In this document: one piece after another, positions 1 to 64,000 of the stretch
Numbering within the stretch: the stretch's first letter is position 1
Layout of the letters: every line of letters starts with the position of its first letter
NCBI RefSeq assembly: GCF_003841505.1
Contig: NZ_REGA01000013.1
Location: forward strand, 62,001-126,000
Source of the DNA: Natrarchaeobius chitinivorans
Lineage (GTDB): Archaea; Halobacteriota; Halobacteria; Halobacteriales; Natrialbaceae
Direction of reading: 5' to 3'
Length of the DNA stretch: 64,000 nucleotides
Notes under the pieces: generated by a model
Database searches by the model: none
What the model was told of the DNA's origin: nothing
The model's input: the letters and a program-made list of their open reading frames with translations, nothing else
Translations under genes and position numbers: made by a program

Positions 1-1
1 T

Positions 2-385
2 GGCGAGGGTTCGTTCCCCGATCCCGATCCGGACGGTGGCTCGAGCGTCAGCGGGATCTACGAGTACTGGGATCTCGCCGGCGAGACCCGCGGCGACGGC
101 GAGGGTCAGGTCGACCTGAGCGAGGACGGCTGGGAGACGACCATCGACGAGGAAGCGATGACCGCCTGGAGCTACAACCCCGACGCGACCGTGCCGGCCT
201 CGCCCGGCGAGGGCTGGGGCGACAACGAGGGGCTGATGATCTCCCACGATACGCCCGAGACCGTCGAGCAGAAGATGGAGTGGGTCAAGGAAAACGACTA
301 CGGCGGCACGATGCTGTGGGCGCTGTCGCACGACACCCCCGATCACGAACTGCTGAGTGCACTCTCCGAGACGTTACTCGAGTGA
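2..385 (+). CDS. GH18 chitinase, C-terminal part (cut by window start)
   Basis: The reading frame is open from the first bases of the window to a TGA at 383-385, so only about the last 127 residues are present. The text includes WDLAGE, a Thr/Trp-rich stretch, and the C-terminal part of a GH18 barrel (YGGTMLWALSHDTPDHELL). This fits the last beta/alpha units of a chitinase that hydrolyses beta-1,4 links of chitin outside the cell. The catalytic DxDxE motif and any N-terminal signal or binding module lie upstream of the window. Two further chitinases follow on the same strand, so this is the first of a tandem set. The GH18 call rests on similarity of this tail to the family and on the neighbours. 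Confidence 0.75.
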   Translation, partial: GEGSFPDPDPDGGSSVSGIYEYWDLAGETRGDGEGQVDLSEDGWETTIDEEAMTAWSYNPDATVPASPGEGWGDNEGLMISHDTPETVEQKMEWVKENDYGGTMLWALSHDTPDHELLSALSETLLE

Positions 386-399
386 ATGTGCTCGAGTAA
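374..399. terminator. Hairpin across the stop codon of the first chitinase
   Basis: TTACTCGAG at 374-382 and CTCGAGTAA at 391-399 are perfect 9-base inverted arms with an 8-base loop that contains the TGA stop. More CTCGAG copies follow directly. It could act as a 3'-end structure, but there is no T-run and CTCGAG is common in this genome, so the role is uncertain. Confidence 0.3.
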
Positions 400-591
400 T
401 CTCGCTCGAGTGAACGCACTCGGGACGTCCCGAAAGGACGGTCGTTCGCGGACGCGACGACGGTTCGAAGTGGCTGATCGCGGACGCACTGGCCGTTCGA
501 AGAGCGGACCACGGCTTGCACACACGTTCGCAGTTTGCGATGCGACACGAATCGCTCGTCAAACGAACGCTGCGGCATACGAACGAATACG

Positions 592-1956
592 ATGAAACCA
601 ACACGACGAACGCTGCTACGAAACGCATCGAACGTATCGATCCTGCTCGGCGGCCTCGGCGTCGCCAGCACGACCGCTACTGCAGAAGAGTATCCCGAGT
701 GGGATCCAGACGAAACGTACACCGAAGGCGACCGCGTCGTCCACGACGGGACCGTCTGGGAAGCCCAGTGGTGGACCCGGGGTGACGAACCCGGAACAAA
801 CGAGTGGGGGCCCTGGGACGAAGTCGAAACGCACGATCCTGGGCCGAGCGCTTCCGTCACTGTCAGTGACTCGAGTCCCGAACCCGGCGAGGAAATCACG
901 TTCGACGCGAGCGATTCGGACGGTGACCTCGAAGACTACGCGTGGGAATTCGGCGACGGGACGACTGCAACCGGCGAGGTCGTCACACACTCCTACGACG
1001 CCGAAGGCGAGTACACGGTCGAACTCACGGTGACCGACGTCGACGGCGAGGAAGACGACACCCAGTCCACGGTTTACGTCGGCGACGACGAGGTGTCGGA
1101 TGCCGACGGCATTTACTCTCCGTATCAGGGGACCTGGTACGACGTCGTCGACGGCACCCTCGGGCGCGACACCGACCGCGTCATCGTGGCGTTCGTCGGC
1201 GATCCCCATCGAAACGGCGAAATATCGCCCGCCTGGCTCGCAAACTGTAACAACCACGAGTGTGAGGGTGAATCACTCGACACCTACGCCGACGAGATCG
1301 ACACCCTCCAGGGCGAGGGCATCGAGGTCGGCCTCTCGGTCGGCGGCTGGGAGAGTCCCGTCGTCGCTCGCGACGCCGACGACCCCGAGGAGCTCAAAGA
1401 CGCGTATATCGATTTACTCGACACGTTCGACGTCACTCACCTCGACATCGACGACGAGAACGCCGAGGCTCCCGATCGACCCGACGACCTCCACGAGATT
1501 CGCAACGAAGCGCTCGCGTTGCTCAAAGACGAGCGTCCCGATGTGACCGTCGGCTTCACCGTCTCGGCTAGCCCGGACGGTTTCGCGGACTCCGGTCACT
1601 CCCCCGGAAAGGTGTTCATCGAGGACGCCGCCGAGAAAGGCCTCGAACTCGACTACGTCCAGGCGATGGCGATGCACTTCGAAGACGAACCCGAGAACTT
1701 CGAGACGATTACCTCGGCACTCGAAAGCGGGGTCGACTTCCTCGAGGGAGTATACCCAGACAAGTCTCGAGACGAACTCTGGTCGATGGTCGGCGTGACG
1801 CCGTATCTCGGCGAGATCACCACCGACGACGCGAGCGATCTCGTCGACTACGCCAACCAGAAGGGGATGTACAGCATCGCACCGTGGGTGCTCGGTGAGG
1901 ACGACGGTGGCGAGTTCTCGGAGGTCTTCTACGGGTTCGAAGGAGACGCAAACTAA
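592..1956 (+). CDS. Secreted chitinase: Tat signal, CBM5/12, PKD, GH18
   Basis: A 454-residue enzyme predicted to be exported by the Tat route and to cleave chitin. In order: a twin-arginine signal (KPTRRTLLR, residues 1-31), a CBM5/12 chitin-binding module (33-77, aromatic WEAQWW and EWGPW), a PKD domain (about 85-162, YAWEFGDG), then the GH18 domain. The GH18 signature is D285-I-D287-D-E289, with E289 as the expected proton donor. I chose the ATG at 592 because the Tat motif begins there; the frame is open further upstream, but that extension is not signal-like. It shares domain order with the chitinase at 2982, so the two are tandem paralogues. Family knowledge gives the function; substrate was not shown here. 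Confidence 0.9.
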   Translation: MKPTRRTLLRNASNVSILLGGLGVASTTATAEEYPEWDPDETYTEGDRVVHDGTVWEAQWWTRGDEPGTNEWGPWDEVETHDPGPSASVTVSDSSPEPGEEITFDASDSDGDLEDYAWEFGDGTTATGEVVTHSYDAEGEYTVELTVTDVDGEEDDTQSTVYVGDDEVSDADGIYSPYQGTWYDVVDGTLGRDTDRVIVAFVGDPHRNGEISPAWLANCNNHECEGESLDTYADEIDTLQGEGIEVGLSVGGWESPVVARDADDPEELKDAYIDLLDTFDVTHLDIDDENAEAPDRPDDLHEIRNEALALLKDERPDVTVGFTVSASPDGFADSGHSPGKVFIEDAAEKGLELDYVQAMAMHFEDEPENFETITSALESGVDFLEGVYPDKSRDELWSMVGVTPYLGEITTDDASDLVDYANQKGMYSIAPWVLGEDDGGEFSEVFYGFEGDAN

Positions 1957-2062
1957 CCGCCCGGGTTCGCCATCGAGAGCACACACGAGTCAGATATTCG
2001 GTGGGTTCGGCGGTTGGCACGCTCCCTGCCGATAACAAGCGCACCATTTCTATCTTTCTTCG

Positions 2063-2480
2063 AGGAGAGAATCCCGCCGTTCACGGCGGGCGTGAATCCG
2101 ACAACGCCTCCACAACCCACGTTCAGCAGCAATACGGAATTGAAGTGACATCGTGTCGTCGCATGACGTACGCCGAGGCGGTCTTACCGCCCACTCAAAT
2201 GCACAATATCGGGACTCCGAGGCCCAAAACGTTCGAGACACCCTCTCGAACCGCTGTGGTGTCTCGGTTAAGATAACTCCGAGTCCCCTGCCGGGATAGG
2301 AGTAACGGCGGTGTGGCCCCGTCCTCAGAAATCTTCGATTTCTGATGGGCTGTACGAGAACTCCGTTCTCGTGAACGCCATCGGCCTGTCATGCCGACAG
2401 GTCGTCAACCAGTAAATATCCCAACTCAGCGGTGCGGTGCCGTGGGAAGCCTCGCCGTTTACGGCGAGGAGGAGGTCACT
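2063..2480 (+). mobile_element. Relic of an IS200/IS605-type element, no transposase; omega-RNA-like end
   Basis: Two subterminal hairpins in the same orientation, CCCGCCG-TTCA-CGGCGGG (2073-2090) and CCTCGCCG-TTTA-CGGCGAGG (2450-2469), resemble the unpaired-hairpin ends of haloarchaeal IS1341/IS605-family elements. Before the right hairpin are three more perfect hairpins: 2326-2344 (loop TTCG-like), 2354-2372 and 2385-2401. In TnpB elements the guide (omega) RNA is encoded in this right-end segment. No TnpA or TnpB frame survives between the ends, so this is a MITE-sized, non-autonomous relic lying between two chitinase genes. The family assignment comes from hairpin architecture and from remembered haloarchaeal ends, not from a search. 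Confidence 0.55.
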
Positions 2481-2602
2481 CGAACCGCCGATACTGGGCG
2501 ACCCCGACTGGTAGTCACGGCGACCATGACTGGGCTTACGACGATTATGACTGGCGGTCACGACGGTTCTGTGATCCACAATGGCACGCAAATCACGCCT
2601 TC

Positions 2603-2684
2603 ATACGGCTTACTGTAAGTCATTGCCGGCGCACCCGCGACCCGGGCGGCGGGTGCGCCGGTAAACAGTTACAGTAATCCGTAT
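2603..2684. repeat. Palindromic repeat family A, copy 1
   Basis: An 82-bp imperfect palindrome with ends ATACGGCTTACTGTAA and TTACAGTAATCCGTAT and a GC-rich inner stem (CCGGCGCACCCGC / GCGGGTGCGCCGG). A nearly identical copy is at 17920-18001; diverged copies are at 21644-21722 and 58387-58459. It looks like a small non-autonomous mobile or structural repeat, with no coding capacity. Confidence 0.75.
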
Positions 2685-2837
2685 CAGAACTGCTGACTGC
2701 GCCGTCGCAGTTCGTTCGACCGTCGACGTGGCGAGCGCTGCTCGAGTGCGACCGGGTGACCGACGTGACCCGTTCGTCCACGGAATCCGGGGGAAGATAT
2801 CTTCAGCTGTCTGAGTAACTACAGTGACTGTTTCGCA

Positions 2838-2848
2838 ATCATTTTAAG
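2838..2848 (+). promoter_or_regulatory. Possible TATA box of the third chitinase
   Basis: ATCATTTTAAG is the best AT-rich box in the leader. Transcription would start near 2872 and leave about 110 bases before the Tat start at 2982. The rest of 2685-2981 shows nothing else recognisable. Confidence 0.3.
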
Positions 2849-2981
2849 ATGGCAGCGCGTTCGTCTATCCGCACTCGTGTGATGGGGTAACATGGGAGAG
2901 GGCGACGATCGCCAACTGAGCCGGTCGACGAACTGCGGATACGTCGGACTCCGAACGAGGGCACGAACTGCGAGAGACACC

Positions 2982-4406
2982 ATGAAACGAACACGTCGAA
3001 GCGTCCTGAGTAACGCAACGAAACTATCCGTACTACTGGCCGGGATCGGCGCCAGCGGTGTCGTCACAGCCGATGACGGTGAATATCCCCAGTGGGACCC
3101 TGACGCCGTATACACCTCGGGCGACCGAGTCGCATACGACGGGAGCGCCTGGGAGGCCCAGTGGTGGACCCAGGGGGACGAACCCGGCTCGTACGAGTGG
3201 GGTCCGTGGGAGGAAGTCGACGGTGACGGCGATCCCGATCCGGAACCCCCCGAGGGCCCGACGGCGGCGTTTTCCACCAGTTCTCCGTCACCGGAGCCCG
3301 ACGAAGAGGTCACGTTCGATGCCGAGGGATCCGACGGTGAGATCGAAAGCTACGCGTGGGAGTTCGGCGACGGGACCGAGGCCACAGGTCAGGTCGTCAG
3401 CCACGCGTACGCCGAGGAGGGGACGTACGATGTCGAGTTGACCGTCACTGACGTCGACGGTGAAACCGACGCCGCGATAGAAACGATCGACGTCGCCGAA
3501 GAGGACGACGCTCCGCCGGTCGATCCCGGCGATATTCCGGATCGGGTGTTCGCACCCTACCACCACCTGACGACCGATCCGGACACGTCACCGCTCGAGT
3601 GGGCCGATCCCGCCGGGACCGACTACTTCCACCTGGCGTTTATCCTCAGTACCGGCGACGGGACGCCGGCCTGGGACGGGGACGTCGACCACGTCGTCGG
3701 CGAGAGCCAGTTCGACGACGAGATACGCGAATTACAGGAACAGGGCGGCCAGGTCATCATCTCATTCGGGGGGGCGGTCGGAAACTACCTCGCGTCGGAT
3801 TACGACGATCCGAACGAACTCGCCGACACGCTCGAGTTCATCGTCGACGAGTACGACTGCCCATACCTCGATATCGACGACGAAGCACCCGACATGAGCG
3901 TCGTCGATCTGCGCAACGAGGCGCTTTCGATCCTGCAGGATCGCCGCCCCGAGGTCCACGTCGGCTACACCGTCCGGACGCGCGTCACCGGAGTCGCGGA
4001 CACAGAGATCATCACGAACGCGATCGACAACGGCGTCGACGTCAGCTACGTCAATCTGATGACGATGAACTGGGGGTGGGTGCGTACCAGCGCCGAAAAC
4101 TGCATCCAGTGTGCCGAGGGGACACACGATCAGCTTCAGGAGTGGTACCCCGACAAATCCGACGACGAGCTCTACGACATGATCGGCATCACGCCGATGA
4201 TCGGCGTCCAGAACTCCGGCGGACCGTTCTATCCCGAAGACGCCGACGAGGTTCGAGCCTACGCCGAGGAGAACGATCTGAGTCTGTTGTCGTTCTGGTC
4301 GATCGAACGCGACAACCCCGGTGACGGACTCGACGCCGAACACAGTGGCATCGACCAGGAGCCGTTCGAGTTCTCCGAAAACTTCAGCCCGTTCACCAGT
4401 GAGTGA
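2982..4406 (+). CDS. Secreted chitinase: Tat signal, CBM5/12, PKD, GH18
   Basis: A 474-residue paralogue of the 592-1956 enzyme with the same order: Tat signal (MKRTRRSVLS, residues 1-30), CBM5/12 (WEAQWWTQGDEPG and EWGPWEEV), PKD (YAWEFGDG), and GH18. The catalytic motif is D297-I-D299-D-E301 with E301 as the acid. The GH18 part differs from the first paralogue (for example CIQCAEG, two close cysteines), so the two enzymes may differ in product pattern. The ATG at 2982 is chosen for the twin-arginine motif; an in-frame ATG at 2892 would put about 30 non-signal residues in front. Role: extracellular chitin breakdown. Confidence 0.9.
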   Translation: MKRTRRSVLSNATKLSVLLAGIGASGVVTADDGEYPQWDPDAVYTSGDRVAYDGSAWEAQWWTQGDEPGSYEWGPWEEVDGDGDPDPEPPEGPTAAFSTSSPSPEPDEEVTFDAEGSDGEIESYAWEFGDGTEATGQVVSHAYAEEGTYDVELTVTDVDGETDAAIETIDVAEEDDAPPVDPGDIPDRVFAPYHHLTTDPDTSPLEWADPAGTDYFHLAFILSTGDGTPAWDGDVDHVVGESQFDDEIRELQEQGGQVIISFGGAVGNYLASDYDDPNELADTLEFIVDEYDCPYLDIDDEAPDMSVVDLRNEALSILQDRRPEVHVGYTVRTRVTGVADTEIITNAIDNGVDVSYVNLMTMNWGWVRTSAENCIQCAEGTHDQLQEWYPDKSDDELYDMIGITPMIGVQNSGGPFYPEDADEVRAYAEENDLSLLSFWSIERDNPGDGLDAEHSGIDQEPFEFSENFSPFTSE

Positions 4407-4452
4407 CGCCGGCCGGGCGAAGGGACGAACACTCCCGGCACGCCGTTTCCGG

Positions 4453-4536
4453 ATAACAGACACTGAACGTCAATGCACACCCGATCGCACGGCTGCTATT
4501 CGGCCGGTGTGTAACTCGTTTCAGTTATTACTATAT
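4453..4536. repeat. Palindromic repeat family B, copy 1 (degenerate)
   Basis: Shares ACACTGAACGTC, CACACCCGATCGCAC and GTGTGTAACTCGTTTCAG with other family B copies. It is the most worn copy at its left end. It follows the third chitinase directly. Confidence 0.6.
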
Positions 4537-5170
4537 TTCCCGACCAAAACCCCCGCATTTGAGGGGAGGTTTTTACGTATCGACGTCTAGAGGTCTCCGG
4601 TTCATCACGATTAATTAGGAGAATAGTATATGATCGCAAACAGATTCTATCGACTGTTTCTGCAAACGAAAAGCCAATCGAGAGAGACGTTAATTTACAC
4701 CAGTACAGGTGTAATTCCCTGAGCCATTAGAAGTATTTGGACGCGATTAGAGACTGGGCACGAGATATTTTTTCGGAGGGTGAAACGGACATTCTTAGTT
4801 AATTATTGATAAGTCACTATTGGTCAGATACTAGTAGAAATATCCAGCCGATAGAGATAATTCCTATTTTCATACATATCCTCAATAGGGTTATTCAACT
4901 ACTCAGATACTGTCTTTATTTTGGTAGAGAACACGAGGTGGTAGAACCAATCTATTATCATATATGATATTTTTGATTATATATTTCTCGAAAGCCACAT
5001 CCAAGAACTCTATATCCGCCCAATTAACCACTGTACCCAAATCTTCCAGACGTTTCCCCACTGCCGGCCCACTGGACTTCACATATCTTATCAAACTGTT
5101 CTATAGTAATATCGGTATTTTGAATTATTCAACAATGCTAGGCGTGTCCCCAATCCTACACGGCGGAAAC
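4537..5170. other. AT-rich intergenic island, no intact gene
   Basis: Base composition drops sharply compared with the flanking genes. A 63-codon open stretch on the minus strand (4903-5094, TTG start) reads as a mixed, non-acidic peptide (WADIEFLDVAFEKY) and may be a decayed foreign gene; I do not recognise it. A short palindrome TTACACC-AGTACA-GGTGTAA sits near 4695-4715, with a weaker partner at 11693-11712. Nothing else is supportable. Confidence 0.5.
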
Positions 5171-5254
5171 CTATAGTAACCACTGACAGTCGATCCACAC
5201 CCGGCCGCATGACTACTATTCGACTGGTGCGTAAATCATTTCAGTTGTTACTAG
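5171..5254. repeat. Palindromic repeat family B, copy 2
   Basis: Starts CTATAGTAACCACTGACAG and ends with CATTTCAGTTGTTACTAGAG, imperfect inverted arms of the family. It lies about 100 bp beyond the 3' end of the glycerate kinase gene. Confidence 0.7.
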
Positions 5255-5359
5255 AGAGAAAACGGGAGTCCCAATGGAATATTCCGTGTGAAACCGAAAG
5301 AGTCGATTTTTACCGATGGAGTCCACGGAACGGGAAATTCAATCGATTCACCGGGTCCG

Positions 5360-6703
5360 TCACTCGCCAACGACGAACAGACGTAAGTCGTTGACGTTCG
5401 TTCCAGTCTGACCTGTCCGGATCAACGCATCGGCGTTCTCGAGAACGGTACCTGCGTCGTTTCGGGCCAGTGCACTCGTTGCAGCTTCTGAATCGATTTC
5501 GGACGGTTCGACGAGTGCACCGGCCGAATCCGACGCACCGTCGATTCCGTCGGTGTCGACGCTCGCGACGACGATCGGTTCGTCCTCGAGTACCGCTGCG
5601 CCACTGAGAGCGAACTCCTGATTTGGCCCGCCTTCCCCGGGATCATCGCTCAGTGTCACCGTCGTCTCACCGCCAGAGAGCAAGACGACGGGAGGTGACG
5701 CGGGATGGCTCGTTTCGTGGCACTCCCGTGCGATCGCTGCATGCGTTTTGGCAGCCTCCCTGGCCTCACCCTCGACGCTCGAAGAAAGTATCATCGCGTC
5801 GTAGCCTCGATCCGTCGCGGTCTCGCGGGCTGCGTTCAGCGCTGTCCACCCGTTGGCCAGAACGCTCGTCGTGACGTGGTCGAAGATCGGATCGCCGGAT
5901 TCCGGGGTTTCTGGGTACTCTCCGTTCGCACCCGTTTCGAGATGAGAGCGAACACTGTCCGGCGGATCGATCCGGTACCGATCGAGCACATCGATCGCAT
6001 CGGAAAACGTCGTTGGATCGGGCGAGAGAGGACCGCTTGCGATAACCGAGAGGTCGTCGCCGACGACATCGCTGATGGTCAATCCGATGACCGTCGCCGG
6101 TGAGACCGCCTGTGCGAGACGGCCACCTTTGATCGCCGAGAGGTGCTTTCGAACCGCGTTAATCTCGTCGATGGTGGCGCCACTCGCCAGCAGTGCCTCG
6201 GTCGTCGACTGGAGATCCGAGCGTGAAAGTCCCGGGGACGGTGCAGCGAGCAACGCACTGCCACCGCCGGTAATACAGCCGATGACCAGATCGTTCTCGG
6301 TTGCGTCCTCGGCGACGGACAACACCTCACGCGCCCCTTCGACACAGCGATCCGTCGGAATCGGATGGTCACCCTCGAGGACATCGATCACGTCCGTCGA
6401 CGTCACGTCGTCCGTAACCACGACGCCCCCAGTAAGATACCCCCCGAGGTATTCCTCCAGTTCCCGTGCGAACTGCCCGGACGCATTTCCGCCGCCGAGG
6501 ACGAACACCCGGTCGTACGTCTCGAGATCGAACGTCAGGGTGTCCGATCGAGACTCGGGTGAAACGACGAAACTGCCGTCTTCGACCCGAATCGACCGCT
6601 CGATTACCGTCGCCGGATGGGCCGCCTCGATCCCCCGCTCGAGACACGCCAGCGCGACCGATCTCGCTTCCGAGTTCGTGATTGGGGTGTCCGCCTCGTT
6701 CAT
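5360..6703 (-). CDS. Glycerate 2-kinase (MOFRL / DUF4147 family)
   Basis: A 447-residue cytosolic kinase that phosphorylates D-glycerate to 2-phosphoglycerate with ATP, feeding lower glycolysis. The N-terminal DUF4147 part holds the glycine-rich FVLGGGNASGQFA (about residue 70) and the signature ITGGGSALLAAPSPGLS. The ISDVVGDDLSVIASGP motif follows. The C-terminal MOFRL domain shows VLLSGGETTVT, GGPNQEFAL, DTDGIDGASDSAGA and TGTNVNDLRL. Length is normal and all signature blocks are present. It stands alone on the minus strand. In haloarchaea such kinases serve glycerate formed from sugars or glycerol breakdown, which fits the sugar genes downstream, but a link is inferred. Confidence 0.92.
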   Translation of the reverse strand: MNEADTPITNSEARSVALACLERGIEAAHPATVIERSIRVEDGSFVVSPESRSDTLTFDLETYDRVFVLGGGNASGQFARELEEYLGGYLTGGVVVTDDVTSTDVIDVLEGDHPIPTDRCVEGAREVLSVAEDATENDLVIGCITGGGSALLAAPSPGLSRSDLQSTTEALLASGATIDEINAVRKHLSAIKGGRLAQAVSPATVIGLTISDVVGDDLSVIASGPLSPDPTTFSDAIDVLDRYRIDPPDSVRSHLETGANGEYPETPESGDPIFDHVTTSVLANGWTALNAARETATDRGYDAMILSSSVEGEAREAAKTHAAIARECHETSHPASPPVVLLSGGETTVTLSDDPGEGGPNQEFALSGAAVLEDEPIVVASVDTDGIDGASDSAGALVEPSEIDSEAATSALARNDAGTVLENADALIRTGQTGTNVNDLRLFVVGE

Positions 6704-7133
6704 ATCGAAGGGTGTTCCGACGGTACCTTGTAACTATCGTCACCGTCCCGGCGCCGAGTCAATAGACGCTGACTCGATCGGAGAGGGACGTGCAGGCGGA
6801 CGTGCAGCGATCGTCGAGGAATCCGAACTCGGAACGGTTGGTGGCCGACAGTTCAGCCGTTCCGGCCGTCACCGAACACGTCGAGCTTTCGAAGTAGAAT
6901 TCGTCCCCGTCGCCAGTTTCGCCAGTCTCGAACTCGTCGCCAGTTTCGCCAACCAAATCGAGAGACCGCAGTCGACTCGAGACGGACGATCGAGTCGCTA
7001 TCTGGGGGACGATCCGGCGGTGAGCGAAGAAGGGACGGAGACGTATTACACCGGAAATGTAGTGTGTCCAAACGGGTCGAACGGGTGTTCGCCGATTGGA
7101 TGGTTTGCTCGTCCCGTCAATTCAACATCTAAC
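6704..7133. other. Intergenic region, no convincing gene
   Basis: The plus strand from 6901 to 6960 holds near-tandem copies of GTCGCCAGTTTCGCCA. No frame has a plausible start with a family-like sequence. The glycerate kinase promoter should lie at its left end. Confidence 0.45.
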
Positions 7134-7415
7134 CTATAAGTGGGGGTCGACGTACTTCGACTCCCAGTTGCGCCGATCGACAATCTCGCGTTTGCCCCTG
7201 CGAGTAACCGAGTAGAAATTTGTTCGACGGTCCATGGTTCCCTTTTCGATTAGACCCTTGTCGACGAGTGTATCTAAATTTGGATAGAGGCGGCCGTGAT
7301 GTATCTCGGATTCGTAATAGTCCTCGAGTTCGTCCTTGATCGCGAGCCCATGTGGGTTATCTAGGCCTGCTGCACTGTACAGGAGATCACGCTGAAATCC
7401 GGTCAAGTCGTGCAT
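7134..7415 (-). CDS. PadR-family transcriptional regulator
   Basis: A 93-residue winged-helix protein of the short PadR type. Its sequence begins LTGFQRDLLYSAAGLDNPHGLAIKDELEDYY, continues with the recognition-helix region GRLYPNLDTLVDKGLIEKG, and has the wing RRTNFYSVTRRGKREI. This pattern is typical of haloarchaeal PadR-like proteins. It likely binds DNA as a dimer. The target is unknown. The gene points away from the origin and is separated from it by an AT-rich leader. Low base-composition contrast suggests it is native. Confidence 0.85.
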   Translation of the reverse strand: MHDLTGFQRDLLYSAAGLDNPHGLAIKDELEDYYESEIHHGRLYPNLDTLVDKGLIEKGTMDRRTNFYSVTRRGKREIVDRRNWESKYVDPHL

Positions 7416-7588
7416 GATTGGAAACTCTAAAATACGCTATATTAAATATATTGGTTTTAATCGTATATTTGATGAATATTCTAGATAGAAGAGTAGAGCA
7501 AGCGTTACATATACCCGACACGTGAGAGGTTCCGAGTAATGTACACACCCCATTTCCGGTGGAAAGGTCGACAATCATACCAACGAAT

Positions 7589-7674
7589 TATAGTAACAAC
7601 TGAAACGAGTTACACACCGATCGCCAGACGGATCGGCGATCGAGTGTGCAATGACGTTCAGTGGCTACTATAGT
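7589..7674. repeat. Palindromic repeat family B, copy 3 (best preserved)
   Basis: Left arm TATAGTAACAACTGAAACGA then TTACACACCGATCGCC; right arm GGCGATCGAGTGTGCA then GACGTTCAGTGGCTACTATA. The 86-bp unit is almost fully self-complementary and has no coding capacity. It lies just outside the leftmost origin box. Confidence 0.8.
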
Positions 7675-7978
7675 CTAATCATAAAGACAGCCTACGTCGT
7701 GAATCGGGTATACAGTGACACCGCCAGTAAAATGGGTCGTCGGGATCAGTCACAGGCACACCGGGTTTCCGGTGGAGTCGGTCGAAAAAGCGGCAGTAAA
7801 TCGATTTTAAAGGGGATACAGGTGATTTCGACATCGGTCTCAGAAAAGCCAGCCAAACCAGGGAAACAAAAGCAAGCAGGGACAGAAGCAAACACGACCC
7901 TTACGGACTGGATTACAGAAATTGGGTAGCGGACGAACACCAGGTTTCCGGTGAAAGATGGTAATACCAGCCACACAA

Positions 7979-8050
7979 TCATAGTGACAACAGACACACA
8001 ACCGAAACCTGATCGCACGCCGACTGTGTGCTTGGAGTTGTTACTATAGT
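7979..8050. repeat. Palindromic repeat family B, copy 4
   Basis: CATAGTGACAACAGACACAC at the left and GGAGTTGTTACTATAG at the right; shorter than the other copies (about 72 bp). It sits between the second and third left origin boxes. Confidence 0.6.
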
Positions 8051-8073
8051 ATAATGATGGTTTCAGCAGTTGC

Positions 8074-8179
8074 TATCGTAGCCACTGAACGTCGACGTGT
8101 ATCCGATATCCCCGATGTGTATCCGATGTCCCAGCTGTTGTGCGATTGGTGTGTGAAACGATTCAACTGTTACTATAGA
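8074..8179. repeat. Palindromic repeat family B, copy 5 (with internal duplication)
   Basis: TATCGTAGCCACTGAACGTC at the left, GATTCAACTGTTACTATAGA at the right. The middle holds GTGTATCCGAT twice, making this copy longer (about 106 bp) than the usual 85 bp. It ends 33 bp before the third origin box. Confidence 0.65.
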
Positions 8180-8364
8180 GCCAACGGATTTTGACAGTCC
8201 CGGTAAGACACACACACCGGATTTCCGGTGAATTGCGCCGAAATTGTGGCTATTGAGTGAACAGACTTGATGCCAACCTGGACAATTGAAAGGACAAAAC
8301 CGAATACCTGATAGGAAGATAGTAATCTATAAAACCCCCAACTGAGAAAAGCCCATTGGGAGTG

Positions 8365-8454
8365 AGATTTCAAGTCAAGTAGTCGTGAGACTTGAGCTCC
8401 AGATGAAATCTACTCAAGGATATCTACTATACTCAAGGAAAATTCACTCAAAGA
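8365..8454. repeat. Origin core: nested dyad and three direct repeats
   Basis: AGATTTCA (8365-8372) pairs with TGAAATCT (8404-8411), and inside it TCAAGT pairs with ACTTGA (8390-8395). Directly after come TACTCAAGGA (8411-8420), TACTCAAGGA (8430-8439) and CACTCAAAGA (8445-8454). The stretch is AT-rich and lies midway between the facing box arrays, as expected for an unwinding element. Confidence 0.55.
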
Positions 8455-8697
8455 GTAATCCTCCTCGTGTAGAAAGAGATGATCAATCTGAATAAAAGAT
8501 AATGAGCAAGATTGGCCAGCACTGCGGAAGAGGATGTCCTCCGTACAAAAGAAGGGAAACTGGTATGAATCGGTCGGTATCGGATCGGACCGTATTACCG
8601 GTGGAATCACCGGTCTTTCTCTGTATCGGTTTCGCACCATCGTTCCGATGGGCCACAACCCCCTCTTCAACTGGAACACAGACCACCCTTTTTCCCC

Positions 8698-8766
8698 TTT
8701 CACCGGAAACCCGGTGTGTGTGTCTCAACGAAACAATCAAGATGATTCACCGGAAACACGGTGTCC
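8698..8766 (+). promoter_or_regulatory. Right array of two ORB-like sites over the orc1 promoter
   Basis: TTTCACCGGAAACCCGGTGTG (8698) and ATTCACCGGAAACACGGTGT (8745) lie 47 bp apart in forward orientation. The second ends only 12 bp before the orc1 ATG, so initiator binding there could repress its own gene. Confidence 0.7.
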
Positions 8767-8778
8767 AAGCACATACCT

Positions 8779-9987
8779 ATGTCCGACGATCTATTTATCC
8801 GAAAAGATCCGATATTCGTCAACAAGGAACTTCTCGAGATTAGCCATCTTCCTGACGAGGGGCGAATCGTCGGCCGTGACGAAGAGATCGGTCAGTTAGC
8901 TAACGCGGTCAACCCTGCGATCTTTGGCCAGAGTCCGAGTAACGTCCTCATTTACGGTAAGACGGGTACCGGAAAATCACTCTGTGCCAAGTACGTCTCC
9001 AGACGATTGGTCAGCACTGCCGAAGAGGAAGGTGTCGATGCCGTCTTCGCGTACGTCGACTGTGCACAGGATACGACCGAAACGCAAACTGCCCAGACCA
9101 TCGCCAGTGCCGTCAATACGGACGATACGGACATCTATATTCCGGACAAAGGGATCAGTACGGCAACGTACTACAAACGTCTCTGGCGCATCCTCGACCA
9201 GGAGTACGACGTCGCGTTGATCATCCTCGATGAAATCGACAAACTCGAGGACGATGCGATTTTGATGCAACTGTCGCGTGCCGGAGAGGCTGGCAAAGTG
9301 ACGAACTGCAAAATCGGCGTCATCGGCATCAGTAACAAAATAAAGTACAAGGATCGAATGGACGAACGCGTCAAATCGAGTCTGTGTGAGCGGGAGTTCG
9401 TCTTCCCACCGTACAACGCCAGCCAGCTCAACGATATCATGGATGCACGAAACGATGCATTTCGTGATGGCGTCCTCGAAGACGGCGTTATCCCCCGTGC
9501 CGCGGCGCTGGCCGCTCGCGAACACGGGGACGCTCGGAAGGCAATCGACATCCTTCGATACGCCGGCGAAATCGCACAGGCCAAAGGTGCGGATACCGTT
9601 CGCGAGGAGTTCGTCGTTCAGGCACGCGAACGTGCGGAGGTGGACCGATTCCGAGAACTCATCCGCGGGTCGACACCACACTCGAGGTACGCGCTTCAGG
9701 CGCTCACCGTTCTTTCACTCGAGAGACAGGCGGACGATCCGATCGACGAGGACGAGGGGTTCAGAACGACTCGCGTGTATGACGTGTACGAACAGATTTG
9801 CCGTCAGGAAGGAACCGACGCACTGTCGCTTCGCCGCGTTCGAGATCTCCTCAAAGAACACGCTTTCCTCGACGTGATAGAGCAGTCCCGTCATAGTGGT
9901 GGAAGTGCCGAGGGAAGTTATACGGAGCACACGCTTTTGGAGGATCCGGAAGTCGTCAGGGACGTCCTCTCCGACACTGTGGATTGA
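8779..9987 (+). CDS. orc1: Orc1/Cdc6 replication initiator
   Basis: A 402-residue AAA+ initiator that binds origin boxes and helps load the MCM helicase. Walker A is GKTGTGKS (residues 60-67), Walker B is LIILDEID, and sensor 1 is the GISNK segment. The arginine-containing lid (HGDARKAIDILRYAGEIA) follows, and the C-terminal winged helix holds RVYDVYEQICRQEG and the LRRVRDLLKEH helix. Length is usual for archaeal Orc1. I prefer the ATG at 8779 because the alternative GTG at 8761 lies inside an origin box. The gene borders the predicted origin, as is normal. Many haloarchaea have several orc1 copies, each tied to its own boxes; this one probably recognises the CACCGGAAANCCGGTG box. Confidence 0.95.
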   Translation: MSDDLFIRKDPIFVNKELLEISHLPDEGRIVGRDEEIGQLANAVNPAIFGQSPSNVLIYGKTGTGKSLCAKYVSRRLVSTAEEEGVDAVFAYVDCAQDTTETQTAQTIASAVNTDDTDIYIPDKGISTATYYKRLWRILDQEYDVALIILDEIDKLEDDAILMQLSRAGEAGKVTNCKIGVIGISNKIKYKDRMDERVKSSLCEREFVFPPYNASQLNDIMDARNDAFRDGVLEDGVIPRAAALAAREHGDARKAIDILRYAGEIAQAKGADTVREEFVVQARERAEVDRFRELIRGSTPHSRYALQALTVLSLERQADDPIDEDEGFRTTRVYDVYEQICRQEGTDALSLRRVRDLLKEHAFLDVIEQSRHSGGSAEGSYTEHTLLEDPEVVRDVLSDTVD

Positions 9988-10003
9988 CCAACGTCGGAAA
10001 TTT

Positions 10004-10088
10004 TACAGTAACAACTGAAACGAGTAACACGTCGATCGCCAATCCGTTCCGCGATCGAGTGTGCAATGACACCCAGTGGCGACTATAC
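10004..10088. repeat. Palindromic repeat family B, copy 6
   Basis: Left arm ACAGTAACAACTGAAACGAG; right arm CGATCGAGTGTGCAATGACA and CCAGTGGCGACTATA. It follows the orc1 stop codon by 16 bp and may end the transcript as a hairpin. Confidence 0.75.
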
Positions 10089-10323
10089 TCACTTCGAGGT
10101 TGATCCTCCGGACTCTCGCCGACCGGGGCTGTATTGAGTCATAGAAGCCGAGGCCAAAAAAACCTGATATCAATATTATGGGGGGATAAGGAAAGATTCT
10201 GATGAATATCACTGCTGGTCGAACAATCAGCCGATGATCCTCGAGACTGTGGCTTGCTGGCACGGATGCCGGTGCCGGACAGCTGCTGAATCCGACACTG
10301 ACAGTCAGAAACCGGCTCACGAG

Positions 10324-10434
10324 GAATTCAGAAACTGTCGGCCGAAAGGGACGAATTCAGAAACTGTCGGTCGGGAAAGGACGCCGGGACCGTTTGTATC
10401 GGTTAAAATGACGGGACAGTTTGTATCGGCTAAA
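10324..10434. repeat. Four iteron-like sites in two pairs, inverted
   Basis: GAATTCAGAAACTGTCGG occurs at 10324-10341 and 10353-10370 (29-bp period). GGGACNGTTTGTATCGGNTAAA occurs at 10386-10407 and 10413-10434 (27-bp period). AAACTGTC in the first pair is the reverse complement of GACAGTTT in the last unit. The set could be a binding array. The remaining intergenic DNA from 10089 to 10864 shows AT-rich patches (about 10600-10620) but no gene I can support. Confidence 0.5.
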
Positions 10435-10864
10435 CCAGGAAATCGGTGTTAGCTGATCCGTGGAAGGCGTAGCCCTCCGTTGATCGAAGTTATACCGCAG
10501 TGTGGGTAACGACACGAAGGCCTTTTCTGTCCGTGATTCCCCGTGGTGATCGATTGCTTCTCGTTCCGGGGCGTATGTTACTACAGGGCACGCACTCTGA
10601 TACTATATCTTATATATTAATATTTCAAACATAGGTTGGATCTTCGCCTCGGATGGAGTACCGCGTTTCTCGGCGTCAGCGGTAGCGGATCTGGGGTGCA
10701 GTACGACCTCGAAAACATGTGGACCCTCCTTTTCTGCCGAACTATCGGACCCGTCGTCTGAACGATCGCGTCACTCACCTCGCCTCGCCACCGCACGGGT
10801 ACGGCGAATACGTTCCAGTAAAGTGAACCAATTGGTATTTAGATAGAACATCTGTTCTGAGATA

Positions 10865-11665
10865 ATGAACAGACTTATGGGCGAAAAGATCGTTCTGGAC
10901 ATTATGCCAGACCGCGCCCGAAACCCGGTCACGACGAGTCGGAAAACGATCAGAATACTCGAGAAGCTCTACGATCTCGAGGGGGCTCGGGTAACCGAAC
11001 TCGCGGATGCCCTCGGAATGAACAAGAGTACGGTCCACAATCATCTGAGCACACTGGAAGCAGAAGAGATCGTTATCCGAGATGGAAACGAGTACGACAT
11101 CGGGCTCCGGCTACTCGAATTCGGCGGCTATGCCCGAGACAATCATCTGTTATCCCGGGTCGGAGCATCCGAGATCGAACGCCTGGCCAATCGAACTGGT
11201 GAACTCGTCAACGTGGTCGTAGAAGAGTTCGGCAAGGGTGTCTACATCGCTTGTGAGAAAGGCGATCGTGCCGTCGAACTGAACCAGTATCCTGGATATC
11301 GACGGCCGTTGCATGTGACCGCGTCGGGTAAAGCGATCCTCGCACACATGCCCGATGATCGTATCGATGAGATCGTCGATCGACACGGGATTGAACCTGC
11401 AACCGAGAATTCGATCACGGATCGGTCCGAACTGGAAGACGAGTTGCGACGGGTCGACGAGCGCGGATTCGCGCTGGACGACGAGGAAAGCGTACCGGGA
11501 CTTCGGTGTGTGGGTGCCTCGATTCTTGACTCCAGTGGTGCGGTTATCGGTGCTATCAGCGTCTCAGCACCGACGAGCCGTATTACCGAAGCTCAGTTTC
11601 GCGACGAGATTCCCGACGCCGTTCGTAGCACTGCGAATGTTATCGAATTGAATATCAACTATTAG
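10865..11665 (+). CDS. IclR-family transcriptional regulator
   Basis: A regulator of up to 266 residues. The N-terminal winged helix reads TTSRKTIRILEKLYDLEGARVTELADALGMNKSTVHNHLSTL (shown in pieces: helix-turn-helix around VTELADAL and KSTVHNHL). The C-terminal effector domain shows NVVVEEFGKGVYIACE, HVTASGKAILAHMP, GFALDDEESVPGLRCVGASI and GAISVSAPTSR. The family binds small acids or sugar metabolites and often controls the neighbouring catabolic genes. In-frame ATGs at 10877 and 10904 are alternative starts. It precedes the FGGY kinase and aldehyde dehydrogenase on the same strand and is the likely regulator of that cluster. Confidence 0.92.
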   Translation: MNRLMGEKIVLDIMPDRARNPVTTSRKTIRILEKLYDLEGARVTELADALGMNKSTVHNHLSTLEAEEIVIRDGNEYDIGLRLLEFGGYARDNHLLSRVGASEIERLANRTGELVNVVVEEFGKGVYIACEKGDRAVELNQYPGYRRPLHVTASGKAILAHMPDDRIDEIVDRHGIEPATENSITDRSELEDELRRVDERGFALDDEESVPGLRCVGASILDSSGAVIGAISVSAPTSRITEAQFRDEIPDAVRSTANVIELNINY

Positions 11666-11692
11666 CTCCGCGACAGTGTCTCGACCAATAGA

Positions 11693-11712
11693 TTACACCA
11701 GTACTATTGTAA
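11693..11712. promoter_or_regulatory. Palindrome upstream of the kinase gene
   Basis: TTACACCAGTACTATTGTAA is an imperfect dyad 28 bp after the IclR stop and 180 bp before the kinase start. A related dyad is at about 4695. It might be an operator; this is speculative. Confidence 0.2.
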
Positions 11713-11893
11713 TTCGATTCAGTAGAATCGGTCGATCCGACGAAAGACGCACCGTCTCACCGGGTCCCCTTGTTCAATAATAGGGAACGAGATGCTAACT
11801 GGAAAGAACACGATGGTAATAGAACGAATTGCGAGGGTAATATGTATTGTAAAAAACACAATCACTAAACGACCTCGAGCGAAAACACCGGGT

Positions 11894-13354
11894 ATGAACA
11901 CGTCTTCGCTCGTCGGAATCCACCTCGGCACGTCGTCAGTTCAGGTTGGCGTTTACGATCTCGACGGAAACGTACTGGAGTCGGGGAGCGCTCCGATCAA
12001 CGAGCAGACGACAGCTACGTGGGAGCGGGCCCTTCGCGAAGCGACACCGCCACTGCCCGACCGTGGGATCTGTTCTGTCGCTGGAACATCTGGGACCGCA
12101 CTGCTCGTTGATGAATACGGTGAGCCCGTCTTCCCCCCGCAGATGTACTTCGAGTCCGTTCCCGAGGATTCGGACCCCTGTCGACAGCTTGCGCTCGAGG
12201 ATCCGCCTTTCGGGTGGAACATCGTGACGTCACCAAACGCGCCGCTTTCGAAAATCATCCACCTGCGTAATACCTATCCGGATCGGTTTCAGGACGTCGA
12301 GTGGATTGTGAGTCCGGCTACGTGGCTCCTGTACCGTCTCTGTTACAGCGGCTCGAGTCGATGGCGAGATCTGGAGACGGACTGGTCGAACGCGATGAAG
12401 TTCGGAACAGACGTCACGGCGGCTGTACCCACGTGGTTCGAGGAAATATTCGAGACGACAGCGCTGTCCCGGTCGCTGTTTCCGACGATTCAGCCGCCGG
12501 GGTCGTACATCGGCGTGGCTCAGAGCAAACTGGCCGAGCGAACGGGCTTCGACGGAATCAAACTTTTTCAAGGACTCACCGATGGGAGCGCAGCCGTTCT
12601 GGCGAGTGGATGTCTCGAACCGGGAGATTTCAGCGTAACGTTTAGCGCGGCGAGTGTCATCAAGTACGTTTCATCGTCGATCGAACCCCACGATGCGCTG
12701 TACTATCACCGTCACCCGATCGAGGGATACCTCCCAGGGGCTGCATTCGATAGCGGGAACGTATTGCGATGGTTCTTCGACCGAGTACTCGATTGTTCGA
12801 CCGAGCGTGGCCTCGAACTTGCTCGATCGGTCGACGACGAATACGACGTCTTCCTCCCGGGGAATCGAAGCCCGTTTTTCGATCCTGCGATCGGAAGTTC
12901 TATCCTCGGGATCGACCCCGATACGTCGTTGGCGACCGACGAAGTACACGGTCGGATCGCACGCGGGCTGACGACGAGCATCGTCCTCTCGGAGTGGACG
13001 TACATCTCGCTCATCGAAGAGCACTTCGACGCCACGATCGATCGCATCAGGGTGATGAACGATGGCGCGCCGAACGTAGACGGTGGGTACGACTGGTGGA
13101 ACGAACGTCGAGCATCCATCTGGAACCGACCGGTCGTCGAGATGGAGCCACGGATCACGCTCGGTCCCATTATTCCTCCAGCACTCATCACGTCCAAGTA
13201 CACGGACAGTACCGAAGCGACGGAGCGGCTGCTTCGACGTCGGGCAACCGTTCGGCCTGATACCGATGACCGAGGTGATTACGTCAGAGAAAAAGAAACG
13301 TACCTCGACCGATGGCGCCAGATTGCGTCTCTCTCGAGTCCTCCCGATCGATAG
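11894..13354 (+). CDS. FGGY-family carbohydrate kinase, divergent
   Basis: A 486-residue sugar or polyol kinase of the ASKHA fold. The N-terminal phosphate-1 motif VGIHLGTSSVQVGVYDLDG, the segment GTSGTALLVDEYGEPV, and the mid-protein DGSAAVLASG are visible. Two signature points are unusual. The position that normally carries the catalytic Asp (W-x-D-x-R in xylulokinases) reads MYFESV here. The C-terminal GGGA-type adenosine motif is replaced by NDGAPNVDGG. The substrate is unknown. The ATG at 11894 starts the conserved domain; upstream in-frame codons are in an AT-rich leader. Its IclR neighbour and the downstream enzymes suggest sugar breakdown. Confidence 0.8.
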   Translation: MNTSSLVGIHLGTSSVQVGVYDLDGNVLESGSAPINEQTTATWERALREATPPLPDRGICSVAGTSGTALLVDEYGEPVFPPQMYFESVPEDSDPCRQLALEDPPFGWNIVTSPNAPLSKIIHLRNTYPDRFQDVEWIVSPATWLLYRLCYSGSSRWRDLETDWSNAMKFGTDVTAAVPTWFEEIFETTALSRSLFPTIQPPGSYIGVAQSKLAERTGFDGIKLFQGLTDGSAAVLASGCLEPGDFSVTFSAASVIKYVSSSIEPHDALYYHRHPIEGYLPGAAFDSGNVLRWFFDRVLDCSTERGLELARSVDDEYDVFLPGNRSPFFDPAIGSSILGIDPDTSLATDEVHGRIARGLTTSIVLSEWTYISLIEEHFDATIDRIRVMNDGAPNVDGGYDWWNERRASIWNRPVVEMEPRITLGPIIPPALITSKYTDSTEATERLLRRRATVRPDTDDRGDYVREKETYLDRWRQIASLSSPPDR

Positions 13355-13474
13355 GGAACGCACATCGCTCGAGAATCACGAGTATTCGTGCGACCGGCGT
13401 ACGATGTGAGACGATTTTGAGCCTTCATCTGCTCTATCGTGACCTATGAGGTAGCGATTGGACCATACAAAGAG

Positions 13475-13508
13475 GTTTGACCAACCCACCCAAAGGCGTT
13501 TGACCAAC
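13475..13508 (+). promoter_or_regulatory. Direct repeat GTTTGACCAAC x2 before aldehyde dehydrogenase
   Basis: GTTTGACCAAC occurs at 13475-13485 and 13498-13508, a 23-bp period (about two helical turns), 157 bp upstream of the next gene. This spacing suits a dimeric regulator such as the nearby IclR protein; binding is not shown. No gene is visible in 13355-13664. Confidence 0.35.
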
Positions 13509-13664
13509 TGGCGTTCCCCGGCGGTCGACTGATGAGGTGAACGATCGCCACGACAGCGTGCGCTCCATCGAATCGGGACTGGAACGCCACTCGCAGGTAA
13601 CGCAGCGAGCCAGCCGTTCTCGACCGGGGCAAGCTATTTGGGAGTTTGCTATCTACGTACGTCT

Positions 13665-15188
13665 ATGTCTTCGGACAAGCCGACCGATGATTCGAAAGCT
13701 GACGTGCTCGCACGCCACGAGGAAGCTGAGGCCACATACCTCGATTGGACGCCACGGATGTACATCGATGGAGAGTGGGTGGCGGCCGAGTCGGGTGAAG
13801 AGTTCGAAACGCACAACCCGACGACGGGGGAACCGATCGCGGCGGTCCCCGAGGGGGGTGTGGCCGACGTCGACAAGGCGGTAGCAGCGGCGCGTCGTGC
13901 CTACGAGGAAACCTGGTCGGACACTACCGCGATCGAGCGCCGCGACCTTCTCAACGAGATTGCCGATCGCATCGAGGACGCCGCGGACCGACTCGCGACC
14001 ATCGAAACGCTCAACAACGGCATGCCGATCGGCGACGCCCACTGGGACATGGACCGAACGGTCGAACAATACCGGTACTTTGCCGGCGTGGCACAGGCCA
14101 ACCACGGGACGACGATTCCGAGTGAGGGCGACAAGACCGTCATGACCGTCCGTGAGCCACACGGCGTCGTCGGCGCGATTATCCCTTGGAACTACCCGAT
14201 CGCCCAGGCCTCCTGGAAGATCGCGCCCGCACTCGCCGCCGGCAACACCATCGTCATCAAGCCGGCCGAACAGACCCCGGTGTCGATCCTCGCTTTCCTC
14301 GAGGAGATCGAAGACCTCCTCCCCGACGGCGTCGTCAACGTCGTCACAGGTTTCGGCGAGCCGGCCGGTTCGGCGCTCACGAGCCACGCCGACGTCGACA
14401 AGGTCGCGTTCACCGGCTCCACCGAAGTCGGTAAGGCCGTCATGAAAAGCGCCGCGGAGAACGTCACCGACATCTCACTCGAGTTGGGCGGCAACAGCCC
14501 GGTAATAGTCTTCCCCGACGCCGATCCCGAGCGCGCCGCGGAGATCACCGCGGGGGCGATCTTCACCAGCGCGGGCGAGAACTGCTGTGCCGGCAGCCGA
14601 CTGTTCGTCCACGAGGAGATCGAATCCGAGGTGCTCGAGGCGCTCTCCGAGGTCGCCGAGGAGTACGCCCCCGGCGATCCGTTGAAGGAGTCGACGGTTA
14701 TCGGTCCGAAGGTGAGCGCCGCCCAGTGCGAGCGCTCGCTCGAGTACGTCGGGAAGGCGACCGACGACGACGCGAACGTCGTCACGGGCGGGACGAAACC
14801 CGACGACAACGCGCTCGGCGACGGTCACTTCGTGCTGCCGACCGTCATCAACGAGATCGATCACGATCACCCGGCCGTTCAGGACGAGATCTTCGGCCCC
14901 GTGCTCAGAGCGTTCTCGTGGTCGGAGTACGACGAGATGATCGAGCTGGCGAACGACGTCGACCACGGGCTCGCAGCCGGCGTCATCGCGTCGGACGTCA
15001 CCGACGCACAAAAGGCCGCGAAGGACCTCCAGGCCGGGACCGTCTGGATCAACCAGTACAACGACTTCCCGCAGGGAATGCCCTTTGGCGGCTACAAGCA
15101 GTCCGGGATCGGTCGCGAGCGAGCGCTCGAGACGCTGCAGGCGTACACGCAGACGAAGACGATCAACGTCGGCGACGAATCGGTCTGA
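13665..15188 (+). CDS. NAD(P)-dependent aldehyde dehydrogenase
   Basis: A 507-residue ALDH-superfamily enzyme that oxidises an aldehyde to a carboxylate. The substrate-site Asn lies in IIPWNYP, the cofactor fold in FTGSTEVGKAVM, the general base Glu in SLELGGNSPVIVF, and the nucleophile Cys in SAGENCCAGSR. The C-terminal EIFGPVL and GYKQSGIGRE blocks are present. Length is normal. The ATG at 13665 is the first in-frame start near a purine-poor leader; 40 residues of acidic N-terminal tail precede the fold. It is followed at 66 bp by an aldolase gene, so both probably share a transcript. Exact substrate (lactaldehyde, glyceraldehyde or betaine aldehyde type) cannot be read. Confidence 0.93.
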   Translation: MSSDKPTDDSKADVLARHEEAEATYLDWTPRMYIDGEWVAAESGEEFETHNPTTGEPIAAVPEGGVADVDKAVAAARRAYEETWSDTTAIERRDLLNEIADRIEDAADRLATIETLNNGMPIGDAHWDMDRTVEQYRYFAGVAQANHGTTIPSEGDKTVMTVREPHGVVGAIIPWNYPIAQASWKIAPALAAGNTIVIKPAEQTPVSILAFLEEIEDLLPDGVVNVVTGFGEPAGSALTSHADVDKVAFTGSTEVGKAVMKSAAENVTDISLELGGNSPVIVFPDADPERAAEITAGAIFTSAGENCCAGSRLFVHEEIESEVLEALSEVAEEYAPGDPLKESTVIGPKVSAAQCERSLEYVGKATDDDANVVTGGTKPDDNALGDGHFVLPTVINEIDHDHPAVQDEIFGPVLRAFSWSEYDEMIELANDVDHGLAAGVIASDVTDAQKAAKDLQAGTVWINQYNDFPQGMPFGGYKQSGIGRERALETLQAYTQTKTINVGDESV

Positions 15189-15254
15189 ATTCGGCTGGAT
15201 GAGTCGCATCGGAACCTTTTTCGTCGTAACGAAGAACAGAACGAATCGAAACTC

Positions 15255-16046
15255 ATGTTGCCAACCAGCTCCGGAAACGCCGTTATCGTCGCGATCGACC
15301 ACGGACTGAGCCACGGCCGGCTCGAGGGGTTCGAGGATCCGGAGGCGATGTTGCAAACGGTTCTCGAGGGGAACCCGGATGGTATTCTGGCGGGCGTGCC
15401 GTTTCTCCGGCGGTTCGAACCGACACTCTCTGAGCGCCCGGACCTCGTCACGATCGGCACCGTCGACCACCCCATGGACTCGACGCTGCCGGGCGAGCGC
15501 GAGAACGCAGAGATCCACCATCAGGCGTTTAGCGTCGAGGAGGCCGCTCGCATCGGCGTCGACGCGATCAAAACCGCGCTCGTGTTCGGCCGCGAGGACC
15601 CCGACGTCCTCGCGGAAAACCTGAAACTCATCAGCCGCGTCTCCGAGACGGCACGCGAACACGGGATCACCTCGGTCGTCGAACCGACGCTGTGGGGTCA
15701 ACGCGTAGAGGACGAACTCGACGCGGAGTATCTGGCACACGCAAACCGGATCGGTTTCGAGATCGGCGCCGACATCCTGAAGAGTCCGTACACCGGCGAC
15801 CTGGAGTCGTTCGCTCCGATCGCGGAGAACGCTCCGGTCCCAATGTACATCGCCGGGGGCCCAGCTCGAGACGACGACGCGGCCGTCCTCGAGATGGTGC
15901 GAGGAGGGATGGACGCCGGGGTCAACGGCGTCATGTTCGGCCGAACGATCTGGAAACACGACGATCCAGCCGGCATGATCGACGCGATCAGGGCGATCGT
16001 TCACGAGGATGCATCAGTTGCGCAAGCCGAAGAACGGCTCCGGTAA
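15255..16046 (+). CDS. Class I (DhnA/LsrF-type) aldolase
   Basis: A 263-residue TIM-barrel aldolase of the archaeal fructose-bisphosphate aldolase / DhnA family. It opens VIVAIDHGLSHG, the family's first strand with the conserved Asp-His, then has GVDAIKTALVFG, and the segment GADILKSPYTGD whose Lys is the expected Schiff-base residue. AGGPARDDD and GVNGVMFGRTIWKHDDP make the phosphate-binding end. The family includes FBP aldolase, ADH synthase (Fba2) and LsrF, so the reaction is a retro-aldol or transaldolase type with an unassigned phosphorylated sugar. The two neighbours, ALDH and AKR, could process its aldehyde product. Confidence 0.85.
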   Translation: MLPTSSGNAVIVAIDHGLSHGRLEGFEDPEAMLQTVLEGNPDGILAGVPFLRRFEPTLSERPDLVTIGTVDHPMDSTLPGERENAEIHHQAFSVEEAARIGVDAIKTALVFGREDPDVLAENLKLISRVSETAREHGITSVVEPTLWGQRVEDELDAEYLAHANRIGFEIGADILKSPYTGDLESFAPIAENAPVPMYIAGGPARDDDAAVLEMVRGGMDAGVNGVMFGRTIWKHDDPAGMIDAIRAIVHEDASVAQAEERLR

Positions 16047-16176
16047 ACTCCGTCGACCCACGGGACGTCGATTGTGCCGACTGCAAGGAATCTCAGTCTT
16101 CTGGTACCGTGACACCCACAGGGAACCACAATCTTCTGGTACCCGGGCGTTCTCCCCCTACTCGAGCATCCGACCA

Positions 16177-17004
16177 ATGACCAGTACACTTCCGCCGATC
16201 GGAGTCGGAACGGACCAGAACACCGCGCTCGAGGAGGATTTCGAGGTCGACCACGACGCGGCCGTCGAGACCGTCCTGAACGCCCTCGAGATCGGTTATC
16301 GCCACGTCGACACGGCACAGATCTACGGCACCGAGGCGGCCGTCGGCGAGGCGATCGATCGATCCGACGTTTCCCGGTCCGAGCTGGTCGTCGCGACGAA
16401 AGTCCACTACCAGCGAGCGTCCTACGAGGACGTTCTCGACTCCGTCGAAACGAGCCTCGAGGACCTCGGCCTCGAGACGATCGATCTCCTCTACGTCCAC
16501 TGGCCGGCCGGCACGTACGAACCCGAGGAGACGTTGCGAGCGTTCAACGAACTCCACGCCGACGGCGTCGTGGCGAACGTCGGCGTGAGCAACTTCACGC
16601 CGGAACTACTCGACGAGGCGCGGGAACTGCTCGAGCCGACGATATTCGCCCACCAGGTCGAGTTGCACCCGCTACTCCAGCAACGCGAACTCCAGGCGTA
16701 CGCTCGCGAACACGACCACTACCTCGTGGGCTACTCGCCGCTGGTTCGGGGCTCTGCCGCCGACGTGCCGGAACTGCGTTCGGTCGCGGAGAGACACGAC
16801 GCGACACCGGAGCAGGTAAGTCTCGCCTGGCTGATCCAGCGAGAGAAGATCGTCCCGGTCCCCAAAGCCTCGAGCGCGGCGCACCTCCGCGAGAACTTCG
16901 CGGCGACGAACCTGGAACTCGATCCCGAGGACGTCGAGCGAATCGACGACATCGACCGCGAGCGTCGGATCATCGACTTCGAGTTCGCACCCTGGAACCG
17001 GTAG
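16177..17004 (+). CDS. Aldo/keto reductase
   Basis: A 275-residue NADPH-dependent carbonyl reductase. The catalytic tetrad is visible: Asp and Tyr in HVDTAQIYGTE, Lys in VVATKVH and His in LLYVHWP. The cofactor part shows VGVSNFTPE, HQVELHPLLQQ and VPVPKASSAAHL. Length fits the family. Start at the ATG 16177, before LPPIGVGT; the region 16047-16176 carries TCTTCTGGTACC twice (16097 and 16132). It is co-directional with the aldolase and dehydrogenase. It probably reduces an aldehyde or ketose product of the pathway; substrate unknown. Confidence 0.9.
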   Translation: MTSTLPPIGVGTDQNTALEEDFEVDHDAAVETVLNALEIGYRHVDTAQIYGTEAAVGEAIDRSDVSRSELVVATKVHYQRASYEDVLDSVETSLEDLGLETIDLLYVHWPAGTYEPEETLRAFNELHADGVVANVGVSNFTPELLDEARELLEPTIFAHQVELHPLLQQRELQAYAREHDHYLVGYSPLVRGSAADVPELRSVAERHDATPEQVSLAWLIQREKIVPVPKASSAAHLRENFAATNLELDPEDVERIDDIDRERRIIDFEFAPWNR

Positions 17005-17064
17005 AACGGTCGGCGGATCGCGGCGTTTCGTCTCGAGCAGCCGTCTGGCGAACGGCAGTCCGAA

Positions 17065-17745
17065 TCACTCGGGCATCGCGGCTGCGATCTCGGTGAGCCG
17101 TTCGTACGGATCGTCGGCCGTCGAGATCGCGGAGGCGGCACCGGTCGCGTCGGCGCCGAGTTCGAACGCCGCTCGAACGTGTTCTGCGGTTCGAATGCCT
17201 CCACCGACGAGTACCTTCGTCCGCGGGTTGGTCTCGTCGATCATCTCAACGAAGCGCTCGACGCGTTCGGGATGGGTCGTGGTGATCGCGCGATCCGTCG
17301 AGATGTCTTCCGGCTTTTCGTAGATGAGCGCGTCGGGGTCGAGCGTCGCGACGGCGCGTCCCATCTCGATGCTGTCGACGCAGATTGCGCTGTCCACGCC
17401 GGCCTCCGCGCAGCGTTCGATCTTCTTTGCGATATCGGTGAGCGTGTCCCGGTTTTCCGCGTGGTTGATCGTCGCCCCCGCGACGCCCGCGTCGGCGAGC
17501 GTTTCCGGGAGGACCTTCCCGATACCGCGGCCGGGCGACGCGGCGTCGACGTGCGGGGACGAGACCGTCACGTCAGTCTCCGTCGCGACCATCCTGACGT
17601 CGGGGATCTGGGGCGTGACGACGAAGTTTGTGCCAGTTTCGTTCTGTACTCGCTCGACGATTTTCGCCAGCTCGAGCCCCTGCGTTCCGATCGTCTTTGG
17701 ATACACTTTGAAATTGACGCCGAAATATGGATACGTGTGATTCAC
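17065..17745 (-). CDS. tpiA: Triosephosphate isomerase (archaeal type), likely paralogue
   Basis: A 226-residue archaeal-type TIM that interconverts dihydroxyacetone phosphate and glyceraldehyde 3-phosphate. Asn-Phe-Lys of the active site lies in GVNFKVYP, His in ATINHAEN, and the catalytic Glu in LIYEKPED. The phosphate loop is VGGGIRTAEH. The start is a GTG at 17745. It lies within a sugar-breakdown cluster instead of beside glycolytic genes, so it may be a second, pathway-dedicated copy, possibly acting on a related C4 phosphate; that is inference. Its 3' end faces the aldo/keto reductase (60 bp apart). Confidence 0.9.
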   Translation of the reverse strand: MNHTYPYFGVNFKVYPKTIGTQGLELAKIVERVQNETGTNFVVTPQIPDVRMVATETDVTVSSPHVDAASPGRGIGKVLPETLADAGVAGATINHAENRDTLTDIAKKIERCAEAGVDSAICVDSIEMGRAVATLDPDALIYEKPEDISTDRAITTTHPERVERFVEMIDETNPRTKVLVGGGIRTAEHVRAAFELGADATGAASAISTADDPYERLTEIAAAMPE

Positions 17746-17823
17746 GTCCCGACAGAAGCGTTCCTGTACTAAAAACCATTTGTCGGGCGTTCGGTAGATG
17801 GGGGCCGTACTACGCGGCTGCTG

Positions 17824-17903
17824 ATACTGCCGGCTGTAACTGTGTCAAGATTCTCGCCACCCTGGAGCGGCGAGAATCTTGAATGACTTACAGCCGGTAG
17901 TAT
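17824..17903. repeat. 80-bp near-perfect hairpin element
   Basis: Outer arms ATACTGCCGGCTGTAA (17824-17839) and TTACAGCCGGTAGTAT (17888-17903), inner arms CAAGATTCTCGCC (17846-17858) and GGCGAGAATCTTG (17869-17881), loop of 10 bp. No other copy is seen in the window. It sits 16 bp from a family A repeat, so this gap between TIM and the amidohydrolase is mostly repeat DNA. Confidence 0.7.
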
Positions 17904-17919
17904 GAGCTGTGTTCGTTTC

Positions 17920-18001
17920 ATACGGGTTACTGTGAGTCGTTGCCGGCGCACCCGCGACCCGGGCGGCGAGTGCGGCGGTAAACAGTCACAGTAACCCGTA
18001 T
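17920..18001. repeat. Palindromic repeat family A, copy 2
   Basis: 82 bp, ATACGGGTTACTGTGAGTCG at the left and GTCACAGTAACCCGTAT at the right; the middle is nearly identical to the copy at 2603-2684. Confidence 0.8.
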
Positions 18002-18053
18002 CATGGCTCGAAATCGTGCTGAACGGCGAATGCCGCTCGACAGCCGTATCGCG

Positions 18054-19334
18054 CTACGGCGCTTCCGAGAGGACGTCTCCGATCGCGTCGGTCAACACCG
18101 TCGTCGCGATCTCAATACTCCGTTCGTCGACGTCGAACCGCGGCGTGTGGTGGCCACCCGGGTGGTCGGTCCCCACGACGACGTACGTCCCGCAACCGCC
18201 GGCGTCGGCGATTCGTCGCATGAAGTACGTCGCATCCTCGCTCGCCCCGAAGTCGGCGTGTCGTTCGACCGAATCGACGCCGGGCGTCCGCTGGGCGACC
18301 GTCTCGACCACTTCGGCGAGTTCGGGGTCGCTGTCGACGCGCGGTGCTTGACCGATCACCGTCGTCTCGAGTTCGCAGTCGTGCATCTCTCCGGCCGTCC
18401 GGAGGATTCGGTCGACGTGGGTCGTCATGTACTCGAGAACGTCGTTGGCGCCGGCGCGAACCTCGAGTTCGATCGTCGCCTCGTCGGCGACGACGTTCGA
18501 AGCGGTTCCCGCCCGGGCGCTGCCGACGTTCACCCGCGTCAGTCCGTCCGCGTGTCGGGGTATCGCGTGGAGGTTCTGGATCGCCGTCGCCATCGCCTGC
18601 ATGGCGTTTCGGCCCTCGTTCGGGGCCAGTCCGGCGTGAGCCGACTCGCCGGTGAACGTCGCCCGCGACTGTCGAACCGCGAGCGGTCTGTTGCTTCCCG
18701 CGACGACCGTTCCCGTCGGGTGTCCCAGGCCGACGTGAACGGCGAAGAATGCGTCGACGTCGTCGACGTGGTCGGTCGCGGCCATCGCGCGTCCGCCGCC
18801 GAGAGCCTCCTCGGCGGGCTGGAAGAAGACCTTGACCGTCCCCGAAAACTCCGCATCGGCGAGCGACTCGAGAACCCCGATTCCGATCGCCATGTGCGCG
18901 TCGTGGCCGCAGGCGTGCATCACGCCCGGATTCTCCGATCGAAATCCCTCGGCTGCCGGCTCGTGGTCCGGTTCGGTCGACTCCTCGAACGGCAGGGCGT
19001 CGATGTCGACTCGAAGGCCGACGACCGGGCCGGGGCCCCGATCGAGCACGGCGACCAGCCCGGTCGTGCCGCCGTCCATCGACTCGAGGTGATCCGTTCG
19101 CGCTCCGTGCTCGGCTGCGCGCTCGCGCCAGCGCTCGAGTACCCGCTCGTCGGGAACGCCGAGGCGTTCGTCCGGATCGATAGCCTCCCGTCCGACGAAG
19201 ACGTCGTCGACGCCGATCTCCTCGACGCGATCTGCCAGCCTGCTCGTCGTGTAGAACTCACACCACGACGGCTCCGGATACGCGTGGAGCCGCCGGCGCA
19301 ACTCGATCGGTTTCGATGCGGTGGGTTCGGACAT
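18054..19334 (-). CDS. M20-family metallo-amidohydrolase
   Basis: A 426-residue di-metal hydrolase of the M20D (aminoacylase / AbgA-type) group. Metal ligands and the catalytic acid are in GLRVDIDAL, HACGHDAHM, FQPAEEALGG, HVGLGHPTG and GHHTPRFDVDE. The dimerisation insertion contains TFTGESAHAGLAPNEGRNAM. Such enzymes remove an acyl or amino-acid group from an amide. It is next to an oligopeptide-type solute-binding protein transcribed in the same direction, so the imported compound may be an N-acylated amino acid or peptide. It is likely cytosolic, since no signal is seen. Substrate is not determined. Confidence 0.9.
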   Translation of the reverse strand: MSEPTASKPIELRRRLHAYPEPSWCEFYTTSRLADRVEEIGVDDVFVGREAIDPDERLGVPDERVLERWRERAAEHGARTDHLESMDGGTTGLVAVLDRGPGPVVGLRVDIDALPFEESTEPDHEPAAEGFRSENPGVMHACGHDAHMAIGIGVLESLADAEFSGTVKVFFQPAEEALGGGRAMAATDHVDDVDAFFAVHVGLGHPTGTVVAGSNRPLAVRQSRATFTGESAHAGLAPNEGRNAMQAMATAIQNLHAIPRHADGLTRVNVGSARAGTASNVVADEATIELEVRAGANDVLEYMTTHVDRILRTAGEMHDCELETTVIGQAPRVDSDPELAEVVETVAQRTPGVDSVERHADFGASEDATYFMRRIADAGGCGTYVVVGTDHPGGHHTPRFDVDERSIEIATTVLTDAIGDVLSEAP

Positions 19335-19602
19335 TCGCTAGTTCCGTCTCACTCGAGCAAAATGAGCGTATCTGTTCCGGTGGCTCACTCACTATCTGTC
19401 CCATTCCGGACTCTCGACGAACGAACCCGTCGCCGACTCCGGTCGCCGATTCGATTGCACTCGAGGGGAGAGCGGACTGAAACGCCCTCGCGAAAGCGGC
19501 CGCTCGAGGTCGATGAAAACCGAACGCGGCATCCGGCGGCGAGACGCCGCGTTCGAAGCGCGTGCCGTAGAAACGGGGGTCGGTCGAGATGGTGTGCGGT
19601 GC

Positions 19603-21330
19603 TTACTCCGGCGGCATGTGGATGCGGCCGTCCTGGTCCCACTCACAGCCGGCGGCTTCGAGTTCCTGGGCGGCGGCTTCCAGATCCAGGTTGAAGTGTT
19701 CGACGTCGTCGTTGTACCACTCCTCGAGCGCCGGCGAGATCGGCGCCTGGATCACTTCTGCTGTACCGGCCGTCGCGATCTCGACGGCTTCCTGCTTGGG
19801 GATGGCGTAGGCCAGTCCGCGTCGGATCTCCGTGTTGTCGTACGGGTGACGGCGCATGTTGTAACACGCGTAGTGGATCGACGTCATGAACGCGTCGACC
19901 GTCTCGAACTCGTCGTCGTCGTTGAAGCGGTCGATATCCTCCGGTGCAAGCTCCCAGGGGATCATGTCCGCAGTACCGTCCTCGAGGGCGTTTACCATAC
20001 CACGGGTGTCCGCGGACTCGATTCTGATCACTTCGTCGATGTTTGGTTCCTGGAAGTAGTCGTCGAAGCGCTCGAGCGAGAGCTCTTCGCCGCCTTCGAA
20101 GCTCGTGAGCTGGAACGGACCGCTACCGACCGGGTCGTCCGTGTTCGTGAACTCACCGATGGTCTCGGCGTCGAGGTCGTCCGGGTAGTCCGACCAGACG
20201 TGCTCGGGCAGTATCGACCCGTTGCGTCCGGCGAGGAAGCTCTCGAACGTCGCCATCGGCTCGTCGAAGTTGAAGACGACCGTCTGATCGTCCTCGACGT
20301 CGATGCTGCCGAGCGGCTCGAGCTGGCTTTCGATCGTCGAGGAGTGTTCCTGCCCGTACTCGAACGTGAACTGGACGTCCTCTGCCGTGACGTCCTCGCC
20401 GTCGTGCCACTGCAGGTCGTCTCGCAGTTCTACGACGACCGTCTGTTCATCCTCCTGATCGATGGATTCGGCCATCCACGGCTGTGGGACCACTTCGTCC
20501 TCCGGAATCCGCATCAGCCGGTCGTACATGAGCTTGATGATGCCGCGCTCGACGCGAACGCGCTCCGGACTAAGCGGGTTTAGCGTGTTCACGTCGCTGA
20601 TCTGGGAGAACACCAGTGTCTCGTCGCCCTCGTCGGTCGGCTCGATGTTGAGGAAGTTCCAGAACCGCCCGAGACCCTCCTCGGGGCCCGAGTAGGCGTT
20701 CTGGTACCGATCCGAGTTGTACGCCATGATGCGGTTCTGGACGAGAATCGGCGAGATGATCTGCTCTTCCATCAACTGCTCTTGCATCTCGAAGACGAGG
20801 TCGCGACGGGCCTCGAGGTCGGTTTCCCGTCGCTGTTGTTCGACCATCTCGTCGTACTCGGGGTTGTCGTATCCCGAGATGTTTACCTCACCATCCGCGA
20901 GCGCGGACGAGTGGAACGCGTCGTGGAGGTACCGGTCGGGATCCCAGCCGTCCAGCTGTCGCACGACGTAGATGTCGAACTCGCGGTTGACGAAGCCGTC
21001 GTCGACGTACTGGGGAATACTCGGCGCTCGAACCGAGACCTCGAACCCGAGTTCCTCGAGGTACTCCGCGTGGAGGTTCGCGTACGTATACCGGATCGGG
21101 CTGACGTCCTCCGGCGTCGTGAGGTAGTCGATTTCGTCCCACTCCTCGCCGGCTGGATCGTCGGTTAGTTCGACGCCGTACTCCGTGACCGGAGCGTCGC
21201 CGTCTTCGCCCCCAAAGAAGCCCGTACATCCGGCCACACTGACTGCAACGCCCGATGCACCCGCTGCCTTGAGTACTGATCGACGACTTGCACCGACAGC
21301 ACTCTTCCCATTGCTGTTACTCTTTCGCAT
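19603..21330 (-). CDS. ABC transporter family-5 solute-binding lipoprotein (DppA/OppA type)
   Basis: A 575-residue exported binding protein. It begins with a Tat motif (SRRSVLKAAGASG) and a lipobox ending AGC (VSVAGCTG), so it should be lipid-anchored outside the membrane. The body has the family-5 hallmarks: LVFSQISDVNTLNPL, LRDDLQWHDGEDVTAEDV, FTFEYGQEH, GSGPFQLTSFEGGEEL and a C-terminal EIRRGLAYAI. The ATG at 21330 is preferred over a TTG at 21354. Matching permease and ATPase genes start 3.3 kb away on the opposite strand, so this is probably their binding protein. Ligand could be peptide or an oligosaccharide; it cannot be told. Confidence 0.9.
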   Translation of the reverse strand: MRKSNSNGKSAVGASRRSVLKAAGASGVAVSVAGCTGFFGGEDGDAPVTEYGVELTDDPAGEEWDEIDYLTTPEDVSPIRYTYANLHAEYLEELGFEVSVRAPSIPQYVDDGFVNREFDIYVVRQLDGWDPDRYLHDAFHSSALADGEVNISGYDNPEYDEMVEQQRRETDLEARRDLVFEMQEQLMEEQIISPILVQNRIMAYNSDRYQNAYSGPEEGLGRFWNFLNIEPTDEGDETLVFSQISDVNTLNPLSPERVRVERGIIKLMYDRLMRIPEDEVVPQPWMAESIDQEDEQTVVVELRDDLQWHDGEDVTAEDVQFTFEYGQEHSSTIESQLEPLGSIDVEDDQTVVFNFDEPMATFESFLAGRNGSILPEHVWSDYPDDLDAETIGEFTNTDDPVGSGPFQLTSFEGGEELSLERFDDYFQEPNIDEVIRIESADTRGMVNALEDGTADMIPWELAPEDIDRFNDDDEFETVDAFMTSIHYACYNMRRHPYDNTEIRRGLAYAIPKQEAVEIATAGTAEVIQAPISPALEEWYNDDVEHFNLDLEAAAQELEAAGCEWDQDGRIHMPPE

Positions 21331-21643
21331 GCCTATCTGATTAAAACCAGACAATTATTTAAAGCTATTGTAAAAATTCTATTAATTACCCTGTTGATAT
21401 ACTGGCGGCGAGTATCGTCGACGACCGTTGTAAACCAGTGATGATCCGGAAATCAACCTGCTCGAGCCACGAAAACGTCGAAATTACACACCTGGGTGGA
21501 TCCGGTGGTCGTCGCGTGGGAAGTGAACGTCGAGAAATGGCGACCACCCCGACCGTATCGGATCGGTGGGTCCGATAACACGGTCTGTTGTGACGATGTA
21601 CCGGTGTATCGTGACCGTCCTGTGAACGTCCCGGAACCGATTC

Positions 21644-21722
21644 ATACGGTTTACTGTACGTCAGTACCGAAGACCGGCCCCATCCCGTGGTCGCTCCGAT
21701 ACCCAGTTACAGTAATCCGTAT
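21644..21722. repeat. Palindromic repeat family A, copy 3 (diverged core)
   Basis: Ends ATACGGTTTACTGTACGTCA and AGTTACAGTAATCCGTAT match the family; the inner part differs from copies 1 and 2. The rest of 21331-21814 holds the binding-protein promoter at its left side and nothing else recognised. Confidence 0.65.
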
Positions 21723-21747
21723 CACGCGATCCGTATCAGCACGTCAC

Positions 21748-21841
21748 GTTCGCGCAACCGTGTATCAATACCGTTCGCGCAACCGTGTATCAATACGGTT
21801 CGCGTGACCGTGTCTCAGTACGTCATGTTCGCGTGACCGTG
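21748..21841. repeat. 25-29 bp tandem repeat running into the VOC gene end
   Basis: Units start GTTCGCGCAACCGTGTATCA (21748), same (21773), GTTCGCGTGACCGTGTCTCA (21798) and a partial GTTCGCGTGACCGTG (21827). The last units are the coding end of the VOC gene, whose stop is at 21815-21817, so the array seems made by repeated copying of that tail. Confidence 0.7.
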
Positions 21842-22309
21842 CTCGTATCCGTGCGTGTGAATCTCGATGTAGTTCCCGAACGGATCCTCGCAGTAGGTCA
21901 TTTTGTACTCCTCGTCCGGATACACGTTCCAGATGTCCTTGATCTGGTTTCCGCCGGTTTCGTCGATTTTGGTGGCGAGTGCTTCGATGTTCGGATCCTG
22001 AACGCAGATGTGGTTGAGTCCGGGCTGCATCACGTCGGGGTCCGACTCTCCGTCCGTCGTATCGTACTCGAAGAGTTCGACGCCGACGTGGTTACCGGTG
22101 GCCATGTGTGCGATCTTCATCCACTCGAAGCCGCTCATTCCGTCCGCGACGAGCTTTCCGAAGTGGCCCTCGTTTGCGTGTACCTTCTCCGGCCCCATCA
22201 CGTGTGTAAACCCGAGGACGTCCTCGTACCATTCGACGCCGGCGTCGATGTCGTCGACGGTGATTCCGATGTGACCGAGACTTCGTGGATACGGCTCCGA
22301 TTCAGTCAT
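21815..22309 (-). CDS. VOC-superfamily (glyoxalase/dioxygenase fold) protein
   Basis: A 164-residue protein with two paired beta-alpha-beta modules. The first opens LGHIGITVDDIDAGVEWYEDVLGF; the second has LNHICVQDPNIEALATKI and ends DPFGNYIEIHTHGYEHG. The His in GHIG, the His in LNHI and the Glu in YIEIH are plausible metal ligands. The fold covers glyoxalases, epimerases and extradiol dioxygenases, so the reaction is open. It sits alone between the binding-protein gene and yjbQ. Its 3' end is overlapped by a short tandem repeat. Confidence 0.85.
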   Translation of the reverse strand: MTESEPYPRSLGHIGITVDDIDAGVEWYEDVLGFTHVMGPEKVHANEGHFGKLVADGMSGFEWMKIAHMATGNHVGVELFEYDTTDGESDPDVMQPGLNHICVQDPNIEALATKIDETGGNQIKDIWNVYPDEEYKMTYCEDPFGNYIEIHTHGYEHGHANMTY

Positions 22310-22437
22310 ACTCGAGGAGTTAGATCACCTGATACATAATAGTACCGCGGGCGACCGCTCGAGTGACCCCCAAAATCGGCGGTTAGAAATGCGACAGTTA
22401 TCGGCAGTTATTTGATCCCGTCGCAAATCCTCCCACT

Positions 22438-22863
22438 ATGGAACTCGAGACCTCCTCGTTTAAAGTCTCGACCGACGACAGGGTCGAACTCCGCAAGATC
22501 ACGGACCGGGTCGAGGATGCGATCGACGAGTCGGATGCGGGAGACGGGCTGGTGTTCGTCTCGACGCCTCACACCACGGTTGCGCTGTTTACGAACGAGT
22601 ACGAGAAGCGTCTGACACAGGATATCATCGACTTCTTCGGGGAGTACGTGCCGCCGGAAGGCGGTTACCTCCACGACCGCCATCACGTCGCGACCGAAAC
22701 CCAACCAAACGCACACGCACATATTATCACGTCGATGGTCCACACACCCGTCCTGGCGCTGCTCCAGGACGGAACGCTGCAGCTTGGACAGTGGGAAGAC
22801 GTACTCTTTTTCGACCTCGACGGCCCGTCGACGCGAACGGTTCGGGTGACGATACTCGAGTAA
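22438..22863 (+). CDS. YjbQ/UPF0047 family protein
   Basis: A 141-residue protein of the widely conserved YjbQ family. Visible blocks are VFVSTPHTTVALFTNEY, HDRHHVATETQPNAHAHI and LGQWEDVLFFDLDGPSTRTV, with the conserved His cluster that forms a buried pocket. Members are reported to have weak thiamine-phosphate synthase activity, but the true role is unsettled. Start ATG follows a short leader. It lies 67 bp before the rhamnulokinase-like gene on the same strand; whether they are co-transcribed is not shown. Confidence 0.9.
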   Translation: MELETSSFKVSTDDRVELRKITDRVEDAIDESDAGDGLVFVSTPHTTVALFTNEYEKRLTQDIIDFFGEYVPPEGGYLHDRHHVATETQPNAHAHIITSMVHTPVLALLQDGTLQLGQWEDVLFFDLDGPSTRTVRVTILE

Positions 22864-22930
22864 CCACCCACACACCGCCGTTTCGACGGTAATGGGAATA
22901 GTTATGGCCCTCCCTTCCCTGATTCGAGGC

Positions 22931-24385
22931 ATGTCCAGCCGTGTCGCGATAGACATCGGAACGAGTACCGGAAAAATTTATTACGGCCGACTCGACGGCG
23001 AACTGGACGTGACCGAGGCGTATCGGTTCGAGACGAACCCGAGTACAGTCGACGGCCGACTCGTCTGGGATATCGAGTCCCTCACGACCGAAATCGTCGC
23101 CGGCCTCGAGTCGGTGATCGAAGAGACTGGGTCGGTGGCGTCAGTCGCGATCGACACGACGGCCGGCGACTTCGGTCTCATCGAGGACGGCGAGCTTCAG
23201 TCAGATCCGTACTGCTATCTGGACCAGTCGCTGTACTCGAAAGAAGACGACCTCCTCGAGTGCGTCCCGCGGCGGGAAATCTTTCGTCGGACTGGCCACC
23301 ACGGCGTTCCGAACTCGTATTACTACCAGTACCACGAGGATCCGGAGTCGTTCGAACGGGCAGACGAGCTGGTGATGCTCCCGCAGTTGCTCTCCTGGAA
23401 ACTCGGCGCGGAGCCGGTGGGTGAGACGAGCTTCGGTGTGACCCTTCGGATGATGGACATCCGGACGGGAGAGTGGGAGACTGACCTCCTCTCTGAGCTG
23501 GATCTCCCGACCGACGTCCTGCCCGAAGTGGCCGACGCCGGAACCGATATCGGTTCGGTGGACCCGTCGCTGTCCGAATCGTTTTCCGGGGAAACGGACG
23601 TGTATCTCGCACCGAGTCACGACACGGCGGCCGCCATGGCGTCGATCCCGTTCGAACCCGAAAGCCCCGGTTTCCTCTGTACCGGCTCGTGGCTCATCCC
23701 CGGGCTGGAGCTGACGGAGCCGGTGATCGACGACGCCGCGTTCGACGTTCCGTCGTCGAACGAACTGAGCGTCGGGGGACGAATCCGATACATCCGTAAT
23801 ACGCCTGGATTCAGCCTCCTCGAGCACTGCCGGGACACCTGGAGACGAACCGGCGGTCGCTACGAGTACGACGAGTTGACCGCGGCGGCGCGTGACGCCG
23901 AGGCGTTCCGATCGATCGTCGATACACTCGACGACCTGTTCTTCGAGGCCCAGGCCACCGGGGACGTCGTCGCGGCAATCGAAACCTACTGTAGGGACAC
24001 CGGTCAGCCGGTACCGGAGACGGAAGGCGAGATCACCCGGTGTTTGCTCGAGAGCCTCGCGATCCGAACTGCGCTCGTCCTCGAGCGGTTGATGGCCGCC
24101 GCCGAAACGTACACGGACCGACTTCACCTGGTCGGCGGCGGCGTAGAAAACGAGCTGTTCTGTCAGCTGGTCGCATCGGCGACGGGTCTCGAGGTCAAAG
24201 CCGGGCCGACCGAGGCGACGGCGATCGGGAACCTCCTGTCACAGTTCGTCGCGAGCGGCGATATCGCGTCTTACGAGCAAGGGCGCAAAATCGTCGACGA
24301 GACCGTCGACTTCGACTACTACGAGCCGAGAAATACGTCGACGTGGGACGACGCCCTCCAGCAAGCCACCGAGACGATCACGTAA
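22931..24385 (+). CDS. FGGY kinase, rhamnulokinase-like
   Basis: A 484-residue sugar kinase. It begins SSRVAIDIGTSTGKIYYGRL (P-loop-like phosphate 1), and has SVAIDTTAGDFGLI, the catalytic-acid segment PYCYLDQSL, GHHGVPNSYYYQYH, SHDTAAAMASIP, FLCTGSWLIPGLE and the adenosine motif LVGGGVENELFCQL with GPTEATAIGN. These blocks match RhaB more than XylB or GlpK, so L-rhamnulose or a similar ketose is the best guess. Start ATG at 22931 opens the domain; an in-frame ATG 39 bases upstream is less likely. It precedes the ABC permease operon by 272 bp. Confidence 0.85.
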   Translation: MSSRVAIDIGTSTGKIYYGRLDGELDVTEAYRFETNPSTVDGRLVWDIESLTTEIVAGLESVIEETGSVASVAIDTTAGDFGLIEDGELQSDPYCYLDQSLYSKEDDLLECVPRREIFRRTGHHGVPNSYYYQYHEDPESFERADELVMLPQLLSWKLGAEPVGETSFGVTLRMMDIRTGEWETDLLSELDLPTDVLPEVADAGTDIGSVDPSLSESFSGETDVYLAPSHDTAAAMASIPFEPESPGFLCTGSWLIPGLELTEPVIDDAAFDVPSSNELSVGGRIRYIRNTPGFSLLEHCRDTWRRTGGRYEYDELTAAARDAEAFRSIVDTLDDLFFEAQATGDVVAAIETYCRDTGQPVPETEGEITRCLLESLAIRTALVLERLMAAAETYTDRLHLVGGGVENELFCQLVASATGLEVKAGPTEATAIGNLLSQFVASGDIASYEQGRKIVDETVDFDYYEPRNTSTWDDALQQATETIT

Positions 24386-24657
24386 AACGGCCGGTCGTTC
24401 GCGCCGGTTTACCAGGAAAGGGATCACGTTTGGGTGTAGAAATCGGTGCAGTCGCTCCTCTACTCTCGGCAAGTCGTCACGAGTCGTTTCGGAGTTCGTA
24501 AATCCTCGTCTCGAGACGCATACTATAAGTGGTTTGGTTTAGTAAACGCTATGATGTGGAAATAGAATGCAGGTCATTACCATCCCTGTTACATCGGAGC
24601 GGAACACGATGAACACGACTGTCCCGTCTCGTCCGCGCAGCTGACTAGCACGCAAAA

Positions 24658-25635
24658 ATGAGCCTCAAAAAATACGTCGTCCGCCGTATCGGGCAACTGA
24701 TCGTCACCTACTGGGCGTTTCTGACTCTTCTGTTCGTCGTCTTTCGTCTCGCACCTGGCGATCCGACGTCGATGTATCTCCAGGAGGGACTCAGTGCAGA
24801 GGAACGAGAAGCGATACTGGCTCGTCACGGCCTGGATCAGCCGCTGCACGTCCAGTACGTCGAGTACATGGCGCAGTATCTCACCGGCGATCTCGGCCAG
24901 TCGTTTCGCCACGGAGTTCCCGTCTGGGACGTTCTCGTGGTTCGGTTCTTCAACACGATCATCCTGATGGGACTCGCGTTCGCCATCGCGTACCTGATCG
25001 GCGTAAGCGTAGGGGCTTTCATCGGCTGGGTCCGCGGCACTCGCAAGGAGAAAACCGGTATCGTCGTGACACTGATCGCTCGGTCCTCCCCCGAGTTCTG
25101 GATCGGTATCCTGTTGCTGATGGTGTTTACGTTCTATCTGGGGTGGTTCCCGTCCGGCGGAATCCGCCCACCCGGAACCGAGTACGAGACGTTCCTCGGC
25201 AGGTATCTGAACTGGGGCGTCGCCTACCACCTCGTGCTTCCGGTGTTGACTGGCGTCATCTACTACATGGCGACGCCGACGCTGCTCATGCGAAGTAGCA
25301 TGATAAACGTGCTCAACTCCGATTTCATCCAGATAAAGAAAGCGGAGGGAATTCCCGAGTACATAATCCTCTACAAACACGCCGCCCGGAACTCGATCCT
25401 CCCGATGACGACCGTGGTCGCACTGGTCGTCGGCATGTCTATCGGCGGATCGCTCGTCATCGAAACCGTCTTCAGTTGGCCGGGAATGGGCCGGGAGATG
25501 GTCGAATCGGTAACGTACAACGACTATCCGCTCGCCCAGGCCATCTTCTTCCTCATGGGAAGTCTCGTGATCTGGATGAACTTCGTGGCGGACCTCGCGT
25601 ACGTCTATCTCGATCCACGGGTGAGGTACGATTAA
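24658..25635 (+). CDS. ABC transporter permease, DppB/OppB type
   Basis: A 325-residue membrane subunit. After an N-terminal helix (IGQLIVTYWAFLTLLFVVF) come the conserved LGLD-like stretch (RHGLDQPLHVQYVEY), several membrane helices, and the EAA-type coupling loop ADGI-like segment KAEGIPEYIILYKHAARNSI. The last helices contain GSLVIETVFSWPGMGREM and DYPLAQAIFFLMG. This is the first gene of a four-gene operon (permease, permease, ATPase, ATPase) that would move oligopeptides or similar solutes inward. It starts 1 bp apart from the next gene's leader and is co-directional with it. Confidence 0.93.
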   Translation: MSLKKYVVRRIGQLIVTYWAFLTLLFVVFRLAPGDPTSMYLQEGLSAEEREAILARHGLDQPLHVQYVEYMAQYLTGDLGQSFRHGVPVWDVLVVRFFNTIILMGLAFAIAYLIGVSVGAFIGWVRGTRKEKTGIVVTLIARSSPEFWIGILLLMVFTFYLGWFPSGGIRPPGTEYETFLGRYLNWGVAYHLVLPVLTGVIYYMATPTLLMRSSMINVLNSDFIQIKKAEGIPEYIILYKHAARNSILPMTTVVALVVGMSIGGSLVIETVFSWPGMGREMVESVTYNDYPLAQAIFFLMGSLVIWMNFVADLAYVYLDPRVRYD

Positions 25636-25636
25636 T

Positions 25637-26566
25637 ATGAGTGTAAAAGATCACCTTCCAGCTAACGTCGAATCGAAGCTGACCTCGAGTCGCGCGCTCA
25701 GTCAGATCAAAGACGGTGTCTCGACCGCCTACGAGCTGTATCGCTCCGACCGGCTCGGCCAGTTCGGCATCGTCGTCCTCGCAGCATTCGTCTTCATCGC
25801 GGTCTTTGCACCGATTCTGGCGCCGTACAGTCCGGGCGCGCGCCACCGACGGGACGACGGATCGCTCGCCCGTCTCGACGCGCCGTCGACAGATCACCTC
25901 CTCGGGACGACCCACCACGGACAGGACGTCTTCTCTCAGCTTATCGTGAGCGCTCGCGTCTCCGTCTTCGTGGGCTTTCTCGCGGCGTTTATCGCCGTCT
26001 TCATCGGGACGAACATCGGACTCATCAGCGCGTATTACGGCGGCTGGATCGACGACATCCTGATGCGTATCGTCGATATCGCGTACGGACTTCCGTTCCT
26101 CCCGTTCGTGATCGTGCTCGTGTTCATCTTCGGTGCGAACATCGTCAACATCATGCTGGTCATCGCCGCGATTCTGTGGCGTGACTCGGCGCGTGTAGTC
26201 CGGTCCGAAGTGCTTTCACAGAAGCAACGTCCGTACGTGGAATCCGCGAGGGCGATCGGTGCGAGCGACTTCCGTATCCTCTACCGGCACGTGTTCCCGA
26301 ACGTGCTTCCGCTGACCGTCCTCTACATGGCGTTCGCGGTGGCGTACGCGATCATGTACGAGGCGAGCATCGCGTTCCTCGGATTCGGCGACCCCAACGT
26401 CTACTCCTGGGGTCGGATGATGTACCAGGCGTACACCCACGGAGCGATCCGTGAGGCCTGGTGGTGGGTCCTGCCTGCCGGAGTCTGCATCATGCTGCTC
26501 GTCTCGTCGGTGTTCTTCATCGGTCGAACGCTCGAGGAGATAACGAACCCCGAAATCCGACACTGA
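25637..26566 (+). CDS. ABC transporter permease, DppC/OppC type
   Basis: A 309-residue second membrane subunit. It has the N-terminal extension with an RLGQFGIVVLAAFVFIAVF helix, the HLLGTTHHGQDVFSQLIVSARVS block typical of DppC, and the EAA loop ESARAIGASDFRILYRHVFPNV. The terminal FLGFGDPNVYSWGRMM also fits. Only one base separates it from the upstream permease stop, so translation is coupled. It pairs with the upstream permease to form the channel. Confidence 0.93.
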   Translation: MSVKDHLPANVESKLTSSRALSQIKDGVSTAYELYRSDRLGQFGIVVLAAFVFIAVFAPILAPYSPGARHRRDDGSLARLDAPSTDHLLGTTHHGQDVFSQLIVSARVSVFVGFLAAFIAVFIGTNIGLISAYYGGWIDDILMRIVDIAYGLPFLPFVIVLVFIFGANIVNIMLVIAAILWRDSARVVRSEVLSQKQRPYVESARAIGASDFRILYRHVFPNVLPLTVLYMAFAVAYAIMYEASIAFLGFGDPNVYSWGRMMYQAYTHGAIREAWWWVLPAGVCIMLLVSSVFFIGRTLEEITNPEIRH

Positions 26567-26571
26567 TACCA

Positions 26572-27618
26572 ATGCTAGAACTAACCGATGTTCACGTAGA
26601 ATACGAGATGGAAGATGGTGGAGCCGTCCACGCCGTCAACGGCGTCAGTATCTCCCTGGAAAAGAACAAGATACTGGGTCTCATCGGCGAAAGTGGCTCC
26701 GGAAAGTCCACGCTCGCCAAGGCGGTCATCCGCCTGCTGGCGAAAAACGGAGACGTTCCGGAGGGTTCCATCGAGTACAAGGGAACCGACCTGACGGAGC
26801 TGAGCGACAGGGAGTTTCGAACGGAGATCCGCTGGGACGAGATCTCGATGGTCCCCCAGAACGCGATGAACGGGTTCGATCCCGTCTACACCGTCGGGAA
26901 TCAGATCGTTCAGGCGATCCGAACGCACGAGGACGTCTCGAAGGGCGAGGCTCGAGAGCGCGCTCGAGAGCTGTTCGAACAGCTCGGCATCGATCCCGGT
27001 CGGATCGACGACTACCCACACCAGTTCTCGGGCGGAATGGCCCAGCGGGCGATGATCGCGCTCGCGCTCGCGCTCGATCCGTCGCTCATCATCGCCGACG
27101 AGCCGACGACGGCACTCGACGTCGTGATCCAGGACCGGATCTTACAGACGCTTCGGGACCTCCAGCAGGAGATCGAAAGCAGCGTGGTCCTCATCACGCA
27201 CGACATTTCGGTCGTCTCCGACATCTGCGACGAGATCGCTGTCATGTACGGCGGCCGCGTCGTCGAACACGCCGACGTCGAGACGATCATCAAAGAACCG
27301 CGCCACCCGTACACGCTCGGACTCCGGAACGCGTTCCCCGACATCGAAGAGGACGATCAGGACCTGATCTCGATTCCCGGAACGCCACCGGATCTCGTCG
27401 AACCGCCGGAAGGCTGCGGGTTCGCGCCACGATGTCCGTTCGCCACCGACGAGTGCTGGGACGTCACGCCCGAACCGGAGGAGTACGGCGACGGACACAT
27501 CGTCGAGTGTCACAGAGCGGACGAACAGGAACTACTGACCGAGGAAGCCAAACGCAAAGAAACCTGGATGGACCTCGAAACCGAACCCCAACAGGGGGTG
27601 GAGGAAGCCGATGACTAG
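26572..27618 (+). CDS. ABC transporter ATP-binding protein, DppD/OppD type
   Basis: A 348-residue ATPase. Walker A is GESGSGKST, the signature is QFSGGMAQRAMIAL, Walker B is LIIADEPTTALD, and the switch His is in VLITHDISV. The C-terminal oligopeptide-type extension has CGFAPRCPFATDECW, three cysteines that hold an Fe-S or Zn site in this family. The ATG at 26572 starts the domain, six bases after the permease stop. It overlaps the next ATPase gene by 8 bp. Confidence 0.94.
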   Translation: MLELTDVHVEYEMEDGGAVHAVNGVSISLEKNKILGLIGESGSGKSTLAKAVIRLLAKNGDVPEGSIEYKGTDLTELSDREFRTEIRWDEISMVPQNAMNGFDPVYTVGNQIVQAIRTHEDVSKGEARERARELFEQLGIDPGRIDDYPHQFSGGMAQRAMIALALALDPSLIIADEPTTALDVVIQDRILQTLRDLQQEIESSVVLITHDISVVSDICDEIAVMYGGRVVEHADVETIIKEPRHPYTLGLRNAFPDIEEDDQDLISIPGTPPDLVEPPEGCGFAPRCPFATDECWDVTPEPEEYGDGHIVECHRADEQELLTEEAKRKETWMDLETEPQQGVEEADD

Positions 27619-28627
27619 TCCGAAAATCGAAGTCGACGATCTGAAAAAGCACTTCAAGTCGAACGAAGACCTGTTCACCCGACTCTTCGGGTGGGGTGAA
27701 ATCGAGTACGTCAAAGCCGTCGACGGCGTCTCCTTCGAGATCGAAGAGGGCGAATCGTTCGGTCTGGCCGGGGAGAGCGGCTGTGGAAAGACGACCTGTG
27801 GAAAGTCGCTCCTCCACCTTCACGAACCCACATCGGGTACCGTCTCGTTCGACGGCCAGGACATCACCGATCCGGCGGTGCGCGACGAGATGGACTTCCG
27901 CACGGAGGCACAGATCATCCAGCAAAACCCCTACGAGTCGATCAATCCACGCTATCGCGTCTTCGACTGGGTGAAAGAGCCACTCGACGTCCACGGCATC
28001 GGATCGGAGGAAGAACGCGAGAACACGGTCATCGAGACCATCGAGAGCGTCGGATTGAACCCCGCGGAGGCGTACATGCACGAGTACCCGTCCGAACTCA
28101 GCGGCGGGGAGCGCCAGCGCGTGAGCATCGCGCGTGCGATCATCCTCGAGCCGTCGTTCATCCTCGCCGACGAGCCGGCGAGCATGCTCGACGTGAGCGT
28201 TCGCGCCAGCATTCTCGACCTGCTCGATCGGCTCCAGGACGAACTCGGTATCTCGATCCTCTACATCAGCCACGACCTCTCGCTGTTGAAGCACATGTGC
28301 GATCGCATCGGGATCATGTACCTCGGAAAACTCGTCGAGGTGGGGCCGGCGACGCAGGTGATCAACGATCCACAACATCCGTACACGAAGGCGCTGGTCG
28401 GCTCGACGCCGACCATCGACCCCGACGACGAGCGCGAGGCGGCCGAGTTGAAAGGCGACATTCCCGACCCGGTGAACTTACCGTCAGGCTGTCGGTTCGC
28501 ACCCCGGTGTCCGGAGGCGACCGACGAGTGCACCGTCGAGGAACCCCCTATGTACGATACGGGAGACGACCAGCAGGCACGGTGTATTCTGTACGACGAA
28601 GAACAGAAACAGACTATCTCCGAGTAA
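27611..28627 (+). CDS. ABC transporter ATP-binding protein, DppF/OppF type
   Basis: A 338-residue ATPase, partner of the upstream one. Walker A is GESGCGKTTCGKS, the signature is LSGGERQRVSIARA, Walker B is FILADEPASMLD, and the switch His is in ILYISHDLSL. The tail CRFAPRCPEATDEC is the OppF/DppF C-terminal cysteine motif. It starts inside the end of the DppD-type gene (8-bp overlap). A T-run at about 28647-28652 after the stop may end the operon. Confidence 0.94.
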   Translation: MTSPKIEVDDLKKHFKSNEDLFTRLFGWGEIEYVKAVDGVSFEIEEGESFGLAGESGCGKTTCGKSLLHLHEPTSGTVSFDGQDITDPAVRDEMDFRTEAQIIQQNPYESINPRYRVFDWVKEPLDVHGIGSEEERENTVIETIESVGLNPAEAYMHEYPSELSGGERQRVSIARAIILEPSFILADEPASMLDVSVRASILDLLDRLQDELGISILYISHDLSLLKHMCDRIGIMYLGKLVEVGPATQVINDPQHPYTKALVGSTPTIDPDDEREAAELKGDIPDPVNLPSGCRFAPRCPEATDECTVEEPPMYDTGDDQQARCILYDEEQKQTISE

Positions 28628-28714
28628 ATACCTTCTCTCGGCTCGCTTTTTACTCGCAGGTCCCATTCATCATCGGCCCTTCGCGCCTCGTTATAAACGC
28701 GACTGCCTATAGTC

Positions 28715-28800
28715 TATAGTAACAACTGAAACGATTTACACACCGATCGCCGATCCATCCCGCGAGCGGGAGTGCAACGACTTTCAACGACTACTATAGT
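28715..28800. repeat. Palindromic repeat family B, copy 7
   Basis: CTATAGTAACAACTGAAACG at the left, ACTTTCAACGACTACTATAG at the right, 86 bp; internal CACACCGATCGCC as in copy 3. It begins a 1.9-kb gene-poor region. Confidence 0.8.
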
Positions 28801-30104
28801 ACTGGCACCGTTCTCCCGCTCACGAATCTACAGTCGGTACGTGTAGTGTTTCTTCCTCGAGCGCGAGCGGTGAACAGGTCGTTTACGAGCAGTCCGATCG
28901 TTTCGGTGTCTATGCTCCACCAGGAACTGCCCAGGGAACTGGTGAAGACAACGAAACTCGTCTGCTCGGTGCGTGAGCGACAGCGTCGTTACGTGAGCTA
29001 GCTCTTGGTCACCCCATCAGAACGCTCCACGCACTGAGGACGCCAGCCAGTTCGTTCGCCGGTTGTCTCCATACGACCGGAAGTTCGGTCCGAGAGCTAC
29101 GAGAGTTCCTTCGTTTATTCGGTACAGAGTATAACTGACCACTAATAATTTAGTAAATATATGATATACGATAATACAGAAATTACGACTGAGATGTACC
29201 CGAATCAGGTGTTATCGACGAAACCATTGGTATAGAAATCTGTATAGTATTTCCATTGATAAACAATATAGTGGGGCATAAAAAGGATACGTACCGTCCA
29301 GCCGCTCGGACATCACGCTACCGATCCGGCGGCCGCATTCCTGGATGGATACCGTGGAGCCACTTCTTCTCAGACGCAGTGTTCTCGTCGCCCATTTCCG
29401 TCCTCGAGTGGCAGTTGGCCGACCTGGACTGATTAGCAGATGGGATCTATCGATCGAATCCCGGCCGAAATCGGTCTCACGACCTCGAGATGTGCAGCGG
29501 TTGTTTCCGTAATTCGAGGGTGGTTACTCGAGTGATGGCCCACACCATGATTGAACATGATATGAATTACTGTGGTTGTCAGAACCCGAACCAATTGCTC
29601 GATAGACGATCACAGTCTGCCGAAGGTCAAACTGAAACAATCAAATTAGAATGTATGATATAAAATTGGTAGCATGGGCCGAAACCGGTAGCTCTTCACA
29701 GGGGCAAGCAACTCGTATCGCACCGCCGGACGGGTTGTATCGTCTTGGTGGCTTCGTTGCTATCGAAACCCAACCCCTGTCCGTATACGAACTGACGGCG
29801 GACAGTTCGCTCACACTGTCGGCCAGAACGATGTGAAGATCGGTCGCTGTCCGTGAGCCGTCTCCGGTGGCGACGGCCACGAATTCGCGACTCACTGGCT
29901 TCTGTCCGATAGTATCGTTCCCCGTCTGTGAAAGTGTGATTTGGCGATAACCATACCGGGTGACGTCGATCGAATTGGCGTCCTCGCCCGTTATTGAGTC
30001 CCAGAACGTACGAATATCAATTCGATACGGGTGTACAGGAACGCACAGCTGCGGGAACCGAGTATATCGCTATAGTATAGTGTTTTTGACGCGGAATACG
30101 AACC
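28801..30104. other. Gene-poor AT-rich intergenic region
   Basis: No frame here has a credible start and family-like sequence. The parts at 29130-29290 and 29560-29680 are strongly AT-rich (TAATAATTTAGTAAATATAT-like). A minus-strand run beginning near 29396 reads MGDENTASEKKW for 25 codons and could be a scrap of a gene or chance. The stretch leads into an origin-box cluster. Confidence 0.5.
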
Positions 30105-30374
30105 TTTCACCGGAAATCTGGTGTCCCGGTTCGTTCTCGTCGGTGGCTTGATCGATAGGATTTCAGTCGCGACTTTGCTGTCTGCCCGGCGCTACACGCA
30201 CCGGAAATCCGGTCTCCTTGCGTTCTGTTCGTTCCGATCGGCGCCTCCCACCGGTATACAGGCACTGATGACCTATCGGCCGGTATTCGTCCTCCCCTCA
30301 TTCGCACACCGGATTTCCGATAAAATCGATGAATTTCACACTCGTTTTAATACATTCACCGGAAACCCGGTGTG
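30105..30374. other. Second cluster of ORB-like sites without an initiator gene
   Basis: Four copies of the same box seen at the orc1 origin: TTTCACCGGAAATCTGGTGT (30105-30126, forward), GCACCGGAAATCCGGTCTCC (30198-30217, forward), CACACCGGATTTCCGATAAA (30305-30324, reverse) and ATTCACCGGAAACCCGGTGT (30354-30374, forward). The last is nearly identical to the site at 8698. The cluster lies 22 kb from orc1 and just upstream of cheR. Confidence 0.6.
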
Positions 30375-30402
30375 ACGGTGACGGCCGGTCGAATCACGAC
30401 GG

Positions 30403-30492
30403 AGTACCCTCTCAAGCGTCGACTGATGGGCGAAATCGGACCGCACCGCACGATTTCGATCATCAGCTCAGGCTTGGGACGCCACTGAGGGG
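30403..30492 (-). pseudogene. Relic D1, remnant of an unknown protein C-terminus
   Basis: AGTACCCTCTCAAGCGTCGA matches AGTACCCTCCCAAGCGTCGA at 58075, and similarity continues for about 85 bp. Read on the minus strand both give a related peptide (here WRPKPELMIEIV then SPISRRLRGYS). The source protein is not recognised; transposase is possible. Confidence 0.4.
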
Positions 30493-30563
30493 CACGCTGT
30501 TCGTCGGTCGTCCGCTCACAATCAGCAAACTTATCGTTCTAACCCTCCAGCATTGGAGATACT

Positions 30564-31385
30564 GTGACCAGCGACGATTCGTTTACGCTCCTCCTCGAGT
30601 ATATGGAACGGGAACTGGAGTTTATCACGAGCCATTACAACGATAGTTACTTGGATCGTCGGATAACCGCGCGAATGCGGAGAACAGATTGTGACGACTA
30701 TCGAGAGTACCTCGAGCACGTCCGGAACGATCCCGACGAACAGACGTCGCTTCTCGATTCGTTGAGTATCAACGTGACGGGATTTTTTCGAAATCCAGGG
30801 GTCTGGGACGGCATTCGAGAGGTACTTCGGACGCTGTCGCAGTCCCAGCGGCGGATCGATATCTGGAGCGCTGCCTGTGCTGATGGTCGAGAGCCGTACT
30901 CGTTGTCGATGCTCGTTCACGACGATCCGGGGATAGACGAGTCTGCCGTCAGTATCCTTGCAACAGATATCAGCCGCGATGCTTTAGAGGTTGCACGACG
31001 CGGGGAGTATGCGGACTCACGAACGACCGACCTCAGTGACGAGCTCTCGTATCTGCCGGACTTTCGTCAGTACGTCGACTACGACTCGACGGCAGGGACG
31101 TACCGTATCGATGACCGGATTACGGATCTAGTTTCGTTCGAACGCCACGATCTAATCAGCGGTGCGTCGAAGTCGGGATTCGATCTCGTCACGTGTCGGA
31201 ACCTATTCATCTACATTGATACTGACCATAAAGAGTCAATGATCAGGACAATATCGGACTCGCTTCGAGAGGATGGATATTTCGTCATTGGAAAAAGTGA
31301 AACGATACCTCCCGGTCTGAAGTCGATATTTTCACCGTCCGATAACCGGAACCGAATATACAGAAAAGTAGACGACAATTCGTAG
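30564..31385 (+). CDS. cheR: CheR, receptor glutamate methyltransferase
   Basis: A 273-residue S-adenosylmethionine-dependent enzyme that methylates glutamates on chemoreceptors for adaptation. The N-terminal helical domain ends with SLSINVTGFFRNPGVWD. The SAM site reads WSAACADGREPYSLSML (family consensus SAGCSTGEEPYS, so slightly altered), followed by ILATDISRDALE and the FDLVTCRNLFIYID motif. The start is GTG at 30564. It is the first chemotaxis gene of the locus and is read alone on the plus strand, away from the minus-strand che genes. Confidence 0.93.
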   Translation: MTSDDSFTLLLEYMERELEFITSHYNDSYLDRRITARMRRTDCDDYREYLEHVRNDPDEQTSLLDSLSINVTGFFRNPGVWDGIREVLRTLSQSQRRIDIWSAACADGREPYSLSMLVHDDPGIDESAVSILATDISRDALEVARRGEYADSRTTDLSDELSYLPDFRQYVDYDSTAGTYRIDDRITDLVSFERHDLISGASKSGFDLVTCRNLFIYIDTDHKESMIRTISDSLREDGYFVIGKSETIPPGLKSIFSPSDNRNRIYRKVDDNS

Positions 31386-31638
31386 ACTTCAGGAATACCT
31401 CGACCGGTATTGTTGTATCCTGGTGTCAATTCTCACACTATGATATATAGAGGGCGGAATGTTCGACCCGAGCACGAGGAGAGACGCTCCAGATCACCGG
31501 TTTCATTACGAGGACCGATCTCGAGTTCGTCGGTACCGTTCTTCGGAGCGGAAGCGGTATCGCTTTGCACCGGTCTCCACCTCGCGGTCCTCAGTTAACT
31601 CGATCACATTTACGATTGTCGCTCTCAATATCAGTTGT

Positions 31639-31869
31639 ATGGATCCGGATTTCGACGTTCACGATCATCGCCACCAGATGAAACTCCTCCGCGATGCGGG
31701 TGACGTGGCAGTGTACGAAAATCGAGAGAAATTACGCTGTCCGGCCTGTTCGGAGGCGTTCGATCGGTTGATGATAATCGAACGACGGACGATGAGTTTT
31801 CCTGAAACCGATGGTGTTCCGTTTTGTCTCGTCAGGCGGGACGAGAGCCTTGCACTGTTCAGACATTAA
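31639..31869 (+). CDS. Small zinc-ribbon protein of the archaellum/che locus (DUF7385-like)
   Basis: A 76-residue protein with one CPAC pair (LRCPACSEAFDRL), a conserved HQMKLLRDAGDVAVYENRE opening and an FCLVRRDESLALF ending. Similar small proteins occur beside archaellum genes in haloarchaea, as I recall; the DUF number is from memory. Only two Cys plus a late Cys and His are seen, so a single half-site zinc knuckle, perhaps dimeric, is likely. ATG at 31639 is chosen because conservation begins there. Function unknown; possible regulator. Confidence 0.65.
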   Translation: MDPDFDVHDHRHQMKLLRDAGDVAVYENREKLRCPACSEAFDRLMIIERRTMSFPETDGVPFCLVRRDESLALFRH

Positions 31870-32170
31870 TACTGCCCCGTTCAGACAGAACTACTGCTCC
31901 GACCAGTCTCTACTCCTTCTCCGTTCAGATACTACTACTACCGGTTTCACCCAATATCGGACGATCCGTTCCGGCCCGATTCTGGTCCGGCCACAACGTA
32001 TTTACACGAGTATGTTCGTAAATCAGCGGTTCAGCCGATTAACCAACTCGTCACTGCATTCGTATAAACTGGCTTTCGGAACTGCATTCGGATGCGTCGC
32101 CCATCGTAATTTTCACACACCACGCTGAAACGGACCGAACGACGCGAACGCCGGGACTGAATCGGGTAGA

Positions 32171-32257
32171 CTGTAGTAGCCACTGCACGACATCTCACAC
32201 CTGATCGCACAGTCGTCGTTCGATCAGGTGTGCACGTACTTTCGGTGGCTACTATAG
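32171..32257. repeat. Palindromic repeat family B, copy 8
   Basis: CTGTAGTAGCCACTGCACGA at the left and CTTTCGGTGGCTACTATAGA at the right; inner arms CACACCTGATCGCAC and GATCAGGTGTGCACG. The rest of 31870-32360 holds repeats of CGTTCAGA without a gene. Confidence 0.75.
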
Positions 32258-32360
32258 AGTGGACCTGATACGAACTACTGTCCGTCGTCGCCTGCGAACG
32301 CGAATCGTCCCGGCCGGGCCGGATCCTCGGTCAAGGGACCGTACGAGTCGGCAGTGTTCC

Positions 32361-33572
32361 TCAGAACAGTTCGTCGGGATCGACTCGAGTGTTCCCCGAG
32401 TTTTCGACGAGAAGGTCGTCGAGTGCCTGCTCCAGTTCGTCGCGTCGGGGTAATGCGAGCATCTGGCAGGTGAACACTCGATCGCTGTTCGTCTGGATGC
32501 TCGAGTCGAGCAAGAAGGCGTGGTCGTCGCTCTGAGCGATCTGTGCCGTAATCGGTGTTAGCACCCCAGATCCGGTGTCGGCGACGAACTTCGGGGGCGA
32601 ATGTTTTATTTCGGCGTTCAACACGTTGGCCCACCCGTCGATGAACCCGCTGGTCATGATGTTGCCGAGTTCTTTGAGCGCACCCTGTTCGATATCGCCC
32701 CAGTTTTCGTCGGTTTCCATCGGCACGAGCGAATCGACGACCGCACGGCCCGACGGCTGATCGAAGAGGATGACCAGGTAGCCGCTGAACTTCCCATTGA
32801 ACTCCATCACCGTCCCGACGAACCGTTTGTTTCCGACTTCCGTCGGGATATCCTCGATCGGAACCAGGCTCAGCCGGCTGATGTTCACGGTGGTTTCGAT
32901 TCCGGTCATCGAGGTGATGTTGGTCGCGGCTTTCTCGGCTCCCTCTTTGGTCATGTCGTTGAACACCTCGAGTTTCTCGAGAGAGACGATCTTGTCAGTC
33001 TGGGGTTCAAGCGAGCGTTCGAGTGACTTCGAATCGGGAACGAGGAGGATTCTAAAGTCGATCGGTTCGTTTACGGAGTCTTTGGATGCTGCGACGCGGC
33101 TTCGGAAGACGAACAGGTGTCTGTCGTCTTCGGTCGTCGCGGACGTCGGGAGGATGTCGGTTCCAGTCCCCTGGATGTACGTGGGTGGTGAACTCTTGAT
33201 TTTGGCGCCGAGGTAGTTCGCCCAGCCGTCGACGAAGCCACTCGTCATGATGTTGCCGACCTCTTTGATGCTACTTTTTTTCTTCTCCGGGTCGTCTGCC
33301 GGGACGAGCGTGTCGGTGATCGCGGACCGTCCCTGTTCGTCGAACGCAAGGACGACTTCGCCGTCGATTTCGCCGCGTAGGTCGATGTTGACGCCGGCGA
33401 ATTCGTCGCCGATAAACTCGTACTCGAGATCGGACGAACTCATCAGCGAGACGTCTGTCACCTGGACTCGAGTGCTGATCCCGGTCAGTTGTGAAAGTGA
33501 GGAGGCGGCCGACTGTGCCCCGTCGTGAGCGAGTTCCTGGTACGTTTCGAGTTCTCGTATATCGATTTCCAT
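32361..33572 (-). CDS. cheC: CheC with two tandem CheC domains
   Basis: A 403-residue adaptation protein of the CheC/FliY/CheX phosphatase group. Two homologous halves each carry the phosphatase motif: EVGNIMTSGFVDGWANYL in the first and ELGNIMTSGFIDGWANVL in the second, with E-x-x-N and a downstream SPP proline. CheC removes phosphate from CheY-P and works with CheD. Most bacterial CheC proteins are about 200 residues, so this is a fused duplication. The ATG at 33572 gives a CheC-like start (MEIDIRELETYQEL). It lies 8 bp after cheY and is probably co-transcribed with it. Confidence 0.9.
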   Translation of the reverse strand: MEIDIRELETYQELAHDGAQSAASSLSQLTGISTRVQVTDVSLMSSSDLEYEFIGDEFAGVNIDLRGEIDGEVVLAFDEQGRSAITDTLVPADDPEKKKSSIKEVGNIMTSGFVDGWANYLGAKIKSSPPTYIQGTGTDILPTSATTEDDRHLFVFRSRVAASKDSVNEPIDFRILLVPDSKSLERSLEPQTDKIVSLEKLEVFNDMTKEGAEKAATNITSMTGIETTVNISRLSLVPIEDIPTEVGNKRFVGTVMEFNGKFSGYLVILFDQPSGRAVVDSLVPMETDENWGDIEQGALKELGNIMTSGFIDGWANVLNAEIKHSPPKFVADTGSGVLTPITAQIAQSDDHAFLLDSSIQTNSDRVFTCQMLALPRRDELEQALDDLLVENSGNTRVDPDELF

Positions 33573-33580
33573 GGAAAGGG

Positions 33581-33937
33581 TCACTTGGCGGCGATGCTGT
33601 TGAGCTCTTCGAGCACGCTCTCTTTTTGAAACGGCTTGGTGATGTATCCCTCTGCACCTGCCTTGATGGAGTCTTTCATCTGTTCGGCCTGTTCGACGCT
33701 GGTGCACATGACGACTTTCGCAGCCGGATCCATGTCCGTGATTTCGTCGGTGGCCTCGATCCCGTCTTTGATCGGCATGACGATGTCCATGAAGACGATG
33801 TCCGGTTTTTCTTCGCGGTAGATCTCTACGGCTTCGACGCCGTTTTCGGCTTCGCCAACGATGTTGTGATCTTCTTCGAGGATTTCCCGGAGGAGATCCC
33901 TCATAAACCCAGAATCGTCCGTGATCAGCACGTCCAT
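33581..33937 (-). CDS. cheY: CheY response regulator
   Basis: A 118-residue stand-alone receiver. Acid pair DD at residues 7-8 (LITDDSGFMRDLL), phosphoacceptor D51 in IVFMDIVMP, Thr/Ser in MCTSVEQ and Lys in YITKPFQ. It is phosphorylated by CheA and, in archaea, acts on the motor through CheF. All key residues are intact, unlike the receiver at 39306. The ATG at 33937 starts the fold (MDVLITDD). The next gene, cheC, follows in the same direction, pairing a regulator with its phosphatase. Confidence 0.92.
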   Translation of the reverse strand: MDVLITDDSGFMRDLLREILEEDHNIVGEAENGVEAVEIYREEKPDIVFMDIVMPIKDGIEATDEITDMDPAAKVVMCTSVEQAEQMKDSIKAGAEGYITKPFQKESVLEELNSIAAK

Positions 33938-34050
33938 AGGATGATGAATACACCCAGATAACTTAATGATGTTGACCAAAATTGTGACATACGTCCCCGC
34001 CTCTGACCGGGCACGCTGATCGCTGTACTGGGTTGGTCGTTTTCGACGCG

Positions 34051-34932
34051 TTACGTATTCACGTCCTCGATTCGCTGGCTGACGACGATTCTCCCTTTCG
34101 GCGTTAGCGCGATCCCGTCTTCTTGCTCGACGATCAGATCCTTGGTCTGAACCGAATTCAAGACGTTCGTCACGTACGCCGGATCACCATCGAGCATATT
34201 CGTAAAGTCGATGTCGCCACCCGTCGCGTGAACGCTGACGAGGACTCGCTTTTCGGGGTTAGTCAACTCGATCTCCTCGACTTCTTCCCGCAACTCGTCG
34301 AACTCGAGCCGGAGATATCTCGCGAGGAGATTGACGTACTGGCTCTTCGTCGGCGAAATCAACGTCGTCTTCGTGAGCCCTGACTCGTTTTCGATGTATT
34401 TCACAGTGAGTGTTACTCGATCGTCGCGCTGGCCGAGTTCGTTCGTCCGTCCGATTTTCATCACGCTCTCGACGTCGATACTGAACGTTTTGCTCTCGGT
34501 AGCGACGTCGATCGCCCGACTTTTGATCCGAATTTTCCCGGTTACGACCGGCGTGTCTTTCACGCGTCCGCCAACCCGGGCGGGGTGTTTCACTGCGACC
34601 GTTCGTCCGTTTAACAGACACCGAAAGAGTATCGCGACGAACTTCGATACCGTCTCGCTCTGGCTTTCGATCACCGCGCTTCGAACGCCGCTTTCGGTTT
34701 CGTAACCGATCGTTATCGTATCGTCGAAAAACCGTTTGACGTGGTTCGGGACGGTCCCGACGTTTACGTCGATTACCGTCGACAGTGGAACGGTCGTCCT
34801 CTCGTCGTTCGTCGCGAGGACCAGTCGTTTCCGCGTCAGAATAATTCGGCCGTTAGAGGGCATTTCGCCGCCATCTTCGCCACGGCTGAGAAAGAACCGC
34901 GCGGTAAAATCGGCGACGACGTCTTCGTTCAT
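34051..34932 (-). CDS. cheF: CheF adaptor (archaeal che/archaellum link), first copy
   Basis: A 293-residue protein of the archaeal CheF (DUF439) family, which binds CheY, CheD and CheC and connects them to the archaellum motor complex. Recognised by the opening VVADFTARFFLSRGEDGGEMP, NGRIILTRKRLVLATNDERTTVPLSTVIDV, KHPARVGGRV, and a C-terminal winged-helix-like part (NPEKRVLVSVHATGGDIDFTNML, IALTPKGRIVVSQ). No membrane segment. The second copy is at 50070. Two CheF copies near each other are known from Halobacterium. Located between cheW and cheY on the minus strand. Confidence 0.87.
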   Translation of the reverse strand: MNEDVVADFTARFFLSRGEDGGEMPSNGRIILTRKRLVLATNDERTTVPLSTVIDVNVGTVPNHVKRFFDDTITIGYETESGVRSAVIESQSETVSKFVAILFRCLLNGRTVAVKHPARVGGRVKDTPVVTGKIRIKSRAIDVATESKTFSIDVESVMKIGRTNELGQRDDRVTLTVKYIENESGLTKTTLISPTKSQYVNLLARYLRLEFDELREEVEEIELTNPEKRVLVSVHATGGDIDFTNMLDGDPAYVTNVLNSVQTKDLIVEQEDGIALTPKGRIVVSQRIEDVNT

Positions 34933-35079
34933 GAATACGTCTATTGACCGAACTCTCTTAGCCCTTTAGGGAACGGGGTGGTTCGTCCGGGTAGATCGAT
35001 TCGTACCGTCTGGTGTGCGTCATTTCCGGGGGCCGTGACCCAGAGCGGTTCCACTGGAATATCGGTACAGCAAACCGTA

Positions 35080-35514
35080 TCAGACTCGAACCTCGGTCGG
35101 ATCGATCCAGAGGACGAAGTTGGTTTCTCGCCGGACGATTCCTGCGATTCCCGCACTGCTTACGGACGTGTCGACGTCTACCGTCTCGAGTTCCTGCACC
35201 TGGTGGACTTCGTCGGCGAGCCACCCGATCCGATCGTTCGATTCTCGTTTTCGTTTGAACACGATGATCCGGTCACCGAGTTCGTCGCTTTCTCCCTCGC
35301 CGAAGATCTTTCGGAGATTGACGATTTTCGTGGTTTCGCCGCGAAGATCCATCACGCCCTCGATGTGAGCCGGGGTGTTCGGGACCGCGGTCAGTTCGTC
35401 GGTGTTGACGATTTCTGCGACGTATCCGATATCGACGCAGTATCGGTTCTCACCGAGATCGAACTCGAGTACGTGCGTACTCGCCGCTTCGGTTACGTGG
35501 TTCGTCGTTGCCAT
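35080..35514 (-). CDS. cheW: CheW scaffold protein
   Basis: A 144-residue SH3-like adaptor joining receptors and CheA. Typical blocks: THVLEFDLGENRYCVDIGYVAEIV, VPNTPAHIEGVMDLRGETTKIVNL and the DRIIVFKRK to WLADEVHQV core. It is only two bases after the stop of the transducer gene, so receptor and adaptor are made together. A second, much longer CheW-domain protein is at 37361. Confidence 0.93.
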   Translation of the reverse strand: MATTNHVTEAASTHVLEFDLGENRYCVDIGYVAEIVNTDELTAVPNTPAHIEGVMDLRGETTKIVNLRKIFGEGESDELGDRIIVFKRKRESNDRIGWLADEVHQVQELETVDVDTSVSSAGIAGIVRRETNFVLWIDPTEVRV

Positions 35515-35516
35515 CG

Positions 35517-37142
35517 TTATCTGGTGTCGTCTACGCTCGTCAGCCGGCGAATTTCGGCGTCGATCTCGCCAACGAGGTCCTCGAGGCGATCGTTGAGCGC
35601 GACGATGTCGTCGATTTCGGCAGCCACCTGCTGGGATTGCTCCATCGCCGTATCGGTCATACTCGCGACCTCTTCGGTGGTCGCGGCCTGGTCGTCGGTC
35701 GCGACGGCGACCTCTTCGATCCCGGTGCTCGCCTCGGTGATGGAGGCCCTGATCCGTTCGAGGTTGTCGACGGTTTCCTCGACGAGCGTGACGCCGTCGG
35801 CGATCTCGTCGTTGGCAGTCTCGAGGCTGTCGACGGTCTCCTGGGTGTCGTCCTGTATCTGATCGACCATCTCCTCGATGGTCGACGCCTCCTCCTGGGA
35901 TTCCTCGGCGAGTGACTTGACCTCGTTTGCGACGACGGCGAAGCCGTCGCCGGCCTCGCCGGCGGTAGCGGCCTCGATGGAGGCGTTGAGCGCGAGCAGG
36001 TTGGTCTGGTCGGCGATGTCGTTGATGACTTCGACGATTTCGTCGATGCGCTGGACGCCGTCACGGAGGTCCTCGACGTCGTCGGTGACGGTCTCGGCGG
36101 CGTTCTCGACGCGTTCCATCTTGTCGATGGCCTCTCGTGCGGTTCCGGTCGTCTCCTCGGCGAGCTCTTCGGCCTGTTCGCTGGTGGCGCTTACTTCCTC
36201 GGCGTTGGAGGCGATCTCTTCGACCGTCGCGGAGAGCCCCGACACCTCGCTTGCGATCTCGTTCATCGATCCGGCCTGTTCCGTTGCCAGATCGTTGATC
36301 TCGTCCGTACTCTCGGAAACGTCGTCGGAAACGGTTCGGACGTCCTCGAGCGTCGACCGGACGTTTTCGCTGGCGTCTTCGATCTCTTCTCGGCTTCGAT
36401 CGTCCTCCTCGAGTTTCGATTCGTAGGCGTCGATCAGTTCTTCGTACTCTTCGAGTTTCGACTCGTACTCCTCGAGACGCGACTCGTATTCAGCGATCCG
36501 TTCGTCCTGTGCGTTCGCGTACGCCCGGATCGCGAGTTGCTCGTCGACGTTTGCGAGTCGGACGAACGAGAGAGTCCGTTCGACGACGGTGTCGACGGCG
36601 GTCGAAACCGGTCCGTCGTTCGTCGTCGTGACGACGCCGCCGTCGGTCCGGCTACCGTCGACCGGTTCCAGGCCGCCCTCGTCGCCGTACTCGGCTTTGA
36701 CGTCTGCTGCGATCTCTTCGAGTACGCCCTCGTAGTAGACGGTCCGCGAACCGAGGAAGACGTCGGGCCGCGATGCGAGAACCGGGCCGACCCCCTCGGC
36801 CGAGAGCCGCTGGCCGAAGAACTCCTCGTCGTACTGGCCGCGTCCGATCGACTCCAGGGTCGTTTGTTGACCCCGCTCGAGTGCACCCTCGTCCGGAACG
36901 GTCTCGGGAAGCGTCCCGTTTTCGCCCGCGTGGGTTCGGACGCGGTCTGTGAACGCCGCAGCGAGGTCCGCTCCCGCGGCGTCGAATACGTGGTGTATCG
37001 ATTCGAGTACGTTTTCGTCTTCGTCGCGGAGCGAAGCGAGCTGTTTCGCCTGGTTCACGTCGGCGGTCCCCACGTCGAAATTCGCAATGGATCGGCCGAG
37101 TTCGGCGTCGGGATCGGTCGCTCCACCGTCGGATCTAGACAT
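35517..37142 (-). CDS. Soluble methyl-accepting transducer with globin-like N-terminal domain
   Basis: A 541-residue chemoreceptor with no membrane segment. Residues about 20-150 look like a globin-coupled sensor domain ([41 protein letters not shown]). A coiled coil rich in [12 protein letters not shown] follows, then the signalling domain with the hairpin tip [35 protein letters not shown]-like sequence. Glu/Gln-rich methylation regions flank it. In HemAT proteins the proximal heme ligand His precedes this YLGAY-type segment; here the matching position in [11 protein letters not shown] reads Gly, so heme binding is doubtful. It is followed at 2 bp by cheW. Confidence 0.85.
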
Positions 37143-37360
37143 GCTCGTGAAAGGGTCGGACAGCTAAATAAGTGTTTTTGCAGGAGACACTGCTGTTAGA
37201 TGAGATGGCCACAATAGTAATGTAACTGAAGGCGTTGCGGTGATCGATCACCGTCTCGACACTCGCTGGAGACGTGCTCGCGACGTTCGATGGAGACGTA
37301 CTCGCGACGATCGGTGAAGCGGCGGGTTCGTCCGCCGCGTGTACCCGTCTCACCCGATCG

Positions 37361-38380
37361 TTATTCCGTGTTTTCGATGATCGCGTCGATGTCGAGCCAC
37401 GTGACGAGGTTCGTTCGGCCGTCGGTGTTCTTTTTGATGATCCCCTCGATGAACTCGTGTTGGTGGTCGGCGGTCGTATCCATCACCGACCCGGTTTCGT
37501 CGATCTGGGACTCCCGATAGGTGACCGCCTGGGAGACGTCGGTGACGCGGATACCGAGTTTCTGTTTGTCGTCGTCGCGTTTGAGGACGACGATGTAGTG
37601 GTCCTCCGAGAGTTCGTTTCGGTCGACGTCGAGCATGACCGTCGGATCCAGAATGCCGGTGATCTCGCCGCGGAGATCGGTGACGCCGTCGATCGCGTCC
37701 GGTCCACGGGGGAATCGAGTTATCTCTTTCATCTCGACGATAGCGCTTATCCGATCGATTTCGACGGCGTAACGACTTTCGTTGAGGAAGAACTCGAGCA
37801 TCTGAACCGTGTTTTCGGAGTCGTGAGCGGAGTGGATCAGTGCGCTCCCCTGTTCGAACACGGCTTCGTCCCGGCCGATCGCTGCCCTGCACGACTCGTC
37901 GGTGTCCATCGTGAGGACGGACGCATCGACCGTCGGTTCGTCACCCATTGTTTCGGTCGACGTCACCATCTCCGACGTATCAGCGATCGCTCCCTGAAGC
38001 GCCGGCTCGACGTTCTGGCGATCGGCCCCATCCGGTGTCGACGTCTCTGACGGTGCGTCGACCGTTTCGGCTTCGTCGAACTCGACCGTCTCGCCGGAGT
38101 CAGTTCGATCCGATGGGTCGGCGGTCGCTCGTTCGTCCGAACGCGACGGCGTGTTCTGCCCGATACCCGATTCGTCCGGCCCGTCGCTTCCGTCGTCCTC
38201 GGCCGTCGTTGTCGCATCGTCTTCCGATCGGCTTTCGGTGGTCGTTACGTCCTCGGCCGTTTCGTCGTCACCTGGCTCGTCTTCGGACGATCCGGTATCG
38301 CCTTCCGAGTCGGAACCGTCTCGATCGCTTCCGACTCGATTTCGGAGGTTTCGCAGTCGTTTCGCCCTGTCGTCGGTCAT
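37361..38380 (-). CDS. Long CheW-domain protein with disordered acidic N-terminus
   Basis: A 339-residue protein. Residues 1 to about 190 are low-complexity, acidic and Ser/Thr-rich (SEDEPGDDETAEDV). Residues about 195-335 are a CheW-like fold: VQMLEFFLNESRYAVEIDRISAIVEMKEITRFPRGPDAIDGVTDLRGEITGIL (in pieces), then DHYIVVLKRDD and GIRVTDVSQAVTY. Its gene overlaps parA by 4 bp, so the two proteins are made together. This pairing recalls bacterial ParP, a CheW-like protein that links a ParA-type ATPase to receptor arrays; the link is inferred from domain logic and gene order. Otherwise it may just be a second CheW adaptor. Confidence 0.85.
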   Translation of the reverse strand: MTDDRAKRLRNLRNRVGSDRDGSDSEGDTGSSEDEPGDDETAEDVTTTESRSEDDATTTAEDDGSDGPDESGIGQNTPSRSDERATADPSDRTDSGETVEFDEAETVDAPSETSTPDGADRQNVEPALQGAIADTSEMVTSTETMGDEPTVDASVLTMDTDESCRAAIGRDEAVFEQGSALIHSAHDSENTVQMLEFFLNESRYAVEIDRISAIVEMKEITRFPRGPDAIDGVTDLRGEITGILDPTVMLDVDRNELSEDHYIVVLKRDDDKQKLGIRVTDVSQAVTYRESQIDETGSVMDTTADHQHEFIEGIIKKNTDGRTNLVTWLDIDAIIENTE

Positions 38381-39165
38381 GCCGGCACCCCCGTGGTCGC
38401 GAGCTGTTCGTCGATACGTTTTGCGACGTCCATGAATCGATCGGCCATGTCTATCTCCTCGTCGACCCCGAACACCGACCGCCCCTCGGTGAACGCTCGT
38501 TGAAGTGCGACCCGTTTACGCACCCGGTAACTGGGGACGTCGGGTAGTGCATCATCGAACCACTCGAGCATCGCCTCGTCTTCGCTCGTCGTTTCGATGC
38601 GATTGGCGACGAGTGCGACCGGTTCGATCTCGAGGCCGTGTTCCATCTCGAGCGAGCCGACGTAATCGAAGAGCAATTCGAGCGAGCGTTTGCTCGTCGG
38701 TTCTGTGAGCGCGGGAATCACGAGGTTTTCAGTCGCGTATAGGGCGTTGTCGGTGAGGACGCCGAGGTGTGGCGGACAGTCGACGACGACGAACTCGTAT
38801 TCGCTTTCGAGCCGATCGAGCAGTTCGGCCAGGTGGGTTTCGGGGGCTGACTGCTGGGCCAGCGTCGACGCAGCCGCGTTCATGTCGATGTTGCTCGTGA
38901 TGACGTCCATCTCCGGGTGTGAGTAGACGAGTTCCTCGGCCGCCACGCCATCCGGATCGACGAGTGCGTCGAGCAACGTCGGCGGCTCGTCGTCGTAGGC
39001 CTCGAGGCGGCCGAGTCCCTCCGTCGCGTTTCCCTGGGGATCGAGGTCGACGAACAGAACGTCGCGCCCGAGTTCGTTCAACGCACCGGCCACGTTGATG
39101 GCTACGGTCGTCTTCCCGACACCTCCTTTCTGATTTGTCACACAAAGCCGAGCGGGTCCCGCCAT
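38377..39165 (-). CDS. ParA/Soj-type partitioning ATPase in the che locus
   Basis: A 262-residue deviant-Walker P-loop ATPase. The deviant Walker A KGGVGKTT (about residues 13-20) carries the signature Lys, switch I is VDLDPQGNATEG, and Walker B is VVVDCPPHLG. The C-terminal part (RVRKRVALQRAFTEGRSVFG) matches ParA/Soj. Such ATPases place plasmids, chromosomes or protein clusters. No ParB gene or parS-like repeat is seen. The gene overlaps the CheW fusion, stands opposite cheY-cheB-cheA, and has a TATA-like box near 39190 that would make it leaderless. A role in chemosensory array placement is inferred. Confidence 0.88.
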   Translation of the reverse strand: MAGPARLCVTNQKGGVGKTTVAINVAGALNELGRDVLFVDLDPQGNATEGLGRLEAYDDEPPTLLDALVDPDGVAAEELVYSHPEMDVITSNIDMNAAASTLAQQSAPETHLAELLDRLESEYEFVVVDCPPHLGVLTDNALYATENLVIPALTEPTSKRSLELLFDYVGSLEMEHGLEIEPVALVANRIETTSEDEAMLEWFDDALPDVPSYRVRKRVALQRAFTEGRSVFGVDEEIDMADRFMDVAKRIDEQLATTGVPA

Positions 39166-39305
39166 TCGTCCAATCGATTTCGACTCTGCCTACATAACTC
39201 GCACGGCCAAACTCGTCGCTCGTCCGACCGAGCGATCCGCTCGAGTCGGCTAACGGGCGTAAATTGGCCGAATTCTTTATGCGGCGAACCTCACAAACCA
39301 GTCCC
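39166..39305. promoter_or_regulatory. Divergent promoter between parA and cheY-cheB-cheA-cheD
   Basis: 140 bp. A TATA-like TTCTTTATG near 39271-39280 lies about 30 bp from the cheY ATG, and an AT patch near 39190-39198 does the same for parA, both suggesting leaderless messages. Confidence 0.4.
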
Positions 39306-39665
39306 ATGGCAGTCAACGTCTTGATCGTCGACAACTCCGAGGTGATCCGCGCGGTCCTTCGGGAGGCGATTTCCGAGGAGTTTCAGGTCGTCGCGGAGGC
39401 AGAAGACGGCGCTGAAGCTATCGACGTCGCTGAAACCGCCGCTATCGACGTCGTCATAATGGACCTCGTGATGCCCGGGGTCGACGGAATCGAAGCAACT
39501 GCCACGATCAAGGAACTCCATCCGGACGTGAAGGTCATCTTCTGTACGAGCGTTACCCAACAGGAACGAATGCAACCCGCGATCGAAGCGGGGGCGGACG
39601 GCTACGTCACGAAACCGTTCGAGCACAGCACGATTCAGAACGCGATTCGGGACGTTTTGCCCTGA
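39306..39665 (+). CDS. cheY: CheY-like receiver with altered acid pair
   Basis: A 119-residue receiver. Phosphoacceptor D53 is in VVIMDLVMPG, with Thr/Ser in FCTSVTQ and Lys in YVTKPFE. The Mg-binding acid pair near the N-terminus is D9-N10 (VDNSEVIR) where most CheY, including the copy at 33581, have DD. It overlaps cheB by one base, with cheA beyond, the usual place of the working cheY in haloarchaea. It may act as the main regulator, a phosphate sink or a modified partner; this is open. Confidence 0.9.
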   Translation: MAVNVLIVDNSEVIRAVLREAISEEFQVVAEAEDGAEAIDVAETAAIDVVIMDLVMPGVDGIEATATIKELHPDVKVIFCTSVTQQERMQPAIEAGADGYVTKPFEHSTIQNAIRDVLP

Positions 39666-40720
39666 TGGTTCGAGCCGTCATCGCGGACGACTCCGCCGTC
39701 ATGCGTGAAACCCTCGGCAAGATCCTCGAGGACGGCGGGATCGACGTCGTCGCACGAGCGAAAAACGGGACGGAAGCGGTGGATCTCATCGCCGACCGCA
39801 AGCCGGACGTGGCGACGATCGACATCCAGATGCCCGGGTTGACCGGCCACGAGGTGATCGAACGCGTGATGGCGGACAATCCGACGCCGATGCTGGTCAT
39901 CAGTTCGCAGACGACCAGAAACGCGGATGCGACGTTCGATGCGCTCGAGGCCGGCGCTGTCGACTTCATCGCCAAACCGTCGGGTGATAATTCGGTCGAT
40001 ATCTGGACCCAACAGGACAAGATCGTCGACCGAGTGCGGGCCGTCGCGGACGCTGACGTATCGCCGACGGACGCCGGAGGCGGACGGACGATCCACGAAC
40101 GGGCTCCGACGATCGACGAATCCGACGCGTTCCCGTCGGAGCCGACCCTCGTGATCGGTGCATCGACCGGCGGCCCGCGCGTCGTAGAGCGGGTACTGTC
40201 CGAACTCCCGAACCGAGCAGGACTACGAATACTGGTGGTACAACACATGGCTGATCATTACACGAAACGTTTCGCGAACCGTCTCAACGAACGAACCGAA
40301 TACGAGATCCGTGAGGCACGCGACGGCGACACGGTCGGACCCGGCGAGGGCGTCCTCGCGAAGGGCGGAGTCCACCTCGCCGTCACCGACTGCACCGACG
40401 GCCGAATTACGGTCGCCCACGACGACGGCCCCAAACGTCACAACGTCAGGCCGGCCATCGACGTCACGATGGAAACCGCTGCACAGCACGTCACGGGCAA
40501 TCTCGTCGGAACGATCCTGACCGGAATGGGTGCCGACGGCGCTGCCGGCCTCGAGGCGATTTCGGACGCGGGTGGGAAGGCGATCGTACAGGACGAAGGG
40601 ACCTCTCGAGTGTACGGAATGCCGAAGGTCGCTGCAGAACGCGTCGACGTCGATATGGTCCTTCCAGAGGGTCGGATCGCCGAAGGGATCACGAACGCGT
40701 TCCGGGGGTGGTCCGCGTGA
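39665..40720 (+). CDS. cheB: CheB, receptor methylesterase/deamidase
   Basis: A 351-residue enzyme that removes methyl groups from receptor glutamates. Receiver domain residues 1-120 with DD at 8-9 and phosphoacceptor D53 (ATIDIQMPG). A linker leads to the esterase: Ser in GASTGGPRVVE, His in VQHMADHYTKRF and Asp in GMGADGAAGLEA, the catalytic triad. It overlaps cheY at the start (A of ATG) and cheA at the end (GTGA), so the three are co-translated. Confidence 0.95.
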   Translation: MVRAVIADDSAVMRETLGKILEDGGIDVVARAKNGTEAVDLIADRKPDVATIDIQMPGLTGHEVIERVMADNPTPMLVISSQTTRNADATFDALEAGAVDFIAKPSGDNSVDIWTQQDKIVDRVRAVADADVSPTDAGGGRTIHERAPTIDESDAFPSEPTLVIGASTGGPRVVERVLSELPNRAGLRILVVQHMADHYTKRFANRLNERTEYEIREARDGDTVGPGEGVLAKGGVHLAVTDCTDGRITVAHDDGPKRHNVRPAIDVTMETAAQHVTGNLVGTILTGMGADGAAGLEAISDAGGKAIVQDEGTSRVYGMPKVAAERVDVDMVLPEGRIAEGITNAFRGWSA

Positions 40721-42753
40721 GTGATCCGACCAGTACCTTCGTCCAGGAAAGTCAGGAGGACATCCAGCAGTTGAACAATGCCCTCCTCGACCTCGAGAAC
40801 GCGGACGACCCGGAGAACTCCGACGCGATCGAGACGGTGTTTCGGGTCGCCCACAACCTCAAGGGCAACTTCGGCGTGATGGGATACACCGACGCGAGTG
40901 AGATCGCTCACGCGGTCGAGGACTTACTCGACTGTATCAGAAGCGGCGAACTCTCCGTCACAGGGGAGCGGATGGACCTTATCTTCAGCGGCGTCGATCT
41001 CCTCGATCAGATGGTCCAGGAGATCTCCGCCGACGGCGAGACAGAGGCGGATCCCGAGGCGACGATCGAGGAGATCCGCGCCTCGATCGAGGCCGGTGAA
41101 GCAGGCGACGAAGCTGAGTCCGGTGTGCGGGAGAGCGCCGAAGACGAGGCGGGATCGTCCGTCTCGTCGGACCGGGCGGTCCCACTCGAGGCCCTCGCCT
41201 CGGCGGTCGCCGACGACGACCGGGAGGAGGTCGACGTCTTCCGAACCGTCGTCGAGTTCGAAGAGACGGGGTCCGAACACGTCGACGCGATGTTCGTCAT
41301 CGACGCCATCGAAGACGAGTACGACCTCCTCACGCTCGAACCCGGAAACGACGTCATCGAAGAGGGCGAGTTCGATGCGACGTTCGACGCGTACGTCCTG
41401 ACGGACCCGTCCGTCTCGACGGACGAGGTGACCGCGTTCTACGAGGACAACCGGTACGTCGACGGTGTCTCAGTGTCCCGAATTACAGACGACGTCGTCG
41501 CCGAACACGACAGGCACTCTTCCGGGGACGATGCGACCGATCCGGAAGACGACGCGGGCGCTGGCGACGACACCGACGCCGGCTCGAGTTCGGGCTTCGC
41601 CCACGCCAGCCAGGAGGTCGAATCGATCAGGGTCGACGTCGAACAGGTCGATCAGCTGTACAATCAGGTCGAGGAGATGGTGACGAGCCGGATCAAACTC
41701 CGGAAGATCGTCGAGGAAAACGACCTCGTCGAAGCGGAAGACGAACTCGAGGAACACGGAAAGATCACGGCGAGCCTCCAGGATACGGTCCTCGAGATTC
41801 GCCTGGTTCCGCTGAAGAAAATCGTCGGCAACTTCCCGCGGGTCGTACGCGACCTCGCGAGAAAGCAAGAAAAGGAGATCGACTTCCAGATGGAGGGAGT
41901 CGACATCGAGATGGATCGATCGATCCTCAACGAACTGGGAGATCCGTTGATGCACCTCATCCGTAACGCGGTCGACCACGGCATCGAATCGCCGGCCGAA
42001 CGCGAACGCACGGGGAAACCGCCAGAGGGAACGATCAAACTCATCGGGGAGCGCGATCGGGATCGCGTCTCGGTGACGGTCCAGGACGACGGTCGCGGAC
42101 TCGACGTCGAGGAGATCCGCGAGAAAGCGATCGATCAGGGCGTCATCACCGAAGAGGAGGGACGCGTTCTCGAGGATTCGGAGGTTTACGACCTGATCTT
42201 CCACCCCGGATTCTCGACGACGGAGGAAGTTACCGAGGTCAGCGGTCGCGGCGTCGGCATGGACGTCGTCAACCAGGTGGTTCGTGGCGTCGACGGATCG
42301 ATCAACGTCGAGAGCGAACCGGGTGCGGGGACGAGCGTGACGCTCATGCTACCGGTGAGCGTCGCTATCGTTCGCGTCCTCTTCGTCACCGTCGGCGAGG
42401 AAACCTACGGCGTCCCGATCAAGAATATCGACGAAATCTCCGAACTCGAGGACGTGACGATCGAGACGGTCGAGGGGAGAGAGACCGTGACACACGACGA
42501 ACGCGTCTATCCGTTGCTCCCGCTTGATGATCGACTCGACGTTCCAGACGTCGAACCGTCCGGGGACGACATGGTCGTCCGGATCAAGGATACCGTGAGG
42601 CAGGTGTGTCTGCGCTGTTCCGACGTCGTCGGACAGGAGGAGGTCGTCATCAAACCTTTCGAAGGCGTCCTGAGTGGAGCCCCCGGAATCAGCGGCGCAT
42701 CGGTTCTCGGTGAGGGTGAAGTCGTGATGATACTGGACGTTGATACGCTGTGA
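40717..42753 (+). CDS. cheA: CheA, chemotaxis histidine kinase
   Basis: A 678-residue kinase (GTG start at 40717; a GTG 9 bases upstream is possible). HPt domain with phosphorylated H46 (RVAHNLKGNFG). A CheY/CheB-binding region lies around residues 160-270, then an acidic linker. Dimerisation helices contain IRVDVEQVDQLYNQVEEM. The HATPase domain has N-box HLIRNAVDHGIE, G1 DDGRGLD, G2 GRGVGMDVV, and the C-terminal CheW-like domain ends VVMILDVDTL. Length is normal for archaeal CheA. It overlaps cheB. It receives signals from receptors through CheW and phosphorylates CheY and CheB. Confidence 0.96.
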   Translation: MSDPTSTFVQESQEDIQQLNNALLDLENADDPENSDAIETVFRVAHNLKGNFGVMGYTDASEIAHAVEDLLDCIRSGELSVTGERMDLIFSGVDLLDQMVQEISADGETEADPEATIEEIRASIEAGEAGDEAESGVRESAEDEAGSSVSSDRAVPLEALASAVADDDREEVDVFRTVVEFEETGSEHVDAMFVIDAIEDEYDLLTLEPGNDVIEEGEFDATFDAYVLTDPSVSTDEVTAFYEDNRYVDGVSVSRITDDVVAEHDRHSSGDDATDPEDDAGAGDDTDAGSSSGFAHASQEVESIRVDVEQVDQLYNQVEEMVTSRIKLRKIVEENDLVEAEDELEEHGKITASLQDTVLEIRLVPLKKIVGNFPRVVRDLARKQEKEIDFQMEGVDIEMDRSILNELGDPLMHLIRNAVDHGIESPAERERTGKPPEGTIKLIGERDRDRVSVTVQDDGRGLDVEEIREKAIDQGVITEEEGRVLEDSEVYDLIFHPGFSTTEEVTEVSGRGVGMDVVNQVVRGVDGSINVESEPGAGTSVTLMLPVSVAIVRVLFVTVGEETYGVPIKNIDEISELEDVTIETVEGRETVTHDERVYPLLPLDDRLDVPDVEPSGDDMVVRIKDTVRQVCLRCSDVVGQEEVVIKPFEGVLSGAPGISGASVLGEGEVVMILDVDTL

Positions 42754-42755
42754 CG

Positions 42756-42848
42756 ATGGATTTCCGCGATTCGGCTCTGGAATCGACCGATTCGACCACG
42801 AGCGTCGTACCGTCTGGCGGTTCGACCGACGATCCGATTCGACGGTGA
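42756..42848 (+). CDS. Possible 30-codon small ORF between cheA and cheD
   Basis: An ATG two bases after the cheA stop opens a 30-codon frame (MDFRDSALESTDSTT...) that ends 5 bp before cheD. It fills the gap exactly, but the Ser/Thr/Asp-rich text is unremarkable and may be chance. No family recognised. Confidence 0.2.
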   Translation: MDFRDSALESTDSTTSVVPSGGSTDDPIRR

Positions 42849-42853
42849 CACCG

Positions 42854-43477
42854 ATGGGAAGACCAGACGACGAGCGCGATCCGTCCGACGACGATGACGG
42901 GCCGGTTTATGCGTCCAACGCGGACGATTCTGCTCGTCCCCTCTCTGCGGTGACCGACGGTACGTCGTCGGACGTTCCGTACGGCGCTGGTCGATCGAGA
43001 GAGGCGTTACTGGTAGGGATCGCGGATTTCGAAGTCACCGACGATGCCACGTTGCTCAAAACCAGTGGCCTGGGATCGTGTATCGGCGTCGCCGTTCACG
43101 ACGAAACGGCGGGGGTCTCCGGTCTCTTGCACTTCATGCTCCCGGCGGCGGCCGACGCACACAGTAGACGCCATCCGGACGCGAAGTTCGCCGACACCGG
43201 GATTTCGGCCATGCTCTCCGCATTTCGGGAGATCGGTGGTGACCCGGCCCGGTCGTGGGCGAAAAGTGCCGGAGCCGCAACGATGGTCGACTTTCCCGGG
43301 ACCAACCGTTCCATCGGCGAACGAAATATCGATGCCGTCACCCGCGAACTCGAGGCCGCAGGCGTACGGATTGCGGCGACGGATTTCGGTGGACAGTGCG
43401 GTCGGTCGATCGAGTTCGATCCGGTAACTGGAACGCTCACCGTCAGCCGTGCCGACGGATCCGAACGGATGCTGTAG
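42854..43477 (+). CDS. cheD: CheD, receptor glutamine deamidase
   Basis: A 207-residue enzyme that deamidates receptor glutamines and partners CheC. The catalytic Cys C76 lies in GLGSCIGVAVHD, His H93 in LLHFMLPAAAD, and the Thr-region in KFADTGISAML. The C-terminal GGQCGRSIEFDPVTG is typical. The first 45 residues are an acidic extension not present in short bacterial CheD; the ATG at 42854 fits a short gap after cheA. Last gene of the plus-strand cheY-B-A-D operon. Confidence 0.93.
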   Translation: MGRPDDERDPSDDDDGPVYASNADDSARPLSAVTDGTSSDVPYGAGRSREALLVGIADFEVTDDATLLKTSGLGSCIGVAVHDETAGVSGLLHFMLPAAADAHSRRHPDAKFADTGISAMLSAFREIGGDPARSWAKSAGAATMVDFPGTNRSIGERNIDAVTRELEAAGVRIAATDFGGQCGRSIEFDPVTGTLTVSRADGSERML

Positions 43478-43533
43478 GTCTCGAGGATCGTTCGCGTTCT
43501 CGTCGTTATCGGTGGTCGTTCGCGTTCTCGTCG

Positions 43534-44202
43534 TTATCGAGAGTCGCTCGAGTCCTCGTCGTCAGGTCGCTGGTTCCCGTCGCTGATCCGCTCGTTCTCG
43601 CCGTTCGTCGAGTTATCCCCGCCGGAACTCGTCTCGGTGACTTCGTCTTCCGGACTCGTATCGTTCTCCGCTCGGTCGGATTCGTCGCGGTCGCCACGAC
43701 TGCCGTCGACCGGTCGGCCGAACACCGTTCGATCGCTGTCTGGCCCGGCGGTGGGTCCATTTCCCCCGAGTCTGTCGAGAAAAGACGGCTGTCCTACGCG
43801 ATCGGTGCTGTCGTCGGGGAGGGTGTCGATGTCGACCCGCCGAAGCGCTCCGGGAACCGTACCGTCCTCGAACACGTCGTCGCCGTCGGTGTCGTCGAAC
43901 TCCGCGTCGGACGACTCCGCCGGCGGTTCGACGACGGTTTTTCCTTCGACCAGTGAATCCCACACTTCGTCGTCGTCGTCGACTTGCTGTCTGATTTCCC
44001 GGGCCTCGTTGCGTCCTTTCTGGAAGGCCAGATCGACGAAACTCCGATCGTAGTTCGATCCCGTCTGCTCGCCGAGTCGCTCGAGTTCCCCGGGATAGGT
44101 CCGTCCGAGGCGGGCGGCGACGCCGAGTGCAAACGCTCGTCTGACGACTTCTTCGGGGTCGTCGATCGTCTGCCAGTCGGTGTCGAAGGTCTGTTCGTAC
44201 AT
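43534..44202 (-). CDS. Acidic protein of unknown function next to cheD
   Basis: A 222-residue protein. Residues 1-90 are ordered (MYEQTFDTDWQTIDDPEEVV, ALGVAARLGRTYPGELERL, AFQKGRNEAREIRQQVDDD), the rest is a very acidic, Ser/Asn-rich tail. I recall similar proteins beside archaellum/che genes but cannot name the family. Its start is one base from the stop of the upstream KaiC-like gene (both minus strand), so they are co-expressed. It may act as partner or scaffold of that ATPase. Confidence 0.7.
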   Translation of the reverse strand: MYEQTFDTDWQTIDDPEEVVRRAFALGVAARLGRTYPGELERLGEQTGSNYDRSFVDLAFQKGRNEAREIRQQVDDDDEVWDSLVEGKTVVEPPAESSDAEFDDTDGDDVFEDGTVPGALRRVDIDTLPDDSTDRVGQPSFLDRLGGNGPTAGPDSDRTVFGRPVDGSRGDRDESDRAENDTSPEDEVTETSSGGDNSTNGENERISDGNQRPDDEDSSDSR

Positions 44203-44203
44203 C

Positions 44204-44914
44204 TCAAGACTGGATCTTTTCGGTGGGGTCGACCCGAAGCCCGCGGTCGGTGAACTCGACCTTTCGGATGTCACAGTCGATTTTCGTCCCTCGCATCTTG
44301 ATTATCTGGACTCCCCTGGTCATCCCGCCGGACTCGAGGTAGTTGTGCATGAAGATGACGCCGTGGGCCAGGTAGTGACCGTCCGAGTAGGAGGTCGGAT
44401 CGGTCATCTCGGAGATCAACATCACCGTCGCGTCGGCGCGTTTGAGCTTCGTCAGGAACTTGATTAGCGCGTCGAGATCGTCCGAAAAGTAGTACTCGAG
44501 TAACATCGTCGAGTCGATGACGAGTCGGTCGACGCCTTTCGATTCGACGAACGCGACGAGCTGGTTGGCGAGGTTGTCGACGTTTTTCGGGAACTCGTTT
44601 TTGTTTCGGGACGACGGCGACAACAGCCGCTTGGCTTCGCTTTCGAAGGCGTTGAGTACTTTCACGTGCCCGGAGTTGACGGCCTGGTCGAACCCGAACT
44701 CGTAGTTGCCGAGGTCGGAGACGAGTTCCGCTTCCGTCTCGTGTAACGTCAAAAACAGCGTCGTTTCGCCGTCGATCGCTCCTTTCGTGACGAACTGCGA
44801 GCAAAACGTCGTCTTGCCGCTTCCTGGCGGGCCGCTGATTACGTACAACCGGTCTTTGAGAAGACCTCCGTCGACCAGCGCGTCGAAGCCGGGTACGCCC
44901 GTTGTGATTCGCAT
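44204..44914 (-). CDS. Single-domain KaiC/RadA-like ATPase
   Basis: About 236-238 residues with a RecA fold of the KaiC/RAD55 group. Walker A is GPPGSGKTTF, and the hydrophobic strand with acid VDRLVIDSTMLLEYYF is Walker B. Typical KaiC tail: VIFMHNYLESGGMTRGVQIIKMRGTKID (in pieces). It resembles ArlH in fold but lacks ArlH's sequence, so it is a separate ATPase. Either of two adjacent ATG codons (44914 or 44917) can start it. Its job in the che/arl locus is unknown; it could regulate array or motor assembly. Confidence 0.82.
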   Translation of the reverse strand: MRITTGVPGFDALVDGGLLKDRLYVISGPPGSGKTTFCSQFVTKGAIDGETTLFLTLHETEAELVSDLGNYEFGFDQAVNSGHVKVLNAFESEAKRLLSPSSRNKNEFPKNVDNLANQLVAFVESKGVDRLVIDSTMLLEYYFSDDLDALIKFLTKLKRADATVMLISEMTDPTSYSDGHYLAHGVIFMHNYLESGGMTRGVQIIKMRGTKIDCDIRKVEFTDRGLRVDPTEKIQS

Positions 44915-45070
44915 CATCAATGATCAGGTGTGTACCGGATAAATAAATTCTGCATTTATATTGGAAGGTTGTGGTGAAAAAATACGAACGGTGGCCAGAG
45001 ACCACCGGACTGACAGTCCTCGAGTGGTCCTGAAGGATTCACCTGCCTGCTGACGGGCGTTTTCGAGTCG

Positions 45071-47785
45071 TTATCTGAAGTTCGCGATGAGGATCCCGTC
45101 CGCACGGAGGACGACGCCGATGTCGCCGGTGATACTCTGGAACACCTCTTCGTGAGCCGTGATATCTTCGACGCCCGCGCCGACTTTGAACTGGTCGACG
45201 TCGGGTAACGAGCCGAGATCCCGTCGTTCCTCGGGCCCCAGTTCGAGGTCCTCGAGTACGACCGTGTCCTCGGCGGTCTGGCACCGAACGCGAACGGTTG
45301 CGGCTCGAGGGAGCTCGTTTCGGACGACCAGCGTTCCCGTTCCGAGTCCGAGAGCGCTTTTCGCGACGGCGATGATAGCAGCCACGTCGCCCTGCCGGAC
45401 CGCGATGGCGAGTCGCGCCCCCGTTCGACGCATCGACTGTGCGCTCTCCTCTCCCCACTCCTGTAGGGTTTGTGCGTCCGGCGGGAACTCGTCTGGGTCT
45501 TTCCGGTAGACGAGGAGTGTGATCACGGACGCGCCGACGCCGAGGACACCGAGGACGAACAGGTACCACGGAACGCCGCGCTCGTCTTCGTCGCCACTAG
45601 CATCATCTGCTGACTCGCCGTCCGTGTCGGACCCGTCCGTACTGGGCTCGCGGATCGGTTCGTCCCCGTCGTCGGGGTCGTCGACTCCAGCCGCTGTCAC
45701 CGTCTCGCTTACGTTGTCCGTGACGACCGAGAAGTTCGAGTCGTCGTCCGGCGCGTCTACCGTGGTCGTGATAGTCCGTTCTTCCCAGGGCTCGAGATGG
45801 ACGCGGTCGATGTGGACGACTTCGTCGTCGAGGATGAACTCGACGTATTGCTCGTCGGGTTCGAGTCCCGTGTTGTTGATCGCGGCGGACAGTTCGATCT
45901 CCGTGCCTGAAACGCTGTCACGATCTGCTGATAACTCCGTCACGTCGAACCTCGCGTTTTGGGCACGAACGGTTGCGTTGACCACGTCCTCGTCGTCGGC
46001 GCTGATCACGGCAACCTCGATTTTCGGTACGTCCGCATCACGCGTGCGAAACGAAAACCGCTCGATCGTTCGCTCTCCAGCCTCGAGCGAGATCGTCTTG
46101 TTGTCCCGGACGTGGTGGTTCGTCGTCCGCGGATCGTCAACACCGCGATCGATCCGCACCCGGACGTCCTGCTCGTCACCGATGTCACCTGTGTTCTCGA
46201 TCGCAACGGTGGTGATCAGTTCGTCGGTCACGTTGACCGGTTCGACGATACCCTGAATATCGACTGCAAACCCGCTGCCTGCGACGAGCGGGCGAGCGGT
46301 ATCCCCTGTTCCAGGAGTTCGCAACTCGACGTCGACTCGAGGCGCATCACCCTGCTGGGTTTCGTACGTAAACTCCGATTCGACCCACTCGTCGCCGTCA
46401 AGCTCGATCATCTGTTCGTCCACGACTTCGCCGTCGACGTAGAGCTGAACGGGGTGTTCTTGCGTGCTATCCGGAATAACGCCGGCGTATCCGATCTCAC
46501 CGGTGATAACGAGCTCGTCGCCTTCGTCAGGGTAGTTCCTGTCGATGATCTCGGCCGAGACGCTTTCGTTGTACGAGGCCTGACCGATCACGTCGACGTC
46601 GGCGGTCGACGTATTGCCTCCGTCTTGACTCGTAAGCGTGACCGTCACCTCCGGCGCATCGTCTTCGCTCGTCTGATAGGTGAACGGTTTAGTCGTGCTG
46701 TCGCCGGGCCCGAGCGTGACCACCTCCGTCGAAACGTGCGAGCCGTCGACACGGAACTCCACGAGAACGTCCTGTTCTCCCTCGGGATCGTTCCCGAATC
46801 GTTCGATCTCCGCTGTGATCTCGAGTTCGTCTCCCGCTGCGGGGGCAATCTCGTCGGCATCGGTGATCGTCACCAGGGTCTCAGCGGCGTGAATGGTGAT
46901 ATCGGTAGAATCGATCCCGCTGCTCGTTGCGCTGAATTTGGTGTCGGCGATCACCTCGGCCATCGCGGCTTCCTTATCACCCTGCTCCGTCTCGTACTCG
47001 AACTCGAGCGTCGTCGTCTCTCCTCGCTCGAGGGATAGTTCCTCTTCGACCGAACCGGTTACGTTCCCACTCTCGTCCAGGAACTCGAGAAGCACGTCCT
47101 CCTCGTCGGTTCCGTAACCGTCGTTCGTGATCTCTACCGGTATCGTCAGCGTCTCTCCTTCTCCGACGGGGTCGATCTGATCGTCGAGTATCGTGACGTT
47201 GAAATATGCCTCGTTGGCTTCCTCGAATACGATCTCGTCTCCGTCTTCGTCTCCGACGGTCGCCGGTATTCCTTCCTCGCTGGTCTCGATGACCCCGTCG
47301 TCGTTTACGACGAGCGTATCGTTGACGTAGCCGTTGGTACTGACGACCAGATTTGGATCGCCAGAAATCGTTTGGACTCTGTTGTCCTCGCTCCCGGCGA
47401 CGATCTGCTCACCGCTGTTGGCGTCGACGATCATCCCATCGTCGTCGACGATGAGCCGATCGTCACCGTTGCTCCCATCGACGCTGACGTACGGTTCCGG
47501 CGGGATCTCGTCGGCCTCACTTTCGGTAACGACGTGGTCGTCCGCGAATCGAACGACGACGTATTCGTCCTCGTGGTCGTCGTCCGCTGTTACAACGTCC
47601 GGTGTTGCGACGAATAGCCCCCCACCGATCAGCAACAGCGTGGCAACGAGTACGGCGAGTCTTCCCCAGTCGAACTCGTGACACAGTCCACCTTCTGTTC
47701 CAACCCGGCTTTCACTTCCACCTCGAGTCGCACGGCTCTCCGTTGGGCCCTCAGCCGTGCCGGTGATCGACGCCGCGCTCAGCAT
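45071..47785 (-). CDS. Large membrane protein with Ig-like (CARDB-type) repeats
   Basis: A 904-residue acidic protein. A membrane helix at about 42-60 (VLVATLLLIGGGLFVA) is followed by about 650 extracytoplasmic residues. About five beta-sandwich repeats share DEQDVLVEF-like strands, a GE/GD turn and a FxYxTxxxDAPxVxV block, as in CARDB domains. A second helix lies at about 740-760 (YLFVLGVLGVGASVITLLVY), then a 140-residue cytosolic tail ending in a small folded part (VRNELPRAATVRV, VDQFKVGAGVEDI). Several N-x-S/T sites could be glycosylated. It sits between the KaiC-like gene and a lipoprotein. Unknown function: adhesin, S-layer-linked stator or sensor are all possible. Start is uncertain. 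Confidence 0.8.
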   Translation of the reverse strand: MLSAASITGTAEGPTESRATRGGSESRVGTEGGLCHEFDWGRLAVLVATLLLIGGGLFVATPDVVTADDDHEDEYVVVRFADDHVVTESEADEIPPEPYVSVDGSNGDDRLIVDDDGMIVDANSGEQIVAGSEDNRVQTISGDPNLVVSTNGYVNDTLVVNDDGVIETSEEGIPATVGDEDGDEIVFEEANEAYFNVTILDDQIDPVGEGETLTIPVEITNDGYGTDEEDVLLEFLDESGNVTGSVEEELSLERGETTTLEFEYETEQGDKEAAMAEVIADTKFSATSSGIDSTDITIHAAETLVTITDADEIAPAAGDELEITAEIERFGNDPEGEQDVLVEFRVDGSHVSTEVVTLGPGDSTTKPFTYQTSEDDAPEVTVTLTSQDGGNTSTADVDVIGQASYNESVSAEIIDRNYPDEGDELVITGEIGYAGVIPDSTQEHPVQLYVDGEVVDEQMIELDGDEWVESEFTYETQQGDAPRVDVELRTPGTGDTARPLVAGSGFAVDIQGIVEPVNVTDELITTVAIENTGDIGDEQDVRVRIDRGVDDPRTTNHHVRDNKTISLEAGERTIERFSFRTRDADVPKIEVAVISADDEDVVNATVRAQNARFDVTELSADRDSVSGTEIELSAAINNTGLEPDEQYVEFILDDEVVHIDRVHLEPWEERTITTTVDAPDDDSNFSVVTDNVSETVTAAGVDDPDDGDEPIREPSTDGSDTDGESADDASGDEDERGVPWYLFVLGVLGVGASVITLLVYRKDPDEFPPDAQTLQEWGEESAQSMRRTGARLAIAVRQGDVAAIIAVAKSALGLGTGTLVVRNELPRAATVRVRCQTAEDTVVLEDLELGPEERRDLGSLPDVDQFKVGAGVEDITAHEEVFQSITGDIGVVLRADGILIANFR

Positions 47786-48075
47786 ACCATTCGCTCCCCT
47801 GACGTCGAACCGCGTTGCCGTAGTTGCTCTTTCATTGTTCCGTCATTGGTTCCGATCGCAACCTGATGTTGCCCAGTAAGGAATCCTGTTATATGATATT
47901 GCCGGCCCGCCGATCACCACCGTCTCCACTTTGGTCCGTCTATCACGTTCGTCTCATTTCGTTTCCGACGTCTGCTCTGGTTTCCGGACGTGTCTGTTTC
48001 GGCTCGTTCATCATTTCTCGAGTGGGCGGTGCGGCCGACGCGTTTTTCACCTACTGGTGCGAGGGATCCGATAGG
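47786..48075. promoter_or_regulatory. Divergent region between the membrane protein and the lipoprotein
   Basis: About 290 bp with AT patches (TGTTATATGATATTG near 47888-47902) that could be a TATA region. No gene supported. Confidence 0.3.
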
Positions 48076-48660
48076 ATGGCAGAACCCGGGAATACCAACC
48101 GAGGGACGCAACTAACTCGGAGACGGGCACTCGCGGTCGCGGGCACTGTCTCGCTCGGGACGACGGCAGGCTGTCTCGATTCGATCCAGGGCATCGGCGG
48201 CGGCCGAACCGAAATCGAGCCTACCGAGCCGGACGACCGCGACGACTCCGGGACCGATGGCGACCACGTGCCCACATACGGCGAATTTTACCATCATCTC
48301 GAGGACGCTGGGATCACCGTCGACGAACTTTATCACGACACCGACGACGACGATCTAATCCTGTTTTACGAATCGGACGCGGAGACGCGGGACGAGTCCG
48401 ACAACGAGATCGCCCAGATTTACATCATCTTTCGGGACGAACTCGTTGCCCGCGGCTCGGACGTCAATCACATGTACACGGAAGTGATCGGCGGATTCGA
48501 CGGACAGGTCGACGGCTGGGGTATCAATTCGGAGTGGGCCGAGGACGATCTCGCCGGTGTTGCAGAACCGATCGACGTGTGGAACGCCATCGTGGATACG
48601 ATGGTATACGAGGGCGACTCCGATCGATACGACCTTCCCGAGGACAGTACTGATCAGTGA
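48076..48660 (+). CDS. Tat-exported lipoprotein, DUF8159-like
   Basis: A 194-residue protein. Tat motif TRRRALAVAGTVSLGTTAGC with the lipobox TAGC, then an acidic linker, then a small domain (YHHLEDAGITVDELYHDTDD, QIYIIFRDELVARGSDV, NSEWAEDDLAGVAEPIDV). The domain resembles a haloarchaeal lipoprotein family, named from memory. Expected to be anchored outside the membrane. It is the only obvious secreted lipoprotein in the che/arl locus; link to the neighbouring repeat protein is inferred from position only. Confidence 0.7.
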   Translation: MAEPGNTNRGTQLTRRRALAVAGTVSLGTTAGCLDSIQGIGGGRTEIEPTEPDDRDDSGTDGDHVPTYGEFYHHLEDAGITVDELYHDTDDDDLILFYESDAETRDESDNEIAQIYIIFRDELVARGSDVNHMYTEVIGGFDGQVDGWGINSEWAEDDLAGVAEPIDVWNAIVDTMVYEGDSDRYDLPEDSTDQ

Positions 48661-48810
48661 GATGACCCGGCTACTCTCGAGAGATGGGGCTCAATTCATA
48701 CATCGAACGCGGCCGTGGCGACTCTTGGACGAGACAGTTATATATTCCTTTCACACTATCTTTGAATCGAACGCCGGGAGAGCGGACGGTCGTCAGGTGA
48801 TCTCGTACGA

Positions 48811-50073
48811 ATGACGCTATTTAAACTCGAGCGAAATGCGGAATTCGAGAAGCTCATCACGCATCTCGAAGAGAGTCCGAACCCCGACATTCGAAAGCGA
48901 TCGGCCGAGATTCTCGGCAGCCTCGAGTCGGAGACCGGTGGAACGAATATCTCCCACGATGAGGTCGTCGACTCCCTCGTCGAGGCCTCGAAAGCTGACG
49001 ACGACGAGCGGGTTCGGGCGGCGGCTATCGACGCGTTGGATCAGTACGGTCAGGAAGCTCTCGAGCGGTTCATCGGTGAACTCTCCGAGCAGGATATCGA
49101 CGACGTTGCGGAGTGGAAGAAAGCACAGATACTCGCGCGCGGGTTGAACGCAGAGCAGGCTGAACTCCGGATGGCAGCCGCCACCGGTCTGGGGAGGATC
49201 GGTGAGGATAACGTGTTGAGTCAACTGGTCGCCCGGCTCGAAGACTCCGATTCGCGAGTTCGAAAACGGGCTGCTCGCGCGCTCGCACGCGTTGAATCTC
49301 CGGAGTGCGTCCCGGCACTTTCGCGGAACCTCCACGAGGATCAGTACGACGTTCGCGTCGAGGTCGCCTACGCACTCGCGGATATCGGGACGCAAAACGC
49401 GCTGGCCGAACTCGTCGAGATTGCAGACGACGATGACGAAGTGTTGCGCCGAATCGCTGTCGACGCGCTGGGACGACTCGGCAGCGTCGAAGCTGTCGAG
49501 ATACTCGCAGGTGCACTGAGTGACGAGACGGAGATGGTCCGTCGGACTGCGATGTTTTCGCTCGTCCAACTGCTTTCGGAAGCCCCCTCGAACGCGAGCC
49601 ACCAGGTCCGTGAAAAGATCGTCGACGAGCTCGAGGAGGCGAACGAACGCGATTCCGTCCAGCCGCTGATCGAGATTCTGAGTCGAAGCACGGAGACGGC
49701 ACAGCGACGTAACGCTGTCTGGTTGCTTGGACGCATCGCCGACGACGCGTTCCGAACCGAAGCTCAGGACGCGTTGATCGAGACGCTTGCCGACGACGAC
49801 GAGATGACGTCGAAGTTCGCGGCGACGAGTCTGACACTGCTCGACGGCGACGGACTCGAACAGCGGCTGATCAAACTCGTCGAAACGGAAACCAAAGACG
49901 AAGAGATGCGCGTCAAGGCGCTGTTCGTCCTCGGAAAGATCGGGGGCGATCGGTCGCGAAAACGACTCTCGAAGTTCGTCGAGCGAACCGAAAGCGATCG
50001 GTTACGAAAGCGCGGGTTTTCTGCGATTTCGAAACTCGGGGGGATGGAGATGCCAAGCGGTGATCTCGCATGA
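48811..50073 (+). CDS. HEAT-repeat (PBS lyase type) protein of the che/arl locus
   Basis: A 420-residue alpha-solenoid made of about ten HEAT/PBS repeats (LARVESPECVPALSRNL, LGRLGSVEAVEILAGALSD, GKIGGDRSRKRLSKF). Such scaffolds bind other proteins. Its stop codon overlaps the start of cheF (ATGA), so the two are co-made. Halobacterium has a HEAT-repeat protein (OE2401F) beside its CheF genes that interacts with Che proteins, from memory; this is the likely counterpart. It probably supports the link between CheY/CheF and the archaellum base. Confidence 0.85.
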   Translation: MTLFKLERNAEFEKLITHLEESPNPDIRKRSAEILGSLESETGGTNISHDEVVDSLVEASKADDDERVRAAAIDALDQYGQEALERFIGELSEQDIDDVAEWKKAQILARGLNAEQAELRMAAATGLGRIGEDNVLSQLVARLEDSDSRVRKRAARALARVESPECVPALSRNLHEDQYDVRVEVAYALADIGTQNALAELVEIADDDDEVLRRIAVDALGRLGSVEAVEILAGALSDETEMVRRTAMFSLVQLLSEAPSNASHQVREKIVDELEEANERDSVQPLIEILSRSTETAQRRNAVWLLGRIADDAFRTEAQDALIETLADDDEMTSKFAATSLTLLDGDGLEQRLIKLVETETKDEEMRVKALFVLGKIGGDRSRKRLSKFVERTESDRLRKRGFSAISKLGGMEMPSGDLA

Positions 50074-50933
50074 GCAAGTCAGAGCAAAAACTCGCGGACG
50101 TGACCGGCAAGTTCACGCAGGTGGTTCGTGACGGACGAAAGCTGTCGGATACGAACTGGTCGAACGGTCGCATCGTTCTCTCGAACAAGCGTATGGTGAT
50201 CGTCAGCAACGACGGGAAGACGACGATTCCCCTGTCGAAGATCCAGTCGATTCGTGGCCGGTACGACGTCAATCAGACGATCGCGAAAGTGTCGAACTAC
50301 ATCAGCATCAACTACGGTCAAAACGTCCATCTCATCTCGATGGAGGAGGTCAGTTCGTTCGAACTCGAGTTACAGAAAGCCATCCTCGACGGTGAGATCG
50401 TTCTGATCAAACATCCTGCAGTCAAAGGCGGCGTCGTTCAGGATGCCTCCTGGACCAAAGCCAGGGTCAAGATCAACGACGGCGTCGCGAATTTCGCCGT
50501 TGAAAACGGAAAGCTCGTTCAGATCGAAGTCGACGACGTCGGAACGGTCGAGAGCGACGAACGAACGATACGATCCTCCGAGCGACCCGTGGTCGAGGCC
50601 GAGCACACCGAAAGCGGCTCGAGCGTCCAGACCTACCTCTCCGGTTCGCCACAGAACTGTGCGATCTTGAAGTCCGTCCTCGACCGGGGGGCCGAAAAGA
50701 ACGCCTCGCAAATCGATCTCTCCGGAAAAGAAGAGGAGGTGTTGATGGCGATATACTCGGGTGTGTCTCCCTTCGAGGTCCCTGAATTCCTCGACATTGA
50801 TACGGACGACGTCGAGGAAATCTACGAGCGACTGATCGAACTCGACGTGTTAGAGGAGGTCCGCGTCCGTCGAGAGGTCGCACTGAAGCCCCGAGGACGG
50901 AACATCGCGAGCGAAGCGATGAACAACAAGTAG
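50070..50933 (+). CDS. cheF: CheF adaptor, second copy
   Basis: A 287-residue CheF-family protein. Blocks VTGKFTQVVRDGRKLSD, WSNGRIVLSNKRMVIVSNDGKTTIPLSKIQSIRGRYD, KHPAVKGGVVQDASW and the C-terminal helix-turn-helix-like VLMAIYSGVSPFEVPEFLDID match the CheF at 34051. It overlaps the HEAT-repeat gene by 4 bp. CheF transmits CheY-P to the ArlCE/D ring. Two copies may allow different partners or fine-tuning. Confidence 0.87.
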   Translation: MSKSEQKLADVTGKFTQVVRDGRKLSDTNWSNGRIVLSNKRMVIVSNDGKTTIPLSKIQSIRGRYDVNQTIAKVSNYISINYGQNVHLISMEEVSSFELELQKAILDGEIVLIKHPAVKGGVVQDASWTKARVKINDGVANFAVENGKLVQIEVDDVGTVESDERTIRSSERPVVEAEHTESGSSVQTYLSGSPQNCAILKSVLDRGAEKNASQIDLSGKEEEVLMAIYSGVSPFEVPEFLDIDTDDVEEIYERLIELDVLEEVRVRREVALKPRGRNIASEAMNNK

Positions 50934-50985
50934 CTGTGTCCTCACCCTCGGGCGAACATACGCACCCCGGCGCAGCGTCGATGGA

Positions 50986-51180
50986 CTATTCGCTTTTCAG
51001 ATAGCTCACGTCGCGCTCGAGTTCGTACCCCTTCGGTACGCCGACTTTCTTGAGACAGTCGTCACACAGCGGCTTGGCGTACGATCGGTTGTTCGTCTTT
51101 CCCAGAACGTTGACGTCGTCGAGTGAGGTTACGTCATCACAGCGCGCGCACTCGATTTTGCTCCCGTCGATAATGTCCAT
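50986..51180 (-). CDS. Small zinc-finger protein (two CxxC pairs)
   Basis: 64 residues with CARC (residues 11-14) and CDDC (39-42), the usual four-Cys zinc site of haloarchaeal microproteins, flanked by a basic middle (KTNNRSYAKPL) and a charged tail. Possible regulator. Family not named. Confidence 0.7.
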   Translation of the reverse strand: MDIIDGSKIECARCDDVTSLDDVNVLGKTNNRSYAKPLCDDCLKKVGVPKGYELERDVSYLKSE

Positions 51181-51290
51181 ATCAGCTTATCCGGGTGTAC
51201 GTAAAATAAGCTTCCCGGCCATCGATTCTGGATCAACCTTTCCCGGTCATCGATTCTGGATCACCCGATTGCGACTCGGTATCGGCGGTG

Positions 51291-51569
51291 CTATTCGGCA
51301 TACAGGCTCAGAATCACCGCGACGAATCCGAGCGTCGTGACGAAGTAGTTGACCGTCAACAGCGTCCGCGGGTACTGGAAATCGCTCACGAAGGCGCTAA
51401 TCGTGGTCGCGGAGGCGGCGGCGACGATCAGCGTAAACCCGATCGAGAGGTAGATCATCGATGTCCGCTGTGTCTCTGCGTACGCCTGGACGGCCATTCC
51501 GGCCATCACGAGACCCGATGTGATCAACGTGATGCTGAAGACGGCATAGAGGATTTCGACTGGTTCCAT
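51291..51569 (-). CDS. Small membrane protein, DUF7521-like
   Basis: 92 residues with three hydrophobic segments (ILYAVFSITLITSGLVMAGMAV, IYLSIGFTLIVAAASATTIS, VNYFVTTLGFVAVILSLY). Such proteins are typically paired with a haloarchaeal ArsR-like regulator, as here: it starts one base after the regulator's stop on the same strand. It may sense a membrane signal for the regulator. DUF number is from memory. Confidence 0.7.
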   Translation of the reverse strand: MEPVEILYAVFSITLITSGLVMAGMAVQAYAETQRTSMIYLSIGFTLIVAAASATTISAFVSDFQYPRTLLTVNYFVTTLGFVAVILSLYAE

Positions 51570-51570
51570 C

Positions 51571-51930
51571 TCAATCGTTCCCGCTGACGCTTCGGCTGAG
51601 ATCCTCCCAGACGCTACTGAGTGGCTGACCCGTTCGATCGCGTTCTTTCGATTCGATCTCGAGGGAGTCGTCCTCGAACCGTATTACGATCTCCTCGACG
51701 TTACGTCGGTAGAGCGTTTGACTTTGGCCAGTCTCTCCGAACTCGCGTACGTCTTCGTCGTCCTCGAGGAGACCGAGTTCGTTGAGCGTCTCGACACGTC
51801 GATAACTGGTGGTCACGGGAATCTCGAGTTCGTTGCTCAGCTCCTGGGCAGACTTCGGTTCGTCCGCTGAACGCAGAATGTCGGGGCTGTATTTTTTACC
51901 CAGGCTTCCCAGTACCTCGGTCGGATCCAT
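51571..51930 (-). CDS. ArsR-like winged helix-turn-helix regulator
   Basis: 119 residues with a wHTH core (VLGSLGKKYSPDILRSA, KSAQELSNELEIPVTTSYRRVETLNELGLL), a wing and an acidic tail. It is co-transcribed with the three-helix membrane protein downstream and is read divergently from the archaellin genes (330 bp apart). It could control archaellin expression, in the manner of EarA-type regulators; this is inference. No metal-binding cysteines. Confidence 0.8.
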   Translation of the reverse strand: MDPTEVLGSLGKKYSPDILRSADEPKSAQELSNELEIPVTTSYRRVETLNELGLLEDDEDVREFGETGQSQTLYRRNVEEIVIRFEDDSLEIESKERDRTGQPLSSVWEDLSRSVSGND

Positions 51931-52198
51931 GCCAACGTAGAAAACCCGGAGACACTAAACCGTACTGACCGTCTACTCCACAAATGTGTCCCGTTTTCAC
52001 TCGTGAAAACGACTCGAGAACTTATCGGTCATATATGTTCTGGCCGATTGATGTATCGACGGATTCTGATCGGGAATCAGTTGGCGGGTGGTCCGGTAAC
52101 CACTCGCATACGTGCGCGTAACGCTCGGATTAGGCGGCCCGTCGAAACGAGTAGGTCGCCCACAACTCTGTTCCCATACTTGAAAATACTGGCTCAGG

Positions 52199-52244
52199 TT
52201 TAATAACGGGTAATTTAGAGTATAGGACGAGCCCGCAACGCGGG
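52199..52244 (+). promoter_or_regulatory. Archaellin operon promoter and leader hairpin
   Basis: TTTAATAA (52199-52206) is a good archaeal TATA box, predicting a start near 52230. The leader then holds CCCGC-AAC-GCGGG (52232-52244), a perfect 5-base hairpin that could stabilise the abundant message. No clear ribosome-binding site precedes the ATG at 52260. Confidence 0.5.
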
Positions 52245-52259
52245 TGTAACCCCTAACAC

Positions 52260-52865
52260 ATGTTCGAAGATAACGAGAACCGCGGTCAGGTGGGGATCGG
52301 CACGCTCATCGTGTTCATCGCGATGGTGCTGGTCGCCGCGATCGCCGCAGGTGTACTAATTAACACCGCTGGTATGCTGCAGACGCAGGCAGAAGCCACC
52401 GGTGAGGAATCGACCGATCAAGTGAGCGACCGGCTCGACGTGGTGAGCGTCTCCGGAACGGTAGACGATCCTGACGATCCAACGCAAATCCACAACCTCA
52501 GCTTCGTGGTGGCAACGGCCCCAGGGTCTGATCCCGTGGATCTGAATCGGACGACAGCTCAATTCATCGGTAACAGCGGTGAGCAGATGGTCAACCTGAG
52601 TGCGGATGGTGTAAACATCACTAACATTCAGGGTGTCAGCGAAGAAAATGAGAACAACGTTCTCACCGAATCGAGCGACCGCGCCGAAGTCGTGTTCGAA
52701 TTAGATAGTGATTCACCCAACGAGAATGATGGTATGGGTTACGAAGCTCTCAACGAGAGCGAACGTCTGACGGTCATCCTGACGACGGACGCCGGTGCGT
52801 CTACCGAACAGGAGATTCGCGTCCCGAGTACGTTCATTGAAGACAAGGAATCGGTGAGGCTGTAA
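52260..52865 (+). CDS. arlA1: Archaellin (major filament subunit), copy 1
   Basis: 201 residues. Class III signal cut after Gly in [17 protein letters not shown], so the mature protein begins QVGIGT, then the hydrophobic helix [18 protein letters not shown]. The rest is acidic with N-glycosylation sites (NLS, NRT, NES). Two bases separate its stop from the next archaellin's ATG. Subunits build the rotating archaellum filament. Confidence 0.95.
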
Positions 52866-52867
52866 CA

Positions 52868-53509
52868 ATGTTCACGAAAGACACCGGCGACAACCGCGGT
52901 CAGGTAGGAATCGGCACGCTCATCGTGTTCATCGCGATGGTGCTGGTCGCCGCGATCGCCGCAGGCGTCCTCATCAACACCGCTGGCATGCTCCAGTCGC
53001 AGGCTGAAGCTACCGGCGAAGAGAGTACGGACCTCGTCTCCGAGCGGATCGACGTTACGAGCAGTATCGGTATCGTCGGCGACGCAGATGACGGAAATCT
53101 CTCCGAGATCAAACTCGGTGTGACGGGTGCTCCCGGTGCTGACAACATCGACCTCAACCAGACCATTATCCAGGCTGTCGGTCCGGAGGGTCAGGCGAAC
53201 CTCGTCCACAACGCCAGCTTCGAAGGCGATACCAACGCAACGAACCTGAGCGATGGAGAGTTCGGCGTCGTTGATGAGAACGGAGTCGGTCTAGATGACT
53301 CCGATGCAATTCTCGACGAGACCAACGGCGACCTCAGTATCCTCCTGAACCCCGAGGCGGATCCGTTCGGTGATGGTGACGGTGCAGATGCATTCGGTGA
53401 GAGTGACCAGGCATCGGTCGACATCGTTTCGCCTTCCGGCGCGACGACATCGGTCGAGCTGAACGCCCCCGACCTCTTCAACGAAGACGACGCAGCGGTT
53501 CGGCTCTAA
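52868..53509 (+). CDS. arlA2: Archaellin (major filament subunit), copy 2
   Basis: 213 residues with the same cut site (NRGQVGIGT) and helix as copy 1, and a different C-terminal acidic part (NLS, NAS, NAT sites). The 56 bases 52910-52965 are identical to 52296-52351 of copy 1, though flanks differ at silent sites. Probably co-transcribed with copy 1 and used in the same or an alternative filament. Confidence 0.95.
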
Positions 53510-53716
53510 CTCGGTTCACTCGTTTTCGATTCGATTTTATTGGGACTTCGTCAGTAGTGTCGTCTCCATTGGCCGTTAGCTCCTGGATATCTCCTCCGCT
53601 GTCTGCGCTACTGCGTCTCCATTTGTTTTCACGGCGCTCTCTCGAGGGATGTCCTCATCGCGCATTCGGATGGCCGGCACGCTTTTGAGCGTCCCATCCC
53701 TCATCTCGACTCGAGA

Positions 53717-54214
53717 ATGGGGTTCAGTACGAGCGGCGCTGTTCTGGTCATACTCATCGGCGTTCTCGTGGCCATGAGCGTCATCGTCCCCACGGTGTTC
53801 AACGTCGGTGCGGCGACTGGCGAGGCGTTTTCCACCCAGAGCGAACAGCTCCGTGATCAACAGAACACGGCCATCGCGATCGAGTCGTTCGAGAACGTCA
53901 CCGACACGGATACGGAGGCGAACGCGACCGTCAATATTACGAATGCTGGCGCGTCTTCGCTGTCCGTCGGTAAAACCGATCTGGTCGTCAACGGCGAGTA
54001 CTATCCGATTCGCGGGAGCGACGCCGAAACGACGATAGTCGACGGCGAGGCCAACCGCTCGAGCAGCGATATCTGGTCGCCAGGGTCTCACCTCGAAGTC
54101 GAGATTATCGACGACAACCTCGAAACGGTGATCACGGGCGACGGTGATCGCGTTCGGATCACGACCGAACACGGAATCGCCGACGCGGCGACGATCACGG
54201 AGGCGGATGGGTAA
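53717..54214 (+). CDS. arlF: ArlF, periplasmic archaellum stator protein
   Basis: 165 residues. N-terminal helix (MGFSTSGAVLVILIGVLVAMSVIVPTVF) then a beta-rich acidic exterior domain (NATVNITNAGASSLSV). ArlF and ArlG form the stator contacting the S-layer. The start is ATG 53717; a 200-bp gap separates it from the archaellins. Stop is directly before arlG's ATG. Confidence 0.85.
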   Translation: MGFSTSGAVLVILIGVLVAMSVIVPTVFNVGAATGEAFSTQSEQLRDQQNTAIAIESFENVTDTDTEANATVNITNAGASSLSVGKTDLVVNGEYYPIRGSDAETTIVDGEANRSSSDIWSPGSHLEVEIIDDNLETVITGDGDRVRITTEHGIADAATITEADG

Positions 54215-54700
54215 ATGGCGAGCGTTTCGGCTGCCCACCTGATCATGTTCATCGGAAGTCTGGTGATCGCGTCTGCCGTCGCCGGGACGGTGATCATGGA
54301 GGCCGGACAGGTAAGCGACTCGATCGAGACCCGTGGGACGTCAGTCGCAGACGAAATCGAGACCGAAATCGCGATCATCAGCGACGCCTCTCGATCCGAG
54401 ACGATCGTCGATGATGACGCCCGGACCGTTACCCTTCTGGTCAAAAACATCGGAAACGCAGATCTCGAGGCCGACTCGAGTACCGTCGATATATTAGTCG
54501 ACAGTTCGTACGTTTCGTCCGCCGACGTCACTGTCGAACGCGTCGACGCCGACAGTACTGTCTGGGAACCGGGCGGTGTCGTCGCGATCGAAATCGCAGA
54601 CCAGAGTGTGGACGGCGATACAGCTGTGACGCTCATCGTCAGTGGAAACGAGGACACGATACGATTCCACTGGGCCGCCGAAGACGAGGCAGACGATTGA
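54215..54700 (+). CDS. arlG: ArlG, archaellum stator partner
   Basis: 161 residues with a classic MASVSAAHLIMFIGSLVIASAVAG N-terminal helix and a beta-sandwich exterior part (TVTLLVKNIGNADLEADS, SSTVDILVDSSYVSSADV). It begins at the base after the arlF stop, so the pair is co-made, as known for the ArlF/G stator. Confidence 0.88.
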   Translation: MASVSAAHLIMFIGSLVIASAVAGTVIMEAGQVSDSIETRGTSVADEIETEIAIISDASRSETIVDDDARTVTLLVKNIGNADLEADSSTVDILVDSSYVSSADVTVERVDADSTVWEPGGVVAIEIADQSVDGDTAVTLIVSGNEDTIRFHWAAEDEADD

Positions 54701-54714
54701 AACGACACTGAACC

Positions 54715-56094
54715 ATGACATTCCTACTATTCAGCGGACTCGGGGCCGACGACGAAGACGACACCGATGACGGAGGTGACGATCTCCTCGGTGGTGATGA
54801 TGACGGACTGTTGGGTGATGACCTCGGATTCGATGACGACGACGGCGGGTCGGATGACGACGAGCTCAATTACCGACTCGACGAAGTCGAAAAGGAGATC
54901 GATTCGCTCGGTAACAAGGTCGAAACCGTTCGTGGCGAGAACGAAAAGATCAGCGATTCGATCTCGTCGGTCGAACGAAACGTCGACAAACTGGTCGATC
55001 TCTACGAAATCGTCACTCACGGCATCAACCCGTTCGTGGGCGACCAGGAGATCGGCAACGCGTTCGAAACTGCGACCGAACAGGGGGGTTTCGGTGCGAG
55101 CGACGATCCGACGGACGAAATCGATCCCGAAATCGCAGACGCCGAGGCGACGGATTTCCTTACCGACGATATCGAGTCGGACGACGATATTGACGATTTC
55201 GGGGATGACCCGTTCTCCGACCTCGACGGTGAGGAAGAGACCGATTCAGAACTCGACGACGAACCCATGGACGACAAGACAGCCGACGACGAATTCGACG
55301 ACTTCCTGGCACCGGATAACGACGATGTTGCCGATGAGGATCCGCTCGAGGCGGATGACGACCCGTTCGAAGCGGATGACGACCCGCCCGGTCACGACGA
55401 CGATCCGATCGATCACTCGAGCGAGATCGAAGATGACGATCCACTCGATGGGCGGGAAGACGATGGTCTCACGACTGATAAGACGGCGACCGCCGTTGCG
55501 GACGACCTCGAGGAGGCGATCAACGGGGAGATCGGTGAACCGCCGTATCTGGTTCGCCATCCCGCACAGAACGGTGCGGAGATAACGACCCTGGAGTGGC
55601 TCGAGTTTCTGGTGGAGTCGGGCGGTATCGACAGCGCGTCTCGGACGATCGCGTACTACGAGACGGTCGGATGGATTTCATCTCCCGTCGAGACGTACCT
55701 CCAGTCGCTGCTGAACGGATTCGGTGACGAGTCGGTCTCGCCAGCGGACGACCCTGATGCGAACTCCCCACTCGGAACGAGCGTCCACAGGCAGAGTCTG
55801 CGTTATATTGCGACGATCGCGACACCGGAACGAACTCCAGACTCGCTCGAGGGTTGGGCGGGTTCGGAAAACGAGACCGAACTCGCCACCGGCTCAGTCG
55901 ACAATCTCACGACTGAACCTGATACCGACTCGAACAGTGAACCGACGGATCGGCCTGTTGCAGGGCCGGGAGAGGGTACTGGTGATGAGGCGGCTACTGA
56001 ACCGGTAGCTGATCGTGATGATGGATTGGCTGGCGACTCGGAAGATGGTGGGGATGGATTGGCTGGCGAATTGGAAGATGGTGGTAATAGTTGA
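54715..56094 (+). CDS. ArlC/D/E-family motor-ring protein, first copy
   Basis: 459 residues. An acidic N-terminus precedes a coiled coil (LNYRLDEVEKEIDSLGNKV, SISSVERNVDKLVDLYEIV) like ArlC. A long Asp-rich linker follows, then the ArlD/E fold (EPPYLVRHPAQNG, LEWLEFLVESGGID, RTIAYYETVGWISSPVETYLQSLLNG). A disordered acidic tail ends it. It starts 14 bp after arlG. These proteins form the cytosolic ring that receives CheF-CheY signals. It is a paralogue of the protein at 59436; which one is ArlCE and which ArlD I cannot settle by eye. Confidence 0.85.
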   Translation: MTFLLFSGLGADDEDDTDDGGDDLLGGDDDGLLGDDLGFDDDDGGSDDDELNYRLDEVEKEIDSLGNKVETVRGENEKISDSISSVERNVDKLVDLYEIVTHGINPFVGDQEIGNAFETATEQGGFGASDDPTDEIDPEIADAEATDFLTDDIESDDDIDDFGDDPFSDLDGEEETDSELDDEPMDDKTADDEFDDFLAPDNDDVADEDPLEADDDPFEADDDPPGHDDDPIDHSSEIEDDDPLDGREDDGLTTDKTATAVADDLEEAINGEIGEPPYLVRHPAQNGAEITTLEWLEFLVESGGIDSASRTIAYYETVGWISSPVETYLQSLLNGFGDESVSPADDPDANSPLGTSVHRQSLRYIATIATPERTPDSLEGWAGSENETELATGSVDNLTTEPDTDSNSEPTDRPVAGPGEGTGDEAATEPVADRDDGLAGDSEDGGDGLAGELEDGGNS

Positions 56095-56306
56095 CGAACT
56101 GAGTGATGATCCCTGTACCAGCGGACTGAGTCCGGACGCGACGACCGTCAGAGTGTAAACAGCCGGAAGGTTTGTATGGTGTGCCTCGAGATCACATTCA
56201 TCCGACGAACCGCTGTCTCACGACTCGACGTGACTGAACGGATACCGGTCACGCGGTTCGACGAACCGTTTGCTCGAGTCCACTTTCCGGTCACGTCCGT
56301 GAGTCC

Positions 56307-58076
56307 GTGGTGAGTATCGGAATCAGATTACAACGTATCGCGGAAATCATGGGAATCGCTGGAAACGCGGCGACGGTGAACGAATTCGGTGCGTCGATCC
56401 TTCGGGCGTACGACGAGATGGATCTCCCGGCCAGGATCTACATCCTGGGAATCGTTTTTCCGTCGTTTCTCGTCTTCGTCGGGGCGATCGTCGGCGGCGT
56501 GCTGTTCGACGGATTCGTTCTCGTCCGTCTCCTGTTACCCGCGCTCGGTCTGTTGATCTTCGTTGCTGCGATCGGCTATCCACGGCTGGCCGTCGATCAG
56601 CGTCGCATCGAGATGGAGAACCGATTCCATCTCTTCGTTATTCACATGACGATCCTGTCGACGACGAATATTGATCGGATGGAGGTGTTGCGGCGGCTCG
56701 CGGCCGAAGAGGAGTACGGCGAACTGGCCGCCGAGATTCAGCGCGTCGTCGATCTTGTCGACGTCTGGCACCTGAGTCTGGGTGACGCCTGTCGTCGACG
56801 AGCCGCGGACGTTCCGAGCGAGTCGGTCGAGGACCTCCTCGAGCGAATGGCCTACACGCTCGGTGCCGGCCAGAGTCTCGACGAGTTCCTCTTCCAGGAA
56901 CAGGACGTGCTGATCGAAAAGTACTCGACGGTCTATCGTCAGTCACTCGGCAATCTGGACGTCCTCAAAGACCTGTACCTCTCGTTGATAATCTCGATGA
57001 CCTTCGCGCTCGTGTTCGCCATCGTCTTGCCGCTTTTGACGGGGAACGACCCGACGATCACGGCGAGTATCGTCATCGTGATGTTCATCTTCGTTCAGAT
57101 CGGGTTTTTCTTCATCATCAAAGCGGTCGTTCCCGACGACCCGGTCTGGTATCTCGAGGACGGCTACCGAACCACGGCCAAAAAACGATTACTCGCGTCC
57201 ACTGTCGTCGGAATCGGACTCACCGCACTCGTTATCACCTGGCTTATTCTCGCGTTCTACGATCTGGCTCCGAGTCCGACTCCGATCTCGAGCAACACCC
57301 TTCCGCTCTTGCTCTACATGCCGATCGCGACGCTGCCGCTTTTGATTCCTGGATCGGTGTTCTGGTACGAGGAGCGCCGCGTCGTCGACCGGGATCGGAT
57401 GTTCCCGAACTTCATTCGCGCGCTCGGGACCAGCGAAAGTGCAAAGCAAAGCACGACGACAGAGGTTCTCTCGACGCTTCGGACGAAAGACTTCGGTCCG
57501 CTTTCGGAAAACGTAGACGACCTCTACCGGCGGTTGAACATGCGCCTGAGCACTGAAAAGTCGTGGCGCTACTTCACCGGCGATACGCACTCGTTTCTGA
57601 TCCAGAAGTTCAGCGAAATGTATCTGGTCGGCAGAGACATGGGTGGTGGTCCGAAACGACTCGGGGAACTCATCAGCCAGAACATGAACGAAATCGTCAA
57701 CTTGCGCGAAGAACGACGCCAGGAAACGACGACGTTGATCGGCGTCGTCTACGGTATCACGGCTGCGTCCGCGTTTGCGTTCTTTATCGGTCTCGAGCTT
57801 GCAGTGATGCTCTCGAGTTTCGATATCAATACGGACGGCGAGGTTATCGGAGGGACCCTGATCCATACCGAACAGTACAACGTTCCGATCCTTCGCTTTC
57901 TGATCGTCCTCGTGTTGATCTTCAACGCCTTCATTTCGTCGCTCGTCCTTCGAGTTGCTGACGGCGGTCACTTCGGCAATTCGTACGTCCACTTTACGGC
58001 GTTGCTCTGGATCGGTGCGGTGACTGGGACGATTACGGAACGACTCGTCGACCTGATAATCACGGTTGACATCTAG
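56307..58076 (+). CDS. arlJ: ArlJ, membrane platform of the archaellum motor
   Basis: About 589 residues (GTG start; GTG 3 bases on or ATG at 56349 possible). TadC/ArlJ fold: two GspF-like cytosolic halves with RRIEMENRFHLFVIHMTILSTTNIDRMEVL and DRMFPNFIRALGTSESAKQSTTTEV, and several membrane helices. It anchors the filament and is driven by ArlI. Here it comes before arlH and arlI with 3.4 kb between, while it usually directly follows arlI. It lies after the first ArlC/D/E gene with a 212-bp gap. Confidence 0.93.
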   Translation: MVSIGIRLQRIAEIMGIAGNAATVNEFGASILRAYDEMDLPARIYILGIVFPSFLVFVGAIVGGVLFDGFVLVRLLLPALGLLIFVAAIGYPRLAVDQRRIEMENRFHLFVIHMTILSTTNIDRMEVLRRLAAEEEYGELAAEIQRVVDLVDVWHLSLGDACRRRAADVPSESVEDLLERMAYTLGAGQSLDEFLFQEQDVLIEKYSTVYRQSLGNLDVLKDLYLSLIISMTFALVFAIVLPLLTGNDPTITASIVIVMFIFVQIGFFFIIKAVVPDDPVWYLEDGYRTTAKKRLLASTVVGIGLTALVITWLILAFYDLAPSPTPISSNTLPLLLYMPIATLPLLIPGSVFWYEERRVVDRDRMFPNFIRALGTSESAKQSTTTEVLSTLRTKDFGPLSENVDDLYRRLNMRLSTEKSWRYFTGDTHSFLIQKFSEMYLVGRDMGGGPKRLGELISQNMNEIVNLREERRQETTTLIGVVYGITAASAFAFFIGLELAVMLSSFDINTDGEVIGGTLIHTEQYNVPILRFLIVLVLIFNAFISSLVLRVADGGHFGNSYVHFTALLWIGAVTGTITERLVDLIITVDI

Positions 58077-58300
58077 TACCCTCCCAAGCGTCGACTGATG
58101 AGCGAAATCGATACCATCCGCATGATTTCGACGACCTGTTCAGGGTCAAAACGCCACCAGTACCGTTCCAACGAAACCTCTGTCGGGGCGAGCTTCGCCA
58201 CCTCGGGCCACAAGATAGAACATCCGCCCCTCCAAAGTTCGTCTATATCGAGATGACTCGCAAGCGTTCCGGATTGAATCTGTCGAACCGAGCCGTACAA
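58075..58300 (-). pseudogene. Relic D2, remnant coding end
   Basis: 58075-58160 matches relic D1 at 30403. The minus strand gives a readable fragment LWPEVAKLAPTEVSLER then YWWRFDPEQVVEIMR and SLISRRLGGY. The source protein is unidentified; a transposase end is possible. It overlaps the small ORF on the opposite strand. Confidence 0.35.
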
Positions 58301-58387
58301 TCGGCTCAGAGTGGTGTATTGCTGTTTGGTATCGCGATCATGCTGTCGATCTTTATGGGTGCCGTTATCCTTATCAACGGGGTCTAA
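58253..58387 (+). CDS. 44-residue membrane microprotein in the archaellum locus
   Basis: Short frame with an ATG at 58253 and TAA at 58385-58387. A basic front (MTRKRSGLNLSNRAVQ) precedes one strong helix (GVLLFGIAIMLSIFMGAVIL). It could be a small membrane subunit or an unprocessed pilin-like peptide. Codon use looks ordinary. Its stop overlaps the start of a family A repeat. No family recognised. Confidence 0.45.
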   Translation: MTRKRSGLNLSNRAVQSAQSGVLLFGIAIMLSIFMGAVILINGV

Positions 58388-58459
58388 TACGGTTTACTAT
58401 CAGCCAGTGCTGGAGACCGGGGCCCCGTTTCACCGGTAAACCCCTACCCCAATCCGTAT
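58387..58459. repeat. Palindromic repeat family A, copy 4 (short, diverged)
   Basis: ATACGGTTTACTATCAGCCA at the left and CCCCAATCCGTAT at the right. The inner part CCGGGGCCCCG is different but self-complementary. Confidence 0.5.
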
Positions 58460-58483
58460 GAGCCGACGCGACTTCGATTGCCG

Positions 58484-59128
58484 TTATTCGATTGCCTCGA
58501 GCAGTTCTCCCAGGCTGCTCGACCTATCGAGACCGTGTTTTCTGGCCGCCTGACGAAGCTGTACCGGCGACAGTGGCGGTGCGAACTCGGAGCGCTCGAT
58601 GAGCAGTGAGGCCGTCCGCTGGGTTGGCGTCTCTGTCGCGACGTGCTGTGCGTACCAGAGAACCAGGTTATTGAACGTCCCGACGACGTCGTCGGAACTC
58701 GTTCGATGACGGACCGCCGTCCGGTCGAACTGCGCGACGATGTCGAGTGCAAACCGCGCATCCGTTCGATCGAGTTCGTCAGCAAGAACCGATCGTGCCA
58801 CTTCCGGGCTCCGGATGGGCTTCTGACCGTCGTCGGTCGGACCGTCCGGGGTGTCCGATCGATTTGGATCCCGACTGTGGTGGTTCTGTGGTTGTGGTGG
58901 GGTTCGATCGGAGTCCGCGGTGGTGTCCGGGACGCCAGTGGGGCGTTTCTCCGAGGAAACGACGAACCTCCCTTCGGACACTTTCGAGACGTACGGACTG
59001 TCGGTAAAATCGAGTTCCTCCGGAGAGAGAGCCCCGCCACTTCCGGAGGGCTTTGGCTGCTCGCTCGGGAGTACAGGCGGCACGTCGGCTTTCTCTTTCG
59101 GGTTATCTTCCTTGTTACTGTCCGGCAT
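58484..59128 (-). CDS. Disordered-plus-helical protein (DUF7500-like) in the arl locus
   Basis: 214 residues. N-terminal low-complexity part, a short conserved block (LSPEELDFTDSPYVSKVSEGRFVVSS), another linker, and a C-terminal helical domain (RSVLADELDRTDARFALDIVAQFD, LVLWYAQHVATETPTQRTASLLIER). I recall the block from haloarchaeal proteins near archaellum genes, so the DUF number is from memory. It is read opposite to the arl genes and may regulate or interact with them. Function unknown. Confidence 0.65.
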   Translation of the reverse strand: MPDSNKEDNPKEKADVPPVLPSEQPKPSGSGGALSPEELDFTDSPYVSKVSEGRFVVSSEKRPTGVPDTTADSDRTPPQPQNHHSRDPNRSDTPDGPTDDGQKPIRSPEVARSVLADELDRTDARFALDIVAQFDRTAVRHRTSSDDVVGTFNNLVLWYAQHVATETPTQRTASLLIERSEFAPPLSPVQLRQAARKHGLDRSSSLGELLEAIE

Positions 59129-59289
59129 ACCTGTCCCGTAGACTGTCGGTTATACGCGCACCAAAAAGAAACCTCGGTTCGTTTCCCATCGTATCGAAAC
59201 TGGGTTATCTACATCTCTAGTAATACTAAACTATGCTAAACGATCTCTTGATACATGGTCTGACGAAACGGACACGCGGCCGGAACCAC

Positions 59290-59296
59290 TTAATAT
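59290..59296 (+). promoter_or_regulatory. TATA-like box before the second ArlC/D/E gene
   Basis: TTAATAT at 59290 predicts a start near 59320, leaving about 110 bases of leader before the ATG at 59436. The rest of 59129-59435 shows AT-rich sequence and no gene. Confidence 0.35.
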
Positions 59297-59435
59297 GTTG
59301 ATTTACATAGTACCGACAGATGACGACTCGCTACCCCCATAACCAACGTCAGGTTGGTTCGATTGATACACCCTTCGTCCTCGAAACCGATCGGGACGAG
59401 CGTGGTTTCGATCGAACTCCTGTAACGAACTCACC

Positions 59436-61529
59436 ATGTTACTGTCCATAATCGGCAATATACTCGGGAACGACGAAAGTGACTCGAACGCCGGAAACGG
59501 CGACGGATCGCTCGACACCGATGAATTTGCGGGCAGTATGAGCCAAGAAGAGCTGATGCCTGGTGTGAGTTCCGGCGGCGAACTGAGTAGCGACGGGTCC
59601 GGCTCGGGAATGGGGGATTCGGACCTGTTCGGCGACGACGGCGACACCGACGACTTTCTCGGAGATGACGGTGAAATGGCCGATGATGGCGGAATGTCCA
59701 TCGACGGGATGGGGGAGATGGATGACGCCGGTGGCGTTTCGAGCGAGATCGAGTCTCGTGTCGAGGATATGGAAAACGAGGTCGGTTCGCTCGCGTCGAC
59801 CGTCAACACTGTCCAGAGCGAGAACGAGAACATCAGCGAGTCTCTCGACGAGATCGAAGAGAACATCAGGAAACTCCTCGAGGTTTACGAGATGGTTACG
59901 CAGGGAGTCAATCCGTTTGTCGAGGGTGACTCCCTGAACGACACGTTCGGCGGCCCCGGTGGGGGAGCACAGGGTACGGGCAACTTCGGCGGTGCCAGTC
60001 TCTTCGATACTGATGAGGATGACGGAGACGACGACGCGGTCGACGATGACATCGCGGACGCCGAAGCTGAGGACTTCCTCGACGAGAGCGTAATCGACGA
60101 CGATGAGTTTGGATTCGACGATGACGACGACGGCTTCGACGACGAGTTCGACGATGGCGATGACGAGTTCGAGGACGCCGGTACGACCGGCGGTGATGAC
60201 GGCGATCTGTCCTTCGACGAACTAAAATCCGAGTACGACTCGGGGGATGCCGACTGGGACGACGACGACGAATCGGACCCGTCGGACGACGACCTCGAGA
60301 ACGGGGTTGTCGATGCCTTTGAGGGCGACGATGACGCGCTCGAGGACGAGTCCGACGACCCGCTCGAGGAACTCGACGACGAAGCGACCTCCGCCATCGA
60401 CGACGAACTTGCCGGCGGAGATTCCGAGGATGTGCTCGGTCGGACCGACCAGTCCCCACTCGCCGGACCCGACATCCCGTGGGATGACGGTAACCGTCCG
60501 TATCTCGAGTCCGTTCCCTCGGAGTACGATACGGAGTTCGTCGTGATGGACTGGCTCGATTACCTCGTCGCGGCGGTCGGACTCGATGGAGCGGCCCGAA
60601 CGATTCGGTTTTACGGATCGATCCACTGGATAAGCGACGGCGTCGAGGAGTATCTCAGAACGATTCTGAACGGGTTCGACGGCGGACCCGAAGTCGCCGA
60701 TCCCGAGCCACTGTCTTCTCTCGGCGTCGATCACGCGCGGAGTCTCTGGTGGATTCAACAGATCGGTACGCCGTCGAAAAAGCGGTGCTCGTTCGATGAG
60801 TGGCTCGACGACGAACGCCCCTTGCACGCGTCTCAGTCGTTCCCTGCCACACTCGATGGCGAAGACGGTGGAGCGCTGTCTCGCCTGCAAACCGACGCGG
60901 AATCGGATGCGTTCGATCCGGACGGATCGGACGACACCGCCGAAACGGAGCGGATCGATTTCGAGGAATACGATCCGGACACTGGCTCGAGCAACGAAAA
61001 TCTCACGGTCGAAACCCCATCGGAGCCACGACGTACCGATGAGCCAGTTGTCCACGAGTTCGACGAAGAGAACGTCGACGACGCTGCCCAGGACCGACCG
61101 GGAGCCGAGGATGCTGTCGAGGCGAGTCTCGAGGAACCCGACCGGGGTGTCCGGACGATCCACATCGAGGAGGACACCACCGAAGCCGTGCCGACGGATG
61201 AGCGACCCGCAGATGGGCCCACGTTCTCTGATCGACCGAAACAGGGCGATGTCGAACGGATGATCTGGGTCAATTCGGACATAATTCTCTCGGAGACGGG
61301 CCTCGAAATCCCCGGAATATCCGATGTACACTGCAACGGCACCGGAGTCGAGTACGCACAACCGGCGCTCGAGACCGACCGTGGCTCGGGTTCGAACCAA
61401 CCGCGAGAACCGTCGACGAAGCCCCTCGTTGCATCGGACGAAGAAAGCGATCTGGAACGGTGGCAACTCGAACTCATCCGATCACTGTTGACGTCTGAAG
61501 ACGAACACGAACAGGTCCACGACACATGA
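59436..61529 (+). CDS. ArlC/D/E-family motor-ring protein, large second copy
   Basis: 697 residues. Acidic N-terminus, coiled coil (EIESRVEDMENEVGSL, ISESLDEIEENIRKLLEVYEMV), a very long Asp-rich linker, the ArlD/E fold (RPYLESVPSEYDTEF, VMDWLDYLVAAVGLDGAARTIRFYGSIHWI), then a 250-residue acidic tail with a final helix (ERWQLELIRSLLTSED). It overlaps arlH by 4 bp. Large size compared with the 459-residue paralogue. Ring subunit that couples CheF to the motor. Confidence 0.87.
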   Translation: MLLSIIGNILGNDESDSNAGNGDGSLDTDEFAGSMSQEELMPGVSSGGELSSDGSGSGMGDSDLFGDDGDTDDFLGDDGEMADDGGMSIDGMGEMDDAGGVSSEIESRVEDMENEVGSLASTVNTVQSENENISESLDEIEENIRKLLEVYEMVTQGVNPFVEGDSLNDTFGGPGGGAQGTGNFGGASLFDTDEDDGDDDAVDDDIADAEAEDFLDESVIDDDEFGFDDDDDGFDDEFDDGDDEFEDAGTTGGDDGDLSFDELKSEYDSGDADWDDDDESDPSDDDLENGVVDAFEGDDDALEDESDDPLEELDDEATSAIDDELAGGDSEDVLGRTDQSPLAGPDIPWDDGNRPYLESVPSEYDTEFVVMDWLDYLVAAVGLDGAARTIRFYGSIHWISDGVEEYLRTILNGFDGGPEVADPEPLSSLGVDHARSLWWIQQIGTPSKKRCSFDEWLDDERPLHASQSFPATLDGEDGGALSRLQTDAESDAFDPDGSDDTAETERIDFEEYDPDTGSSNENLTVETPSEPRRTDEPVVHEFDEENVDDAAQDRPGAEDAVEASLEEPDRGVRTIHIEEDTTEAVPTDERPADGPTFSDRPKQGDVERMIWVNSDIILSETGLEIPGISDVHCNGTGVEYAQPALETDRGSGSNQPREPSTKPLVASDEESDLERWQLELIRSLLTSEDEHEQVHDT

Positions 61530-62284
61530 GCAAACTCAATAACATCTTCTCGATCGGCCTGGACGACCGCGATCGGCTGAATAAAGAACTCGGTGGTGGT
61601 ATTCCAACGGGGAGTATCGTTCTGATGGAAGGCGATTACGGTGCCGGAAAGAGCGCGATTTCACAGCGGTTTACCTACGGGTTATGTGAAACCGGCAAGT
61701 CGGTTACGTTCCTCTCGACCGAACTCGAGGTCAAAGGATTCGTCGAGCAGATGGATTCGCTGGATTACAACGTCGAAGAGCACCTGTTGTTCGAGAACCT
61801 GTTGTTTCTCCACGGGGATCTGGACAGCGGTGGGGTTCTCTCGTCGGCTGGTGAGGAGGACACCCGTCAGGACCTCCTGACGGACCTGATGGACGAGGAT
61901 ACGATCTGGTCTGCGGATATCATCATTATCGATACGTTCGATGCGATTCTCCGAAACGATCCGAAGTTCGAAGCCCTCGTCAGACAGAACGACGAACGAC
62001 AGGCCGCACTCGAGATAATTTCGTTTCTCAGGAACGTCATCTCACAGGGCAAAGTCGTCGTTCTGACGGTCGACCCGTCGACGGTCGGTCAAGAAGCGAT
62101 CGGGCCGTTCAGATCGATCGCGGACGTCTTCATCGAACTCGAGATGATCGAAGTCGGCAACGACATTCGCCGACAGCTCTTCATCAAGCGGTTCGCCGGA
62201 ATGGGTGAACAGGTCGGTGACAGAATCGGATACTCCGTTCGATCCGGAACGGGTATCGTAATCGAAAACCGTAGCGTCGCCTAA
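61526..62284 (+). CDS. arlH: ArlH, motor-associated RecA-like ATPase
   Basis: 252 residues. Walker A is GDYGAGKS (residues 36-43), a middle SLDYNVEEHLLFENLLFLHG, and Walker B-like DIIIIDTFDAILRN. ArlH regulates ArlI/ArlJ assembly through nucleotide state. The gene starts inside the end of the ArlC/D/E gene and is 15 bp before arlI, as in most archaella. Confidence 0.94.
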   Translation: MSKLNNIFSIGLDDRDRLNKELGGGIPTGSIVLMEGDYGAGKSAISQRFTYGLCETGKSVTFLSTELEVKGFVEQMDSLDYNVEEHLLFENLLFLHGDLDSGGVLSSAGEEDTRQDLLTDLMDEDTIWSADIIIIDTFDAILRNDPKFEALVRQNDERQAALEIISFLRNVISQGKVVVLTVDPSTVGQEAIGPFRSIADVFIELEMIEVGNDIRRQLFIKRFAGMGEQVGDRIGYSVRSGTGIVIENRSVA

Positions 62285-62299
62285 TTCGGTGTCCGTTGT

Positions 62300-63973
62300 A
62301 TGACTGAAATGGGGACGCCAAAGCCGTCAGACGAGCTTCAGGAGCTCGCGGCTCGTCGCCCTCACCTTCGCGAACACCTAAAGAAGTTCAGACAGATCAC
62401 CGGGGAGTTTCCGGTTCTCATCGACGAGCCGACCGGAAGGTACGAATCGCGCCATCCGAACGTACTGTATCCGGTCGGTGGTCCTATTTACAGTCACATC
62501 TACGGTGACGTCGGAACCAAGATGCAGTACTTTGCGGTCGAGCCGACGCTGTCAGAAGAAGAGCAGGTCGTCTTCTCGGCGGTCAAAGATTCGCTCCTCC
62601 GTCGCAGTGCGAGTAAGCAAGCGCCGGAGAAAGAAGCCGAGTACGGAGATCGTATCGAAGAGTTGCTTGCCGAGTCGACACACATTCGCGGCACTGAACC
62701 CGGTAACCTGCTCGAGCGGCTCAAAATCAAGTTCCATCCCGGTATCCAGGAGATTCCCCAGGAGACGTTCGAAAACATCCGGTATCGACTCAACCGCGAC
62801 ATCGTTGGCCTCGGTCCACTCGAGCCGGTCATGCGTGACCCGGCCAACGAGGACATTCACGTCATCGGTCCCAGCGAGTGCTACGTCGACCACGGCGTGT
62901 ACGGGTTGGTCGAGACGACCGTCGATTTCGGCACCCAAGAGGAGTTCGACAGCTGGCTCAGCAACATGGGCGAACGGATCGGGAACCCGATGACAGACGC
63001 CGAACCCATCATCGACTCGACGCTGCCAGACGGCTCGCGTTTGAACGTGATCTACAGCGACGACGTGAGCGTGAAAGGCCCAAGCCTCACCATCCGCCAG
63101 GGCGATGAGGTCCCGCTGTCGGTCACCCAGATTACGAACTGGGGAACGCTCTCGCCGGAACTGGCGGCGTACCTCTGGCTGTGTCTCGAAAACGAACGAA
63201 CCGTCTTCGTCGTCGGGGAGACGGCGTCGGGGAAGACGACCACGTTAAACAGTATCATGACGTTTATTCCCCGGGACTCGAAGATTTACACCGCCGAGGA
63301 CACGGCAGAGGTTCTTCCACCACACGATACGTGGCAACAGCTACTGACTCGTGAGAGCCGCAGCGAGGACAGTGCAGACGTCGACATGTTCAACCTCGTC
63401 GAGGCCGCACTCCGGTCACGACCCGAGTACATCGTCGTGGGTGAGGTTCGTGGGGAGGAAGGGCGAATGGCGTTCCAGGCCGCACAGACCGGCCACCCGG
63501 TGATGTTGACGTTCCACGCGAGCGACATCGTCTCGATGATCCAGCGATTTACGGGTGACCCGATCAACGTCCCCGAGACGTTCATGGATAACGCGGACGT
63601 CGCCCTGTTCCAGAATCGGGTCAAGCAGGGGGACGACGTCCTCAGACGGGTGACGAGCGTCCAGGAGATCGAGGGGTATTCCGAGCAGATGGATGGCGTC
63701 GTCACTCGGCAGGTGTTTTACTGGGATCCGGTCGAAGACGAAATCGTCTTCCAGGGGATGAACAACTCCTACGTACTCGAAGAACAGATCGCGACCTTGC
63801 TCGGATATGCGGACACCAGAGACATTTACGACGACCTGCAGTTCCGGGCGGACATCATCGAGCGCATGATCCAGGAGAACATCCTCGAGTATCACGAGGT
63901 CAACTCGACGATCGACGCGTTCCAGCGCGACGGCGTCGAAGGATTGCCGTTCCACGCGACGAGACCGGACTGA
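62300..63973 (+). CDS. arlI: ArlI, archaellum assembly and rotation ATPase
   Basis: 557 residues of the type IV secretion-like ATPase family. N-terminal part recognises substrate (VLYPVGGPIYSHIYGD); Walker A is GETASGKT (306-313), Asp box SKIYTAEDTAEVLPPH, Walker B/His box IVVGEVRGEEGRMAFQAAQTGH. It powers both assembly and rotation. The 27 bases after its stop hold no start of another gene in view. Confidence 0.95.
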   Translation: MTEMGTPKPSDELQELAARRPHLREHLKKFRQITGEFPVLIDEPTGRYESRHPNVLYPVGGPIYSHIYGDVGTKMQYFAVEPTLSEEEQVVFSAVKDSLLRRSASKQAPEKEAEYGDRIEELLAESTHIRGTEPGNLLERLKIKFHPGIQEIPQETFENIRYRLNRDIVGLGPLEPVMRDPANEDIHVIGPSECYVDHGVYGLVETTVDFGTQEEFDSWLSNMGERIGNPMTDAEPIIDSTLPDGSRLNVIYSDDVSVKGPSLTIRQGDEVPLSVTQITNWGTLSPELAAYLWLCLENERTVFVVGETASGKTTTLNSIMTFIPRDSKIYTAEDTAEVLPPHDTWQQLLTRESRSEDSADVDMFNLVEAALRSRPEYIVVGEVRGEEGRMAFQAAQTGHPVMLTFHASDIVSMIQRFTGDPINVPETFMDNADVALFQNRVKQGDDVLRRVTSVQEIEGYSEQMDGVVTRQVFYWDPVEDEIVFQGMNNSYVLEEQIATLLGYADTRDIYDDLQFRADIIERMIQENILEYHEVNSTIDAFQRDGVEGLPFHATRPD

Positions 63974-64000
63974 CGGGCGTCTCTCACTGTCGCCGCGAGC

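Follow-up and report, generated by a model that had tools for sequence, protein, structure and literature searches.

Among the closest described counterparts of the locus is the ParC/ParP system of Vibrio. The adaptor ParP joins an N-terminus that binds ParC to a CheW-like domain, and its gene lies directly downstream of the ParA-like gene in a che operon (PMC5706961). The same gene order was found in the window, the 64,000-nucleotide stretch of Natrarchaeobius chitinivorans DNA analysed as a whole, and the adaptor architecture is also alike, with a long linker between a C-terminal CheW-like domain and an N-terminus that in the window adaptor would likewise bind the ATPase. The Vibrio linker is proline-rich and ParP acts with HubP and a CheA-LID, whereas the window adaptor has an acidic linker. 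Unlike the Vibrio pair, the window pair combines a CheW domain of the main CheW1 type with a ParA of haloarchaeal plasmid type; among the ParAs found here, those nearest to it come from haloarchaeal plasmids. A ParC with a CheW partner is also present in Halothiobacillus neapolitanus, a bacterial case for which we found no plasmid cassette origin described. In Rhodobacter sphaeroides the ParA-like protein PpfA is believed to place a cluster in the cytoplasm over the nucleoid, and the N-terminus of its partner TlpT is basic, as in the window adaptor (PMC7993993, PMC5706961); TlpT is a cytoplasmic chemoreceptor, whereas the window partner is a CheW protein with no MCP domain.

MinD4 and MinD2 of Haloferax volcanii are, like the window ParA, ATPases of the ParA/MinD family, and they affect the placement of array and archaellum (PMC11588486), but they are of the MinD family and no CheW-fusion partner gene was found described for them. 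In the literature searched, array positioning in archaea depends on MinD homologues and no adaptor joining an ATPase to the array is described. The window locus is a concrete two-gene candidate for such a system. It would also illustrate how a ParA system can acquire new cargo: the activator tail remains with its ParA and the C-terminal domain is replaced.

The parA and adaptor genes in their che-archaellum setting

The sequence-only reading had noted a ParA gene overlapping by 4 bp a protein with a C-terminal CheW domain, and both observations held: the adaptor ATG overlaps the parA TGA in the window sequence (Table 1), and the only Pfam match of the adaptor is a single CheW domain (E 1e-22), in agreement with the predicted fold. 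The adaptor AlphaFold2 model comprised a helix at residues 3-17 (pLDDT ~70-77), a low-confidence region at ~18-190 and then a CheW fold, with CheW matches in the PDB down to E 7e-11. The 190-residue disordered N-terminus proposed earlier is thus retained for residues ~18-190, but the first ~17 residues form a conserved basic helix. Conservation falls from the peptide to the linker, the mean top-residue frequency being 0.77 in the peptide and 0.28 in the linker.

Table 1. Positions of the pair, its parts and neighbouring genes in the window.
Feature	Position	Strand	Remarks
ParA-family ATPase, 262 aa	38377..39165	-	Fold like that of Soj; in the clade of haloarchaeal plasmid ParAs
Adaptor (N-terminal peptide, acidic linker, CheW domain), 339 aa	37361..38380	-	
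ATGA shared by the parA stop and adaptor start codons	38377..38380	-	
Deviant Walker A motif KGGVGKTT, ParA residues 13-20	39106..39129	-	Conservation assessed in 49 relatives
Basic segment RVRKRVALQ, ParA residues 214-222	38500..38526	-	Aligned near the PRNVRL segment of Soj (8ray)
Basic N-terminal helix MTDDRAKRLRNLRNRVG, adaptor residues 1-17	38330..38380	-	Proposed ParA-binding/ATPase-activating peptide
Disordered linker, acidic, D/E/S/T-rich, adaptor residues 18-190	37811..38329	-	
CheW domain, CheW1-type, adaptor residues 193-337	37370..37804	-	
Soluble methyl-accepting transducer	35517..37142	-	No predicted TM helix
Stand-alone CheW	35080..35514	-	Clade separate from fused CheW
cheF	34051..34932	-	Link to archaellum motor
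cheY	39306..39665	+	Divergent from parA
cheB	39665..40720	+	
cheA	40708..42753	+	
cheD	42740..43477	+	

ParA matched the Pfam families AAA_31 (E 2e-40) and CbiA, and its AlphaFold2 model (pLDDT 90.9) showed a ParA fold with a last helix at residues 239-256 followed by a short disordered end. The top-ranked solved folds were Soj and ParA structures, with 8ray matching at E 1e-18 and a TM score of 0.85. The score against the archaeal MinD model TIGR01969 was 59.6 bits, far below the cut-off of 201.75. A signature-lysine deviant Walker A motif together with the Soj-like fold places the protein among ParAs of the Soj type. In 49 relatives the residues K13, G14, G15, G17 and K18 were invariant and T19 and T20 nearly so. 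The basic segment was also conserved in these relatives, with R218 invariant and R216 and Q222 present in at least 90%; by comparison with Soj it is a candidate non-specific DNA-binding site.

On the minus strand the adaptor gene is followed by genes for the soluble MCP, CheW, CheF, CheY2 and CheC, with cheR also on that side, and the other flank contains cheY-B-A-D, a second CheF and arl genes, so that the whole constitutes a full che and archaellum cluster. The order had been described correctly beforehand as far as the transducer, CheW and the opposite cheY-B-A-D are concerned. Of the locus genes that were examined, none was recognized as a ParB homologue, in line with the earlier observation that none was visible. 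Two further features of the cluster were recorded. A gene for a KaiC-domain protein (44204-44920) and a hypothetical gene (43534-44274) lie near cheD and are kept in many loci of the window type. Within the archaellum cluster, arlJ and a gene that matches arlC/E flank a DUF7500 gene (58484-59128) on the opposite strand.

Conservation and further fusion types

The sequence-only reading had proposed a search for the pair across haloarchaeal che loci. In a survey of the class (391 genomes), clear orthologues of the adaptor (E < 1e-50) and of ParA (at least 64% identity) were found in the same 27 genomes, all from the family of the window, Natrialbaceae. The two genes were adjacent in every carrier and overlapped by four nucleotides in all 27 pairs (GTGA in one). 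Adaptor identity was 47-66%. In 25 of the 26 loci fetched besides the window, cheY, cheB or cheA was the divergent upstream neighbour of the pair. Natrialba magadii appears to be among the carriers; its genome paper gives two CheW proteins for the che locus and, searched for ParA, makes no mention of a window-type parA (PMC3403918). Many motile haloarchaea are without the pair. Among the best matches listed from sampled genomes of the phylum outside Halobacteria, nearly all consisted of the CheW domain only.

Array-linked pairs were found in three forms: that of the window, with a CheW1-type domain; one in the Haloarcula family, with another type of CheW; and one with a CheW1-type domain and a different plasmid ParA type. 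The Haloarcula-type pairs, which also occur in a genus (g64) of a further family and probably in Haloarcula marismortui, have a ParA 50-59% identical to that of the window, overlapping a CheW fusion of ~290-510 aa (by four nucleotides in 15/16 pairs), and are located outside the che cluster. In 13 of the 16 loci the gene divergent from parA encodes a neighbour matching ArlC/ArlCE of the window, and the one case tested with Pfam is a FlaD/E-domain protein (PF04659); this raises the possibility of a link between array and archaellum placement. The third form was found in a single genus, with the fusion inside the che cluster and an adjoining ParA only 36-37% identical to that of the window. In the fusions of genus g64 (~490-510 aa) several copies of a basic R-A-x-R-I motif were observed in the linker, suggesting multivalent contact with ParA.

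Plasmid relatives, N-terminal tail and CheW domain

The closest ParAs without che neighbours, 50-60% identical, are from haloarchaeal plasmids or plasmid-like contigs, and most of the plasmid-type ParAs overlap a partner gene by ATGA. The partners share a plan of basic N-terminal peptide, acidic linker and a common C-terminal domain other than CheW. An example is pHS4 of H. salinarum, which encodes a ParA 59% identical to that of the window together with a hypothetical protein. The window pair has the ParA, overlapping partner, basic peptide and acidic linker of such cassettes, but has CheW in place of their uncharacterized, presumably DNA-binding, C-terminal domain. Since the plasmid partners share the peptide and linker and differ in the C-terminal domain, the window adaptor looks like a plasmid ParA partner with its cargo domain exchanged for CheW. 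The C-terminal domain of the plasmid partners gave no Pfam match and no convincing PDB match, and a DNA-binding role, and hence the swap of cargo, is therefore presumed from the plasmid setting. Clustering of the ATPase with plasmid ParAs had been named in advance as refuting array positioning. The ATPase does cluster there, yet the idea survives because the plasmid partner has a different C-terminal domain and the relationship explains the origin of the pair. ORF46-47 of the Natrialba phage PhiCh1 also encode a ParA overlapping a partner of similar plan, without the exact tail motif described below.

A short N-terminus, basic or charged and disordered, on a cargo-binding part is common to activators of ParA/MinD ATPases (PMC7993993, PMC10241942), and by this analogy the N-terminal helix of the adaptor would bind ParA and activate its ATPase. 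A tail motif, R[AS].R[ILM][RKS]..R, composed after inspection of the sequences, was counted within the first 32 residues. It was present in 27/27 window-type adaptors, 16/16 of the Haloarcula type and 21/26 plasmid partners, orthologues that are not independent of one another, against 0/44 CheWs without ParA, 4/5941 other open reading frames and a shuffled rate of ~0.0005. The third type (0/2) is without the motif, and its tail instead aligned with the partner that accompanies its own type of plasmid ParA (Z 20.7 and 26.5; 0/2000 shuffles), the plasmid ParA of that partner being 67% identical to the third-type linked ParA. In shuffled pairwise tests the window tail aligned with partners of its own ParA type (Z 4.6-7.3) but not with the third-type tail (Z 0.4). 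As each tail matches partners of its own type and the two types do not match each other, the tail tracks ParA rather than the fused CheW, and this specificity is a control independent of the post hoc motif. A 30-residue HMM of the plasmid partner N-termini was too short and insensitive (4/48 fusions below E 0.01), and the motif count and shuffled pairwise tests were used.

The fused CheWs of the window and third types grouped with CheWs of other haloarchaea whose genes adjoin cheY-B-A, the place of CheW1 (support 100/100), whereas the Haloarcula-type domain was placed elsewhere in the tree (98/89). A single clade of window-type and Haloarcula-type fused CheWs was rejected by the AU test (p-AU 3.7e-5), and the fused domains are by their sequences of more than one origin. 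CheW1 of H. salinarum binds transducers and CheA, and CheW2 is without CheA binding (PMC3579733). The grouping with the CheA-binding CheW indicates that the fused CheW probably functions within the main array, where it may serve as the principal adaptor and not as an accessory one. The window-type ParAs form one clade (100/100), with the Haloarcula-type ParAs as sisters at 78/39, a support at which a single clade of all array-linked ParAs is neither shown nor rejected. We favour, with some reserve, the view that haloarchaeal arrays captured plasmid ParA modules more than once through an activating tail grafted on CheW, converting a mobile partition machine into a system of cell organisation with an exchangeable cargo domain. 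A stronger form would have the link reversed as well, the array anchoring the chromosome through ParA.

Probable array positioning and other explanations

The pair resembles a kit for plasmid self-segregation in which the presumed DNA-gripping end is replaced by an array part, and therefore probably positions or shares out sensory arrays. We estimate at roughly three in four the probability that a haloarchaeal plasmid partition cassette was turned here into an array-positioning (partition) module, with ParA on the nucleoid moving or distributing arrays via the CheW-borne peptide. ParA-ATP would bind the nucleoid non-specifically, and the adaptor would enter chemosensory arrays through its CheW1-type domain. 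The basic helix, on its long acidic tether, would then bind ParA and stimulate ATP hydrolysis, and repeated binding and release would shift arrays along the nucleoid or spread them over it, leaving each daughter with one. The gene pair, its architecture and conservation, the plasmid-type ParA and the common N-terminal peptide are supported directly by the sequences. The likeness to ParC/ParP and PpfA/TlpT put forward in the sequence-only reading gains from the che-linked conservation, the activator-like peptide and the separate combinations in other families; it is qualified by the CheW1-type domain, which may belong to the main adaptor. Arrays of Haloferax are polar, and partitioning a polar membrane array by the nucleoid is not straightforward, which counts against positioning by ParA. 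So do the effect of MinD2 and MinD4 on arrays in Haloferax (PMC11588486) and the lack of the pair in many motile haloarchaea. MinD homologues are also encoded by the pair-carrying genomes, and the ParA-CheW pair would consequently act beside MinD.

Alternatively, ParA could regulate assembly of the array rather than its position, with tail binding capturing or releasing CheW1, and growth phase or ATP state deciding whether arrays form or dissolve. The grouping of the fused CheW with the kinase-coupling CheW1 (PMC3579733) means that tail binding could control assembly directly, and Haloferax arrays do disassemble in stationary phase (PMC6509185); we nevertheless regard this explanation as unlikely, as the ParA relatives with such partners are plasmid-borne, presumably in partition cassettes, and the conserved basic segment aligned to that of Soj suggests use of the nucleoid. 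It is more improbable still that ParA controls the divergent cheY-B-A-D operon, at the level of transcription or of signalling, and uses the CheW fusion as a sensor arm, for although the divergent layout with a short common intergenic region would suit this role, Haloarcula-type pairs carry the same tail outside the che cluster and ParA has no specific DNA-binding domain. Least probable of all is that the pair survives from an integrated plasmid, or from a chance fusion, and has no role in taxis. The plasmid type of the ParA would be expected of such a remnant, but both genes are kept in all 27 genomes with the adaptor identity given above and invariant catalytic residues, and more than one form of the combination is found.

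Positioning of arrays by the pair had also been proposed to concern perhaps the cluster of soluble transducers specifically. The gene recognized next to the pair encodes a soluble MCP in 16 of the 26 loci fetched and CheW in the remainder, a distribution that is not decisive for this restriction. The N-terminal part of the window transducer gave a marginal match to protoglobin (E 0.027) and may be a degenerate globin-type sensor. The same genome also encodes another che system, which comprises a CheA of 1255 aa, a 295-aa CheW1-like protein and a divergent second CheW.

Follow-up and report, generated by a model that had tools for sequence, protein, structure and literature searches.

What might a large membrane protein built of Ig-like repeats contribute to a chemotaxis and archaellum (che/arl) locus? 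The question is raised by a gene at positions 45071-47785 of the stretch of Natrarchaeobius chitinivorans DNA analysed in this work (64,000 nucleotides, referred to as the window), whose product is called Ig904 here. An earlier note, made from the sequence of the window alone, knew of no described role for this protein, and no description of it was found among the papers listed by literature searches; as these covered open-licence articles only, this absence is not proof.

Architecture and topology of Ig904

Ig904 and its nearest relative (L031) shared 83% protein identity, and the 903 codons compared differed by 101, 72 and 247 substitutions at codon positions 1, 2 and 3 respectively, so Ig904 was considered a real protein under selection. 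The predicted start codon was supported by a methionine at the matching position in both L031 and L032. Within its own genome, Ig904 matched only itself. Fifteen Ig904 loci were assigned to named organisms: Natrarchaeobius chitinivorans, several Natrialba, Halopiger, two Halobiforma, Salinadaptatus, Natronorubrum and two Natrialbaceae MAGs; the family surveyed was taken as Natrialbaceae, and the genus of the window as that of N. chitinivorans. The gene and the parts of its product were the following:

45071-47785, minus strand: Ig904 gene, encoding a 904-amino acid type I membrane protein (open reading frame and translation, model, substitution pattern)
47618-47665, minus strand: putative N-terminal signal/anchor helix, residues 41-56 (model, low confidence, block pLDDT 45-56)
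47228-47566, minus strand: beta-rich N-terminal cap domain, residues 74-186 (model, block pLDDT 79-89)
45692-47203, minus strand: five CARDB/Ig-like domains, residues 195-698 (model, Pfam CARDB matches in the family, sequon enrichment in the ectodomain)
45500-45565, minus strand: transmembrane helix, residues 741-762 (model, low confidence, block pLDDT 57-66, and topology statistics)
45080-45346, minus strand: conserved, probably cytosolic beta-sandwich, residues 814-902 (conservation, model, fold comparison)

The AlphaFold2 model rested on 31 aligned family members; its mean pLDDT was 79.3 and its pTM 0.44, which makes the placement of the domains relative to one another uncertain. Thirty-one of the 33 copies entered the corresponding alignment (A3), leaving out L077, closely related to L076, and the two-frame copy L133; a further alignment (A5) comprised 28 of 30 rows, without L074 and L077. 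The two helices, about five external CARDB-like repeats and folded internal tail of some 140 residues proposed in the earlier note, which gave no strand, were all recovered. Both helices had low confidence in the model, yet corresponded to clear hydrophobic stretches, preceded by basic residues in the case of the signal/anchor helix of the relatives. The cap domain (approximately 110 residues) was absent from the previous description. Of the 31 family members in the alignment, 12 matched Pfam CARDB (PF07705) at E<=0.1, the best at 7.8e-14; the window protein itself had no Pfam CARDB match. Compared by fold, the whole model retrieved generic Ig arrays (complement, alpha-2-macroglobulin). An acidic linker of low confidence was modelled between the Ig-like domains and the transmembrane helix; the 142 residues that follow this helix comprised modelled helices (residues 771-811) and, over the last 90 or so, the beta-sandwich.

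N-x-S/T sequons were enriched in the ectodomains of the 31 members (357 vs. 144 +/- 11 in shuffles) but not in their tails (8 vs. 12 +/- 3), and positive residues were more frequent after the transmembrane helix than before it (K+R 2.0/0.35). These figures place the tail most probably in the cytosol and the remainder of the protein outside, where the ectodomain is probably sugar-coated. Pfam and NCBIfam scans revealed neither a HAMP nor an MCP signalling domain, leaving unsupported the earlier suggestion of a receptor, at least one of MCP type. No NCBIfam family was matched at E<=1, hence no halo_sig_pep or PGF-CTERM segment such as those of the ArtA-dependent S-layer glycoproteins.

The probably cytosolic domain

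The tail beta-sandwich was the best conserved part of Ig904: mean pairwise identity in the family was 0.59 for this domain, 0.31-0.40 for the domains of the ectodomain and 0.27 for the helices ahead of the tail domain. A strongly conserved tail together with a variable ectodomain suggests that the intracellular partner is conserved and that the exterior changes. Modelled alone, the end of the tail reached a pLDDT of 85.3 and a pTM of 0.77. There was no significant Pfam family in the 12 tails tested, and nothing significant in the PDB by sequence. Structural matches were middling: the best Foldseek E-value was 9.4e-4, the best VIA-align hit was 4jde_B (Z 9.5, rmsd 2.4, 88 residues aligned), and the transthyretins (Z about 7, rmsd 2.7-3.0, 84-86 aligned) were tied with several unrelated families. 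No single family stood out and no partner was indicated among the families in these searches.

A profile of the tail, searched against 392 genomes of the order, found strong matches in 27 genomes, all of Natrialbaceae, and weak matches (E 1e-9 to 8e-4) in 15 further genomes, located in proteins other than Ig904. At least one of the latter, in an unrelated enzyme-like protein (L104), looks like chance; three (L092, L097 and L098) were membrane-type proteins with a C-terminal domain similar to the tail. Ten of the 15 weak loci were scanned with Pfam, and in four of these (L091, L095, L096 and L101, the last below the Pfam curated cut-off) the tail-like domain was fused to HEAT repeats; ten of the 15 were also aligned (A6, leaving out L099 and L102-L105). 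Within 20 kb around each of the 15 loci, the only match to the named che/arl proteins of the window was one to the small winged-helix protein (28%), in L096. The HEAT fusions provide a weak lead towards a HEAT partner, since HEAT repeats are common and these may be unrelated to those of the window.

Several unrelated haloarchaeal proteins (L092, L096, L098, L101 and others) have a tail-like beta-sandwich, either at the end or inside the chain; some of them carry HEAT repeats and one a weak beta-helix match. The tail of Ig904 draws attention to a beta-sandwich module that recurs among proteins of haloarchaea.

Organisation of the Ig904-CheF cluster

Upstream of Ig904, the window showed the following features:

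47786-48075, no strand: intergenic region of 290 bp between the divergent Ig904 and lipoprotein genes (29 of 32 genomes with this head-to-head arrangement)
48076-48660, plus strand: lipoprotein with an RRR...AGC lipobox-like N-terminus, conserved divergent neighbour (sequence and family survey)
48811-50073, plus strand: HEAT-repeat protein, likely counterpart of Halobacterium salinarum OE2401F (domain match)
50070-50933, plus strand: CheF, PF04283, 2.1e-75 (Pfam)

The likely start of the lipoprotein is 48076 rather than the first start codon of the open reading frame (47824), and the HEAT protein is a likely counterpart of OE2401F from its position and family. By contig coordinates, Ig904 was no farther than about 6 kb from either the lipoprotein or CheF in 29 of 32 genomes, bearing out the linkage to the arl/che locus that had been noticed in the window; two genomes were unlinked (G020 and G025) and one (G402), in which the contig was cut, fell in neither class. 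The HEAT gene lay between the lipoprotein and CheF in all of the 28 linked genomes mapped, the window included (G403 being the linked genome outside this mapping); a 64-residue protein and archaellins usually followed. In one of the 28 (G401), the Ig904 copy of the cluster reads in two frames.

Ig904 was relocated but kept in G020 and G025 (about 99% complete), where the lipoprotein, HEAT and CheF genes stayed together (L122 and L123). The relocated gene of G025 adjoined two genes of the S-layer glycoprotein family (L040, 11606-14509 and 16029-18845, minus strand) with halo_sig_pep and PGF-CTERM matches. In four genomes (G015, G020, G257 and G402), Ig904 was convergent with an MCP-like gene, confirmed as MCP-type by family models in G020. 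A search with the whole Ig904 in 61 genomes, its own included, gave matches in 29: 12 had orthologues and 17 matched by the Ig repeats alone. Homologues away from arl/che, which the earlier note would have taken, together with the lack of a motility or adhesion effect, as refuting its proposals, do exist, but were limited to the two relocated orthologues and to these 17 repeat-only matches.

Second copies of Ig904 were present in genus g8 (G144, G174 and G326, loci L088, L090 and L086 respectively, and contig C10 of G401), and were unlinked to the lipoprotein, HEAT and CheF genes in the three mapped (G144, G174 and G326). The same genus includes the sole CheF-positive genome without Ig904.

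Distribution of Ig904 in Natrialbaceae

Among 125 Natrialbaceae genomes, Ig904 was present in 32 of the 33 with CheF and in none of the 92 without it (Fisher 5e-29, a value that ignores kinship among genomes). ArlH was found in 82 of the 125, 50 of them lacking CheF; considering these ArlH-positive genomes only, Ig904 was present in 31 of 32 CheF-positive and 0 of 50 CheF-negative genomes (Fisher 9e-22, kinship likewise ignored). As Ig904 was missing from all 50 genomes with ArlH but no CheF, its distribution follows the CheF-type switch and not archaella in general. Of 29 genera, 11 had CheF and the same 11 had Ig904; in genus g5 both were present in a single genome (G247), the other species having neither. 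Genome sets were compared across surveys by eye from the listed rows. The only CheF-positive exception was G010, which retained CheF, HEAT, lipoprotein and arl genes in a rearranged che/arl region; Ig904 is therefore not strictly essential.

CheA and CheB were also considered as chemotaxis markers and were dropped, since both matched most of the CheF-negative genomes: CheB 118 of the 125 genomes (85 of the 92 without CheF) and CheA 116 (83 of 92). For this reason, CheF was chosen as the marker, CheF-negative genomes are not described here as devoid of che genes, and the association of Ig904 is with CheF and not with any Che protein. Many CheA proteins of CheF-negative genomes were different: larger (open frames mostly about 1100-1600 amino acids) and about 40-54% identical to the window CheA over the matched part. 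At least five CheF-negative genomes (G380, G263, G340, G023 and G420, the last two partial) had a CheA nearer the archaellum type (66-83% identity) and no Ig904.

The lipoprotein family matched 87 of the 125 genomes (E<=0.001) and is not CheF-specific. Its strong group (E<=1.2e-40, next best 7.7e-35) comprised 32 genomes, corresponding to the CheF-positive set minus G402 (77% complete). Beyond Natrialbaceae, eight CheF loci from four other haloarchaeal families (20 kb each) had neither an Ig904 nor a lipoprotein match, and six of the eight had a HEAT gene.

One ArlH-positive, CheF-negative genome (G007) was read at its arl genes (L137, 9444-19996): the arl cluster was divergent and lacked CheF, and a lipoprotein-family gene (a weak member) and a p214-like gene lay beside three archaellins.

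Possible roles of Ig904

Archaellum reversal in H. salinarum requires both the HEAT protein OE2401F and CheF (OE2402F), which interact (PMC2666748), and CheF docks on ArlCDE and binds CheY-P (PMC9126983). How CheY-P and CheF reverse the archaellum, and what is fixed and what turns in the motor, have been described as unresolved (PMC9126983, PMC12024892). Ig904 lies in the same conserved cluster as the CheF and HEAT adaptors and has the phyletic pattern of CheF within Natrialbaceae; it differs from them in being membrane-anchored with an extracellular stalk and in having no CheF or HEAT domain. Given the common cluster and phyletic pattern, the conserved inner domain and the long exterior, the reading that fits Ig904 best is that of a component anchoring the HEAT/CheF switch to the envelope. 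We tentatively propose that it may serve the CheF-type archaellum, the one under chemotaxis control, as an accessory anchored in the envelope and specific to Natrialbaceae. The glycosylated stalk, probably long enough to reach the S-layer judging from its five Ig domains, would span the gap between the membrane and the S-layer, and the tail would dock one of the cytosolic parts of the switch, the HEAT/CheF adaptor or the surrounding assembly being the likeliest. The switch module could in this way be held to the envelope near the motor, where CheY-P can act on ArlCDE.

The near one-to-one co-occurrence with CheF, the conserved gene order, the retention of Ig904 after relocation in G020 and G025, the conservation of the tail, the topology and the published roles of the H. 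salinarum HEAT and CheF proteins were counted for the switch-accessory reading, as were the MCP-like neighbours in four genomes and, weakly, the fusions of tail-like domains to HEAT repeats. Counted against it were the absence of Ig904 from G010, the two-frame cluster copy of G401, the presence of CheF without Ig904 in other haloarchaeal families, the confinement of strong tail matches to Natrialbaceae, the fold matches, which indicated no partner, and the weakness of the HEAT lead. A bolder version, which we consider rather unlikely, is that Ig904 and the lipoprotein together make up a scaffold anchored in the S-layer, with the cytosolic beta-sandwich bound to HEAT/CheF, as an envelope-fixed element of the archaellar direction switch; if true, this would be a lineage-specific way to hold the switch still while the motor turns. 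Ig904, which follows CheF almost one to one across a family, is a concrete, deletable candidate for a missing link in archaellum reversal.

As a surface adhesin or contact sensor, the second role put forward in the earlier note, Ig904 would bind surfaces, cells or the S-layer through its ectodomain and report contact to the chemotaxis/motility machinery through its tail. The long, variable, sequon-rich Ig stalk joined to a conserved tail, the MCP-like neighbours and the two S-layer glycoprotein-family genes beside Ig904 in G025 are consistent with such a function, which nevertheless seems improbable: Pfam and NCBIfam recognised no adhesion domain beyond CARDB, and an adhesin would not need to track CheF so closely. 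Stalk proteins with CARDB repeats are common. Ig904 shares with them an ectodomain of Ig-like repeats of about 100 residues (the 12 of 31 members with a PF07705 match) and differs in its near one-to-one association with CheF loci and its conserved beta-sandwich tail behind the transmembrane helix. Among the papers listed, the one that brought together CARDB, the archaellum and chemotaxis concerned a different CARDB protein, of Thermoplasmatales (PMC10354927). None of the open-licence papers listed described an envelope protein dedicated to the CheF-type archaellum.

Equally doubtful, in our estimation, is that Ig904 belongs to the envelope, is inherited along with the arl/che cluster of CheF type and has no direct part in motility. 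This cluster is carried as a block in CheF-positive genomes, and the one ArlH-positive, CheF-negative genome read (G007) has a divergent arl cluster; as, in addition, CheF-negative genomes mostly carry other CheA and CheB proteins, co-inheritance with the cluster type could explain part of the Ig904/CheF pattern. Mere co-inheritance fits less well with the persistence of Ig904 after leaving the cluster (G020 and G025), with its restriction in genus g5 to the CheF-bearing species, and with the strong constraint on its tail.

The earlier note had also suggested a stator partner contacting the S-layer, that is, an additional S-layer anchor of the archaellum motor beside ArlF/ArlG, and this proposal was weakened: the arl linkage, the membrane-to-envelope architecture and the S-layer-family neighbours in G025 would suit it, but none of the 50 ArlH-positive, CheF-negative Natrialbaceae has Ig904, G010 lacks it, and none was seen in the eight CheF loci of other families, so that we rank it below both adhesion and co-inheritance. 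Ig904 resembles the ArlF/ArlG stator in its location in the arl locus and in the link between membrane and S-layer, which has been proposed for ArlFG (PMC12024892). It differs in its length (904 residues), in its type I topology and in its absence from the CheF-less, ArlH-positive genomes of Natrialbaceae, and it matched no ArlF/ArlG family in Pfam or NCBIfam at E<=1.

The neighbouring KaiC-like gene

Ig904 was flanked, as had been reported, by the lipoprotein on the plus strand and a KaiC-like ATPase on the minus strand:

44204-44920, minus strand: KaiC-like ATPase, adjoining Ig904 only in the genus of the window (domain match, locus comparison)
43534-44274, minus strand: 246-amino acid protein (p246) beside the KaiC-like gene, the pair lying beside CheA in G020 (L134) (locus comparison)

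KaiC-like orthologues were present in 27 of the 125 Natrialbaceae. The gene was adjacent to Ig904 in four genomes, all of the window's genus; in the other 23, either some 30 kb or more separated the two genes or they were on different contigs. It was not found in five genomes with Ig904: four of genus g8 and G403 (55% complete). The restriction of the adjacency to one genus and the location of the KaiC-p246 pair beside CheA in G020 indicate that two blocks, KaiC-p246-CheD/CheA and Ig904-lipoprotein-HEAT-CheF, meet in the window. A role of Ig904 as membrane partner of the KaiC-like ATPase, for which the common strand, the distance of 150 bp and the same order in three other genomes of the genus might speak, is very improbable and was set aside, conservation arguing against such a partnership in the adjacency limited to one genus, the five Ig904 genomes without the KaiC-like gene and the position of the latter with p246 beside CheA in G020.

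CirA is a KaiC-like regulator of motility in Haloferax volcanii (PMC13286277), and the window likewise has a KaiC-like gene in its arl/che locus. The window protein was 25-28% identical to the KaiC-like proteins compared, which come from the vicinity of arl genes of other haloarchaeal families (L124, L125, L128 and L130) and were 64-90% identical among themselves; it probably belongs to a KaiC lineage other than CirA.

A further small gene of the window (51571-51930, minus strand), next to the archaellin genes, encodes a 119-amino acid winged-helix protein. It resembles, in position and size only, CsmR (HVO_1209), a 13 kDa protein encoded upstream of arlA1/arlA2 in Haloferax (PMC13286277).
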